Shown here piece after piece: positions 1 to 64,000 of a stretch of 64,000 bases of DNA. The position numbers and the translations under genes are program-made. The stretch's first letter is position 1; each line of letters begins with the position of its first letter. The stretch comes from Falciphora oryzae (lineage: Eukaryota; Ascomycota; Sordariomycetes; Magnaporthales; Magnaporthaceae): positions 434,001 through 498,000 of the forward strand of contig JNVV01000003.1 of assembly GCA_000733355.1 (NCBI GenBank), read 5' to 3'. Below the pieces are notes generated by a model. It worked only from the letters and a program-made list of their open reading frames with translations, was not told where the DNA came from and ran no database searches.

Positions 1-358
1 ACCTATTGATCAATTGGGAATAGCATTCTCACGGCTAGCCCGAGTCCGGGCTCTGAGCTTCGTAGCCGGTGAGAATGCTCATTGACCACATGCACCATCC
101 ATTCGAAAAGCCTGTCGCAAGCCTTCGGCGGGATCGCAGCGGCCTCACGACGAACGGGGAGGGGAAGACAAAGTAATCGGGCGGATGTGCGGGCGCCCGT
201 CAACAAATGGGATGGAGCGTGGCACCAGCCCCAACAGCATCAGCACAAGCCAGCGCCTCCGTTTAATAATTTAATTTAATTGGGCCAACCGGGTTCGCCC
301 AGCTGATACTGCACCTCACCCACACCGGCCTCCGCTTGGCGGCAACCCCGATCTCACA
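1..358. other. Left-edge spacer, no gene seen
   Basis: Short frames occur on both strands but none has family motifs, a convincing start or splice sites. It is the 3' flank of the small minus-strand gene that follows. Confidence 0.4.
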
Positions 359-670
359 TCAGTCAGCCTGGAGCTCATCCTCGGCGCACAGTCTTGGCTG
401 CACGTCTCGGTAAGGCTGTGCGCCATAGGGGAACACGACTGAAGTGATCGTGACGTAGTAAAAAGTGCCGGCCTGACCGGCGTTAGGAGGCGCGACACCC
501 TCCACTATTCCAGCCATATACGACCCCGGGCTCAGATTGCCCCGCGGTAGCACCTTGACACGCTGGCCCGCGTTGAACCGTGTGTTAGCTGGCGCCACAA
601 ACGACGTGATTGGGGCCGTGAAGCCCAAGCCGAGTCGCTGGGTGAAGTCGTTCAGGTCGAGGCCGACCAT
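359..670 (-). CDS. Small hypothetical protein (103 aa or longer)
   Basis: I do not recognise this protein. From the ATG at 670 it reads 103 residues, starting MVGLDLNDF, with a hydrophobic middle and a stretch (NAGQRVKVLPRGNLSPG) that looks like a small beta-barrel or SH3-like fold; that is only an impression. No signal peptide or membrane segment follows from this start. The frame stays open upstream to about 835, and a good acceptor (TTTCTTGCAG) lies just 5' of the ATG in the gene's direction, so this may be the last exon of a longer gene whose upstream exons I could not place. Codon use is GC-rich like the other genes here. Confidence 0.45.
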   Translation of the reverse strand: MVGLDLNDFTQRLGLGFTAPITSFVAPANTRFNAGQRVKVLPRGNLSPGSYMAGIVEGVAPPNAGQAGTFYYVTITSVVFPYGAQPYRDVQPRLCAEDELQAD

Positions 671-2603
671 GATGGTGCCGCTGCCTGCTTTCAGGTGATA
701 GCGAAAAGCTGCAAGAAAAAAATGACAACTAGATAAATAATTGGAAATACGGGGATCTCGAGAATAAAAACACAGACGATTCCTCCGCGAACAAGCTCCA
801 GCTTTATATGGATATCCACAAGTGACACAGCACACTCAACATCACCGGCTCTTGCTATGTTAGACGTTTGACCTGACATAACGCCTCGCCACGAGTGTTG
901 ATGTCTCGGACATGCGTGGGCTGCATCACTATGATTACCAGGAACCAGTGAGAAGGAAACGGGAAGTTGCACAAGAGAGGCACAGGAGTTTGATGTAATT
1001 ATCGCGAAACTTTCCAGGCGATCAGGAAAGTTGGCGTTAAATATCAAGGTCAACCCTACCTGATTATCATCCATGCAAATAGAGCCCATTAGGTAATTAT
1101 CTTTGACAATCGTGGCTCTAGTAGCTTGAGTTGAGATCCAGGAAGGTATTCCGAAATAAATGAATATTTTCAGGTTTGCTGTACGGAAACAATTTGTGAA
1201 TATTCATCAGTCCAGCCAAAAATGTCTAGCTAAAAACGAGTAGCCAAAGGTGGGATTGAACTTTAACACGTTAGAAGGACTATAATTAACAGAACTGACT
1301 TCCACGCTTTTCTAGCAAGATGAAGAGGAAATAGTGACTTGAAAACACGTAGTCATGGCTCACTGGCTGTGGACTCTTGTCTCCGTACCAGCAACCGTAC
1401 ATTCACGTGAGCACAGCCGGTATCCTGTTGAATCAAGATGAACCCATATCTCCGCTCTTTTGAGGGGGCCCCTCTGTAACAAGAAAGGCTATGCAAACTG
1501 GTTGGTTAGAATCTGCGACAGAAATAAGCGCGATGTGATTCGGGGGGATGGCCGGCGTGGCGCTGATCTGCACCACCAAGGCACTATGGCCTGCCCGTCT
1601 TCGGCCCGAAGTCGACGGATTCGGCCAGCCATCTTCGTTTTTATCAAGAAAAAGTTCGGGGTGGAAATGCCCGGCATGGTGGTCTGCGTGATGGCCAAGT
1701 CACACATGCACATTTTGCGACCGGAGCACGAAAAGGGCGAAGATCGCAGGGCGCCACGCGCTTGACTGCAGATGCTGGAGTCCAGTGCGTGAAGGCTGCT
1801 GTGTGTGGTCGGCAAACTGAACAGCGGGCAGACAATGGCACAATGGGTCTGGCAGATTGAGGGATTGAGGCCGTGCCGGCAATCAATTGATCTTGGCTTC
1901 CACTCGGCTGATGGTTTTTTTTTCTTGCTGCACTTGGATCGACGTTGCATTTAAAGTGTGCGTTGTCTACTTGGCGCGGCGCAAGATCCGGCCACGTTGG
2001 GACTAACCCCTCTGACGAGCCCCCAAGGCGCCTTTAGCGTTGCTTCGCTCGCTGGCTTCCCTCGAAACATCTCCGGCATCTGCCACAGGATTTCTCGCCT
2101 CCTCATGGCTTGGCTTGCGCGCATCTCGTCCTTCAACCCTCCATCACTTGCCACGAAGAAATTTTTCTTGTCTTTTTCTCCCCCGGACTTGCATCGCACA
2201 CCGTGCCGACGACATCTCCACCCCCACAAACCCCCAGCATCACCCCCATTTCCCCGCCAGATGACCCAGGGTTGGGTGCTGTGCGCTGACCTTGGCGCGG
2301 GGTCAGGCCAATGTCTATCAGTCTTCATGTTACCTCGGGTGGGGGAAGAATGAGTGGATGATGCTTGGCTTTGGTTGCTCCTCACACTCGACAGCATGGC
2401 CTGGGAACTGGGATTTGTATATATCCGGGTAGGAAGACGCTGGATGGATGGCATGGAGGGGATTCCTCTGGAACTACCTCCTTTCCTCCTCCTCGCCTGT
2501 CCCCAGCATGGCGCAGGCCTGCAGTCCTTGTGCCGACTGCCAGATACCGTCCAAGCGGCTTCTTTCTCAACCCAGCTCACCGTCTCGTCTCGCCTCTTTC
2601 ACC
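671..2603. other. Gene-poor spacer and transporter promoter
   Basis: About 1.9 kb without a supportable gene. The left part is AT-richer; the right part (about 2150-2600) is C/T-rich, as in the 5' leader of a fungal gene, and leads into the sugar transporter. Overlapping frames on both strands at 1460-2750 are low-complexity and have no family features. Confidence 0.4.
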
Positions 2604-4374
2604 ATGGGATTTCTCCACGCAAAGGGGACTACTGATCCCCCGGAAGTCCGTAACTGGACCATCCACTGGGTTGCTCTGGTCGCCTCTTGTGCGGCCCTGG
2701 CAAGTAAGTTGATTGTGGATCCCAGCCACGCCCAATCGCCTCCCCCTTTCTAATCCAGCCACACATATACTAACACTCGTCCTCAACTGCAGTGGGATAC
2801 GATACCGCCGTTATCGGCGGCACCATGGCTCTGGACTCTTTCAAACGGGATTTCGGCCTCGCTGCGGCTCTTCCGCATGTCCGCGATGCTACGCAAGCGA
2901 ACATTGTATCTACTTTCCATGTCGGCTGCTTTTTTGGTGCCTTGTTGACATTCCCTATCGCCGAGGCTGTCGGCCGCCGCAAGGCCATCATGATCGCGGC
3001 CCTGGTCTTCATAGTGGGTGGGTCCATGATGGCCGGCGCCCGCGGCAGCACGGCGCTCATCATCGCGGGGCGCGCCGTCGGCGGGCTCGGCATCGGCTCG
3101 GCCTCGCTCGTCGTCCCCGTCTACATCGCCGAGACGTCGCCGCCCAGCGTGCGCGGCCGGCTCGTGGGCATCTTCGAGGTCACCAGCCAGAGCGGCTCCA
3201 TGCTGGGCTTCTGGATCAACTACGCCACGGACAGGACCATCCCCGTCGAGAACCCGGCCCAGTGGGTGGTGCCGCTGGCCCTGCAGCTGCTGCCCGTCGT
3301 CTTCCTGGCCGCCGGAATCTCCTTTTGCCCGGAGTCGCCCCGCTGGCTGGCCAGGGGTGACCGCTTCGACGAGGCCGAGCAGGTGCTCGTGTACCTGCGC
3401 CACCTGCCCGCCGACCACGAGTACATCCGCAACGAGATGGCCGAGATCCGGGCGCAGGTCGAGGAGAGGAGCACGAACCACCTGAGCAAGAAGGACCAGT
3501 TCCGCAAGCTGATCGCCCCCGGCACCCGCAACCGGGTGGCTATCGGCGCCGCCCTGATGTTCCTGCAGAGCTTCACCGGCGTCAACATCATGACCTACTA
3601 CAGCCCTCGCATCTTCGAGACCCTGGGCATCACGGGTACCGCTACCAAGCTTTTCAGCACGGGAATCTACGGTGTCGCCAAGATGCTGGGCATGGTCACC
3701 TTCACCCTCTTTATCGTTGAGGGAGTCGGTCGACGAAAGGGCCTGATCTGGGGCTCTGTTCTCGGCTGCATCCCGCTCTTCTACGTCGGCGGCTACGTCA
3801 TGAAGGCCGATCCCCTCTCCAGGGCCGGCTCGGGAAACATCCAGCAGGACGGCTGGGGGTACTTGGCCATGGTTTCCATTTACGTCAACGCATTCATCAT
3901 CTGCGCGACTTGGCAAGGCATTACGTGGACCTACGCCGCCGAGATCTTCCCCCTCGACATCCGCATGCTTTGCGTCGCTTTGACCACCGCCACTACGTGG
4001 TTCGGCTCCTTTGTGGTCGCCCGTGCCACTCCCTACATGATCACAGACCTAGGTTACGGCACCTATTTCATGTTTGGCGGTTTCGTGCTGGCGATGGGCA
4101 TCTGGGCCTTCTTCTTTGTGCCCGAGACAAGAGGTATGTTGGGATATCCCATCGCAAGCTCGCTGTATCCAACCTGCACTAATTATCTGCTATTATTCAC
4201 TTTACAGGCATCATACTGGAGGGCATGGACGCCCTCTTCTCGAAACCGATGCACACCACTGTGTGGAACCAGATCCGCGGCCGTCCTGTCGCCGAGGAGG
4301 CCGAGGTCGACGACGGGAGGTCTGTCGCCGACTCGATCGAGAAGAAGAAGACGGACGTCGCCCATGTTGCATAG
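2604..4374 (+). CDS. MFS sugar/quinate-type transporter
   Basis: Three exons (2604-2703, 2793-4133, 4208-4374) give 535 residues, the usual size for the sugar porter family. The introns begin GTAAGT and GTATGT and end CAG; the first splits the ATG codon of MGYDTAVIGG. Seen in the protein: a GRRK loop at about 94-97, RGRLVG near 145, PESPRWL at 213-219, PETRG at 477-481, and about twelve hydrophobic segments. These are sugar-porter signatures (family knowledge), so it should be a plasma-membrane proton symporter for a sugar, sugar acid or quinate. The substrate cannot be told from sequence alone. The cytosolic tail is short and charged. The gene stands alone and converges on the subtilisin gene. 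Confidence 0.93.
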
Positions 4375-4642
4375 CAGGAGCCATTGCTGCCTGGTACAAG
4401 TGAGTAGGTAGGTACCTAGTAAGGGTATGATCTGAGCAGGAAAATCGTCTGGGCTCAGTGAAAATTATTAAGAATAGGGCACAAAGCCGAATACATCTAG
4501 GCTCGTACCTAAGAGCAGATTACTTGGTACGGGACCCTGACCCAAATCAAAACGCAACAAGTACATGCATGACATTCCGTGCTGTTATCCAATCATCTGT
4601 TTTCTCCGAAGCCATCGGTGAATTGACCTTCCGACCGACCCC

Positions 4643-6195
4643 TTACAACCCGCTGTTGTTGTTGACCAGGCGGTTCGGCGAGCCCTTGACGTCCCCGACG
4701 GCGTCCTTGATAGATAGCTCGATGAGGCGCGCGCGCACCTGCTCGGGCGTGTCGAGGCCGCCCTCGATGGAGCGCAGGTAGGCGACGGTGCCGGCGACGA
4801 CCGGGGTCGCCATGCTCGTGCCGCTGTTGGGTACGATGGCGGTGTCGGACGCGATGCCGGCCGCCCGGACCTCGTCGCCCGGCGCGAAGATGTCGAGCTC
4901 CGGGCCGTAGTTGCTGCCAAAGAGGCGCGGGTAAGGGGAGGCGCGGTTGCGGGCGGAGTTGGTCATGCCGACCGTGATGCACTGGGGGATCCTCCCGGGA
5001 CTTTGCTTGCTGGCATCGGTCTACGTAGAGGGATTAGAATATGCCGGTCAGCTCCGCCAGGTCAGAGCTGGCCGAACGTTAGGGACAGACTTACATCTTC
5101 GTTCCCGGCGGCACAGAGGGACGTTATTCCCTGGTTGTACGCCGCAATGATTGCGGACTCGAGAGCGCTGGGGGCGCTACCGGCTGGTGGGCCTCCTGTA
5201 TTTACGAGGTGGTGCGTGCGGTTAGTGCAACTGCTTCAAGCATGTAAGCCAGCTAGCGTGAGAACCAGGAAGGCCTCACTCACCCAGAGACAGGTTAAGC
5301 ACAGCCTTCTTTTGGATGTTGCGAGAAACGATATCATTCGCGGCCCAGTTGACGCCCGTAATCACAGAAGTGAGCGTTCCCTGTGATAACCCGACCAGTG
5401 CCAGCGTCAGCGAAGTTTCCAGCCAAGCCTCCTGGGGAGAAAAAGAGGGAAGCGAGAATTCCCTACCGCGCCATTGTCGCCGAGGACCTTGACGTCGACA
5501 ATGTTGGCCCTCTTGGCCACCCCGTGCGTGGCGCCCGTGGCGAGGCCGGCGCAGTGCGTGCCGTGGCCGTACTTGTCCCCCTCGCTCGGCGCGGGGGCGG
5601 CGGTGGACTCGGTGAGGCCGTTGATGCCGAAGCGGACGCGGCCCCCGAACTCGGCGTGGCTGGCGCGGATGCCCGAGTCCAGCACGTACACGTACGAGCC
5701 GTTGCCGGCCGCCTCGTCAAAGACGTAGTCCTTGGCGCCGCGCTCCTTGTGCGAGACGTCGCCGAGGTGCCACGGAGCGTCCCTCTGGGTCTGGAACGCG
5801 CGCGCCTCGACAGCGGGGGCAGGGGGAGTGAGCTCGACCTTGATGACGACGTCCTGCTCGACGCTGGCGACGCCCGGCAGGCGCGCGACCTCCTCGGCGG
5901 TGGCGTCGTCGAAGTCGCCGACGTAGGCACTGAACTCGGACCCGATGTGGAAGACGCGGTCGATGCCGGCGTTGCTGCCGTCCCGCTTGGCCAGCACCAT
6001 GCGGCGTACGTGCGCGTGGTGGGCCGCGACGTCGGCCGCCGGCGTGTCGGGCTTGAGCAGCACGATGAAGCGGTTGGGCACGGCCTGTTCCGGGTCCGAG
6101 GCGCGGCGCACCAGCGAGGATGGCTGGCCTGCCGTGGGCGCCGCGAACAGCGGGGCGGCGGCGCCCAGGAGGGACAGGAGGAGGCCTGACTTCAT
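4643..6195 (-). CDS. Secreted subtilisin-like protease (proteinase K type, S8)
   Basis: Four exons (6195-5467, 5380-5284, 5195-5095, 5020-4643) code for 434 residues. Order: signal peptide (MKSGLLLSLLGAAAPLFA), I9 inhibitor propeptide (about 40-120), then the S8 domain. Catalytic Asp173 lies in VYVLDSGI, His211 in GHGTHCAGL, the oxyanion Asn in CAAGNED, and the Ser in NSGTSMATPVVAG. The layout matches proteinase K-like extracellular endopeptidases, made as zymogens. The introns are GTAGGG..CAG, GTGAGT..CAG and GTAAGT..TAG. It is divergent from the aminopeptidase Y-type gene, with about 500 bp between start codons, so the two may be co-regulated; endo- plus exopeptidase would suit extracellular protein use. 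Confidence 0.95.
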
Positions 6196-6697
6196 CTTGT
6201 CAACGATCAACAAACGAACGACTTTGGTGCGGGTGCTGTCGGTGAGGGGAAGCAACGGGCGTATCGCCCAACAAACAGCATGTGCAGCCACTTTTTTTTA
6301 TACTACGCGATCGGGGCCGCTGCGGGATGGGCCGAGCCCCTATCATGCAAACACCTTCCGGATTCGGCAGCTGTGGTCCGGGGTGGTGCCGCCATGGGAC
6401 TTGGTCACTTTCCTAATTCCGTAGCGGCAGGTGGGACTCGCGATGGGGGCCGTGGGGATTTGGGCGGGGCCAAGCCCGTATAAGCGCCATCCCGGCCGTC
6501 GATAGATGGCACCTTATGCCAAGTTCATGCCATCACGGCCGCCGGTGCCTGGCGTCGGCAGCTGCTTAAAAAGGCACCTGAAATCCCTCGTCAGGAGAGG
6601 CGAGCAGGTGGTGTCTGGCGACAGAGAGACAGCTCGCTCCAGGCCTCCTGCAATATCCCCCAAGTCCAGGATAGCAGATTTCTCCGCCGTCGCCAGT
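6196..6697. promoter_or_regulatory. Divergent promoter of the two secreted peptidases
   Basis: This 502-bp spacer must hold both promoters. On the minus strand a TATAAAAAA run (about 6302-6294) lies about 100 nt before the subtilisin ATG. On the plus strand GTATAAGC (about 6477) lies about 215 nt before the aminopeptidase ATG. The TATA assignments are by eye. Shared regulatory sites (nitrogen, carbon or pH) are plausible but not shown. Confidence 0.5.
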
Positions 6698-8329
6698 ATG
6701 AAGTTCTCCCAGGCCCTCCTGGCCCTGTTGGGCTGCCTCACGTCTCTCGACGGGGCGCACGCCGTCCCTACCAAGCGGCAGGCGTCGAAGCCGGCCATCG
6801 AGCCGGCAACTCTGCAGTCTTTGATCACCGAGTCTGGGTAAGGAGCCCCTAATGACGAGCGGCGTTCCTTGATCACCAGCACGGAGGGGAACTAACACAC
6901 CATACAAAACCACAGTCTCAGGGCCAGCATCGACAGCTTCCAGGAGATCGCGACGGCCAACGGCGGGAACCGCGCCTTCGGGCGACCAGGCTACGACGCC
7001 TCGGTCCGCTACGTCGTGGACCGCCTGTCGAAGCTCGAAGGCGTCCGGGTGCAGACGCAGAACTTCACGGCCCAGTACGACAGCACCTGGGTCGGCGACA
7101 TCACGGTCAACGGCGTCGCCGCCAAGGGCTACGGCGTGTGGTACACCCCGCCGACCCCCGAGGGCGGCCTGACGGCCCAGCTGGTCGACGGCCCCGCGGG
7201 CCAGGCGGCGTGCGGCGCCCAGGGCTACGCGGGGCTCGACGTGCGCGGCAAGATCGTCCTGGTCGAGCGCGGCGACTGCCCGGGCGTCTGGTCCAGCTAC
7301 CTCGAGGGCCGCATGCTGCCCGCGGCCGCCGCGGGGGCCGCCGCCGTCATCATCTTCAGCGACCTGGCCTCCACTAACCAGGCGGGCGGGTTCAGCCGCG
7401 CCGCGCGGCCGGGCGACGTCCCGACCGGCTTCCTGAATCGCGTCGACGGGAGGGCCCTGCGCACCCGCCTGCAGGCCGGCGAGCGCCTGACGGTCGGCCT
7501 CAAGACCGGCAACGTCATCGACCGCAGGCCAACCCAGAATGTCATCGCCGAGACCGTCGCCGGAGACGCGAGCAAGACCATCATTGTGAGTTTTCTCATG
7601 TCGGCTGTTGCCACTCGGTGCTCTTACCCAGCCGGACTCGACTGACATTGGCGACGCTGCCACTCAGTTCGGAGCCCACCTCGACGGCGTCCCCGAGGGG
7701 CCCGGCATGAACGACAACGCCTCCGGGTCCAGCCTGCTCCTCGAGCTCGCCACGGCCCTCGCCAAGCTGGCCAGCCCCCGCTACAAGGTCCGCTTCGCGT
7801 GGTGGGGAGCCGAGGAGCGCGGCATGTGGGGTAGCGAGCACTACGTCTCGCAGCTGTCGGCATCCGAGGCCGCCAACGTCCTGGCCTACGTCAACTTCGA
7901 CATGGTTGGCAAGGGCTTCTCAGGCGTCTACGACGGCGACGGCACCGCCTTCTCCAAGCCCGGCCCCGCCGGCTCGGGAACCATCCAGAAGCTGCTCACC
8001 CAGGGGTTCCAGGGCCAGGGCCTGACCGTCACGCCGACCGAGCTCAACGAGAGGAGCGACTACAAGGCTTTCTGGAGGGTCCTCGGCAAGCCTGTCGGCG
8101 GCACCGATTCCGGGGTCGACGAGGACCGGTGCTACCACAGGGGTTGCGACAATTCGACCAACATTGATTTCGCAACCTTGACTTCCCACACAAAGGTGCC
8201 TATCTTCTCCTCTCCATTTAGAGTTTCTCCGCCGTCGTCTCTGTCTAGGGGCTAACTAATGACTGACACATTTTCTAGACAGCGGCGTATGCTCTTGCCG
8301 TCATGGCCATGAACGGACTGGATGCTTGA
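6698..8329 (+). CDS. Secreted aminopeptidase, M28 (aminopeptidase Y type)
   Basis: Four exons (6698-6837, 6916-7585, 7668-8195, 8279-8329) give 462 residues. There is a signal peptide (MKFSQALLALLGCLTSLDGA), a dibasic KR site near 27, a protease-associated domain inserted at about 150-290, and the M28 zinc peptidase core. Metal-ligand motifs seen in order: GAHLDGV (His), GPGMNDNAS (Asp), WWGAEERG (general base and ligand Glu), NFDMVG (Asp) and CYHRGCD (His). This fits a di-zinc aminopeptidase that removes N-terminal residues from peptides outside the cell or in the vacuole. Oddly, the segment before CYHRGCD reads VGGTDSGVDED and is shorter than I expect for the family, where a GLFTGAE-like loop usually sits. 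Introns are canonical. Confidence 0.93.
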
Positions 8330-8421
8330 ATAATATGACTGTTAGGACGCTATGACTGTGAGGGGGGAGGCTCGCTGTAATGAACAGCCCCATCAGCTTT
8401 AATTCGTAATGATCAGACAAT

Positions 8422-11400
8422 TCACGATGTGTTTGCCGCTTCTGCAGACCTTTCGGAGACGAGGCTGTCCAGCTCTGGCTGATCTCGGATCTGGAGCCCC
8501 CATTGAATCTCCTTCTCTCCCTCCCCAAACACCGGCACCAGGTCGATGATTGACTCGGCGCCCGGCGGAGCGCGCCCAGACTCAACCAACTCCGTGAACT
8601 TGATCTCTGTCCTGACTGCTGCCATCAGCATCTCAAACTCGCCCACTTTCTTCTCGTCCCCTTTTTGCTTCGCAGCATCCCTCTCTTCAGTCTGTGCGGC
8701 TAGGTGCTGTCGCAATATCTTGATCTTGAACCAACAGCTCTCATTAGCCTGCACGACTGCGCGGTCGGCCAACTCGAGGTATTTGGCCTTCTGGTTGGCC
8801 TTTTCACGCTCGATGTGTTCTCGCAGTATTTTCTCGGTCTTCACAGCCACTTCCGCCGAGTACGTCAACCTTTTCAACCGCTTGTCAGACACCTGCAGCC
8901 CCAGGTTGTGTAGGTAGGCCTTGATCTCGAATCGGCTGGCGAGTGAATTCCGGCTCCGAACCTCGGTTTGGGCGTTGAGAACCTCCTCGTCGGTAGCAAC
9001 CCGAGGTCCCACAGCGGGGTCTCTCCCTCTTTCAATGATTGTTGCAGAGCTGGTTGTAGATCTGCAATCCTCGGTCGACTCGTGTTGGCTTCTATGCTCT
9101 TCGTCCTGCCTCTTCTGTTCCTCTTGTCTTGTTTCTTCGCCCTCCTCCTCCTGTACCTCTCGTCCCTCTTCTCGCTCCTTGAGCTTCTCTTCTTCTTCCT
9201 GAAGCTGTCGTTTCTCCTGTATTCCCCTTTTCGCCTCCACGAGAACCCTTTCCACCGCCAGCCCTCGGATTCTTTTCCTCTCTGCAACCTTTCGTTGCTC
9301 TTCCTCCTCCAATCGTTTTTTGTCCTTGGCCCTCCTGCGCTCCTCTGCCTCTCGTTGGCGCTCCACGTTAAGCCAAAAATGCTCCCAGCTTTGCTGCACC
9401 ATCTCTTCCTCTCGTGCCAAGACTTCCTCATACCAAAGCCAGGTCTGCCGATTGTCTTCTTCCTCTTCCCGTTGGAGAGCTAGAGAAAGCTGCACGGCCT
9501 GGATCCGCTGGAGAAGTTCAACTTCTTCAAGAATAAAATGGAGCTTCAAGTCCAGTTCCCTTAAGACCCCCAAAGTTACGTAAGATCTCAGCATCATGTA
9601 AGTGTTGGACAGAGAGCGAGATGAGGCAAGCCTCGAATTTGAACGCCACGCTGGCGCGATATGGAGTAGAGCCCCTGGGGCGCTTCCGCTTCTGATTTGG
9701 GTAGGCCACAGTCTCCGCACCCAATCGCTTATCCCATGTATAACTTCCTGGACAGTGAGCTTGGGCTTCGGGGTGGGTGTCTCCACGACCACAGGCAGAT
9801 TCGAGTCGACCGTAGGCACAAGGCTTATTCGTTTCGAATCCGGCTGTTCTTCTGTGATCTCGCTCTGCGGGGTTCCGCGACAGCTGGTGGACTTGACTTG
9901 GGATACCTTTTGGAGGCTGGGAGCGCGGGTGCGACTGCCTGGGCTTGCCGGCAGCCGAGAAGGGCCTTTTCTGGGTGCACTAGTTGGAGGGATCGGGCAA
10001 GAGGCCTCCGGTCCCTTGGAAAGAACTGATGCCTGGTCAAGGCCACTCGTGGCGGAGTGTACTTCTCTCGGAGGGGCTGGGTACGAAGTGTCGGGCTGTT
10101 TCAAAATGCATTTCGGCTTGCGGTCACTTGCGGTGGGGGGTTGCTTGCTTGACGGCGCTGGGGACTGCGTTCGAGAGGTAGTATGGTCGACTTTTGGGCG
10201 AGAAGGATCTTGCGACTGGGATGATCCATGTGGGTGTATTGACTTGGGTCCGTTGTGAGATCCGTTGGCGTCTGTCGGTGAGGACGAACTCCGAGCTACA
10301 GGAGGCGTGGCAGAAATGGTTGCCTGACGAGACTGTCTCGTAGTCGGGGGCGGCGGGCTTGAGATGAGCGGCTTCTTGCTTCGTTTAGACCTAGATCCTT
10401 TGGGTTTGACTGCAGAAGCTGCCGGATCCACGGTGGTCGCTAAATTGAAACGACCTCCCGCGGAAGGCAGAGTGAGTGAGGTCTGTACCGTAGAACTCCC
10501 TTGGTCGAAATCCGGTATCGCAGCCCGCAAATTCGGCAGCAAAGCACCAAGGCCCGAGGTAGCTGTTTGTTGGGGCTTGCGGACAGCCGGGGCCGCATCG
10601 GGGGCTGTACGCGCCTGGGCTGAAGTTTCCACCTTGCCATGCTCATCCTTTGATAATGCTTGCTCGTAGACCGTTCGTGGTGGATGATAGACCACGGCAT
10701 GCTCATCTGTTGATGGCACTTGCTCGTAGACCGTTTGTGGTGGTTGACAGACCAGCAGTTGTGGTTTTCGAGACACCTGCTGTCGCGGGTCGTAGAGCAA
10801 ATGTCGTGATGGTTGATGGATCTGCTGCGGCGGATGTTTGCGGAAAGGTGCTGGCACTCGGTGGTAGACTGGTTCTGGGGCCTGGTTGTAATCCGGCCGC
10901 GATGTATGGTGGCAGGTCGGCCCTGACGTCTAGTGGTAGACTGGCTGCGATACATCATGGCGGGCTAGCTCTGGTGCTTGGGGATAGGCCGGCTGTGGTA
11001 GATGTTGGTTGACAGACTGTGGCGGTTGTGGGTAAAGGGGAAGTGGTGCATGCTGATGGATCTGCGGCGACGGTCGCCTGTTGGTTGGCACCGGTTGATG
11101 AGACGCTGACAATGGTGGCCACTATGCCGTTTGTGTAATGTGCTGAGCAGCTTGTGGCGTCTGGAGTCTTGAGTCCTGGGAGGAATATCGCGGGTGCCCG
11201 TCCTGTATAGCCCGCGGTGCCCAGTGGTCGAAATACTGCGAACCCAGATGGCTCTGCGGGTGGCGATCGTCTCGAGACTGGAAGAATCGTAAATCGACAT
11301 CAACCACCCGTTGAGCTATCGAAGCCTCGATTTCCGCCCCGTGGTCCCATGTTTCTTGTGCTGCTGGGAGCTCTTGCTGTGATGCGGAACACGACGATCT

Positions 11401-11664
11401 TTCCGGCCTTGGTTGATCCTCCTCAGGTATCTTTGAACATCGGATAAAAGATATTGGCAGAGTTTAGTCTCCAAAAACGAGTCCGCGGAGGTTGGGTGCG
11501 AAGTAGAAACTGAAAGTTCGAGCGGGTCGCACCTGGTTATTGGACCAGCCTCCAGGAGACGTAGAGCGGAGAATATCGGCTGGGTCTGAATCCGCCCTGG
11601 GGCGGTTGCTGAAATGCCGATAAGCCTCGGACTGGCTGATCAATTCATCGAGGCTGGTGGCCAT
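8422..11664 (-). pseudogene. Charged coiled-coil protein gene with two in-frame TAG codons
   Basis: The likely start is the ATG at 11664 (MATSLDELISQSEAYRHF). A 102-nt intron (11532-11431, GTGCGA..AAG) joins it in frame to 11430. The frame then runs to 8422 except for TAG at 11122-11124 and TAG at 10930-10932. Protein composition is continuous across both: Pro/Gln/His-rich, with repeated VYH and VYEQ words. There is no in-frame ATG between the second TAG and 9597. The C-terminal half (from about 9600) is a long, highly charged Glu/Arg/Lys coiled coil followed by a globular tail of about 170 residues. I do not recognise the family. Either the gene is broken, or an unresolved intron removes the stops, or only the part from the ATG at 9597 (about 390 aa) is made. 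Confidence 0.5.
10639..10758 (-). repeat. Two tandem 60-bp coding repeats
   Basis: Two adjacent 60-bp units (10639-10698 and 10699-10758) share words such as TGCTCGTAGACCGTT and ATGCTCATC. In the coiled-coil gene they encode a 20-residue repeat containing PPxTVYEQ and DEH. They are imperfect copies, so the duplication is not recent. Confidence 0.7.
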
Positions 11665-11833
11665 GGTGGAGGAGGCACATCAGTTGCTCCGGACGGCGGC
11701 AGACAACCGCGTCGGTTAGAACTACGAAACGAGCGTTGTGATAAGAGGTAGTTCTAGGTAATTAGTAGGTATTTTGTTGCTATGCAATACTGGCGCTAAG
11801 TCGATAGGTCTTGGAGGCGGGTTGAAGGATCCA

Positions 11834-12385
11834 TCACGTCCCAAGAACCAGCGCAGGATTGGTGTTGAGGATGTCTGAGATGGACAGGCCCGTCGTCTCT
11901 GTCGAACTACCTGGGTACAAGGCTGCGCTCTTTCCTGAAGACGGGCGGCCCGTTGATCCTGCGCCCGCGTTGTGACTTCTGCTGGCGTCCTCGCTGAGGG
12001 AGTTCATGTTGAAACCAAACGGCGCTTGTGTGATTTGTTGTCGATCATTGTGGCAGGCAGTCGCGAACCTCGAGCGCCCAAACTCCGCTTCGATAGAGCT
12101 GCCCCACTCCGGCGGAAGGGCCAAAACAGGCAACTCCTGCGCGTCCCAGGATCAGCGCCGGCATATCTCTTGGCAGTCCATCAACTGTCGGCAGTCACGG
12201 TCAGCGTGCATTGATAATTCGGCGCTGCCATCTTTCAATTGGGCACCAGGATACCGACGCGCGTGCGACCACAGATTTTCAATGAATGGATGCGCCCGAT
12301 TGCGGAGTCGTTCCCTCCGCCCCAGGCCCTGCCAGCGATCCCAGGGAACGTGCTGACCGCCTGTGCTTCTCCCAGGATCCTCGGG
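11834..12385 (-). pseudogene. Broken reading frame of unknown protein
   Basis: One frame is open from 12385 to the stop at 11834 except for a single TGA at 12152-12154. Both sides look protein-like: upstream contains PFIENLWSHARRYPGAQLKD and a Cys-rich CRQLMDCQEIC, downstream contains LPPEWGSSIEAEFGRSRF and a Ser/Gly-rich tail ending TNPALVLGT. A CGA-to-TGA change would explain the stop. No good start codon is visible at the far end, so a 5' part may be missing or spliced. I do not recognise the family. It is a different frame from the coiled-coil gene next door. Confidence 0.35.
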
Positions 12386-13061
12386 TCATGTTCGGGACAA
12401 GGACGATGGCGGGGTGCCACGGTGGGGAAGACGCCAACTCCACCTCCACCGTCAAGGCAGCCGGTATCAGAAAACTCAGCGGACTGGATTTCTCTGGGCC
12501 ACAACGTCGGCCGCAACGTCGGCCAGAGCGGACGCAAATCACGTCCCGTGCCGGCCCCGATGAGTTACACCTCAGGCTGCCCGAACCCGTGCGAGTGCCG
12601 GCATATGTATGCACCACCTTGGCCCTGCGGGTGGCCTGGGCGACAGTCGAGCCCACCGCCCGGCCAAACCGCACCTGCCCCAGCCTTTTTCAGTGGGCGG
12701 CAGCCGCGGCTGACGGGCCGATAGTCCCGCAGCAACCCCCTCCACCCCTCCTCCTCCACACATGCGTCCAACTCCTTTTGCCTCAAATCGCTCCCAGCCT
12801 CCGCTGCGACTGCAGGGTTAGCAGGACCACGCCCCAATACCACGCCCCGCAACCGGTGGGAAAAGTGAAGAAGGGGGCAAAACAAATCCTGGGTTGCGCC
12901 CGGCGCGGCTGCTCGAGCTGATCTCATTATTTTCGTTTCTCCTCCTCCCACCTCTTCCCATTTGGTCCGCCCATTCTCCCACTCACTTACTCGTCTTCAG
13001 TCTGGCTCTCACCTCTCCTCGAGCCTCAAGCCATCGTCTCCCCAAATCAGCCAACAACATC
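12386..13061. other. Spacer with pyrimidine-rich leader of the MFS gene
   Basis: No supportable gene. The last 150 bp are strongly C/T-rich (CTCCTCCCACCTCTTCCC, CACTTACTCGTC) and lead directly to the MFS start, as is typical of fungal 5' leaders. Confidence 0.45.
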
Positions 13062-14791
13062 ATGCCCCGGAGAAAAGAAAAAGACCCGAACGCGTTCCCC
13101 ACACAGCAGCTGTTCGTTCTTGGTACGGTCCCACACGCACGCACTGCTTGGCCGAAACCAAGAATGCAAGAGACATCACAAAGCGGCAAATCACTTAGCT
13201 AACAGCCAATGCCCTTGCAGCAATATGCCGCTTCTCCGAGCCCATCGCCTTCACGTCCATCTTGGCGTACACCTTCGTCATGGTTAAGGACCTCGGCGTC
13301 GCGCCCGAGGATGCCTCCTTCTATGCCGGCCTTCTAGTCTCGGCCTATGCCGTCGCCGAGGCCCTCACGTCGATGGGATGGGGCGCCCTCTCGGACCGGG
13401 TCGGCCGCAAGCCCATCGTGCTGTCCGGCCTAGTCGGCGTTGCCCTCTCGAGCCTCATCTTTGGCCTTTCGCAGTCGTACTGGGTTGCTTTTGCCGCACG
13501 CCTCCTCGGCGGCGCCCTCAACGGCAATGTCTCCGTCATGCAGACCATGGTCGCCGAGATGGTCAAGCGCCCCGAGCACGAGCCCATCGCCTACGCCGTC
13601 CAGCCCTTCGTCTGGTCACTAGGCACCATTGTCGGATCCGCTATGGGCGGCTTCCTCGCCCAGCCCGCCAAGTTTTACCCGGGGTACTTTTCCGAGGATG
13701 GCCTGTGGGGCCGGTACCCGTACCTGCTTCCCAATCTCGTCGCTGTTGTCTGTGTGGTGTCGGCTGTCATCCTCGGCATCTTCTTTCTTGACGAGACCCG
13801 GGAGTGGGATAGGGACGTCGCAGTTCCTAACGGAGACTCGGCCGTGGACGACGACGAGGCTGACGCCGACGAGACAACTCCGCTCCGACGCGGTGGCCAG
13901 ACCCGCACTTCGCTCGAGTCCACGCCTATGTTTGTCGAGTCCAGCCTGCCGCTGCCGGTCGATGAGCACAACGCCGATCTAAGGCGCCCCTCGTTCGGCA
14001 CTGTCCATTCGATCAAGACGGTCTCTGACGGCGGCGTCGGACTGAGGGAGACGGTGATGGAGCTTCCGAAGAAGAAGGAGAGCGCGTTCAACTTCACCGT
14101 CCTCATGTTGTGTCTGCTACTCCTGATCTTCTCGTACCACCAGATGGGGTCACAGTCGCTGCTGCCCACGCATCTTCTCGACTCGCCCCTTCTGCCACGA
14201 GGCCAGCTAGACCTCAAAGGCGGCCTGGGCTATACCGTGCACGACGTCGGAGTCTATCTGGCCGTCAACGGCTTCTTGGGTCTGTTCATTCAAGCTGTCA
14301 TCTTTCCCATCTTTGTCGAGCGCGTCGGCGTTTGGCACTCCCTCGTGTGGATGGTCCTGCTGTATCCGCTCGGCTACCTGATTCCTCCCTTCCTCTCGCT
14401 CTTCTTCGAGCCCGCCTTCTCGGCTGCAGTCTACCTCTCCCTCACCCTGCAGTCCTTCTGCGGCATCATCATCTTTCCCGTTACTCTTATCCTCCTTAAG
14501 GAGGCTGCCCCGTCAATGGCGGATCTCGGAAAGATCAACGGCCTGGCCATGTCGGGTGCATGTGCCGCTAGGACCATTGCCCCTCCCGTTGTCGGAATCG
14601 TGTACAGCGTTTCTGGCTCTGGCGTTGCATGGTTTAGCGTTGTCGGTGTCGCCCTCTTTGGCATCTTGCAGCTTCCCTGGGTTCCGAGGAAGCACTTGCA
14701 TGTTGGTCAGGTCGTTATCGACAATCCCATCACTCATCCCCGCGATGGACATGAGGATGGGGTGGCCACTGAAAACAGCACCAGCGTATGA
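13062..14791 (+). CDS. MFS transporter, YCR023C/ZIF1-like exporter type
   Basis: Two exons (13062-13122 and 13221-14791; intron GTACGG..CAG) give 543 residues. The protein begins MPRRKEKDPNAFPTQQLFVL and continues ICRFSEPIAFTSI, a typical first helix of this fungal/plant branch. The loop GALSDRVGRKP (75-85) is the MFS A-motif. About twelve hydrophobic segments are split by a long acidic cytosolic loop (roughly 195-275). By family it should be an organic-anion or drug/metal-chelate exporter in the vacuolar or plasma membrane; the substrate is unknown. The gene is isolated, with a 408-bp spacer before the convergent zinc-finger gene. Confidence 0.92.
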
Positions 14792-15199
14792 AGTGTTTGT
14801 GAAATAATGTCGCCTAAAACGGATAATCTTGTGGACTTTTGGAAGGAACAGGTATTTTTTCGTCCCTTCAAAATTGCAGTCGATCTCCCAGGAGAACCTA
14901 CCCTTGAGCACAATTACATATCGATCGTGGCTTGAAACGGCATGTTATGATTCCCATAAATAGGACTTGCGGTGCCACATTAGAATACATTATAGTCCAG
15001 CGACTTCAGGTTGAAATTATTGGTCTAGGCCTTGGACTGCCCGCGGTGAGTTGTTGATCACGAGGGTGCTAATAGACAATGAATGAATGAGACAATATCG
15101 CCAATCCAATGGCAACGTCATACAATCCTTCGTGCAGTCCGTCATCCAGCAATCCTACACAGAAGACTTTACAATTACTTGGGGACTCCAATCCCCATC
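14792..15199. other. Convergent 3' spacer
   Basis: AT-richer spacer between two convergent genes. I see no gene in it; it should hold both 3' ends and polyadenylation signals. Confidence 0.4.
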
Positions 15200-18014
15200 T
15201 TAGAGCTGTTGGCTATACACCCATGCGCTGGTGCTGTCTTGCAGGGCGTCTGGCATTTCACGGCTGCCCGCGAATTCCATGGGCACCGTGTTGGGCATGA
15301 TATGCCGTGCGGCGCCCTGGTGCATGGGGAAACCGAACCCACCATGCCCGAGCTGCTCGGAGTGTCCGTACTCAGTCGCGGCCATGCCGTTGATGGCGTT
15401 TCCGTAGTCACCAAGGGAGTCGTGCATGGCCCAGCTCGCCTCGTCAGAGTGCGCCAAGAGAGAGGCGTCCAACCCTCCAATGGAGACGGCAAAAGGCGCG
15501 CCGGCCACGTGGTCGTCGACCGTGGGCGGGAACCCGGCGGGGATCTGGTCGCCCGCCATAGCCAGGTTGAACCGACTATTATGACCTTGGCCATGGTGCA
15601 CCCCAGCCGGCGGCACCATGAACTGCTGCTGCGCCTTGCGGAACGAAAGGCCGCCGGGCGAGGACCCGTTGTCGGACATGAAGGCGGGCGGCGTGAACTT
15701 GCCGGCGGCGCCGCCCTCTTCCGACGACGACCCGCCGCTGCCGCCGACGACGCCGGCCTCCTGCAGGCCGCCCACGATGCTCTGGTCGTCCTCGACGAAG
15801 CCCGAGTCGCGCTGCGCGGCGGCGAGGCGCTTGCGCAGGGACGACTGCTTGCGCAGCTGGCTGTCGGGCGTCGCGACGGTCTGGTGGTGCTGTTGGGCTT
15901 GGGCCGGCGCCGCTTTGGGCTGCCTGTTGCGGTAGTCCTTGCTGCGCCCTTCCTCGTTGCACCGCTCGAACAGGCCGATGAAGTGGTTCGTCAGGATCCG
16001 GTCGAGCGTCTCGAGCCCGCGCTCGCCCAGACCGATGACGGAGAGGGACTTGTTGAGCGACGACATGCTGCTTAGGTACTTTTCCTTGAGCTCGTGGTGC
16101 TCCATTACCGCGCAGTAGTCTGGGGAATATTTCAATTAGCCGGGGCCATCGTACACGATTTGGCTGCAAGGGGCGAAGGGGCAAGATATTCACCATATGG
16201 CTGCACCTCCGTATCCGGGAAAAGAAGACACCAGATCTTCTGCCACTGGACCTCGATCGAGTCCGCGACGCGCCCCTTCTTCGACCGGAGCTGGTTGGCG
16301 GTGGCGTTGTCGATGCCGTCCTCCGGGTTGCGCACCCCGCCTGCGTCCGCGGCGGGGTTCTTGGGGCAGGGCGCGATATCCCAGGACATCATGTGCTCGC
16401 GGAGGCTCTCCATCGAGTCGAACTGCACCTCGCACCGGAGACAGCGGTGTGGAGAGTTGGCAGGTCTCTTGTGGCAATCCTGGATGTGGCGTCTAGAAAT
16501 TATTGGCTCGTTGTCAGCTGATAATGTCCAAAAAGTCCGGAGGGTGTATGATTGAGAAGAGCATACCTCAGCTCGGCGGTATCTGTAAACACGGTCAACG
16601 CGCATAATCGGTGGTCGCGCACGTTGAACCGGAGCGGGTTCCTGATGCGGTACGGGCAGCTCATGCGCACGCCGGGGTTGGGCTTGACCCTCTTCGACGG
16701 CCCCGGCTCGGACTGCTTCGCGTCGCCATCGTCATTGCTTTCCTCCCCGTCCTGCTCGTCGTCGCTCAGCTCCTGCGACTTCCTCTTTCCCCTCCCGCCG
16801 CCGCCGCTGCGCCTCTTGTTGGCCCGCTGCGTATTGTTGGACGCGCTCGAGCTGTTGCGCGTGGGCTGCTGCTGCCCATCGGTGTCGCAGGGAGACCCGG
16901 GGTCCTGCTGCAGGTCGTCAACCACGTCTTCCCGCTGCTGCTGCGCCTGGTCGACGGCCCAGCCCAGGTCGCTGATGAAGTTGTGCACCACGGACCGGCA
17001 CACGGATGCGTCCACGTTGTAGCCCCCGAGGCCGAAGGCAACATCTAGGCTGTAGTTGAGGATCCGGCCGGCGGCGTCTTCTGCCGGTAGGGTCGTGTCT
17101 GACGATGTTTCGTCACAATGCTCCTGGGAGGACGACACCTGCAGCTCATGCCCATCCTCGGCTCTCTGCGGTGGGCGAGGGGCTGGGGAGAGGGGGTCGA
17201 TGTGGATGACGCTCTCTGGAGTAGACGAGATGGACAGTCGATTGGCCTCACGCGGCGGCGGTGGCGGCGGCATGTTGTTGCGGGAGGCGAACGCCGCCGG
17301 GAATGGCTGGAAGTCCGGGCCGGCCAAGGAGCTGCCACGGGTGCGTCTCCCGTTCATGTCCGAGCCGAGCGCCGAGTCCCATGACTCTCTATTCCTCTGC
17401 TTGGGGCGGTATGGAAAGATGAGAGGCTCGCGGGAATGCAGCTGTGGGTGAGGGCCGCAAGACTCGACGGGGACGTGGAAGGTCGAGCGTGGTGTGCGGG
17501 AGTTGGGACATGATGCCATGGCACCGTTAGAGTCGATTAGGCCTGGGCTAGGGACTATATGCTCATCCCCAACCGAGTTCAGCGTGATGGGGCTGGCGAG
17601 GGACGAGGTCGTCGAGGCGCGGCCGAGACCGCTGCCGGGCTTGGAAGTTGCCCAGGGGTTGGCATGCATGAAGGCATGCTGGTCGTACGAAGAGTCGGTG
17701 TACGTCGGGCTCAGGCTCGAGGAGGGCGGAGGGCTGATGCTAGTTATGGAGCCGGTCGCCAGCGACAGGCGCGACGAGATGCTGCTGGAGTCCGAGGCGG
17801 ACAGGCGGTGGCGCCTCCAGGATATGGAGGGCAGGAATGGCGGTGAGACGGAGCGGGAAGCACTCCTCTCCCGGTCTTCAGCGGCCGCGGCACTGGCGCT
17901 CTTGGCGATGGTGTCCCGCACCTCGGATGTCGGAGCCATGTGCGCGTTGCTCTTAGACACCGGCCACGCCTCCGCGCCAGCGCCAGCGCTGACGCCGAAC
18001 TCGGCAGATGACAT
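15200..18014 (-). CDS. Fungal zinc-finger nuclear protein
   Basis: Three exons (18014-16567, 16492-16194, 16119-15200) give 888 residues. The long N-terminal half is Ser/Pro-rich and disordered. A conserved middle carries CPYRIRNPLRFNVRDHRLC (453-471), HIQDCH (485-490) and CLRCEVQFDSMESLREHM (500-517), a zinc-binding arrangement known from many Pezizomycotina proteins. A basic patch (KRRSGGGGRGKRK) before it could be a nuclear localisation signal. After the fingers come a conserved WCLLFP segment and a Gln/Gly/Ser-rich tail with GLGERGLETLDRI. The role is probably in transcription, but I see no defined DNA-binding domain of a named class. I chose the ATG at 18014; the frame is open slightly upstream but has no other ATG. 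Introns are GTATGC..TAG and GTGAAT..CAG. Confidence 0.85.
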
Positions 18015-19944
18015 TGGCGATTTCCCTTCAGCCACGTCAGATGATTACCCAAATATACCCTCTAGGCCGGGTAGAGGCGGCCGGCTTTATTCTCGGCGTC
18101 GTTTATGCCGGATCTGAGTCAAGTTGATGGCGCACGCAAGCCGCGAAGTGAAATGCGGGTGCGCCGCAGCGTGCGACTGGCTCGAAGTAGGGAGCGAGGT
18201 GGGCACCGGCGTCTTGGTGTGCACCAATGCTGTCTGTCAAACAAAGGAAAAACAGAAAAGAAAAAGAGTTAAACGAGTGAAGGGACGTGTCAACAATGCA
18301 CTCGAGTGACGGCTCGGGCAGTCCCTAGCCTGGGGTTGGGTGTGTATGCGCTCGCCAGGATTGACGTTGGACGACTCGAAAGCCGAGGCGGGGAAGCTTC
18401 GTACTTTTGGTTATGTGACATGCGCCGGGAAAAGGCATCCTGTCGTGCGCAACCCAGCACCACGGAGCCGCACGTCTCACTCGAAGCGCTGGCGAGTAGC
18501 GCCAGGCCTCCCACCTTCCCACGAGGCAGCCGACAGGGGTAACGATCCTTGAACCAGGGCCTTTTCAGCCCTAACTGCATCGGCTGGGGATCCCAATAAA
18601 CAATGGTTCGCGCCCATTGGCTGGTCGCAGCCGTGAGCACACCATCGCTGCGACACAGCCCCCCTGTTCGTGCAAGGGCCCCTGTTCATGGGATTTCCCA
18701 TGAAGGGACCAAGGCAGACATCATCGTCGCTTGTGGGCTTTCCCATCTTCTCGCGACCGTCTGCCTCGACAGACAGCGAATGTCGACGGCTCGTCGGTGG
18801 GAGTATATAAAGTCGTTCTCCTGAAACCCATGGGCAAGCCACCAGGTGAGCTTTCGGAAACATGGGGCAAACGGGCGAGGCCCGTTTCAGGTCTCGATCA
18901 GCATTCAACATTCACGTTGAGTGCTGGAGCTTGAGGGGACGACAGGGGTTTCGCCCATTAGAAGCTGGAATACCCCATCATGTCAAAGCCCGATTGTCTC
19001 TATTCAGAACTTCGATCGTGTGCTATTCCATTAAATATTGACAGATGGTCACCTGTCCGTGACCTCTTGAAATAGTACATAAGTAAATCTTGCCGTATTA
19101 ATCAATAAATAATAAATCGAAATTGTTATTAATACCTTTGTATCCTCAGGCCAGTGAATTTACGCTGGATACCTGTCACATTGCGTCAACAAAATATCAA
19201 AACCTGACCGGCCCTGTTACCATCGTAGCCCTACCTGCAGGCCACTCCAGCCATGTCCTCAACATCAAGCACCTTGGCAGAACAAGGCTCCACAAGCAGC
19301 TCCGAACCTGCACAAAGGAGCCAGTCTATGAGGTACATACTTTCGACCCCAAGTAATCTTCTAATTATACATTTCACGCTTCTCGCGTCAGTGGATTCAT
19401 GTCCCTAACCAACACACTCACAGCCCAAGCAGACAATGCCTACGGGTTAAGCGCACATCAGCAACTACAAGCATATTGGCAAGATATATATACGACACAA
19501 CTTCGTTTTCCGACCGCTTGGTGCAGCTACAGGATGTTGGCAAAGGTGCAGGGGCACAACCTCCAAATCTTCACAATTAATAATTAACGGAGGAAAAGTA
19601 GTTATTCTATTCGACTCAACGGTTGTATCCAGGCAGACTATGCAGCGACGACAAAGGATTTGAAAAAAAAAAGGAACAGGAACTAGGTTATGATTCGGAT
19701 CTGAATTGCAAATAAAAAACCTACCCTTACAACGCTATCGATGCTACCCTCTCACGGGCTGTTTCCAATCTAGGGGTTTCTGACGGAAATTCAAATTTCC
19801 CTTCCATCCCGGGCCAATATTGAGAAGGGTAGAGACAAGGCCAGTCAAGGTAAACTTATCCTTACGTGGCTCGTCTGCTAGACTGCTACTCCAGTACAGT
19901 CTGCGGCCTCCAGTTATCATTTTATGCTAGTAACTGTGGCAGCC
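18015..19944. other. 1.9-kb gene-poor spacer, AT-rich in its right half
   Basis: No supportable gene. A clear TATA box (GAGTATATAAAGTCG, about 18800) is present on the plus strand, but the frames after it are short and featureless. From about 19000 to 19750 base composition turns AT-rich with stop codons in all frames, which may be old transposon sequence, though I see no terminal repeats. Confidence 0.4.
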
Positions 19945-21081
19945 CTAACGCTCGGCTGCAGCTCTTGCAGCCCGTTCTCTGCGGGCCTGGCTATTAGCCC
20001 TTTGGCAATCCTCACAGCGAGCGCCAGTAGTGGTGGGTTTCGTGCAATCCGGGCATCGGTCGAGCTCTCTAAGGATATCCTTCCTCCTCTTCTCCAGGTT
20101 AGCCCCCTTGCACTTGCAGCAGAACTCATAGCGAGTTCTGTTCTCGCAGCCAGCCGCAGCGCAGTTTGTGAGTTTCGCCCGCGGTAGTCCACGAGCCCGC
20201 TTGCACCGAGAGCATACACCGCCCGCATAGCATTTACGGATGTTGCACAAGCCGCAAATCTTCGTCCTCCCCCACTCAGTGACTTTTCGCCCCAGAAACG
20301 GACCCGGCTCCCCAGAAGCTCCTTGAGCAGGCCTCGGAGTACCCGAGCTCGTGTCGGGGCTCATGTCAGCAGCTGGTTCCACCGGCGAGACAAGCTCAAC
20401 ATCCTCGTTGCCCTGGGGTAGGGTCATGTCTGGCCTCCTGCCCAAACTCGGCTTGGGGATCCTCTGAGTAGCGAGTTTCGCCGGTCTAATAGGCTTCTTA
20501 CCACCCTTTGCGCCTGTAGGCAGAGTGGTGCCAGACCTCCTCCCCAGGCTCTGGCTGGGGGCTCTGTGAACAGTAGATCTCGCCAGCGGAACAAGCTTAC
20601 GGCCGCTTCTGCGTTTGGATGAGGCAAGGGGCCATCTGCCCAGGCTCGGGTTGGAGATACTGCGAGCAACGGATCGTACCGGCGGGAGAGTCTTACGACC
20701 TCCCCCGCCCTGGGGTAAAGGAGCGCCACGCCATTTGCCTAGGCCCCGAGAGGGTGCCATGCGAGCAGCGGGTCTGAGAGGCGGGAGAGGAGCAGATATG
20801 TTCTGCACAGCGGTCGCAGCGGACTCATGAGCCTCACCGTCATTGCCGCTCATGATGGCATCAAGAGCTGACCATGCAAGCGTCACTGCCTTCTCAGCGT
20901 CGCTCTCGCGGGGACGGTGCTCTTGTTTCCAAGGGCACTTGTTATGGGAGAGCCACTCGTCGTACTGGGCCTGAGTGATGATGCCGTTGCGCAGACGCCC
21001 CAAAAGAGTGGCGTTGTCAAGACTCCATCTGTCCCCAGCGCCCCGTTCAGCGTCGCCGTTACCCTTGGGGTTGTTAGTCAT
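19945..21081 (-). CDS. Repeat protein with C-terminal Cys-rich zinc knuckles
   Basis: A single exon from ATG 21081 codes for 378 residues. Residues 1-90 hold a helical part (ATLLGRLRNGIITQAQYDEWL). Residues about 106-237 form four imperfect repeats of 32-34 residues, each with a Pro-Ser...LGRR/K core followed by a basic Gly/Lys stretch. Residues about 276-350 are rich in paired cysteines: CGLC, CSRC, CAAAGC, CCKC, CPDC and CEDC, enough for about three zinc sites; the tail is basic (RRERAARAAAER). I do not recognise the family. Basic repeats plus zinc knuckles suggest nucleic-acid binding, which is inference. It lies just downstream of kinase 1 on the same strand with about 290 bp between them. 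Confidence 0.7.
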   Translation of the reverse strand: MTNNPKGNGDAERGAGDRWSLDNATLLGRLRNGIITQAQYDEWLSHNKCPWKQEHRPRESDAEKAVTLAWSALDAIMSGNDGEAHESAATAVQNISAPLPPLRPAARMAPSRGLGKWRGAPLPQGGGGRKTLPPVRSVARSISNPSLGRWPLASSKRRSGRKLVPLARSTVHRAPSQSLGRRSGTTLPTGAKGGKKPIRPAKLATQRIPKPSLGRRPDMTLPQGNEDVELVSPVEPAADMSPDTSSGTPRPAQGASGEPGPFLGRKVTEWGRTKICGLCNIRKCYAGGVCSRCKRARGLPRAKLTNCAAAGCENRTRYEFCCKCKGANLEKRRKDILRELDRCPDCTKPTTTGARCEDCQRANSQARRERAARAAAER

Positions 21082-21374
21082 TGCTCAGCTGCAGGACTTA
21101 GAGGTATCTCTTTTGAGATACCCGAAGACACTCTTGGTTGTAGAGACAGTTTACATTGGAAGGTCAAGCATGCCCCCGGAAATATATAGACATGGCATGG
21201 GGCATGACCCTCCTCCTCGATCAATTACAATGCCTTCATCTACACGTCGACCAGGTAATGCCACCTCTTTGTCAAAATAGTATCCGAAGAATATGATCAA
21301 GTGCCTCGAAAGGCGAGCTCCTGCTCCGATAGACAAAGAGCTACCTTACTTTTTTGTCCATTGGCCCCTTTCTT

Positions 21375-23865
21375 TCATGTGTCTGTTGTTCTTCGCCGCG
21401 CAATCTTGGGAGCTTCGTCGGACTCGAGACCATCCCTGATCTTTCTTTTCCTCACAATCTCGACATCATGCCGCGACGCCTGACCCGAAAGCCGCCTTAG
21501 GCCTATCGAGCTACTGTTATCCCCCTGGCTAGTGAAGGAAACCTTTGGGTGCGGCGTCGAAGACGTTTTCTCCTCTTGGCAGGGCGGCGAGCCGCCGGGG
21601 CCTCTTTCTGTGCAGTAAACGGGGTCGCCTTTACACTTCTTGAACATAACTGCAAACTTGGCGCAAATCTCGCGACAGGATGCCCGGTGGTCCTCGTTAA
21701 CCACGAGGAGGTGGTTCTCAATGTAGTCGAGTAGCTCTTGAAAATATTGGCTGCAACGGGGGTGGTCCCTAAGGGACTCGATCTTCTAAATTGACGTCCT
21801 TTGTTAGCCAAACAGAACGACATGTAACAAAGGAATTCGGCCTGAGATTCTTTGTTCTTACCTCTGAAACTGATGACTTGACCATCAGGCCCTCTTGATA
21901 CTGATTGAAGAACTTGTCTTGAGCAATCCTGGGCAGCCAAGTCGTGATATCGTCATCGATCCTTTCGCACGAGAATGATTGCACATCTTTCCATCCCTCG
22001 CAGTACCAAGCAACAAACTCCAAGGCAACAGCTCCAAAGGACCAAATGTCCGTTTTTGGTCCCACGGTCACACGGCACCCAGGCGACGAGTCCATGTCGA
22101 ACTCGGGTGATCGGTATGTGTCCGTACGGCCAGCCGAGTTGACAGACACTCTGATGGAGTCTTTGCTATGGAATCGGGCAAAGCCAAAGTCGGCCAGTTG
22201 GAATTTTCCACGACCGCCGGTCTGGTCGTTACCTTGGAAAAAGAGAATGTTTTGGGGCTTGATATCGCCATGGCAGCCGTAGACCTTGCGTGTCTGCTCG
22301 ACATTCTGAGGGTTGCTGGCGGGGACCGGTGAGTCGTGCACCCGCTTGACTGCCTCGGCGAGACCAAGCAGCTCCCATGCCATCCACTGTGCCAGGTCAT
22401 GCCCCCTAGGAAGATCATCGGGTCCCGGGTATTGCTTCTCCCAATATTCGTAAAGGTTGGCATCGGCCCACGGAAAGATCATGTGGTATCGATCGTCTCT
22501 TTCAATCGTGGCGAGAAGCCGGACCAAGCTCCTATGGAGGTCGCCTTCGGTCATCATCCGCTTGAGAGCGTCGACTTCACGTTCGAACACCCCGCGCTTG
22601 GTGTGGCGGTCAAGGGTCTTGACAGCAAAGAGGGGGTGCTTTGCACCAGGACGAGGCTGTGTCATAAGTAGTGTTAGACGATTGGCTGGCTTCTACTCCA
22701 ATAGGGCTATGCGCGGCATGATTAGAGACGGACGTACCTTAAAACTGCCATGGTTAAAGTGCGATGGCTCTATCGCCACCCTGTGTACCACCGAGAACCC
22801 ACCCGCGGCCCCGTAGCTGCAGTGTCGCGGATCTGTCGACGAGGCTTCGATGAAGGGAAGTGGAGTCTCTATGTCCAGAAGGTAGTGTAGTACCCTAGGC
22901 TCTTCCTTGGTGCTGAGCCAGAGGAAAGGCGATAGAGTCTTCCATTGCCAAATGGCGAAGGTTGTCTGGACTAGGGTCTTCTCTGTGGATAGGCACCTCA
23001 CCTTACGGCCGGGAGATTCTTGAGAGCCCCGTCTGCGCGGGGCTTGGTTACTGGACGCCCATTTGAAGGGCAGGTCATTGTCAGTGACACCCTCTTCGAT
23101 GAGGTCCAGTATCTTCTCCGGCTTTTGGGCAAGCAAGACGAGGAGGAATAGCCTTCGTCGTGAGGTGAGCCCGATCCGTTGCTGCTTGTTGTCGATCGGC
23201 AATGATGGAAGGCTGACTGGGTTCCAGATGTCCCTGGTGGTCTGCGCGTGGTCCTTGCACCCCGGAAGGCGCCGTACTACACGCTCAACGAGGCTCCTGT
23301 TGACCACTGTGTCCAGATTACTGAAGGAAAGGAATTGCGTTGACGTTTCCCTTTGCTTATCCCACTTGGACGTCTGCAAGCCTTTGGAGCATGCGATGTC
23401 GAACTCGTCAATCAACGTCTCCAGGCTCTCCTCCTCAAGGCCAGCCCCGGCATGAGCAAACAAAGACTTGTTGGCGGCGGACCTCGAGGCTGGCTGCGTT
23501 GCTAGCAGGTGGTTTGTGGAGCTTTTGGGTACGCCTTCGGGTCGAGGACTGGTTCGTGATAGCTGCTTGGTATCACCCAGGACGGTTATGACGTCGGAGT
23601 TGGTCGGGTCGCGGGAGGGGACATCCAGCGTTTCGACAGTGGCGATATGGCCGCCTATGATTGACGGAGGTTCTGCGTAGATCGATTCCCCTGTGATTTT
23701 CGGAGTGGCGTGCTAATGGGTATACGAGATCGAATTAGAGATCTTTTTTTTTATCGGGACATGTGGAGGATTTAGATATTGCAAGTCAATTGATTGAGGG
23801 TGGAGGGTAATTACATCTGGCGTGCCCGAAGAGCCCACGTCCCCTTGTGGTGGAGTGTTGTGCAT
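21375..23865 (-). CDS. Protein kinase 1, fungal HGD-type Ser/Thr kinase
   Basis: Four exons (23865-23815, 23712-22738, 22656-21862, 21785-21375) give 743 residues. An N-terminal helical region of about 300 residues precedes a kinase domain: glycine loop GAAGGFSVV (318-326), lysine K355 in FAVKTL, catalytic loop CHGDIKPQNIL (Asp473), ADFGF (Asp498) and RSPEFD. The usual HRD is HGD, a variant common in an expanded fungal kinase group often found near incompatibility and NLR-type genes (family knowledge). The last exon is a helical tail with HPRCSQYFQELLDYIENHL, then a basic KRKIRD patch. The first donor is GTAATT, slightly weak; the others are canonical. The same architecture recurs in kinase 2. 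Confidence 0.85.
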
Positions 23866-24729
23866 GTTGCTTCGAGTCGGGAGCTATTCCTATTGACAGG
23901 TATCAGATGCAGGGAGTGACTTCTTCGGGAATCGTGCGATGATTGTTGGAAGGCCCAAGTCTGGGTTCGCGCATGCAAGACATATGATCGGGTGCTGGGA
24001 TGATTGGACCTTTTTCAAGAATAAGAGACAGGCGGGCTATGGATGCCAATGGCCAGAACATTGTGGAATAATTGATCAGGAACGCGAGAACTGCTGGCTG
24101 TGCCCCAGGACGACTTGCGACGCTGGAAACTTCCGTCAGGCTACGGCTACACTGCCACTGTCGATAATGTGGCATCCTCTATCACGGAGGGCGGCATGGG
24201 TGGTTGGCCAAGAGCGTAGCATCGCAAAGATGGTGCATACCATTCATTCACCAAAGTCAGCCACGATGCCTCCGTCGTTGAAGGATGGAGGGTATATCTG
24301 GTATGGTGTGGTGTGGTGTGGTTCGCCCCCAAGTGGTTCGCCATCGCCTCAATCCCAGATGATTGGCAATGGCGTCGGGCGCATCTTGCCATCCTGAAGC
24401 GTTACGCTGACTGGATGGCAGTAAGAATCGCTCTTTTCCGGGCGCAACACGCTACTAGCCGTAAAAATGCAAGCCTTAACCCCAAGGTCTGTCGCCATCA
24501 TCCCAAAAGCCCTTGCCCACCTCATTATCCTTTCATCACGCCCACCGATATATCCCAGGTCAACAAAGAGATCACGAAGGGAAAAAAAGAGAGAAAAAAG
24601 CTATAAATAAAAGGGGAAAGGGGTAATTATAGCAGCAGAGACCACTACACCACAAAACAAGCACACAGGAAGAATAGGAGGGAACCCAGGCACACAAGCA
24701 ACCAACATCACAGCCTGAGCACGAGCACT
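23866..24729. promoter_or_regulatory. Upstream region of kinase 1 and of the small two-exon gene
   Basis: 864 bp between divergent start codons. A TATA box (TATAAATA, 24602-24609) lies about 128 nt before the small gene's ATG, followed by an A-rich leader. Short tandem GTGTGGT units lie near 24305-24325. No gene seen. Confidence 0.5.
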
Positions 24730-25070
24730 ATGACTCCCATGCCCACCACCAAACGATCCTCCTCCACCCAGAGCTGGTCTTCAGCTACTTCGCAATGCCA
24801 TTACAAGGTCGGCCGGGTGCCGACCAAAAGTGTCCACAATGCCCAGCACCTCGTCGACGCCCTCGAGGCCAAGCTGGGCAGGGATCAGTTCCAGATCGTG
24901 GTTCAACATAATGCGTATAGCATCAGACCGCACGATTCCCATGTCGACATGGTGAGTGTCCTCCAGTCCGATGCGCGCTCGAGTTTCCTGGCGCCATTGA
25001 AGGACCAGCAAACTGACTCTATATGCCATACACGCAGGACAAGCTTCTCGAGGACATTAGCGGCTACTGA
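24730..25070 (+). CDS. Small hypothetical protein between the kinases (84 aa)
   Basis: Two exons (24730-24951 and 25038-25070) with a strong donor (GTGAGT) and a CAG acceptor give 84 residues; splicing replaces a random-looking frame by DKLLEDISGY and a stop. The N-terminus is Ser/Thr-rich and the rest reads as a compact alpha/beta domain: NAQHLVDALEAKLG then QFQIVVQHNAYSI. I do not recognise the family. A TATA box and a leader precede it, which supports a real gene. Its position between two head-to-head kinase paralogs suggests an accessory of that locus, by context only. Confidence 0.55.
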
Positions 25071-26283
25071 AGACGATGTGTGACGTGCTAGCTGTGGCTA
25101 GGGCGAGGCAGGATCACGATGCAGGTTAAAATCGAGCGCGTTTTATTGAGGAACTCGGCTGGGATCGTGCGGTGCGAGGGAAACACGCTGCTAACGCGTG
25201 GGTTAAAAATCGGAATAGGAAATGCCGGGCTGGTTCACGGTTGCAAGAGTCCCACCTTAGCCTGCGGCACAGGAGCACCGCCAGATCGAGGAGGTGGCCA
25301 AGATACCGCGGGAGCCGCTTCAACTATACCAGGTGTCTATTTATTTGCTGATTTGGTTCGCGGCACACTCTCGATGGTACTTATCTCTAGACAGGCAACA
25401 ATGGCCAGCTCTCCTACCTGTGCTCGATATCGTTCGATTCCAGTTGGACGCAGGCTCCGGATCGGCCCTGGCCAATTAATCTGCGGGGATTGATATGAAT
25501 CCTGAAGCTTGACCACACAGTCACATGTGCTAATCGGGCAACCCCTACAGGCCAGGCACCAACACCTCCATCCCATCCCGACAGTGCATCGAGCCTTGCC
25601 TGATGTTCTATGTATATTGGTGGTCGAACGGAGCCCCTCACTGCCACCTTTCCCTGATTTCGCGGATGGTTCGCAGCCTGCCGCCAGGCTATATCCGCCG
25701 TGCCTTGATAGGTCTAGGCAACCAGGCAGGGCTGGGTGTCTGGACGCCTTTTTTTGTGGCAAAGCAGCCTGATTTGGTCGACCTAGGTGGGCATGCCCAC
25801 CACCACCCGTGCATCACCTCAATTTGGTGCTGCCCATCGATGTCGTTGTGATATCCCCCCGGTTGGCACAACCCACCAATGCGTCTGTGACCATACAGAT
25901 GGCAGCCCCCCTCACCCCTTTCACCCCGCACCGTTCCCCCGAGGCCGCCCGTCCTGCAAGTTCAGGTTGGAGGCCTTCAGGCGAACCTGTAGGCAGAATT
26001 TCTGCACATTCGTCGCATCAACGCAATGTCGGACCGGATGCCTCCTGCCTGAGACTAGTGTTGGTAAGGCTACGGCTTGAGTCACCGTTGGCTGGTGGTA
26101 CGTCCCCCGGCTGGGCGGGATCGCGGGGAGGGAGAATGATGGGGATACTGTACGGTTATCTCCTCTGCATCTACGGGCATACCGTCTGCCTATATAGGCC
26201 GCCTTGCCTTCTTGCAATCTGATGGGACAGACCCATGAAGGTTGAGCCGAATCACAGAGAATACCATCGCACTTCTCAACACA
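25071..26283. promoter_or_regulatory. Spacer with kinase 2 promoter
   Basis: 1.2 kb without a supportable gene. A TATA box (TATATAGG, 26191-26198) sits about 93 nt before the kinase 2 ATG. Short frames on both strands show no motifs. Confidence 0.5.
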
Positions 26284-28652
26284 ATGCCCCGCTCATCTGA
26301 TCGACCTTCGAAGCCGACCATCACTGTCCACCTGGCCCCAGCCTCCCCCGGCCAGGCAGCCCATGGTAACACGCGGGGAAAGTTACTCGGTACTGTGGGC
26401 CACCCCTATCGAGACGACCTGAGCAGACCACCTATCCCTGACGACGACAGCGACGACCCAAGCGACAATCACAGCGATGATCCCAGTGACAACCCTAGGG
26501 ACGACCTCAGCGACACCAGCGGCGACCCCAGCGATGATCCCAGCGACGACCTGACCACGATCATCAGAGGAAACCGCATCCCGTCATACAAAGGAGAAAC
26601 TGACGGGTACCTCTCCTTCGCAGTCCTTCGGCGCCTTATGACGCCGGATAGGGTTCAGAAGGCGCTGCGGGAGGAGTGCGAGATCACCGATGAGGAACGA
26701 ATCAAGCATTTATGTGCCAAAATAGTGCCCGATGGGTTGACCAGTAACCCCACGCGCTGGTGCGCGGACGCGCCCGACTCTCGGAACAGCCATTCAGGGC
26801 CGCCCGCCGGGTACTTGACCGTGTTCGCTCTGCTACTCGACAGCGAGTGCGGTGCCTTCATCGACCACTTCATTGACCAAGGCTTCTCGGACGCCAAGTT
26901 ACCGCTGAAGACCAAGACGTGCACCAGAAACAGGCTACATCTCGTGGACCTCAGGAAGTCGGCCGCTGTCAGGCAATGGCTTAGTCACCTGCATGTGGCG
27001 TCCCTCAGCAGAGAGCAGTGGTCCTTCTTCACCCCCTTTTTTGCCTGTGAGAAAGATGGTACCCCGAAGCACTACCGCCTGCCTATTAAAGCCCGGCTTC
27101 CTTGGAGACAAGCAGGGAACGACGACAAGAAGGAATGGCCAACGAGTGACGCGAACCACGGTCAGGGCTCAGAGTGGAATCGCCAAGGGGATCTCGGCGC
27201 AGATGAGCTCACCGGTGGCTTCGGAACCGTCGAGCTCGTCATCATCGACCCTGACTCTCATGGCTTCCACGACCAACTGGAACGGGTACGCTTTTTTGTC
27301 GGCGCATTACAATCCAGAACCCGTTGAACCTGGCTGACACTCGTTTTGATTCAACAGCTTTCGCTTCCGAACAAGTGGTTTGCCATCAAATCCCTCCGAA
27401 AAGCCGACGTAGCCAAATACAGGAAGGAGATCGAGAACCTCAAGCGGTTCAATGGCCGCAGTCACGAGCACCTCGTCACACTGCTGGCAACCTTTACGCA
27501 CAGGGACCAGTACAGCTTCATCTTCCCCTGCGCGGATTGCGACCTGGAGCAGCACTGGAGGCGTCTCAGGTCCCCGCGCAAGACGCCCGAGTTCGCGCTC
27601 TGGGTTTCCGCCCAGGTGCTGGGACTGACGGGGGCCATACACACTATCCATGACCCTCCGAGCTCCTTCCTGGGCGACCCAGAACGAAAATTCGGGCGTC
27701 ACGGAGACCTCAAGCCCGAGAATATCCTCTACTTCGCCCTGCCCGACGACGGCAAACAGCCGATGCCCGAGGTCCTCGGCGCTGTGTGGAGGCAAGGCCC
27801 AACCTTGCCCGACGACAAAGCACTTGGCAAGCTTGTCATCACCGACTTCGGCCTTGCAGACGTGCATCGCGAGCTTAGCAAGTCCGCCGTGCACAAAAAG
27901 GGCTTGAACTACACCAGAAGCTGGGCCCCTCCCGAGTGCGACATGAAGGGGAATATCAACAGTCTGTGGGATATCTGGAGTTTAGGCTGCATCTTTCTTG
28001 AGATGGTCTGCTGGACGCTAGGTGATGACAGGAAAAGTGGCCAGGAGAGGCGCGACGACTTTGCCTACGAGAGGCGCCAGCTCAACTTGCTCCAGCACAA
28101 AACCGAGCAGTTCTACGATATCACACGCCCAGACAGCGAAGGGCTTTACGGCTTCGGAGTCAAGGATATGGTCGTACAGGTTTGTGGATAATACGCTTCT
28201 CCTCTCCAACGTCGCCTCGCCTCCTTTTTTTGATGACTGACAAGACCGGGTAGTGGATTGAGGACATGCACAGCCACCCATACTGCACGCAGTACCTACA
28301 CGAACTTCTGAATCTCGTATACGACCACATGCTAGTAGTGCGATCACCACCACAATTCGAACGGAGCCGGTCCAAAGATCTCCTCAGGAAGGTTCAGAGT
28401 ATGCACAGCAGGGCCCAGGGGGCAGCTGGAGTTGCCTACCTGACCGAACACAAGCCCTGGCCCAACCACTTTGTCCAGAAAAGACCGTCAGTGCGTGCCG
28501 CGCTCGACGAAGAGCTGCAGGCTATGGTCGATAAGTCGGAGCAGTCACCGTCTTTGAGGGCATACCGGAGAAGTCGAGGCAGCGATGCGAGCAGCGGATC
28601 TAGTAGCAGTGGGACTGAGGTTACCTCGATGTCTTTTGCCATCGGCACCTAA
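26284..28652 (+). CDS. Protein kinase 2, paralog of kinase 1
   Basis: Three exons (26284-27285, 27358-28179, 28254-28652) give 740 residues, almost the length of kinase 1. After a short N-terminus comes an acidic low-complexity stretch of repeated SDDP/SDN units (about 55-95), then a helical region, then the kinase: glycine loop TGGFGTVEL (310-318), Lys345 in FAIKSL, catalytic RHGDLKPENIL (Asp451), ITDFGLAD (Asp497) and APPECDM. The HGD variant is shared with kinase 1. The tail HPYCTQYLHELLNLVYDHMLVV matches the tail of kinase 1. All catalytic residues are present, so activity is likely. Introns are GTACGC..CAG and GTTTGT..TAG and sit where kinase 1 also has introns (after the glycine loop and before the tail), which supports common descent. 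Confidence 0.88.
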
Positions 28653-29075
28653 CAGGCCAATTTCTAGTTCGCGTGGTGTTTTTGGGTTTCGGTAGTTGGC
28701 GCGCAAAAAGTTGTGTAGATGAAAATACCTGCCCCGATGCAGAGAAGAAATATCCGCCGCTGAATATTGAAACCCATGCCCAATGCCAACCCTTGTGCCC
28801 TAAAGTTGAAATCACAGGACGATCTTGTATCTTTCCATTACAATTTTCTTCGCGAGGCGCTCGAGTTCGGGCTGCAGCGGACACAGTCAGCATACCAGCA
28901 AATGGGAATGACGTGTGTGGTGGACAATGCTCACACGTTTCAGCCCCCTCGGAAGGATACACTGATAAAAACCCCGCGTCCACTGCATAAAAATCCATGT
29001 CAGCATGGAGGGGACATTACACGACGACACGACATCTCGGTACCCGAGTACCCATTCTGCTAACAGGGGACGCAC

Positions 29076-29198
29076 TTTAATATCGCATTTCCCAGGGCCG
29101 AAAACGCCCAAGAGGAAAAGCTCGAGCTCCATCTGATCCATGTACCGCGCGTGGATGATGGCCGTCTTCCTCGGACGGTGCTGCGACGTCACTGCCAT
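29076..29198 (-). CDS. Possible first exon of a small gene
   Basis: From the ATG at 29198 the frame reads about 41 protein-like residues (RYMDQMELELFLLGVFGPG...) up to a strong donor (GTGCGT). Several acceptors follow but none gives a convincing second exon. The segment may be a remnant. It has a loose similarity in pattern to the small gene at 24730 (helix, then LG/FG, then I-V strand), which I could not test. It converges on kinase 2. Confidence 0.25.
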
Positions 29199-31898
29199 GG
29201 CGTCGATGCTGAATGAGCTGGCGATGGGGGTAGCTGGAATTTCTCAGCTGCGCGCCACGCCGGGTTCTCGGGAGCCAAATTCGGATGGCCACAGGTTTGA
29301 CGAACAAAGAGATAAAAGGGAGAGGGAAGGGCAGCTCTCCAAGGTCGAAAGCACGGGATGATCTCACGCGATTTATAGGTAGCTGCGTCTGCAATCTAAC
29401 CCAAGGCCGACCTCACTGTTACCCACGCTGCGTCTCCCAAGGTCTCGTTCCGAGCTGCCCGCTGCGGGACGGAGCAGCGACAGCGATGGAGGGCAAGAAA
29501 AAGCACCCGATAGCAGAGCCCAACCGCAGCCGCCAATGGCTCCCAACGCCACCACCATCATGTAGAAAATTCCCGAACCCCGTCAGGCATTGGAGGGTAT
29601 GGGGTCGCAAGAAGAAGGACGCTTGTGCAAGGCCAAAAAAGCACATTGCCCAACATGAAGCGAAAGTGCGCGCGTCCAGTTGGTGGTCGAGGTGGGGCAA
29701 ACTTCGCTGTGGTTCGTGTCGAACCAGCACCAATGGAATCATCAAAGTGTCTACATTCCGTGATACACGGATTGATGTCGGTGGGTGGATGTCGGGACTC
29801 TGCCTCTGCTGCAGCCGGGCACAAAGGGTCACTGCATGCAAAAGCGAGAAACGACATGAAAAACGACCAGTCAAAACAAGCCTCAAAACTGAAGAAAAGT
29901 CGGTGAGCTCAGCACTACCTACCTACACATTTGATACTATCCATTTGGAAAACATATCCAGTCTTGCTGGTGAAGTGAGATCTTACACTCAATGTTAGTA
30001 ATCGCCGTCCTGTACCACCGAGCCATCCACACGTGGATCTCCCCATCCCGAAGGGAGCGCTGAATGAGGGCGGGACCAGCGCTACATGGATTCAGCCCCA
30101 CAAATCCACCAGCGTCCCTTGGCTGCAGGCGCGAGGCGCATTCAACTTTACCTCACCCAGCACATGAGCCGCCAGTCCTCACGCACGGGTTGATCTGACT
30201 ACATCAACCCTCGACTGCATCAAATTGGACCCATTGGAGTCTTTGGAATTTTTGCTCACTCTAGAATCCACCGAAACCAATATTCTCGAGAAGAGGCCTC
30301 CTTCTCAACACTCTTGTACCCAAACGTTATTCCGCACACTGAGCCGTGAAGGTAACCCATGCAGATGTCGTGACTGGTCACCCGAAACCCTCTGTTTCTG
30401 TCCGTATCATCTGGGCCTCCACTGGAAAGCAAGGTCCACAGGAATATGGATATCTCTAACTGGGTGGTGTTGAATTAATGCTGAGGCCAGCATTCTACCG
30501 TTGCGTGATCCATCTTCCGGCCGGCAAGAGCAAATGGTGTCGGAGCCGGACTCTCCTGCACCTTTCCGGCTCCTTACACCACGTTTCCCACCTATTAATT
30601 TGCCTGCACACTTTGTGAATCTAGTTGCGACAACACGGTCTCACCAATTGACTGCACGGCGACCAACATGGTCTCAATGTTGACCTGCCACAACTCGACG
30701 AACCAGGGACAGGAGCACTGTCGTGACAGGGCTGTAAGGCAAGTTTTTGCATACTGGATGCACTCGTTGGCGGCGCAGCATTGTGCAACTCCCCTGGCCG
30801 ATCCCCTAGCCGATCCCCTGGCCGGAACCTAGCAATATCGGGCAGGAAAAAAAAAAAAAAAAACAGCACGTGGAAACAGGCCGCAATGACGAATATCTTT
30901 TCATTGTATTCCAACATCCTTTCCGGACCTGTCCCTTTTCCCGGCTCGAAAGGCTCTCTCCAAAAATATCTGGGCCCCTATCGGTTGATCCCTGTCACGT
31001 TTCTGCCCTAGGGGATTATTCAGGGGATTTACTGGAAGCATTGTCGGGCTGTGCTGAACACCAGACGGTCCCCCCGTCTGACGCCCCAGAGGAATCCCCC
31101 CCGCGAGCGGGTAGCTGAAGGCCGCATGAGGCCTGAGCTGCCGTCAGACCCCGACGCCGGGCTGAGCCACCAGCGTGGTGCCAGCCAAGCTGAAGAGCCC
31201 GAACCTGATACCTAAGCGAGATCTACCAAGCAGCGTCAACTCATTTCACCGCAATTAATCGGCGCTTTTTTTTTTTTTTTTCCCCTCTGGCGTGTCTGCC
31301 AAACATTGGACAAACCAACGATGGTCGCCCAGAGCGCCAGGGTGGCGCCGCGCTCCACTACCCTTCTCGGCCCGCGCTGTCAGCCAGGGGCGCCCTTTCG
31401 AGTAATGCCGAACGGCGATCTTGGTCACGATGCAGAAACACCAGCTGCAAACGCGGCCTCAGCTAGCCTCTCGCGGGCCGCCCAGAGAGGCTAACGAGTG
31501 GAACGGGAATGGTTTCTGCGGAGCCGATGCAAGATGCTCATCGGCTAGAGGCCGGTGAGACGGCAGCACGATGGGAGACTAGGCCTCTCAGGGGAAGACA
31601 CTGCAAAAAAAAAAAAAAAATTAACGTTTGTGACCCCCCGGGAGGAACACGAAAGTCTCAGGCCCCTTTGCCTGGATGCCAAGCAGGCGCTGGCGGCGAC
31701 ACCGGATCTGCATGTCTGGACGAGATATATAGACCCGGTCGTCCTCGCCCGCTACTGTCTGTTGGATACTGGAGGCCATCGCGCGGCGGGCAGACACTTT
31801 ACACTCTTTTACCTCCTCTCTTCGTGAAAGCAAGCCAGCCCTGAGGTTCTAGCCCCAGCCGTAGTATACCAGCGATTCCAACAACCACCCAGCCCAAG
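29199..31898. other. 2.7-kb gene-poor spacer with homopolymer tracts
   Basis: No supportable gene. There are long A or T runs near 30847, 31267 and 31604, and a short tandem GATCCCCTRGCC repeat at about 30787-30828. A TATA-like GATATATAGA at about 31724 probably serves the NADase gene, about 170 nt downstream. Confidence 0.45.
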
Positions 31899-32761
31899 AT
31901 GCACGCCGCGTCCCTCCTCCTCCTCTGCGCCGCAGGCGCCCTTGCGTCCCCCATCGCCACGAGCACCAGCAGCGAACCGGCGCCGGCGGCCACCGCGGAC
32001 CCCAGCGCCCCGGCCCGCTGCACACTGGACCGCAAGTCCCCCGAGTACTGCGCCGGCACAGCCAACAACGCCAGCGCGACCGGCATCTACCTGTGCGGCG
32101 ACGAGCGGCTCGGCCCGCACGAGCTGCCGACGCGCATCCCCGTCGACACCATGATCGAGACGTACGACCGGCTCGGCGGCCTGTGCCCGGGCAAGTTCCT
32201 CGAGACGTGGTGGGACGCAGCCGCCAACAGCTGGAAGTGGCCGGCCCAGGACGGCTTCTCGGTCGACGACCAGGCCCGGCCCATCAAGGGCAACATGACG
32301 CTCCACAAGGGCCTCATGCTCGACCGCTTCGGCAGCGAGCGCGGCCGGTTCGTGTCGCCCGCCGCCGCGCCCTACATGCAGCGCGCGCTGCCGCCCGCCA
32401 GCCTGGTGACGCCGGCGGACGACAAAAAGTGAGTACCCGCACGGGGAAGACCTGGTCTTGAAGGGGACGGAAAGACAAATGGACAAAGCTGATGTGTGTT
32501 GCAAAACACAGGTTCCCGTACCAATACCACGTCTACCGCGTCGTCAAGGATTTCGCGGTGCAGGCCGGCCCGATCCTGCCGTGGTTCGGCCAGCCGGGCC
32601 AAGGCACCCAGTACCAGCTCAGCCAGCGCGTCTCCGAGCTGCTCGAGGCCGGGTTCATCGAGGCCGTGAACCCGGAGGTGCTCACGCCCCAGAACCCGCA
32701 CGGTGCTAGCTGCAACAAGGAGGAGAGCGAGGAGGAGATTGTGTGGGCGAGGACCTCTTAA
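31899..32761 (+). CDS. Secreted NAD glycohydrolase with TNT domain
   Basis: Two exons (31899-32428 and 32512-32761; intron GTGAGT..CAG) give 259 residues. A signal peptide (to about 17) is followed by a Ser/Thr/Pro-rich linker and then a fungal TNT-type domain. Recognisable motifs: YLCGDERLGP (64-73), GGLCPGKF, PIKGNMTL, DRFGSERG (142-149), PYMQRALPP and PWFGQPGQGTQYQL (200-213). In fungal surface NADases the active site uses an Arg and a Gln; the matching candidates are Arg143 and a Gln at 207 or 210. It should split extracellular NAD+ to ADP-ribose and nicotinamide. The bacterial relative is the tuberculosis necrotizing toxin domain; here it is fused to no delivery module. The gene is intact. 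Confidence 0.88.
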
Positions 32762-33064
32762 TTAATTGAGACAAGGGGGTCAGGGTAAATAAGTAGATAA
32801 AGCGATAAAGCGATAAAGCATTTCTTGGATAAAATTGAACATGATTAACAAAAAGTTAGAATTCCTCGCTACAAAGATCCCGCTGCTATGCTATGATGTA
32901 CACGACGCCAACCCAGATGCTGATAGATGCCTTCGTAAATACCCGTAGCCGTACCCAAACCAACCGATGCTCCAAGGGGGTATTCAGGTATCGCCGCCGT
33001 TTCCTTTTTTTTTCAGTTTTTTTTCTTTTTTCTTTTTCAGTTTAGTAGATGTGTCTGCTCGACT
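32762..33064. other. Convergent 3' spacer
   Basis: AT-rich 303-bp spacer with three GATAAAG repeats near 32795-32820 and T-rich runs near 33005-33045; it holds the 3' ends of two convergent genes. Confidence 0.45.
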
Positions 33065-34262
33065 TTAGATCGAGAGCAGGTAAGCCAGGCCCAGGGCCAG
33101 GGCGAAGCAGGCGGACGAGCCGCTCTTGCTGGACATGCCCGATGCACCGCTGTTGGGAGGCGAGGAAGTGGTGGTGGTCGCGGCACTAGTGCTGGTGCTG
33201 CTAGGGCCGTTGGTGGTGGTGGTAGTGGTGCTGGCGGTCGAGGCCTTGTTGAACTTCTCCACCACCCACTTTGTCGTCTCGCTTTCATACTTGTTAAAAT
33301 ACGAGCCGTGGATATCGGACCGGTTGCCCATGGCGCAGTAGCGGTCGCCGATATCGCACCAGGAGCGCATGTTGTCCGAGTAAGGCGCGCATGCGGCATT
33401 GTTCTTGCGGGGGAAGAAGCTGCTCTGGTTGGTGGCAGTGCCCGCGTTCCAGGACTGGCCAACGGCCCTGGTCGGGTCTCCGTAGAGGACAATTGCAACG
33501 ACTGTAGGAATGGGATGTTAGCAGATGGATCAAGGATTTGAGCCGAGGCCGGTCAGGCTAGGCACTTACTGTTCTTCTCGTAGCGCGAGTCGAGGTCAGG
33601 AGTCGAAGGGAATCCCTCGCTGGACGTGCCGCAAATCAGGTCACCAACAGCCTGCGCGCCCTAAAAACCAACAAGGAACGGTGGAGTCAGCAATTGAGTT
33701 CGAGCGACAGCGGCAGAACAGGGGTGCCGGCCAGGTGGGTTGCACCGAAATGCAGGGATTGTTATCAGAAATGTCATACCTGCGAGTAACCCAGCAGTGC
33801 CATCTTGTTGTTGGGGCACCTCTTCGCATAGTCCTCGACCATGGACTTGAGCTTCGAGGTTCCATTTCCAACGCTCAGGTTGTAGTCGAGGAAGGTGGCC
33901 GGGTAGTCGATGGCAGTGACCCTGCTGTCCTTGATCTTCTGGGTGATGTTGCCCGCCACGACGCCTATCCTGCCCAGGCCCGGCTGCTCGTTCGAGCCAC
34001 GGGCGACAAAGATCTGCAGGCCGTTCACGCAGTTGGTGGGCGCGGCGGTGGGGACCGATCCTGTCGTCGTTGTCGAGCTCGTTGTAGAGGTGGTAAATGT
34101 GGAGCCTGTCGACGAGGTTCCGGTGGTGGTTGTGCTCGAGGTCGAGGAAGAAGAAGTCGTGGTAGTCGTTGAGCTCGACGATGTCGTTGTGGTCTGCGCC
34201 GCGATGGGGCTGGCGGCCAGCAGCAGGCTCAGGCCCAGGGAAAGAAGCGAAGAGCTAACCAT
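33065..34262 (-). CDS. Probably GPI-anchored CE5 esterase (cutinase/acetylxylan esterase)
   Basis: Three exons (34262-33780, 33660-33570, 33501-33065) give 336 residues. Order: signal peptide (MVSSSLLSLGLSLLLAASPIAA), a Ser/Thr-only linker (about 24-75), the alpha/beta-hydrolase domain (FVARGSNEQPG near the start), a second Ser/Thr linker and a hydrophobic C-terminus (CFALALGLAYLLSI) typical of a GPI signal. The nucleophile motif GYSQG spans the first intron (Ser160); the other triad residues are Asp in DIGDRYC and His in DIHGSYF. Paired cysteines fit the CE5 fold. It should cut ester bonds in cutin, acetylxylan or similar polymers at the cell wall. Introns GTATGA..TAG and GTAAGT..CAG are canonical. 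Confidence 0.9.
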
Positions 34263-35665
34263 GGTGTCAGGTTTGTTCCGGTCTTTGGGACGGGATCTAG
34301 GTATTACAGGCGAGAAGCGGCCCGGAGGTAAGGGAGGAAGATGAGGGACGAGAGAAGGGATGAGGAGGAGGAGAGACAAGACATGGCCGCCTGGGTGCCG
34401 GGCAACAGGGCCCTTATTTGAACCCGCGCGGCCATGGAGGAGCAAGGCATCATCGATTCCCGACGCACCCGAAGGCCGCTGGGATGCATCCTGACGACGC
34501 GGGCGGAGCTGGCACCAGAATCCCCTCCCCCAGACCCGTCGATTCTGGACCCATTTTCCTTTCCAATTGCGGACAACCGCTCGCGCTCCCGATGCGGGCA
34601 CCAAAAATAGGCGCTCCTGAATGGAGCCGGCAACAGGGGGTCGGTGGCAGGCATTGGCTTCCGGGCCCCCCAGCCACCAAGCGGGGACCCGGCAAGCCTC
34701 GGGCACGTGTCAGTCCTTGACGCGGCCTTGAACTCTGAATCCTCGGAGGCTTCGATATTTCCCCGCACAGGCTGCCGTGTTTGGTCAACAACTCCGGTCG
34801 GGGTGCGTCAAGACGCGGCGATTCGATCGATGCCAATATCGAGTGCCGTGCCAAAGGGGAAGGTCGTAAGCGATTGCCTAGTTTCCAGCCTTGTAAAAAT
34901 TCGCGCTTGGCCTTTGGTCGCGCACGCGGCCCTTAGAATTCTTCCAGACGCAGACCGAAAGTTCGTCGCCCCCGCCTTCCGTCGCATCCAAGCTGCCAAA
35001 TCGGTCCCCGAACCGCTACATTGACTCGAGCAGTTCCGCCAGCCACATTTTCAACGGGCTCCAGCGCGAGTGGGGGTGTTTGGCGTCAAGGGACCTCGAT
35101 TGCTACTGCTAAAAACAAACAATGGCCCGGACTTGGCTTTGGCTGCGCAACCCCTGGGCCGAGAGTGCCGGTGATTTTCCTGTTCCCTTGTCAGGCTAGC
35201 CCTGCAACGTCCCGGAATGGCTCCAGATGAGGCTCCCCGATCATGTTTAGCCTTTTGACGAGGTCTCAACTGCCGACCATAGCGTTGCGAAGGGTGAAGT
35301 TGAGGCTCGTGTGCGTGCAACATCGCCAGCCAGTTTACCTTCTCAATTGGGAATCTATGCTGTCGCGAACGATTTCATTCTTATCGAGGAGTCATTTTGA
35401 TGAGTCACGCGTCTCCAAGTCGCGAGCTCTCGGGTTCAACACGAGTTAATGCAAAGAGATGAGATGGAGACCTGCAGAGCATTCACTTGTGGATGGGATG
35501 AAAGATAAACGTAGAGGGAAAACACTCATAAGGCCCTGAGGCTTCGGCCTCCTGGGAATAGCATTCCTCGTCGCTAAGCATCTACGCTCACCAGTGCCAA
35601 ACCGAGCCCATTTGTGAAGCTATCGCAACGTCACCAGAAACCCTCCAAAAACGGCCCAGTTAAAA
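34263..35665. other. Divergent spacer, 1.4 kb
   Basis: Divergent promoter region between the esterase and the methyltransferase. No gene, repeat or clear TATA box seen. Confidence 0.4.
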
Positions 35666-36616
35666 ATGGCAGACGAAACACCCACAGACGTCCTGATCCC
35701 GGCCTCGCGCGCCCATAAAATCGCCGGCTACTCGCCCCTGCCCCCTGACCCATTGATAGAGGTGGCCCAAGCGAGGCACCGAATCAACCTTGTCAACACG
35801 TTCGCCTCCATCTCACCCCTGCCGCGACCCCCCACAACCACAGCTCCTGGCACCCGCTTCCTCGAAATAGGCTGCGGCCAGGGCAACTGCACCACCGTGC
35901 TCGCGAGCGCCGCCGGCCCCCACGGCTCCGTGATGGCCATCGACCCGGCCCCACCAACATACGGCGCGCCCTTCACCCTCGCCGACGCGCAGGCCGTCGT
36001 CTCGGCGTCCGAGGTCGGCCCGCGCATCGCCTGGCACAACGACACGTCCCTGGACAAGCTACTAGCCACCTCCGACCCGTCATCGTCATCCTGGGATGTC
36101 GCCGTCTTGGTGCACAGCACCTGGTACTTCCGCTCCCCGGAGACCCTCGCCGGGGTATTGTCCGCGCTGCGGGGCCGCGCGCGCGCCGTCTGGCTGGCCG
36201 AGTACGCCCTGCAGGCCACGCGGTCCGCGGCCTGGCCGCACGTGCTGGCCGCCCTGGCGCGCGGGTCGCTCGAGGCGCACCGGGCGGGCGGCGCCAGCGA
36301 GGGGAACATCCAGACGCCGCTGAGCCCCGGCCAGATCAAGGAGGTGGCCGCCGCGGCCGGGTGGGAGGTGGCCGGCGAGAGGGTCCTGGTGCCCGACGGG
36401 GGGCTCCTGGATGGGAGCTGGGAGGCGGGCACTGTGGCGGGCAAAGATTTCCTGGCGCAGATGGACGCTGCCGGCATTGAAAATGAGCGCGTCAAAGTGG
36501 TGCTGCGCTCTACCCGAGACGCGACCATCGCTGCGGTGCGCGCGGCAGGAGGTGTGAAGAAAGTGGAAACGATGGATGTCTGGGCAGCCGTGCTAAAAGA
36601 GAAGTCGGAGATCTGA
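35666..36616 (+). CDS. SAM-dependent class I methyltransferase
   Basis: A single exon from ATG 35666 gives 316 residues. The glycine-rich SAM motif I reads FLEIGCGQGNCT (65-76), followed by an acidic motif MAIDPAPP (about 95-102). The sequence DVAVLVHSTWYF fits motif IV. No signal peptide or membrane segment, so the enzyme is cytosolic. The domain resembles the Methyltransf_25/11 families of small-molecule methyltransferases; the substrate is unknown. It converges on the SulP gene with a 254-bp spacer and is not obviously in an operon-like group or cluster. Confidence 0.85.
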   Translation: MADETPTDVLIPASRAHKIAGYSPLPPDPLIEVAQARHRINLVNTFASISPLPRPPTTTAPGTRFLEIGCGQGNCTTVLASAAGPHGSVMAIDPAPPTYGAPFTLADAQAVVSASEVGPRIAWHNDTSLDKLLATSDPSSSSWDVAVLVHSTWYFRSPETLAGVLSALRGRARAVWLAEYALQATRSAAWPHVLAALARGSLEAHRAGGASEGNIQTPLSPGQIKEVAAAAGWEVAGERVLVPDGGLLDGSWEAGTVAGKDFLAQMDAAGIENERVKVVLRSTRDATIAAVRAAGGVKKVETMDVWAAVLKEKSEI

Positions 36617-36870
36617 CGAGATTGACAAACACAAAAGCACGTCGTGTCTTGTCTTTTTTTTCTGCGCGCTAACAATTCTATAACAGCAATGTTCGTCTAA
36701 ACAAAGACATTTGCATACAACTGGCAATAGAGCACATGATATCGGTTACGAGACATGCCGCTAGGGTATTCCTTCCATGCGCCGATTCAAATGTGAAACA
36801 TACGCTTTCAAATCTCTCGATCCCACTCAACTCTGGCAAGTGAGATTTTCTGTTTTCACTTTATAACTCT

Positions 36871-39616
36871 TCACGCCGCAGGACCAGCACCGCCAAGCTC
36901 CGAGATATCGGCTACCTCGGTCATGCGCAGAGCCTCATGCACGTCGTCCACAAAGTGGTCTTCTCCGCCAACGAGCTCGACAATGCCGGACGAAACCATG
37001 AGGCGCCAAACCTCGTGGTCTCCCCGTCTCCAGGGACCGCGGCTGAAGAAGACACGCACGCCCTTATCACTGTATCCCTTGACGATCTCCTCGAGGACTT
37101 GGGTCCCCGAGCCGTCCAAGCTTGTAACACCATGCATGTCGAAGATGACGTTTTGGTTCGAGTCCTCGCGCCGCAGCCGCGGGAGCGCCGGGTGGGCCTT
37201 GCTGGTGCCGTACAGCTCGAGGCGGCGCAGTCGCGTCTTCAGCTCGCCCGTGTTGGCAAAGGTCAGGGGCTCGGGAATCTTGACAATCAGGCAGTTGTCG
37301 AAGAACTCCAGCCTCTCGGGGTGCTCCTCCGCGTTCTCGAACCGGTTCGTGCCGGGGATCCGACCAAGAATCTGGATACGAGGGCGGGTCGAGTGGCGGA
37401 TGACAAGGAGCAGGGACAGTCCGATTCCGATGGCGATGCCCATGTTGAGAGAGAAGAATAATGTGGCCAGGACGATGACGAACATGAGACCCAGCTCCTG
37501 CCAGGCCCGGATGCGCAAAAAGAAGTAGATGTCATGAGGGGCCTCCTCTATGAGCGACCAGGCGACAACACTGATGAGGGAGGAGAGGACGGGTTTCTAA
37601 AGTAATTGTCAGCAAGAGGGGCAGCAATATGAAAGGGTCTCTGGGCTCACGCCCGGCATCGGGGGTAAAACGCACAGGAAGATAGTAGAACCACTGCAGG
37701 CCAAACAGGATGACCAGGAGCGAAATGAGGCTGATGAAGAGCGAGCTCATCGGCGTCTTTCCTCCAGTCGACCGGTTAACCTTGCTCCTCCCGTATCCGC
37801 CAAACGCCGGCAGGCTCATGAAGCAGGCGCCGACGAGGTTCGCGACACCCAGCGCGATGAGCTCCCTGTTTGGACTCAGCTGGATGCCCGGGAAGATGTC
37901 CTGGCCCCCGAGGCTCTTGGCGGCGACCGAAGACTCGAAGAAGCCGAGGAGGGCGATGAGGAACGAGGTGCTCATGGCTTCGCGGATGTGGGAGATGTGC
38001 GAAGGCTGGAACGGCCAGCGGAAGGCAAAGAGGCCTGTAGCTCCCTTGACCTCGCCCAGGATATGGACGCCCTGGCTTTCCCAGTCGAAGTAGTAGGCGA
38101 GCCAGGCCGAGATCACGACCACAAGGAATCGATCCGGGATGTAGGCGACACCAGGGTACCTCGGCTGCAGACGACGCTTCATTTCCCTGGAGTCGACAGT
38201 ATTGTTAGCAGGGGGTTCGCCCTGCCTCCAGGACCGACCCTTGAGTCCGACGAAAGCCATTGGTTGTCTGCCAAGTTTCGCTTACCTTGCAAGCATGATC
38301 ACAGTGAAGCTAACCCCAGCCACTATACAGGTCAGTTTGTGCGCCTTGCCCAGGTTGTTCACCATGAACCTGATCTTGTCCATGGGGCTGCCGTGGCCCA
38401 CACCAGGGGTGTTCGCGGCCACCCTGTTGAGGCCCAGCTCGGGAATGAGCTGGTCTACGGCAATGACTACGCCAATGGCCGAGATGAAGCCACGGAGGAA
38501 CGGGCGGGACAGGACACTGTCGAGGAAACCAAGCCGGGCCAGGCCGGCGATGAAGACGGTAGCAGCGGCCAAACCACCCGCGATGCCACAAATCTTAGCC
38601 TGCATGATGGCGTCATCGTCGCCAGAACCCGGCGCGTTGTGGTCTATGCTGGACTTGACAATGCTGCCGACCAGGAGAGACCCGGCAGCCTCGGGCCCGA
38701 CAATCATCTGGGGACAGCTGCCCAAGAGCGCGTACACGAGCGGGCTGAAGACGAAAGCGTACAGGCCATTGATGGGCGGGACATGCGCAAGGTTGTCGGC
38801 GAGTGAGAGCGCCATGGGCAGATACATGCCCGCGATCGTCACGGCGGCGATGAAATCGCCCTTTAAATAGGAGCGCTTGTACTGGCTCATCCAGGTGACG
38901 CAAGGGATGTAATACGAGAGGTACCTAGAAATTGGCGAAAGGTAAATGTCAGTATGCCCGGACTCAGTCAAGCAGCTTCTCGCTCAGTGAAGGCGCAGCT
39001 TCACGGCCAAAGCCACGGCTAGAATGGCTAGTCAATCATACATCAGCGTCGAGTCCTTGATTCCGTGCTGTTCGGCGAGGGCCCTCGAGTTAGCCATCTT
39101 CTTGCTCCTGATGCGCTTTGCCCAATTCCTCTTCCAATTAGGGTCACCAGCAGCGCCCGCCGGCGGCACAGTGACCCCGTCCTGGAGAAGCGCAGAAGAC
39201 TCGGAGGGGGTGATGGACGGGACGGAGCTCAGGATGCTTGTCGTCGGGCTGGAGGGGCGCGGAGAGAAGGTGCCATGATTGCAGGGGCCCTCGTGTACCT
39301 GCTCTCCCCGCAGGAGGCCTGTGGTCTCAGTCGGCGCGCGTTTGCCCACCGGCCTCTGCTCGCTGGGCCCGGCGTTCTGGCGCCTCGCCGAGGCGGGCTC
39401 GTCCGCCTTGTCGTCGCCATCGCCGCCGGCGGTCGCGTTCCGCGCGGCACCGCTTCCGTTGCTGCTGCTGCTAGATTGGGGCCGGGTGTAGCTCTGCCGC
39501 AGGCCGCTCGGGTTCGCAGGGGCGTGGGTGTTGACACCGCTGCTGGCTCCGCCGGCGCTGTTGCGCGTTTGGAGAGGAGGTCGAGGGCCAGAGCCAGGGC
39601 TAGGGCCGGAGGTCAT
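36871..39616 (-). CDS. SulP-family anion (sulfate) transporter with STAS domain
   Basis: Four exons (39616-39042, 38924-38286, 38186-37676, 37596-36871) give 816 residues. The first about 190 residues are a Ser/Gly/Ala-rich cytosolic extension ending KKMANSRALAEQHGI. Then come 10-12 membrane segments with SulP signatures: YIPCVTWM, GDFIAAVTIAGMYLPMALSLA, ALLGSCPQMIVGPEA, GSLPAF-type (FMSLPAFGGYGRSKVN) and FYYLPKPVLSSLIS, the last spanning an intron. The C-terminus is a STAS domain (KIPEPLTFANTGELK, NVIFDMHGVTSLDGSG). The long N-terminus resembles the vacuolar SulP branch of fungi rather than plasma-membrane Cys-13/14 permeases, by inference. I chose the GTGCGT donor at 37675 because it alone keeps the frame. 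Other introns are GTATGA..TAG and GTAAGC..CAG. Confidence 0.93.
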
Positions 39617-41776
39617 GGTTACCGGCGTCTAGGCAGGTGACCGCGCAGCACGGTCGCAGGAATGAAGTCTAATACGAATTGACCGCGATAGAAGGAGGCT
39701 GCAGCAGGACGAAGTCGGTTGATGTCGAGTTGTTTCGGTCCACCGTCAGAGACAGACGGCGGAACTGCGATGCAGCGACTAGGCGCAGGGGAAGCAAGGT
39801 TTTCACTGGTCGCAGCGAGTCCAAGGAAACGCGAGGTGGAAACCGGTGAGGCACAGAGTTGACTCAAGAGTTGAACACGGTCTCCGTCGGATGTCGGGGT
39901 TCCGTGTCGGGGTCGAGGATGAGGAGGGAAGGACGAGGTGGCGGCCAGGCGTGCCGACGAAACCCGACTGTAGCCAGGCGCGGGAGGAACGCAGGGGAGA
40001 TATGAACACTGCTGCAAAGACAGTTCATATAGATGTGTGTTTATGATTGTTTACAGGTTTTGTGACGTGAAGCCCGCTCTGTGGCCGTCAGAATCGTACC
40101 GAGAAGTTGAGGGCGGGACGAAACAGCACAGAATATCAAGCTCACGATGGCGCAGAGAACTGCCTCGGTCTTGGGCGACAACCAAAATTAATTCAACCGC
40201 GACAGCCTGAACGTGGGCCAGGCCCACTGTAGGATCTCGAGAGTGGGGGACTTGGTGCTGGGGTTCGCAGGTTCGCAGAGGCGCCAGGGGTGATGCGCCC
40301 CTTTCTTTTTTTTCGTTACCAATGCCATGACGACATGTCCGAGCCAGCAACCCCGGCTCAGGAGTGGCTCAAGCCCAATTGGAAACGAATCTTACCCCAC
40401 ATGCGCCCGCGTTGACACATCGCACGTGAGCCGGAACAAAGCCATGACCAATCGTCGCGGCGTGGTTGGTTCTGCATCGCCAATCCGCCGCTCCGGTGTC
40501 GGGATCGTCGCACTGAGCGTGGCCCAAGTCAGGCGCGCAAAGCAGGAACAGCAGTTCACGACACGAACCTTACCTTACTCTAATCCGCACACAACAGTGA
40601 CCCTGATTTCCTCACGCGCCTGGGACCGAGGCATGTTACTGCCGAGAACCCTGATTCACATTGGGGGCGACGGTTGGCTCGGTTCATGCTATACTCGGTA
40701 CCTCGAGGTCGCTTGTACCTCGGGCGACGAGGCGTACTGCAGGACCACAGGTGTTGCTGGCCACGTTGGATGGAACATTGTCTTGGGCCAGGGTTTCCAA
40801 GACTTATGTGTAATGCCAATGATGCCCTCGAGTCTCCAGCCGCAAAAAGACAGGCCCTGGGTTGGGCGTGTACGTAAGGCAATGCGACATTCAACGCTGG
40901 CGAGACTGAGTGACACGGCGGCCTGGCTCGCTCGCAAATCGCTAACTTGAGTGTGGAAATTGCTGGGGGTCGGCCGCCGCTAAAAAAGCAATTTGGGATA
41001 GCGTGCCTAGACCGCCATCTGCATTAGGCATCGTCGATCAGCCTTCCCCGCGCTCCTTGTCCTGCGTCAGAGAATTCCGTAATGCCGTCCCCAAAGAACA
41101 ACCGCTGTAATTGATGTGATACTGAGCTCGCGTACGAAAATAACGGCCATCCCCAATGTACCGACTGGGGCCCCCATGTTAGAAATGCATTGAAGGAGCT
41201 TCCGGAAGCAACGCCCCTCATCCCCGCAGCCGACCGGCACTTTGGGCCTCAACGCACTGCAATCCGGCTACCAATTTGGCTATTTTTTGATGGCGATCCC
41301 CTCAAATTTCGCAGGAGAACACGGGCTAATCATCAGCGTCTTCAATGGCAGGCAAATAGCTTACTGAATACGATAGGATCCGTGTTCGCGCGCTCTATTT
41401 TGATGCTCGTCACTCTCAGCAAGAGATCGTCAGAATCACCAGCTTTGGCCGCCACCAAATCCGCCAAGCCCAGTCGCCTGCCTCCCGGCCTGGCCGCCCT
41501 AGACGTGATCAACACCAACGGCATGCACAAGAAGTGGTGAAACAGAGGTGGGAATAGCTTCGAAAACGAGATTAGCAGCATCAAAATTAAGGTGGTGGCA
41601 CCAGATTGAAGTTGGAGTGTAAGGAGGCCCGTCGCGATAGAGAGGGCCGCCACAGAGGAGGGTCTCAGCCTCCCTGGTGGGGCTGCGCCCTGTGGAGGCC
41701 TGAGACGCCCAGGCACGTGACAAGGCTCAGGGGGCCACGTTACTTAGGCGGCTTGGTTGAGGCAATCCGGCGATTG
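39617..41776. other. 2.1-kb spacer upstream of the SulP gene
   Basis: No supportable gene. A plus-strand frame at 40327-40950 has no motifs or believable composition. The segment from 41620 to 41776 is GC-rich with GAGGCCTGAG and GGCACGTGAC words, also found at 59637-59660 inside the MITE, so it may be repeat-derived. Confidence 0.4.
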
Positions 41777-42062
41777 TGTAACAAGGGGTCAAAGACGGCT
41801 TGGAGAAAGAATCTCTAGATTGCAGATAATCTTTCTATGGGCTCAAGAGATGCTTGAGGAAGAAGGAATCTCTCATGGAGGACATAGGAGATGGCAGGGT
41901 TTATATAAACCACCCTGTGATCCGTGCGAAGTATTGAATACATGATTCACACTGCCCCTCCGGCCTTCGGCCTTTGGGCCTCGGGGCCGTTGGGCACCTA
42001 TACCGGTTCCCGGACCTTCTGTGGGGCCGATTAGGTGAGTCCACAGGTTCTTCCGTGTGACA
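41777..42062. mobile_element. Solo LTR of a retrotransposon
   Basis: A 286-bp unit begins TGTAACAAGG and ends CGTGTGACA, the TG..CA ends of an LTR. It is flanked by a perfect 5-bp direct repeat, GATTG (41772-41776 and 42063-42067), the expected target-site duplication. Inside is a TATA box (TTTATATAAA, about 41899). No internal retrotransposon genes are present, so it is a solo LTR left by recombination, or its partner was lost. Length and ends fit Ty1/Copia-type LTRs. Orientation is plus if the TATA box is the promoter. Confidence 0.8.
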
Positions 42063-42462
42063 GATTGCTACAACCAAGCTGAAGTTGTCGTATCTACCCT
42101 ATAGCAATATAGGACTTCTACCTCCTGATTACCGTCTAGTATTATCGTGATCACCTCGTACAGGCCTTCGGCTTACCCCGTGACATGGAGCTCAAAAGTA
42201 CTGCTTTTTTCTTCCAGATTGATCAAATGGACTGGTCAGAGGTCGGCAGATCTTCGCAGGTATCATTTTTAGCCTAACAAATTGACGGCTTTTTGATTGG
42301 CCTTTAAGTCTCCACAGACAATGCGCCAGGATCCCTGTTGTTGTCGGAGTTACTGCCGTTACTTACCGATCAGACCTACGTATTCTCTCACCAAGTAAAT
42401 CACACTGCGGGTTCCCTCGGCCCACACCGTGAATCAGCCATTGACTCCCGCGCTCGGCAGCC
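42063..42462. other. Spacer between the solo LTR and the histidine-kinase remnant
   Basis: 400 bp, AT-richer, no gene seen. Confidence 0.4.
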
Positions 42463-44400
42463 ATGGGTCCGTCGCAAATACTCCCCCGCGGCCCGGACCG
42501 CGACCATTCGTCGTCGAGCCTGGTGATCACCGACGACGTCGACATCGAACATGCAGCGCCCGACGAAAAACGCAGGTGCGGCGCCCGCAGTGGCAGCCGC
42601 CGAGCATGGATGACTTGTTCAGCCACTCCCCCATCCCTGCCCTCGTCCTGTCCCCGACGCACCGAGTCGTGCGCGCCTCTAGGAACCTCCTGCGCGCGTG
42701 GGGCATCTCCCCCGCCACCCCGCATGACCTCGGCTCCGCCGACGTCTTCGACCTCCTAGCCCAGCACGAGGGCGGATGGGATGCGCCGCGGTCTGCCCTG
42801 CTGAGGTGCACGCTCGAATCGGCCTCGCGAAAGAGGTCGTGTTGTGATATGCGTGCTGTGCTGTCCCGGCCTGGCGGTGGTAACGCGCGGGGGCTTACCT
42901 TGCGCGTTGTGCCCGTGTTCAGGGGCGACGAGCTGCTCTCTTTCGTTCTGGAGTGGCAGCCAGACTGCAAAGACACAATGAGCGTCCGGCTGATGGACGA
43001 CCAGGAAACGTATAAACCGGTCAAAGGAAACCCCGACACAATGGCCCTTGTTTTGAACTGTGATGGAATAGTGACTTGGTCTAGCACCAACACTGCCAGG
43101 AAGCTTGGCTGCGGCAGGAAGGAAATTCTCGGCCAGAACTGGGCCACGCTATTAGGTTTGCGCGAGGACGATGTGTCTTCACGCAACTGGATATCCCGGC
43201 GTGGCGATCCCAAGAGGGGGCTTCTGGGCCGGTGTTCAGGAGCTGTCAATGACGCAACAGGGGTTGGAGCCGCCTGAACAGGACCAAAGACTCCTCATCA
43301 TCCGCGATCTCACCAAGCAGTTGATAACGGAGCGTAAACTCGAAGACACGCGCCGCGAGACCGCGAGACTGCTCAGCAGCCAGGACTCCGTCGATGACCC
43401 GACGCTCATGAAATTGACCGTTGACGCCGTCAGAATTGTGCGCAAGATTGTCCTGGAGGAGGGCAAAGGCGGCCCTCAAAAAATCAACACCGAGTTCGGG
43501 CACGATATCCCGCCGAGGCTACTGGGGAATCCAGTCGAGTTCGCCCAAATGGCCCGGGCTCCGGTCAGGAACGCCGTCGAATACAGTGGCGAAGGCGAGG
43601 ATACCAGTGTCTCTCTGCACACAACCTTCCACGACGAGGGGTCCGTGGCCCTTGGCCTCAAGGTGACCGACCACGGGGTCGGAATCAACAAGGACGTCAA
43701 AAAGACCCTCTTCACCGCCCGCGCCCCTTGCCGGCATACCGCCAGCGGCGAAGTCACCCGCGGCCTCAGTCTCTACTTAGCCGAGAAGACCGCCCGTGAG
43801 ATGGACGGCTGCGTCAGGTTCGGCCCCAACGACACCGCCGGCAAGGGCTCCGTCCTTCGCGCCCAGCTCAAGCTCGCCCGCTTCCCGACGGACCCGCCCT
43901 GGGTGCCGCCCCCGTCGCGGGTGGGCCGCGCGCCGCTGCCGCTCGTCGAGTGGCTGACGGGCGACAGGAGGGCTCACATCGAGGCCATCGCGCCCCGCAC
44001 GAGGATACTTCTTGTTGATGACAACACGATCAACAGGATGGTGTTCCAGAAGCTTGTTGGCAAGATCGGCTTCACCGACGTGGATGTTGCCACCAACGGG
44101 CAGGGAGCCGTGGATATGTTCCTGGCCAATCCTCTCAGTTACGACACCGTCTTCATGGAAAGGAGTATGCCGGTTATGAGCGGTATTGAAGCTACGAAGA
44201 GGATTCGCAATGCCAGGTTCTTGAATGTTCCAATAATAGACATGAACCCACGAGTCTGGCATGATCCAAGGCAGGACGAGACGAGAAAGCGGGCGTGGAT
44301 AGCAAAGCCGTTCGGTTTGGAAGGCCTGGCACAGACGATAACGGACTGGGTTCCGAAGGAAAGGAAAACGTGGCCAGTGGTTGTCGATTCAAGAATATAG
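42463..44400 (+). pseudogene. Degenerate hybrid histidine kinase
   Basis: Pieces of a fungal hybrid histidine kinase are seen in order: a sensor N-terminus (MDDLFSHSPIPALVLSP from ATG 42606), a PAS-like part (NPDTMALVLNCDGIVTWSS), an HATPase with N-box RNAVEYS and G1 VTDHGVGI, and a receiver ILLVDDNTINR...MPVMSG...KPF. Missing: the whole His phosphoacceptor helix (no HEIRTP-like motif), and the G2 box is reduced to TRGLSLYL. The receiver phospho-Asp is Glu (codon 44158-44160). Reading frames shift near 42575-42600, where an upstream frame from ATG 42463 ends, and again at 43173-43260, where only an intron with a weak donor (GTGTCT..CAG) would rescue it. So it is a pseudogene or a signalling-dead relic; I favour pseudogene. 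Confidence 0.7.
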
Positions 44401-44592
44401 TCGTCTTTATTCTCCTGCGACCACGCAAGATCCCTCAATGAAACGGTAAATTAGGTTCCAATAATATTTACTAATCGTTTGTGCAAACATTATATGTCCC
44501 AGTACCTACTGGTCACAATATTGCCCTCGAGATGGATGACCGGCTCCACTGAAATTTTGTCAATGCGTCCAAAATGCCATCCCATTCTTGGA

Positions 44593-47343
44593 TTAACACG
44601 TCTCCTCGAACCCAAACACGTTGCGCACTCCCTCTCCTTCATCCGGCGTGACGGCAAGCTCCAGCAGCTCATTAGCTAGTTCCGCAGTCTCGGAGTCGAC
44701 TCCCGCTTCCAAGACCAGATCCTCCTCTGCGAAATTGATCCTCGCCAGTGTCAGCAAGTACCTCTGCGATCCGCCATGTGAGGCCGCCAGCTTTGCCGCG
44801 ACGTTGTTAGAGCCATGAACTGCTGCATCGTTACCTCCCTCGTCCGACGGAGTAGCCGTCACCAACGTATGCAAGAGGAGAACGGAGGCGGAAATCATGG
44901 CGTGTAAGAGTGCTGTCGGGGGCTGGTTGTCCTCAATCCTGACGGGAAGTAGCGTAGCGTTTATAGCTGCCGTTGTTCCCGGAGACTCCCTATTAGACAC
45001 GCTGGCGCTCGCCTGACGATCTTCCTGAGTCATGTTGGGGTCTTCTGGTTCGTCCTGTGGCGGCGACGCTCCAGGGGGAGCGGACATGGTGCCGTCGTAA
45101 AGCGGGGAAGCCAAGGTCGGTATGTCCATATCGTAAAGCATGTCGATAGCCCCACTAAGGGCGGTAACAAGCCGTGGGATGGCGTGGTCGCTTTGCATCA
45201 ACTTGGCCAGACCAAAAGAGGTTCGAGCAAAAGTTATCAGTGTCTGGAGAGCCGCGAGCTTGACCTCGCACGAGCGCCGGGACCGTTGCGGAGCCCAACG
45301 TGGCGGATCGGAGAGAAAGTAGCTGATACGGTCGATGAGCACTCTAGCCACGACGTGCACATCCTTAGATGCGTCGCTATCTAGGACAATGGGTCCCAGA
45401 GAGGTTGGCAGAGCCGAGGTGCGTAAGAGAGCCAGTACCCCGAAGAAATCGTCGGGTTTTTGCTTATGGGACAGCAGCGTGAGGACAAACTCGGGCTGGA
45501 GTATTGTCCAGTACTGTGATAGCGGCGAAGTAGGTTCCTGCCCGTCAACGAGGTCTGACGGGGCGCCTGCGCAGCCAAGAGCGGCGAGATACATCAGCGC
45601 CAGAACGGGGGTCGTGTTGATGTTAGCCAGCATGTGCTGCACGTCAGGGTCTGGGTTGTTCGATAGGTCGCCGTCCATGCTTTCAAACCTGGGTATGGCG
45701 GCCAGGTTGACTGTGGCTTGGGCGACTGGCAACAGATACGACATGATGTGCGGCGCCACCTGTACCGCCCGTAGCTGCAGAGTAAACGAAACAAGGGCTA
45801 CCAGGTCGTAGATAGGTTCGTAGTACTTTTCATGAAGGCACTGCGACCAGATTTCGGTAATTAGGTGGCAGAAGTCGATCGGCAGTCGGATGGGATCCTG
45901 AGGGTTCCCCAATAGCGGCAGTTTGGAGAATATGAGCGAGGCAAAGGTTTGCGACTGGTCCGAGGGGAACGAGTAGCGAGCGAAAAGATCAAAGGTTAAG
46001 GGGTGGCCATGTACCGCGCCATGGTCGAGCACGAGTGTCAAGAACTGTGTGCGTGGAACAAGAAAGCGGATGATGGTTAGCTGCGGCAATGGTAGAGGGT
46101 GGGTATGGGCCTTGCTTACATCGAAAGGCAGCGATCCCGGGCGAGCATCGGAGGCATTTGGCTCGTCCTTGATAGAAGGGCTCCCACCAATCATGGCCAC
46201 GTCGTCGGTCTCCAACTCCAGCAGCGGGCTGTCGACGGCCGGCCGTTTTCTTTTGCCCTTGGACGGCGTCCTCTCACCAACAGAAAGAATCGGAGGTTGA
46301 GAGGCGGCATCTTTCGCTCTCCTCGCGGCGGCTTTGCTTGGGGACGGCATCAACTCGATGTCGTCGAATCCATCTGGAATCGCCCAGTTTGAACGCGAAG
46401 CACCACCCGCCGCGCCATTCGCGCCTGCACCCTTCTTGGGTGTTGTTGCGCCGCCGGCATCTTTGTCTTTATCTTTCTTTCCCCTCCGGGTCCTCACTCC
46501 CCTCTCGCCTCGCAAGTCCTGCCGAGCAAAATGAAGTTCAGTTGCTACTGTCTTCTCGGCGGCAAGGGCTTGTTCCGCGATGCGTTCCTGGCGAGCCAGC
46601 TGGTCCGCGTTCTGCTTCCGAATGCGAGCTAGATCCGCCTCATGTGCCTCCTGAGCGTCCTGGAACTTGTTACGTAACAGAGCCGCCTCTCCCTTGGCTG
46701 TCGTGAGCTCCTTCTGCAGGCTGTTGAGTCGCGCATGCAGAGCAGCGATGATGTTGTCGTTCTGGGAGCCGGCTGGGGCGTGAGCGACTGCCTGACTGGC
46801 AATGCCCGCGGAAAAGTTGCCGAGCAGGGGGCGCCCCGTGGATGGGGGTGGAGCGAATTGGGCAGGTGCGACAGACGGTCCAGCAGCTGGTCGGGCTGGG
46901 GGTATGGCACGCGGAGGCGGCGGGCGCTGGAAAGGCGCGGCTCGGCCATTGATGGTCTGTGTATCGCGGGGCTTGCCAAGCTGCGGAGGACCAGGGTATC
47001 GAGGCCGGCTAGAGAGCGACGCCGCGGCATGTGAAGCACGGTGCTGGTTTGTCGGCGGCTGGTTCCATTGCGGGCGGTGGTGCTGCGCGACGGTCGGTAT
47101 TATCCGGGTCTGCTGCTGAGTCGGGAGTGGGTGGGCCGGCTGCTGGGCTAGCTCGTCGAAAACAACGGTGTCGTCGAGATCCTCGTCCTCGGCATCGAGA
47201 TGGCTCTGATGGCCTGCTGCCTGCGGCGGTGCTTGGGTTTGGTTGAAGGTCTGCGCCTGCGTGAACTGGATGGCGTTGTTTTCCAGTTCCTGGAGCACGG
47301 TGTCGTTAAGCTCATCGAAGCCGTCGTCTGAGAAATCATCCAT
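44593..47343 (-). CDS. uvsD: ATRIP ortholog, DNA damage checkpoint (UvsD/Rad26-like)
   Basis: A single exon from ATG 47343 gives 916 residues. The N-terminus MDDFSDDGFDELNDTVLQ followed by LENNAIQFTQAQ and an acidic DDTVVFDEL is the pattern I associate with A. nidulans UvsD and N. crassa UVS-3, orthologs of S. pombe Rad26 and human ATRIP. Next come a Pro/Gln-rich stretch, a coiled coil (about 205-285) and a long helical C-terminus. By family it binds the ATR kinase (UvsB) and brings it to RPA-coated DNA at damage sites. The N-terminal acidic patch is a likely RPA contact. A 39-nt GTAAGC..GCAG stretch at 46119-46081 mimics an intron but is in frame and very short, so I keep it as coding. It is divergent from the CDP-DAG synthase gene. 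Confidence 0.82.
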   Translation of the reverse strand: MDDFSDDGFDELNDTVLQELENNAIQFTQAQTFNQTQAPPQAAGHQSHLDAEDEDLDDTVVFDELAQQPAHPLPTQQQTRIIPTVAQHHRPQWNQPPTNQHRASHAAASLSSRPRYPGPPQLGKPRDTQTINGRAAPFQRPPPPRAIPPARPAAGPSVAPAQFAPPPSTGRPLLGNFSAGIASQAVAHAPAGSQNDNIIAALHARLNSLQKELTTAKGEAALLRNKFQDAQEAHEADLARIRKQNADQLARQERIAEQALAAEKTVATELHFARQDLRGERGVRTRRGKKDKDKDAGGATTPKKGAGANGAAGGASRSNWAIPDGFDDIELMPSPSKAAARRAKDAASQPPILSVGERTPSKGKRKRPAVDSPLLELETDDVAMIGGSPSIKDEPNASDARPGSLPFDVSKAHTHPLPLPQLTIIRFLVPRTQFLTLVLDHGAVHGHPLTFDLFARYSFPSDQSQTFASLIFSKLPLLGNPQDPIRLPIDFCHLITEIWSQCLHEKYYEPIYDLVALVSFTLQLRAVQVAPHIMSYLLPVAQATVNLAAIPRFESMDGDLSNNPDPDVQHMLANINTTPVLALMYLAALGCAGAPSDLVDGQEPTSPLSQYWTILQPEFVLTLLSHKQKPDDFFGVLALLRTSALPTSLGPIVLDSDASKDVHVVARVLIDRISYFLSDPPRWAPQRSRRSCEVKLAALQTLITFARTSFGLAKLMQSDHAIPRLVTALSGAIDMLYDMDIPTLASPLYDGTMSAPPGASPPQDEPEDPNMTQEDRQASASVSNRESPGTTAAINATLLPVRIEDNQPPTALLHAMISASVLLLHTLVTATPSDEGGNDAAVHGSNNVAAKLAASHGGSQRYLLTLARINFAEEDLVLEAGVDSETAELANELLELAVTPDEGEGVRNVFGFEETC

Positions 47344-48839
47344 TGCCGCCACTTGCCGTCCTCATGACGAGCGCCATTGGGGCTTTTTATCGATGTTTGA
47401 CGTTGGCCATGCCCCGCTCTCTGCCTAGGAAAACTGGACCGTGCGTTCAACCTTGACGCATCTCGTTTGGCCCGTGCGCCGCCTGTGACCTCAGCCTCAA
47501 CTAGCCTCATTTGCATGGCACGGACAGCTGGGAAACCCTGCGACAGCCATATAAAAATCCCTAGTGACAGACGCAGAGCGAGTCACACCACCCTCATAAT
47601 CCTCCCGCGCTCGGCATTGGACGAACTCTCCGCTTGCGGCAGGTCCGGCTTACGTTGTGGGCAAAGACGCGGAGCCTCGGACTGATGTGCGTTCCGTCGG
47701 CCTTCTCTCCCGTCGCAGCTTGAAAACCTCCCGGGCTCCGTTTTCATCAAAATGCGGCGTCCTCGAGGTGTGGCGTTGGGGTTGGGCAAGTATCAAATCC
47801 ATTGAGCCAGTTTGGCCATGAATCTTTGCATGTGATGTCGCGACGGGATTGACGCAGACAAACCAGTCCGGTGACGGGTGGATTTGGAGCCAAAGTTTGG
47901 ACGGCGGCCTGGATACGCAAGGAACGCTCATGTCTTGGGCATCCTGCGGACCTTATCTGTCCGCACGGGCATGCTGCGTGGACAGGGAGCGCTAGAAGAG
48001 CCTGGCACGCATCCTCATGACTGCGGCATCCAATGACATGATGCCTGAGTGATTGCTTCCTTGCTTTTCGGTTGTCACTTTTGTGTCGGATGATATGTGC
48101 TAAGTACCAACCTACCCGAGCTACCCGGGTGCCTGACCACATGGGTCAGTGACATAGCATAGTCGCGAGGTTCCCGATTCGCAATGCGCAAGGCGATGCG
48201 ATGCGCCGTGGCGTCTTTGCCGGCGAACAAACCGGGCTCATTTCCATTCTGCGAGGAGGGATTGCCGTCAATGCTGCGGCCTCTGGGTGCTGGCCACGCT
48301 GAATCGCTGACAGTGTGAGGGATTGGTGGGGCCTCAGCCACGCCCCCAGTCTAAGCGTCCCGCAGCACCCGTGGTGCCGAGCCACACGTTGACGTCGACA
48401 GGGGCCAAATTGGGATCCCGCGCAAAAAAAAATCGTCTCGACGCGGAGCGAGCTTGCCTGGATTGGGCTGTGCCTTCGGATTTGTTCTGCGATTGTGCGC
48501 CGCCGTCTTGGACACATTTCCACTCCCAACACCCTGCGACCTGCGCGCAACATCTGCCAGGCACATAACCGGCGTCCTTTTGCCGACGAATCTTGACCGG
48601 CGCGCGGTTGCTTGTGGGCGTCCTTTGTTTGCGAAAGCTGTCTTTTTCCGCAGTCCGACGCTGTCGCTCGAAGCTCCTCCACTCCCACGAGCCTGCCTCC
48701 CCCACGTCATCATCGTCGACCGAGCGTCCGCCCGCCGCTCGCCGCCCGTCACCACCCCCGCGACCAATATTGATTCAACTCCCCGACCATCCCAGTTATT
48801 CGACTCGAGAGGTGAACCTCTCAGGTCACCCTGGCGACC
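47344..48839. other. Divergent spacer of uvsD and CDP-DAG synthase
   Basis: 1.5 kb with no gene. The last 200 bp before the CDP-DAG synthase start are C/T-rich, as in a 5' leader. No TATA box recognised. Confidence 0.4.
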
Positions 48840-50502
48840 ATGGCAAAATCTCGCAGAGGGGTGAAATTTCCCCACCGGACAAATGGCCATCCTGATGGCA
48901 GGCGATCCAGCTTCTCCGACGTCAGCGAGGATGGCGGCTCACCGGCCAAGACAAGGTCGCCTATCACTCTGAATGACATTCAAGAGGTATGCGCGCAACG
49001 GCACGAACACTGGCGTCTATGGGTCTGCTCAGAGCCCATGGCTTGCGGACAGCAACAGTGAGAAGCAAGCCGGGGGCCGAAGGCATGGGCTAACAGAGAA
49101 GTCATGATACAGAAACCAGCGAGCTCCCAGGAGCAGGCCACGGCCGAGTACGAGAAGAAAAAGGCCAACTTCTTCACGCGCACCTTGTGGACGTTTGTCA
49201 TGATTGGTGTCTTCTTCGGCGCGCTCTTTATGGGCCACATATACATGATCCTCATCATCACCACCATCCAGATCATCTCGTTCAAGGAGGTCATCGCGAT
49301 TGCCAACGTGCCTAGCCGCGCACGCCAGCTGCGCTCGACCAAGAGCCTCAACTGGTACTGGCTGGCCTCGGCCATGTACTTCCTTTACGGCGAGAGCGTC
49401 ATCTACTACTTCAAGCACATTGTCCTCGTCGACAAGGTTCTGCTTCCCTTGGCCACCCACCACCGCTTCATCAGCTTCGTGCTCTACGTGATCGGCTTCG
49501 TCTTCTTTGTCGCATCGCTCAAGGCCGGCAACTACAAGTTCCAATTCACCAACTTCGCCTGGACGCACATGGCCCTGTACCTCATCGTCGTGCAGGCGCA
49601 CTTCGTAATGAACAACATCTTCGAGGGCATGTTCTGGTTCTTCATGCCCGCTGCCCTGGTCATCACCAACGACATCTTTGCCTACATCTGCGGAATCACC
49701 TTTGGCCGCACCCAACTTATCAAGCTGTCGCCAAAGAAGACGGTCGAGGGCTTCGTGGGCGCCTGGGTTATGACCGTTCTCTTCGGCATCCTTCTCACGC
49801 ACCTGCTGAGCCGCAGCAAATACTTCATCTGCCCTGTCACTGTGAGAGGCCCTCCGTCACTTTTGTATCCTTGATGACTTGTGCCATTGCTAATCCCGAT
49901 ACACCAGGACCTCGGCGCAAACATCTTTACCGGCCTCACGTGTGACCCGAACCCAGTCTTCGTTCCCAAGACCTACACGCTGCCCGACTTTGTTTTCCTG
50001 CCGCGTGACTGGGCCCCCAAGCTCAGTATCACAATGTCCACCATGCAACTGCACTCGCTGGTCATTGCCAGTTTTGCTTCTCTCATCGCCCCCTTTGGTG
50101 GTTTCTTCGCCTCTGGCCTCAAGCGCACGTTCAAGATCAAGGACTTCGGCGACTCAATCCCAGGCCATGGCGGCATGACCGATCGCATGGATTGCCAGTT
50201 TACGATGGGTTTCTTCTCCTACATATACTACCACACCTTCATCGCCACCCATAAGCTGGGCCTCGGAGGTGTCCTAGAGGACGCCATCACCGGCCTGACT
50301 CCTGACGAGCAGATCGAGCTCATCAAGGGTGTGGGAAGGTATCTTGCCAACCAGGGAATTGTCGGCACTGAGGTAAGAATTCTGCCATCATCTTTATCAA
50401 AGTCGTTTCAGTTCGTAGCGACGCGCGGTGCAGTCTTGCTAACATCACCCCCTCAACTAGCTCCTCTCATGTCTGGACGGGGCTCTTCCAGTCAAGAGGT
50501 AA
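48840..50502 (+). CDS. cds1: CDP-diacylglycerol synthase (phosphatidate cytidylyltransferase)
   Basis: Four exons (48840-48986, 49113-49841, 49908-50372, 50461-50502) give 460 residues, the usual eukaryotic length. The family signature is complete: LKRTFKIKDFGDSIPGHGG (363-381) then MTDRMD. Earlier motifs SPKKTVEGFVGAW and ITNDIFAYICG also match. The N-terminus is basic and cytosolic; several membrane segments follow. It makes CDP-diacylglycerol from phosphatidic acid and CTP in the ER, feeding phosphatidylinositol, phosphatidylserine and cardiolipin synthesis. Introns are GTATGC..CAG, GTGAGA..CAG and GTAAGA..TAG. An essential housekeeping gene, intact. Confidence 0.95.
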
Positions 50503-51159
50503 AGTGCCAGGCGCACCGTTTAATTTCTAGGACACCGCTATCGCAGGGCGCAGGCGGTATTTGGACGAGTCTAATGCTCGTTTTGGGCGACTATGATCTG
50601 GTATTTTGTTGGACAAATGTGGGACACCGAGTCGGCCTTTCTAGCGGCCTCGGTAAGACATAAAGACACGACGATGAGTTGTGGCGGGGGGGGGGGGGGG
50701 TCACAACGGCGACCTGCCCAGTGGTGACACGACCACGCGACCCTGGGAACCATGACAACAGACTCAACTCCATTTTCCCTCCTTTATCTTTAGCATTACA
50801 TTTCCTTTTTTCTGGCTTTGTTTTGGGCAATATGGCGGAGTCTCCATTTTTTGCATGGGAAAAATACTGGGTACCCTAGGCGCATTCTACCATTGTATCA
50901 TACCCGTATGCTTTGCTGCTCGCGGATTTCCAATGCTGATTCGTATAGCCGTCGCCAGGTTGGTTAGCTATGGACGGCCTCCTCCCGGGCATTATTCGTT
51001 GCTTTTTGTCCACCGACTCGTTACGGAGGTATCCGCCTGTTTTCTGCGGGCATCTGGGGGATCCCAGCCGCGTCTAGGCGTGCGCCTCAAGCCACCACGG
51101 CGTCATCACCACCGCCGTACAATTGGCGAACAGCCGTATTGACAATGAGTATCACCTAG
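50503..51159. other. Convergent 3' spacer with a G-run
   Basis: 657 bp with no gene; a run of about 14 G lies at 50687-50700. It holds the 3' ends of two convergent genes. Confidence 0.4.
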
Positions 51160-52455
51160 TCAATAGAAAATCAGTGCCCGCAGCTCAATACTCTCCCGGC
51201 AACCGTCCATGTCCGCGGTCTCCGGATTTATAAAAGCGGCGTGGATCGCACGCCTGGCCACGGTCTTTTCGCTATCGAAGCATTTGATGAGCAGAACCTC
51301 GTCCGGTTGCTGCTTGTATTCGAAGAACCATTCGTGGCGCGGCAGCCCTGCAGGACGACCGGGGCGGTCCGGCGAGAGCACTGTCCACGTTTCCTTGGTG
51401 TGCGACGGAAGCCGGACCTCGGCTGGAACCAGATCCTCGTCTGGGACGGACTGCGACGACGCCACGGCGAGGGGGTCCTTGATTATCGTGGTTATTGGTC
51501 TCCAGATCTATGAGTACGAGACAGCCCGAATGACAGACTCGATATGTGTCAGCTTACAGCCTCAACAGGTGCGGTGAACCTCAGGGCCTCGCAGTTTCGA
51601 CGCAGGATTATCGGGGGAAGTTGGAAGGGACAAACGTTGATGATTTGGAATCGCCGTTTCAATAACCTGTCCGCCTCCGTAGGCAGGTAGAATCGCAGCT
51701 CAGTCACTGCGCCGTCGTACGACTGGTCAACGTGGGCGCCGTGCACTGGGCCTCGCTGCTCGGCGTTGCCCGGGCCCAACGCATGCCAGTTGGTCGGGCC
51801 ACGGCGCACCCGATGGCCAAAGACCAAGACGCGGGAAGCTCCTGTCCTGGTCATTGGGGCGCATTAGCATCAACTCAGCCCTGGGTACTGTTCAAAGCCA
51901 GACGTCCCCAACACGAAGGGCCTCCTGCTTACACGTCTTTGTACAGCTGCTCGCATTCTGGATAGTACTCGGCCTTGACCCTAGCCTCGTCGCGCCAGGC
52001 CAGGATATCGCCGCCCCCGTAGTTGGACGCGTGTGAATGAAATTGGAAGCCGTGACTGTCCAGCGTGTATCTGCTCTCCTCTCCCCTCACGTCTCGAATG
52101 ACAGTCTGGACCTTGGCGATTGGCCGCTCGTTGATCACCTGATTGCTGGCAAAGACCATAGGCCCGGTGAGTGCTCGATGCTTTCGGGACCCGGCATTCG
52201 GCAACGGTCGGCTCACCTTCCGGCGATGACCGGAGGCGGGGCCGAGCCACCTCCGGGGTCGTCGTAGTAGTGCACATCAACCACTACATCATGCCGCTCC
52301 ATCCTTATTCCATTCACTTCGCTTGAGGGAGCATAGACTCTTTGGAGAGTGCAGCTTGGGGGTCGCCGACACTTCACGGAAGCCACTAGGGTTCCTACGG
52401 CAATGCCAGCAAAAGGGAACAGGCCCAGGAATGCGGGGATCAGGACGGGTTCCAT
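51160..52455 (-). CDS. AsaB/CmcJ/GA4-desaturase family oxidoreductase
   Basis: Four exons (52455-52217, 52145-51933, 51846-51636, 51507-51160) give 336 residues. Family marks seen: DVHYYDDPGGGS near the start, then RYTLDSHGFQFHSH, AEYYPECEQLYKD, RGPVHGAHVDQSY (the HxD metal motif), FQIIN|IWRPI across an intron, DPLAVASS, DEVLLIKCFDS and ESIELRAL. This family (AsaB, GA4 desaturase-like, CmcJ-like) contains Fe/2-oxoglutarate-type hydroxylases and desaturases, many in secondary-metabolite clusters. The first about 25 residues are hydrophobic, unusual for the family, and could anchor it to a membrane; MERHDVVVDV may be an alternative start. Lying within 10 kb of the borosin gene, it is a candidate tailoring enzyme, by context only. 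Confidence 0.88.
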
Positions 52456-53968
52456 AAATACTTTTTATCCTTCATCCGGTCATTTCCTCACTTCCAAATT
52501 GGCCGCCGCTTGCCGGAACCAATAGCGCTTGCCCCCTGCTACGCCAGCTCTAGTTCATTCCGATCCTAGCCACTCATCAAATTCGCTTCCTGGATGTCAA
52601 ATCCCGAACATAGGCAGCATCAGGGGGCAGAGAGAGGCCCTGCCACTTCTGGTCGGGACGCCTGTGATGGTGGTCCGACGGCGGCGGCTCCAGGCGTCGG
52701 ACTTTCGCGATTTGCCACAGCGCTCCCAGGGCGTGAGACGACAGCGGTTTCGTCTCGTCCTCGCACCGATGTCGACAGTGGCCTGAAGCACCTGTGCGTG
52801 TAGGACATTCGGCTGCCCGGCCAAGCACGGCCACGCCCGTCTCGGGTGGCAGCGCAGAATCCGTCCAATATAAAGCACTGGGCCAGCTGCCGCGAGCCGT
52901 CCTACGGAACCGTGCTGACGCTTCATGTTTTTTTTTTTTTTTCCCTTTCCGTAACGCATCTTCCATCGATAGCCGGTGAAAGCCCCCTTGTGCGTCGTCA
53001 CTGGTTGCAATACTATCAACTAACACGAAATACCTATTTCGGCATACTTGCCTCGCCGACGATGTTGGCCTGCGCTCACTTGTGCTGCTCGCTGAGTGGG
53101 CGAACAATAAGAGCAAATTTCGCCAACTACCTATCCCTGTGTCCTCCCGGCGGCCGGTACTTTTGCACTTTGTCAACCTTAGCCTTGCTGGCGCGCTACC
53201 AGTAGATTGATATCCAAGCACATACTCAGCTCGCCACGGAGGCGTGATGATTGGCGCTGAGGCCTTGTGGTGATGAGGGGGATTTCGTTGGCTTTCCGGA
53301 CTTTGCCACGCCCGACATTGATGATCACTATGGCGCTGACCATCCTCATTACTCGCTTCTGACCCAGTGAGATCGCTCCCGTTGTGATAGAACGAACAAT
53401 CAACGGCCGCAGGCTCACATAATTTACTTGTCTCGGCTTCAACCAGCCTTTGAACTGGGACAAATTGGAACGAGACTACCGCGAAAGGGGAATCGGTTAT
53501 GAGTGCCAAGGCGGGGGAGGCTGCATGGAGCGCGTCAAACAGGCCTGTTTGGTGCACTTTGGTTGGCCGACGAACTGTTTCCAGCGACGCGTGCATTAGC
53601 GCCCGAGACAGCGGATACCTACATATGCACGGACATGGATGCTGGATCAGCCTGCATCGACAGCACAGAGGAGGGGTCCGCCCTAATCGAGTCACTGGCG
53701 CTTGATATTGAGAACCGTGCTGCGGCACTTGAACAAGGGAAAACATGCGATTGCTCGCCACGGTACCCATGTGACTTGTAGATCGTTAAAGATGTGGGTG
53801 TGGCCCGCACCCTTCGGCATCGGGATTCTTCAATCATCCTCCTAGCTGAAACACGGGACTGGTGCTGAGAGAGCACCAATGGCTTGAGATACACCAAGTT
53901 CGGCCTTATCTCTCCCATCAACATGTCCGCCGTTCTCATATACCTCAGTTCGGCCTCTCTCGTCAAAG
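52456..53968. other. Spacer with one possible exon fragment
   Basis: Mostly featureless. A plus-strand frame at about 53560-53781 reads protein-like, with LALDIENRAAALEQGKTCDC, ending just before the S28 gene, but I found no start or splice partner. It may be a relic exon. A 397-codon antisense frame across the region has no family features. Confidence 0.35.
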
Positions 53969-55836
53969 ATGATTTTTTCATTAATGCCCCTCGTGATCCA
54001 GACTGCCCAGCTCCTCGGTGTCGGTACGCCAGCAACGGACGTCACCGAAGGCGGATGCGACTTCAAATGGATGACCCAGTCTGTTGATCATTTCGGCCAT
54101 GGCAACGCCGCGTTTCGGCAGCGGTACAGTATCTCTACCGAACACTTCCGACCCGGAGGCCCTATTCTGTTCTTCCAGGGGGAGGAAACCGTTGTCCTGG
54201 ATTGCGTGGTACGTGAGGGGAGCTTGGGGTTTGCTACGACCCAACTAATCAACGGCACTTTAGGACACGACCGCGGCAATGTGGTTCGCTGAACATCTCG
54301 GGGGGTTGGCGGTATCTCTCGAGCATCGCTATTTTGGACAGAGCCTTCCGTTCGGGGACGATTCATACCTTGACGATAACCTTGGCCTGCTGACTCTCGA
54401 CAATGTCATGGCCGATGCTGTGGCCTTCGTCGAGATGATCCAGGAAAGCATTCCCGGGGCAAAGAATAGCAAGTGCATCGTCATGAGCGGTAGGGACCAC
54501 GCAATCGATTCTTGGTTTCAACCGACTATGACACAACTGACAATCTCCAGGCTCGTATGGCGGTTTCCTCGTCACGGCCTTTCGCCAGAATCACCCTAAC
54601 ACCTTCTTCGCTTCTCTTGCTGCAGCAGGTCCCACCATCGGCCTCTCGGCTGCGTCGACTACCCCCCAGCCAGATCAATTTCTCTTTCGAAGATATGTCA
54701 GTGTACAAGTTACTTCGGTCTGCCGAGGCGCGATAGACAAGCGGCTACCTGGTTGGGGTTGAAATAGGCTCACTAACCCGCCGCCCGTCACCCAACCGCA
54801 TCTAGGCTTCACGGTCTTACGTGGATCGTTCTGTAAGAGCGTCTAGAAGAATCAAGAAAGCACTTGACCTCATCCAGCATGAAATCGAGTCTGGTGGGTA
54901 CAACGCCGATGCTCGCACCTCAACTTCGGCCCATCGCGCTAGGCTCACACAGCACGTCACATAGGCCATGCCAAAAGGATCCAGCAGAACCTCGGGCTCT
55001 GCAACGCCCCGACAAACGATCTCGAGTCCATATTGACCCTTCAGCAGCTCTACTCAGTGGCGTTTACTTTGGCAGTAGAGTTCAACTATGCTGTAGCACG
55101 GCCCGGGCGGACACCTGTCGCCCGCTCTTTCGATCGCACCATCGACATAGCTCTCCATGCCGAGAACCCCATGGAGATCCTAAACAGCACCTTGTGGCTC
55201 TTGTATGAGGACCAGGGGTATGAATGTATTGACTGGAGCAATACAACCTTTGTTCAGCAACTCGTTCCTCTCATTCAATGGACTCCATGGAGCTATATAA
55301 TGTGTAAGCTTGCTTGTCCCGGCAGAACCAAAAGTGCGGTCGTAGCTGTATTGACTGGAATTTACAGGTTCCTACGTGCCCCTTTGTGCAAGCGCCACCC
55401 CCGAAGGTACCATCTTTCCCCCGTATCAGGACGGCTGCCTTTTACAAAAAGACTACTGTGCTCGAACCTACAATGCTCGTCTCCTGACCGAGCAGGAGGT
55501 GTGGGATCGATATCGCCTGGGCCCAGAAGCGTTGAACAACTCGACGCGCATCATCTTTTCTGTGGGCGAATTCGACCCGACTACAGCAGTGGTCGGTGCC
55601 CGTCCGCCCCGGACTGGAGATCTGTGTCGATCCCAACGCATCTTCACAAGCGAGATGGCACACAGAGAAGAGTTGTTCTACCCTATGCTCGACGACAAGC
55701 CAGAGGTTGTAGTAGTGAGTGTGCCCATGCCCTACAGATTGAAGACGTGATCTAATAGATAGCTAACTCAACGGTACTGCAGCTGCGAAGCAAAGAATTG
55801 CAGATCATGAAGCAATGGTTGCACTTCTGTGATTAA
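53969..55836 (+). CDS. S28 serine peptidase (prolyl carboxypeptidase type)
   Basis: Seven exons (53969-54208, 54264-54489, 54551-54696, 54806-54893, 54965-55303, 55368-55714, 55783-55836) give 479 residues. Family marks in order: QSVDHFGHGN, GGPILFFQGEE, LEHRYFGQSLPFG, LTLDNVMADA, GSYGGFLVTAFRQNHP (nucleophile Ser157), FAVEFNY-type FTLAVEFNYAV, then VGEFDPTTAV (Asp416) and EMAHREEL (His445). The triad is complete. S28 enzymes (prolyl carboxypeptidase, DPP2) cut next to proline and are usually secreted or lysosomal/vacuolar; the N-terminus here (MIFSLMPLVIQTAQ) is a short, weak signal, and a further 5' exon is possible. One intron interrupts the codon just before the Ser. Its Pro preference and closeness to the borosin gene make it a possible leader-processing enzyme, by inference. 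Confidence 0.85.
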
Positions 55837-56203
55837 GTTGGGTTGAGGTTTTTAACCGCATTTTGGGCTGCACATAAAGTTACATAAACCTGTACATATC
55901 TGACCCCCCAGATGGCTAATACCGCAACCGAAGGCCACGGCCCGCTGTAAAGTCTTGAGCGTTTTGCAAATGTATGATATCTACTGATAATTTTTTTTGC
56001 CCTTGTGTTCTTGACATCTCCCATGGCATATTGTGTTCGAAGGCCACTAATCATTCGACTCCAGGAGGGGGCCATATGTAAGTTTCCCCACCGTTCCCAC
56101 GTCCATATGTTCCACGCTACTCTCTTGACTCGTCCTGACGGCGTAATCCTTGGAGGCCGCTATGAAACGGCTGAGTTAACACGTCCCAGGTCCCGATTTC
56201 CAT
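55837..56203. other. Convergent 3' spacer
   Basis: 367 bp, AT-richer, no gene seen. Confidence 0.4.
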
Positions 56204-58291
56204 TTAGATGTGAGGCAGAGCACCAACCCAACTGGGCGTTTCATACGCAGCAGCCGGTAGCCAGCGGACACTGATCAGCGACTCCACCAGTAGATACAAA
56301 GAGAAGGTAAAGATACATAGGAAAGCAGGCAACCGGACAGTCGCCATCGACACCAGCGACCCAGCTTGCAAAAATGCGGCCTCGACGCACAACCACAGCC
56401 AGGGAATGACGACAAGACCGATGCAGCTGATACGCCAAAGTAGCCTCTCCGCGGGCGTAGGGAAGAAGCTGTTCCAGGCCAACATATGCCCCGCCGCCGT
56501 CCAAGTGAATGCTACGTTCACGGCGGCTCTTGGGTACAGATGTGAGAACCTCCCTGGCCGGTCGTACGCGGCCTGCAGGCACTTGAGGAGCCCGGGCGCC
56601 GCAGACAGGGCTTCCCCGCTGGGCCGTGTGCCGATGAATGTGGCCTGGTAGCCATGTTTGAGCTTGGACTCGGCATCCTCGGTTGTGCCAGTCGTGGTGT
56701 CCGCGCACCCCTGATTACTTTTCGATGCCTCACGGATGCGGCGAGCTCCCATCTGCATCTCTTCTATCTCGCCACGACTCAGATCGAACGTCTCCCCGCT
56801 GTTGTTGGCTCCACAAAAGCGGACCAGGATGTTGTCCGTGATCACCAGTGACTCTCCCGGGAGGAGAAGAATGTCGCCGCCCCTTCTCCGCTGCAACAGC
56901 TGCTCGCGGTCCCATCCCGGAACTGACACCTCCGCATTCGAAATCAACGAGCGGTTCGTCTCCACAACCACAACGGTTTGGATGCCGTCACCCCTGCCAA
57001 AGACCCTCGTTGGTCTCCGCTTTGTAGGATCCCCAGGGATAAGCCACGTCCCGGAGGGAGCGTCAGTATGTCGGTCCTGAAGATGACAATCGTGACCAGG
57101 GAGTTGCTGGGTCTGAGGTGGCTTGCGCTCGGCTTCAGGGGCATCCCCGTTCGGAGGGTGGGTGTTTCCAAGAGCATCGGCAGCCTCTTGAAGGGAAGTT
57201 CCATCCACGGCGGCCAGTGTGAGGTCAGAGGGGGGAGTGAGGGTAATGTCAGGGGGTAGGGCGGGGGTAATTTCAGGAGTAGGAGTAGGGCTAGTGCCTA
57301 GAGGAGTAGGGTTGGGATCACGAGATGGAGTCGGCGTAGCGCCGGAGTCGACGGTGTCTCTTGGTGCGTGGGCCGTATCATCGCGGGGTGCCAACATCGC
57401 TGCATCGCTAGGGGAAGGAGCCGACAAGGGTGCTTCTTTTCCGTCTGATACTCTCTCCGAGGCAGAGAAGCCGGGAAGAACAGCCATCAAGACCGGCTTG
57501 TCGGAGTGGTAAACGATGGTCAGGGCGTTTCCAATCTCGTCATGCTTGATGGCGGAGATGGGCTGGCAAACACCCAGGGGTTTATGCCACCAGAACCCGT
57601 AAATGAACGCCGTCCACAGCACTTTGACAGCAACATGGAGCTCCAAAAGCGTCACTGGCAAGCGTTCGGCGAAGCGAGCCAAGCATACAATAGTCAGCCA
57701 GATCGCCTGCAGCAGTGCTAAGGCCTTGGCTAGCGAATCTGCCTTTCCGCGGTCGGAGATGAGTTGCTTGTTTATTGCGGTTGGGGAGATGGCACCGTCA
57801 TCTATCAACTGTTTGAAACTTGCCGCGTCCAGGACCTTTGGGTAACGACCGTAGTAGTCGCAAGGCCCAACCGTGTATCCCCCCATGACGACGAAGAATG
57901 CGCCTGCGCGACCGAGCCGATCCTCCTCGCTCCCGGGCTTGACTGAAAGTTTCCTGCACCACCACTTGTGTAGATCTCGCGCGGTCATCCACTGATAAGC
58001 GGCACCCAACGCTGCATATTCGGACACGACGAGTGTGTAGACCATCCAGAGGGCCTTAGACAGCAGTCGATCCTGCCAGGTGCCGTTCTCCACCACCTCA
58101 TCATGGATGACGGTCCAGCAGGTTATGATAAGAGTGGCAAGGCAGCTTTGCAGGATGCTCCAAGTCCCACGTCCATGAGGCTCAGGGCGCCAGGACTCAG
58201 CTGCCTCATCTGCAGTGGCCCCGAGGCCAGGGTCAGATCCAAATAGGAGAATTAAGACAAAGGTCAACAGCGAGGCTCGTAAAAGGGTCAT
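56204..58291 (-). CDS. Large multi-pass fungal membrane protein
   Basis: A single exon from ATG 58291 gives 695 residues. A signal-like N-terminus (MTLLRASLLTFVLILLFG) precedes GRGTWSILQSCLATLIITCWTV, a segment I know from a widespread uncharacterised Pezizomycotina membrane family. Further membrane segments lie near 80-110, 200-260 (with FIYGFWWHKPLGV) and four at the C-terminus. Between them is a disordered loop rich in Pro/Thr (repeated PTP and LTPPSD words, about 320-410). The frame is open a little farther upstream without another ATG. Function is unknown; no catalytic motif is seen. Convergent with the S28 gene. Confidence 0.75.
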   Translation of the reverse strand: MTLLRASLLTFVLILLFGSDPGLGATADEAAESWRPEPHGRGTWSILQSCLATLIITCWTVIHDEVVENGTWQDRLLSKALWMVYTLVVSEYAALGAAYQWMTARDLHKWWCRKLSVKPGSEEDRLGRAGAFFVVMGGYTVGPCDYYGRYPKVLDAASFKQLIDDGAISPTAINKQLISDRGKADSLAKALALLQAIWLTIVCLARFAERLPVTLLELHVAVKVLWTAFIYGFWWHKPLGVCQPISAIKHDEIGNALTIVYHSDKPVLMAVLPGFSASERVSDGKEAPLSAPSPSDAAMLAPRDDTAHAPRDTVDSGATPTPSRDPNPTPLGTSPTPTPEITPALPPDITLTPPSDLTLAAVDGTSLQEAADALGNTHPPNGDAPEAERKPPQTQQLPGHDCHLQDRHTDAPSGTWLIPGDPTKRRPTRVFGRGDGIQTVVVVETNRSLISNAEVSVPGWDREQLLQRRRGGDILLLPGESLVITDNILVRFCGANNSGETFDLSRGEIEEMQMGARRIREASKSNQGCADTTTGTTEDAESKLKHGYQATFIGTRPSGEALSAAPGLLKCLQAAYDRPGRFSHLYPRAAVNVAFTWTAAGHMLAWNSFFPTPAERLLWRISCIGLVVIPWLWLCVEAAFLQAGSLVSMATVRLPAFLCIFTFSLYLLVESLISVRWLPAAAYETPSWVGALPHI

Positions 58292-58939
58292 CGTGGTAAA
58301 TGGGCTCTTGGCAAGGCTGCTTGATAAAAATGTCAAATTATATCCGTTTTGAATAGCAGAGATAGGTAGTATTAGCCACAAAAGCCAAACTGAATGGAGC
58401 AAAGGTCAATGAGGGATAGTAGCGATAGTAGCGCAAAGAGCGAGAGACAAGCTTGCGGTGGAAGGGCTCAATATCACCGGACCCCGCCCCCACCCTCCAC
58501 GAGAAACTCACGTCACTCTCTCCCAACTTTGCTAGCAATGAAAAGGAAACACGGTCGAAGTCATCACTTGTAAAGCGCCACGATTCCAAAAGCCATCCGG
58601 AGGGAAGACTCCCGCGACTCCTTCTCACGGGACTGACATCAACGCCCAATGGGGCCGAGGCAGGGTGATACCAAAGGGTAAAAAATATCCAAGTTGAGGC
58701 TTACAGGTGGAAAAGGTAGTCTTGGGCAGAGATTGGGTCTTAACGGTGCCCAAGCGTCGCTAAGTGATTCGTCTGGCCCACAGCCTTGCCGCCCGGGGCA
58801 ATGCACCATAATCACCTGCGGCTCGTGATCAACATACTGATGTATGTGAAAAGATAGGTACCTAGGTAGAGAAGTACCTACCACCTAGATATCGGCCATT
58901 CTCCACAAGGTGCCGGGCTCAGCCACCAGAAGCAATTAA
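58292..58939. other. Promoter-side spacer before the MITE
   Basis: 648 bp with no gene. Short TAGGTACC/GTACCTA words cluster near 58855-58885, a pattern common in fungal intergenic DNA. Confidence 0.4.
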
Positions 58940-59940
58940 GGGGCTGTTCAATACTATGCGGTTTTTGGTTTTTTGACCCCCCTTGTGGTTTTTTGCCTTG
59001 ATTTAAGCTTAATTCTCGACGTGGGGACAACGCCCGGGGTCCGTTCATGTATATTTGGGCCTGGTTGTCGGTGGATTCCCATCCAGGGGCGACACGAAAC
59101 GTCCATCTGTCGCAAAGGAGCGGGCCACCACGGGGGATGGTAGCAAACCCTGGTATTAGTTGTTAAAAACCTTTGCTATTTTCGGCCCGTTGCGCGGCGC
59201 GTACCGATTAAAAGCGATAAAAAAAATATTTATTAGATAGAGTAAAAAAGGCGAATTGAACAGTTTATTTTTTATATTAAATGGATAAAAATTGCGGTTA
59301 AAATAAACGAATTAATTTGGTGCACCTTACCGGATGCGACCCGCGGGTATCAGCGGGTAGGGGCTTGTCACGGCATGGAGGGGGTCTCCCAGGCGCACGG
59401 GCCTGGCAGCCGATTAGATAAGCCCCTCCCAAGCAGTGCACGGCACGCGCCCAGGCCTCCGGCCTCGATTTCTCCCAATACATCTCTCTTTTGGCCACCT
59501 TTTGCAGCCGCCCCAGCCGCCGTGACAGGGCTAGAGAAAATGGCGGCAAAGGAGATTTGTATTTAGAAGGAAGCCAGGCCGGAGGCCTGGGGCCTGGAGA
59601 AAATCTCTATCTACTGTGGCCTGGAGGCCCGTGCTGAGGCCTGGGCACGTGACGGGCCCGAGGGGCCCCTTCGTGCCGTGACAGCGGGCCGGCCAGCTTT
59701 GTCCCTCCTAGACCTTCCCAGACCCTCCCTGATTGAAGGCCACAAGTGGCTTACAGGGCCTCCATCCAGGCGACTCGTTGGCCTGGTCAAAATGGTACTT
59801 CTGGCGGGGCAAAAGCTATATTTACTAGGCGTTTCACCGGGATTTGGGCCGGGGGGTCTCGGATCCACCAGCGGTTTTTCAAGCGGTTGGCAAAAATAGT
59901 ATGGAAAAAACCAAAAACCACGATAGTATTGAACAGCCCC
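58940..59940. mobile_element. PIF/Harbinger-like MITE
   Basis: A 1001-bp unit with terminal inverted repeats: both ends read GGGGCTGTTCAATACTAT going inward, followed by GGTTTTTGGTTTTTT. It is flanked by TAA on each side (58937-58939 and 59941-59943). A 3-bp TWA target duplication and G-rich ends are the PIF/Harbinger pattern. No transposase frame is present, so it is non-autonomous. The inside has an AT-rich core (59210-59320) and GGCCTGGAGGCC-rich sequence. A related copy starts at 63546. Confidence 0.88.
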
Positions 59941-59943
59941 TAA

Positions 59944-60510
59944 CTAGGAACCCCGTCGGCTCAAGCTACATGCCGACGCCTGAAGGCCTGATACCAGCCG
60001 TTGGGCAGTGACGCCCACATGGTTGCCGCCTGGAAGCTGGCGTCCAGGCCTGCCGAAATATATTCCCGAAGGCCTTCTCCATCCCTCATCCGACGGCACT
60101 CGACGTGGCACCAGCCGGTCTCTTTCATCCGGCAGTATGCAGAAGAGGCCAAGTAATGCGAGACCGTCGGTTTAAAGTCCCCAATCCTTTGCTGAGTACC
60201 TTCCTACTTAGGTACTTACTTACACGCAACAGCGCCTGAAGGTGCAGTTGGGCATTGTTGATTAACAGGTCCCATGAGTAAAGGCTCCCGCAACCAAGGA
60301 GCCACCGAAGATTTGTCTGGATATAAATGACCGAATTGTATGTTTAGGGGAGGAGCTGTTACGAGTTCCAAGCTCTCTATAGCGACACCCTTGCCACGCT
60401 AGTACGTCATCCGCCTGAACCTTGTGCGCCCTTTATTCAACCGAACCTTGCAGCGTCACTCCCCTCCTTCTGCATCCCAGCTCTCACGGCACAGCCGGTC
60501 CATACAAGAC
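59944..60510. promoter_or_regulatory. Borosin gene promoter region and a possible relic exon
   Basis: A TATA box (ATATAAATGA, about 60321) lies about 190 nt before the borosin ATG. On the minus strand, 60150-59961 reads a short protein-like piece (GLREYISAGLDASFQAATMW) ending next to the MITE; it may be a relic. No other gene seen. Confidence 0.5.
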
Positions 60511-61957
60511 ATGCCCGAGGGAAGCCTGGTAATTGTTGGATCAGGGATCCGCAGTATCGCCCAATTCACGCTAGAGTCAATAATGAACATAGAGAGAGCA
60601 GACAAGGTTTTCTACTGCGTCTGCGATGCTGCCACAGCAGGCTACATCAAGGGGAAGAATAAGGAGGCGATCGATCTGTACGAGTACTATGCCAACTCCA
60701 AGCCGAGAGACGAGACCTATGTCGAGATGTCTGAGGTAAGATAACATGTTATCAGTGTGTTTCAAATGCAATATATTCACGCCGATATGTGGCGGCTGAC
60801 TGGCAATGCAGGTCATGCTGGAATCCGTACGTGCCGGGCTGAATGTCGTGGGCGTCTTCTACGGCCATGCCGGCAATTTCGTGTCTCCAACCCGGCGGGC
60901 CCTCACGATTGCTAGAAGCGAGGGCTACAAGTCCGTAATGCTTCCAGGGATCTCCGCCGAGGACTGTCTCTTTGCCGATCTCCTCATCGATCCGTCGTAT
61001 CCCGGATCGCAGACTGTCGAGGCTACCGACCTCATTATTCGGAAACGGCCTCTGCAAACCTCGAGCCACGTCATCATCTACCAAGTGGGGTGCCTGGGTC
61101 AGCTCGACTTCAACTTCCAAGGAATAGAGGTTTGTTTTCCCAGTTTTCTCTTCGGAGCTATTTCCCCTCAGATATCACTGGTCGAGGTTGGCGTTAGCTG
61201 AACCTTTCTTCCTTTTGTTTGACAAAAAAGAAAAAAACCTTCCAGAACGACAAATTCTCCTATCTCAGCCAGCGTCTCGAGGCCGAGTACGGGTCTAGCC
61301 ATCCTGTGGTCAACTACAAGGCTGCAATCTCGCCGCTCGCTCAGCCGACCATCCAGCGCTACACGGTTGCCGACTTGTCGGCGGCCGACGTCCAAAAGAC
61401 TATCGATGGCGCCTCCACCTTCTACGTCCCGCCCAAGACCATGCTCCCTATTTCCTACCTGGACCCCATCGTAGGCACGGCCTGGGTCGGCCAGGCCGAC
61501 CGCTTCATGTATCCCCCCATCTGGGCCGATCCTTCCGAAGGTGCGCCGAGCCTCTACGGTCCACGGGAGAAGGATGTGCTGGCGAGGGCCAAGTCTCGTG
61601 TCACCCCTTCCGAGTATCGACCATATACTGCGTCTCCCGCGATGCAAGCCGCCATAGAGAAGTTGGCCCTCGATCCTGAGTATCAAGCCGCTTTTGCGGC
61701 TTCGCCAGAGGCTGTCGCGCAATCCGTCGACGGCCTGTCTCCGCACGAAGCCGCAGCGCTGGCTGGTGGCGATCCGAATGAAATCAGCATGTCAATGCTC
61801 GGAGGAGGACCCGGGAGTGTGAGTTGCATCAGTGCCTGTACTCCGCTCAACCTTATCGCAAGGGGGCAAAGACTTGCTAAAAGTTAACTCGCGACAGGGC
61901 AAACCGCATCCTCCACCGGTCGTCACCATTGTGGCCACTGGGCTCACCGAGCACTAA
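60511..61957 (+). CDS. Fused borosin precursor and alpha-N-methyltransferase (OphMA-like)
   Basis: Four exons (60511-60735, 60812-61129, 61246-61818, 61898-61957) give 391 residues. The first about 240 are a tetrapyrrole-methylase-type SAM domain: [24 protein letters not shown] (57-60), [25 protein letters not shown] and [11 protein letters not shown]. The OphMA active-site residues Tyr66, Arg72, Tyr76 and Tyr98 align with Tyr60, Arg66, Tyr70 and Tyr92 here. A clasp/leader part follows ([40 protein letters not shown]), then a Gly linker and a last exon encoding a PPP motif and a hydrophobic VVTIVATGL core with a short LTEH follower. By family the enzyme N-methylates its own C-terminal core backbone. 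The frame is open 5' of ATG 60511 without another ATG. Introns are GTAAGA..CAG, GTTTGT..CAG and GTGAGT..CAG. Confidence 0.93.
61898..61957 (+). other. Predicted borosin core-peptide exon
   Basis: The last exon alone carries the C-terminal peptide: a GKPHPPP lead-in, the aliphatic/Thr/Gly/Ala core VVTIVATGL and TEH before the stop. Core composition (Val, Ile, Gly, Ala, Thr) is like known borosin cores, and the end resembles the short acidic follower of OphMA. The exact core borders are not known. Confidence 0.7.
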
Positions 61958-62113
61958 ATGCCGGACTAGGGTAAGAGATGAGAAGCCAGGAAGGAATAAT
62001 ACATTATTAGTGGCTGTTGAAGAATCTGTGAGGAACACTACGCCTGCCTGTAATTACTGCAATATTGATCGTTTCTTTTGTTTCTTCCTTTCTGGTCATC
62101 TCGGTGAGATTTA

Positions 62114-62263
62114 GGGTAAGCGAAAACCCACCCACGGGTCCTCAAAGGACCCAAAGCTTATTTTTTTTTTTGCTAACAAAATCTGAATATAGAAACATTT
62201 TGTTAGCAAAAAAATCCAAGCTCTAGGACCCGTGGGTACCCATTTATGGGTTTTCGCCGACCC
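62114..62263. mobile_element. Short hairpin MITE
   Basis: A 150-bp near-palindrome: the left end GGGTAAGCGAAAACCCA and right end (inverted) GGGTCGGCGAAAACCCA match, then CCCACGGGTCC on both arms, and an inner perfect stem TTTTTTGCTAACAAAAT. A TA dinucleotide flanks each end, as for Tc1/mariner-type insertions. It has no coding capacity and lies 157 bp after the borosin stop codon. Confidence 0.8.
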
Positions 62264-62483
62264 TAGGTGAGAGCCATCTGAATTTCAGGCTAGATCGCGA
62301 GAAGAGAACATCCAGTTGGTTTAGCCAAAAGCACCCTGTTTCCCCCCAACAAGACGGTATACCCGTAACACGCACCGGAGGAACGGCGTGGCAGGGACAC
62401 TCCTGCGCCGTGCCTGCTCTTACCACTTTGGATAGAGACACTTGTAAACCTTGGTCAGGCCCAAAGCTGTTGCTACCTATACA

Positions 62484-63518
62484 TCAAATCTTGAAGCCAT
62501 CCGTCCTCTTTGTGAACAAGCCCTCTGGGTCCACTTTATCTCTGACCCGTCGCGCCAGCGCCTGATTCTCCGACCTCAGCCTGCCAAAATAACCTTGCCT
62601 GTAATACCCACCGTTGGCGAACAGGGGCAAGTACACGTTGGGCAAGGTCCCGTTTGCTGTCAGGGCCAGGGTACGCTCCCTCACACCACCGTACGTGGCC
62701 TGCATCGCCTGATCCACAGCCGGCCGATCTGCCTCGGGCAAAAAGCTGTAGCTGTACTCGATGATGATCCGGTCCGCGTCCTCGTCAAGATCCAGCGGGT
62801 CCCCGCCCTTTGATCTGGCCACGGCCGCCATCGACCGCGGGTGGCTGGTAGGCGGTGCTGGCGATCAGTCCCGGCATGGTGAGGACGGTTTTAGACACGG
62901 CGCGCCAATTTGCATGGATGCCCTCGAGCGCCGCGAGGCCTGGGTCCTCGGCCCCAGTGTCCGGGCTAGATGCTGCTGGCGGCGCAGGAAAAGGGGCTAT
63001 CTCGGTCCCGATGGTGTACACGCTGCCCCGGACCACGCCCTAGTTGTTCCAGCTGACCAGCTGGCTCATGGTGCGCGTCTTGCAGGTGTCGCTGAATGGC
63101 TTGATGGCGGTGAAGCTGTCGAACACGCCCGGCGGCGGGGTCGGGCCGTTGTAATACATGAGCATGGTCTAGGAGTCGATAGTGCACAGAGCCGCGCGCT
63201 CGGCTGTGAGGATTATGCCGGCCTTTGGGTCGGGGTAGTTGACGGTAAAGTCGCGGACAGCACGGAGCAGGGCGGCGTCGGTGGAGGGAGTCGAGTTGAA
63301 GAAATAATTCCCGCCTCAGATAAGCCCCTGAGGGTAAACCTGCACCACGAAGGCTGTCACGATTCCAAACCTATTGCCTCCCCCTTGAAGTACCTTGAAG
63401 AGATATGGATGGGACGCCCGGGTGACCGTAACAACGGAGGCGTTCGCCAAGACTAATTCGTAGGCCACGACGCTGTTGGCTGCCCACCCGTATTCGGTCA
63501 AAATGAAACTTGGACCTC
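62484..63518 (-). pseudogene. Broken FAD-linked oxidase (BBE-like), 5' half missing
   Basis: The C-terminal half of a berberine-bridge-type FAD oxidase is readable: GGPSFILTEYGWAANSVV and LQGGGNRFGIVTAF (FAD-binding part), then the substrate-binding part and a C-terminus with NGGYYRQGYFGRLRSE and FTKRTDGFKI. It is broken by TGA (63316-63318), TAG (63169-63171), TAG (63040-63042) and a frameshift near 62829. The first and second stops sit where Trp is expected, so TGG-to-TGA/TAG changes explain them. The piece starts at a good acceptor (CACTTAG, 63519); 26 bp upstream the Harbinger-like element begins, so the 5' half is displaced or lost. Downstream of the borosin gene and convergent with it, it may once have been a tailoring oxidase. 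Confidence 0.8.
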
Positions 63519-63545
63519 CTAAGTGAGAAAGAGGTTAGAATGTTA

Positions 63546-64000
63546 GGGCATGTTCAATACTAAAGCGGTTTTTTGGTTTTTCCATACTATTTTTAAAACT
63601 CGTTGGAAAACTGGTTTGCGGATCTGAGCTAGGGGCTCCCTGGCCCTTGTAAAAAGTCTAATAAATATAGCTTTTGACCCGCCAGAAGTACTTTTTTTAA
63701 CCCCCTGGCCGGTTTTTTTTAACCTTATTTAGGCTCAATTCTCGATGTTGAAACAACGCCCGGGGTAGCCCTGTGCCCGTTCATGTATATTTGGGCCTGA
63801 TTTTCGGTGAGTTCACATCCAGGGGATACAAAGAACGTCTATTTATAAAAAGCAAAGGGCACAGACGCTCAAAATAGAAGCTATTCCCAAAAATAATAAC
63901 GACCCGTGCAAAGTCGTAATCCAGGGTCAAAGCAGGCCGGAATAGCCTCACATTCTAGCGGGTCCGAAGGGCCTCTGGGGCCGGCGGTAAGCTCGTTCGA
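63546..64000. mobile_element. Second PIF/Harbinger-like element, cut by the window end
   Basis: Starts GGGCATGTTCAATACT after a TTA (63543-63545), the TWA target type. The first about 150 bp match the inverted right arm of the 58940-59940 MITE (shared words CCATACTATTTTT, AATATAGCTTTTG, CCGCCAGAAGTAC), and the next part matches that MITE's left arm (CAACGCCCGGGGT, GTTCATGTATATTTGGGCCTG). The other end and any transposase lie outside the window. Confidence 0.8.

Follow-up and report, generated by a model that had tools for sequence, protein, structure and literature searches.

The window analysed here, a stretch of 64,000 nucleotides (C3:434001-498000) from the 50.18 Mb Falciphora oryzae genome of 123 contigs, carries a gene that very probably encodes a fused, type I-like borosin precursor, predicted from its sequence to methylate the tail of its own chain. 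According to a 2021 paper, no ribosomal peptide pathways other than those of the borosins were known to methylate the peptide backbone (PMC8429565), and backbone methylation is a property wanted in drug-like peptides. The features of fused borosins that can be read from sequence are all present in this protein: the methyltransferase domain, the five catalytic residues, the clasp and, as far as the spliced gene model holds, a core on the same chain. The separate precursor protein of split borosins (type IV and later) is not found, the precursor peptide being fused. The original prediction of an intact OphMA-type methyltransferase joined to a hydrophobic C-terminal peptide is upheld by a match to OphMA at E ~1e-107, by the conserved catalytic residues and by the hydrophobic tail. 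Its coordinates, strand and four exons are likewise borne out, the frame of 391 codons staying open across GT-AG introns:

60511-61957, plus strand: borosin gene, four phase-0 exons, GT-AG introns, 391 codons open.
60511-60735, plus strand: exon 1, residues 1-75, methyltransferase domain from its SAM-binding start, with Y57, Y60, R66 and Y70.
60736-60811 and 61130-61245, plus strand: introns 1 and 2, GT-AG.
60812-61129, plus strand: exon 2, residues 76-181, methyltransferase domain with Y92.
61246-61818, plus strand: exon 3, residues 182-372, from the last part of the methyltransferase domain through the clasp (up to Met365) into the linker.
61819-61897, plus strand: intron 3, GT-AG; the core peptide is reached only after its removal.
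61898-61957, plus strand: exon 4, residues 373-391 and stop codon; GKPHPPP, then the putative core and follower.

The best PDB matches of the protein in a HMMER search are dbOphMA (1e-108) and OphMA (3e-107), over residues 3-364. They are followed by MroMA1 of Mycena rosella (1.3e-74, residues 3-364), homologous in methyltransferase and clasp but more distant than OphMA, and by SonM (~6e-38) of the type IV split borosin SonM/SonA from Shewanella, whose methyltransferase is homologous and whose precursor is separate, whereas that of F. oryzae is fused. Beyond its methyltransferase domain, the protein can be aligned with the clasp of OphMA up to residue 364 and, compared with ten relatives, the clasp (residues 296-365) is gap-free up to Met365, in agreement with the recognisable clasp announced earlier. 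Residues 313-361 also weakly match the NCBIfam family Os17 NHLP (25.1 bits, below the cut-off of 40); in PMC8429565, part of the OphMA clasp is given as the homologue of SonA's helical leader domain. Equivalents of OphMA Tyr66, Arg72, Tyr76 and Tyr98 had been proposed, and all are found (Y60, R66, Y70 and Y92), together with that of Tyr63 (Y57); the correspondence was taken from the HMMER alignment to 5n0o and rechecked in the relatives' alignment, with OphMA residue names from PDB titles. Across 18 aligned sequences (the F. oryzae protein and 17 chosen relatives), Y92 is invariant and Y60, R66 and Y70 are at least 90% conserved, Y57 belonging to neither set. An AF2 model of P0001, a relative 73% identical, has OphMA entries as its best PDB matches (E 5.8e-43, TM 0.60, rmsd 23.6 over the whole chain) and reaches a target TM of 0.80 with SonM. 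From this model of a relative, a monomer built with 15 sequences (mean pLDDT 79.5, residues 252-278 and 370-390 below 50), the assignment of an OphMA-type fold can be regarded as safe; the placement of clasp and tail in it is unreliable because of the large rmsd.

A protein database search covering proteins of similar length, many of them unnamed entries, scored 7998 candidates; 233 of them reached E <=1e-30, and the best 120 of the 233 were listed. The closest of the listed relatives are P0001 from a metagenome (73% identity), Xylaria arbuscula (68%, without N-terminus), Aspergillus tamarii (61%), Wilcoxina (59%), Cladobotryum (57%) and Dactylella (51%). In both trees, drawn from 25 and 16 rows chosen from the 120 listed matches, these six and the F. 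oryzae protein form one clade (100/99), in which Dactylella, then Wilcoxina, occupy the deepest forks; Nemania and Penicillium proteins fall outside it in the 25-row tree. Constraining P0001 together with the rows that we take to be Sordariomycetes, a group named after the first tree, was not rejected (AU p 0.342). A recent transfer from basidiomycetes is unsupported in view of the separate ascomycete clade, its deepest forks and this grouping; descent within ascomycetes with many losses would fit the trees, on a thin sampling. A whole-protein search of the genome returned only the four exons of the gene itself and no second such gene. Among the 120 listed matches, none carries the name Magnaporthiopsis, Gaeumannomyces or Pyricularia, which suggests that the presence of the gene is patchy, for Rad26 proteins of these fungi are in that database. 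The Rad26-like protein of the window is 85% (Magnaporthiopsis poae), 84% (Gaeumannomyces hyphopodioides) and 57-58% (Pyricularia) identical to them, values that place the host in the Magnaporthales.

Three other proteins encountered in this search deserve mention in their own right. P0023 of the mollusc Mya arenaria (396 aa) combines an OphMA-type domain with the hydrophobic end GDVVVVAVVIIMA and looks like a fused animal borosin; fused borosins in metazoans are mentioned in PMC11395268. P0025 of Nemania sp. FL0031 (415 aa) has NTTVIVIIMLAAA close to its end; this borosin-like ascomycete protein is divergent and sits on a long branch outside the main ascomycete clade. In the metagenomic P0037 (584 aa), an OphMA-type domain is joined on one chain to a 2OG-Fe(II) oxygenase domain (PF13640, precomputed Pfam), an unusual fusion.

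After the clasp Met365, the F. oryzae chain continues with LGGGPGSGKPHPPP, then with the hydrophobic VVTIVATG and LTEH, Pro-Pro-Pro preceding the hydrophobic peptide. The clasp Met is followed by REGESDAHSNPTPP, then NTTVVVVVLLI in P0001, and by RKGYEYDPLVLDPP, then SQMITIVAPSQM in Cladobotryum. The hydrophobic, beta-branched composition of the F. oryzae tail is beyond chance: six of the eight residues of VVTIVATG are V, I or T. Of 384 stretches of eight residues in the protein, 2 reach this content, and both lie in the tail itself; among 20,000 shuffles, the share is 0.05%. The core had been read as VVTIVATGL; the hydrophobic C-terminal peptide is confirmed and its exact end is not, VVTIVATG with the follower LTEH being as likely. 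That this core is unlike that of omphalotin is correct, and it differs from mushroom cores.

Tail length separates two groups of relatives. In the six clade members with complete ends, 26 (F. oryzae), 25, 25, 22, 26 and 26 residues follow the clasp Met, against 30, 45, 39, 32, 41 and 36 in six relatives with a full clasp (P0007-P0011 and P0021), the relatives' values resting on database gene models whose ends may be wrong. The latter six constitute the clade holding Cristinia and Lentinula (support 95/93); Wilcoxina, whose gene model is without an end, was left out. Since 11 of the 12 compared sequences went into the clasp profile, their detection is by construction, but the tail lengths are independent of it. 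A compact tail of 22-26 residues is a trait of the six complete-ended members of the ascomycete clade, versus 30-45 in the other clade. By eye, Dactylella and Xylaria show about the same spacing from clasp to core as F. oryzae, without Pro before the core, and the valine run of A. tamarii begins about two residues earlier. In P0001, Xylaria and Dactylella, the tail stops where the hydrophobic run does or shortly behind it, so that little is left as a follower. In OphMA, about 42 residues follow the clasp Met (~374) in a chain of 416, and the F. oryzae linker and tail are about 16 residues shorter.

By analogy with OphMA, the N-terminal SAM-dependent domain would form a clasped homodimer in which the backbone amides of the C-terminal peptide would be methylated in trans by the partner subunit, presumably in N-to-C order. 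Since linker and tail are about 16 residues shorter than in OphMA, the reach of the core into the partner active site can only be presumed. A protease that is not an OphP-type macrocyclase may then free the methylated peptide, possibly by cutting behind the prolines, and the product may stay linear; release by another protease, perhaps with a linear product, is plausible. In the omphalotin pathway itself, OphP cyclises the peptide yet is inactive on full-length OphMA, the host protease making the first cut is stated to be unidentified, and preliminary hints point to the proteasome for release in yeast (PMC12235650). A candidate for the release step lies about 5 kb from the F. oryzae gene:

53888-55747, plus strand: S28 (Pro-X carboxypeptidase-like) peptidase gene in colinear pieces, upstream of the borosin gene; candidate release protease.

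The pieces are colinear with PF05577 (53888-54289 with positions 1-49, E 0.002; 54264-54596 with 53-120, 7.7e-13; 54541-54759 with 120-147, 6.3e-4), although 54264-54596 alone exceeds the Pfam cut-off (48.5 bits) and the later two thirds of the gene match poorly. In the PDB, lysosomal Pro-X carboxypeptidase scores best (2.9e-14), AnPEP reaching 0.003; a later piece shares a short stretch ending in GEFDP with another S28 gene of the genome (E 0.022), and one piece weakly matches PF00326 (E 0.016, below cut-off). No convincing match was obtained for the rest of the pieces, so that the gene could be a divergent or a decayed one. According to PMC11618732, ProAlanase is the S28-family enzyme AnPEP and cleaves behind Pro and Ala; it shortens peptides derived from OphMA by a cut behind the Pro that precedes the core, and does not cyclise them (PMC12235650). 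A post-proline cut in F. oryzae is suggested by the PPP before the core and the nearby S28 locus; against it, such genes are common, with six loci in the genome (one at window positions 54276-54488), and the Pro is absent from Xylaria and Dactylella. The chance that one of six S28 loci in 50 Mb falls within 7 kb of a given gene is about 0.2%, which we treat as a lead because the family was picked after looking. That an S28 protease performs the release is accordingly put forward only tentatively. The broader picture is also speculative, and on balance doubtful: ascomycetes may harbour an old borosin lineage whose compact tail brings a core of 8-12 residues to within 12-14 residues of the clasp Met. 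The N-methylated peptides of this lineage would be short, probably linear, and set free with no prolyl-oligopeptidase macrocyclase involved, in this genome by the adjacent S28 post-proline peptidase.

Alternatively, a working fused borosin could have its product excised and macrocyclised, as omphalotin is, by a serine oligopeptidase from another locus of the genome. The layout of the tail, P-core-G-short follower, resembles OphMA, which has Pro before the core and MeGly at the cyclisation site (PMC12235650). PF00326 matches 12 stretches of the genome, the only other one on the contig of the gene being at C3:315113. One of them, an aminopeptidase-like locus on contig C63, has as best PDB chain 7c72, deposited as 'Prolyl oligopeptidase' (3.8e-35), and weakly matches the macrocyclase PCY1 (~4e-4). 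Six of the 12 rows were examined and correspond to DPP4, acylaminoacyl-peptidase-like, aminopeptidase-like (C63), PD40-propeller type and esterase proteins; two more are neighbours of examined ones, and four weak rows were left unclassified. PF02897, the S9A propeller of OphP-type oligopeptidases, has 0 matches in a six-frame search of the whole genome without splicing; introns could hide it, though the same kind of search finds the six S28 loci exon by exon. The little follower left in P0001, Xylaria and Dactylella also speaks against macrocyclisation. Given the shorter tail and the lack of a detected OphP-type oligopeptidase, an omphalotin-like macrocycle is not to be assumed, and we consider it unlikely.

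The immediate surroundings of the gene raise another doubt:

58989-59944 and 63542-63842, partly direct, partly inverted: dispersed repeat copies on both sides of the borosin gene.
62112-62265: MITE-like element, about 150 bp after the borosin stop codon, at 8 genome loci, itself included.
62487-63534, minus strand: FAD-linked oxidase fragment, tail to tail with the borosin gene; 63319-63534 matches EncM (1.4e-7).

Repeat segment 59560-59944 has its inverted partner at 63542-63697, adjoining the oxidase fragment, and at least 43 matches are listed in the genome for query 59560-60110, itself included. The MITE-like element has imperfect terminal inverted repeats with 58-nt arms, 72% complementary. 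From the EncM-like piece towards 62487 the frames appear related by eye, without Pfam match, and no N-terminal part of the oxidase was seen. No P450 stretch is listed in C3:434001-528000, a lower bound with 92 of 163 candidates scored. Pfam scans of 57 ORF-piece entries of the neighbourhood (at least three pieces scanned twice, ORFs under 100-200 aa mostly left out) gave no P450 either; they matched transporters, a cutinase, a histidine kinase, Rad26-like, CTP_transf_1, JmjC, fasciclin, S28 and a sub-cut-off RCR. No RNA family reached its gathering threshold in the window. An ORF at 56207-58405 on the minus strand encodes 733 aa with no Pfam match and has two unnamed relatives only in 5.8 billion proteins. 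Since the borosin gene sits in a repeat-rich pocket among neighbours that look decayed, it could be an orphan, a former cluster member with its frame still open and no longer expressed or without a matured product; the truncated oxidase, the flanking repeats, the MITE-like element and the lack of a P450 among the listed stretches would agree with this. Against such a relic stand the 391 open codons, the consensus splice sites, the retention of every catalytic residue tested and the hydrophobic tail. The full frame and catalytic residues argue for a function, at least until recently, and we hold the relic to be quite improbable.

The fused precursor presupposes the removal of intron 3. Reading through it keeps a further 23 codons open (ORF 61219-61887) and would yield a methyltransferase without core, ending in an unrelated tail. 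This end resembles no relative, whereas the spliced tail is right in length and character: it counts about as many residues after the clasp Met as that of the closest relative (26 versus 25), which supports the last splice, and a Pro-rich stretch precedes the hydrophobic run in both. Retention of intron 3 thus appears very improbable. Finally, although Pfam detects PF00590 alone in the protein (48.6 bits), a generic tetrapyrrole methylase or diphthine synthase is ruled out by the OphMA match, E 1e-107 with the clasp included, and the other PF00590 places of the genome (on contigs C30 and C18) do not match the protein.

The predicted fused borosin of F. oryzae shares methyltransferase, clasp and catalytic residues with OphMA, dbOphMA/DbiMA1 and LedMA, the omphalotin, dendrothelin and lentinulin precursors, as well as a hydrophobic C-terminal peptide preceded by Pro (mushroom core and follower as given in the literature). 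Those proteins are from basidiomycetes, whereas this one is from an ascomycete and has another core, a tail of about 26 instead of about 42 residues, no P450 in the listed neighbourhood and, unlike an omphalotin-type cluster, no OphP-type oligopeptidase found in its genome. The A. tamarii, X. arbuscula, C. mycophilum, D. cylindrospora and P0001 proteins, uncharacterised members of its own clade at 51-73% identity, share the compact tail of 22-26 residues and differ in core sequence. The borosin set of Quijano et al. in 2019 reportedly included ascomycetes. An earlier survey is credited with about 50 fungal borosin pathways by two papers, one of them PMC8429565. The view that the best-studied fused borosins come from basidiomycetes agrees with a 2025 paper that still classes borosins as Basidiomycota RiPPs (PMC12048977). 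PMC9258550 reports a screen of three ascomycete genomes without borosins, and a survey of Hypoxylaceae and Xylaria hypoxylon with an OphMA template reports only a ustiloxin-like RiPP cluster (PMC8403587). Our literature searches found no paper for borosin and Gaeumannomyces, and none titled on a Xylaria borosin for borosin and Xylaria. By sequence, the gene is an intact ascomycete borosin, as had been pointed out, but the ascomycete host is nothing new, since hydrophobic-tailed relatives from A. tamarii, X. arbuscula, C. mycophilum and D. cylindrospora were already in public databases. The novelty lies in the species group and in the core sequence and, hypothetically, in a lineage with compact tails that matures without prolyl oligopeptidase.

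The characterised fused borosin products in the literature surveyed come from mushrooms. With a complete ascomycete precursor, a short tail and no OphP-type cyclase found, the F. oryzae system can serve to test the minimum length of the linker between clasp and core, and whether a borosin matures without prolyl oligopeptidase. If the proposed pathway is true, it would add a new release step to those of known borosin pathways and offer a candidate kind of answer to the question of which protease cuts the precursor.
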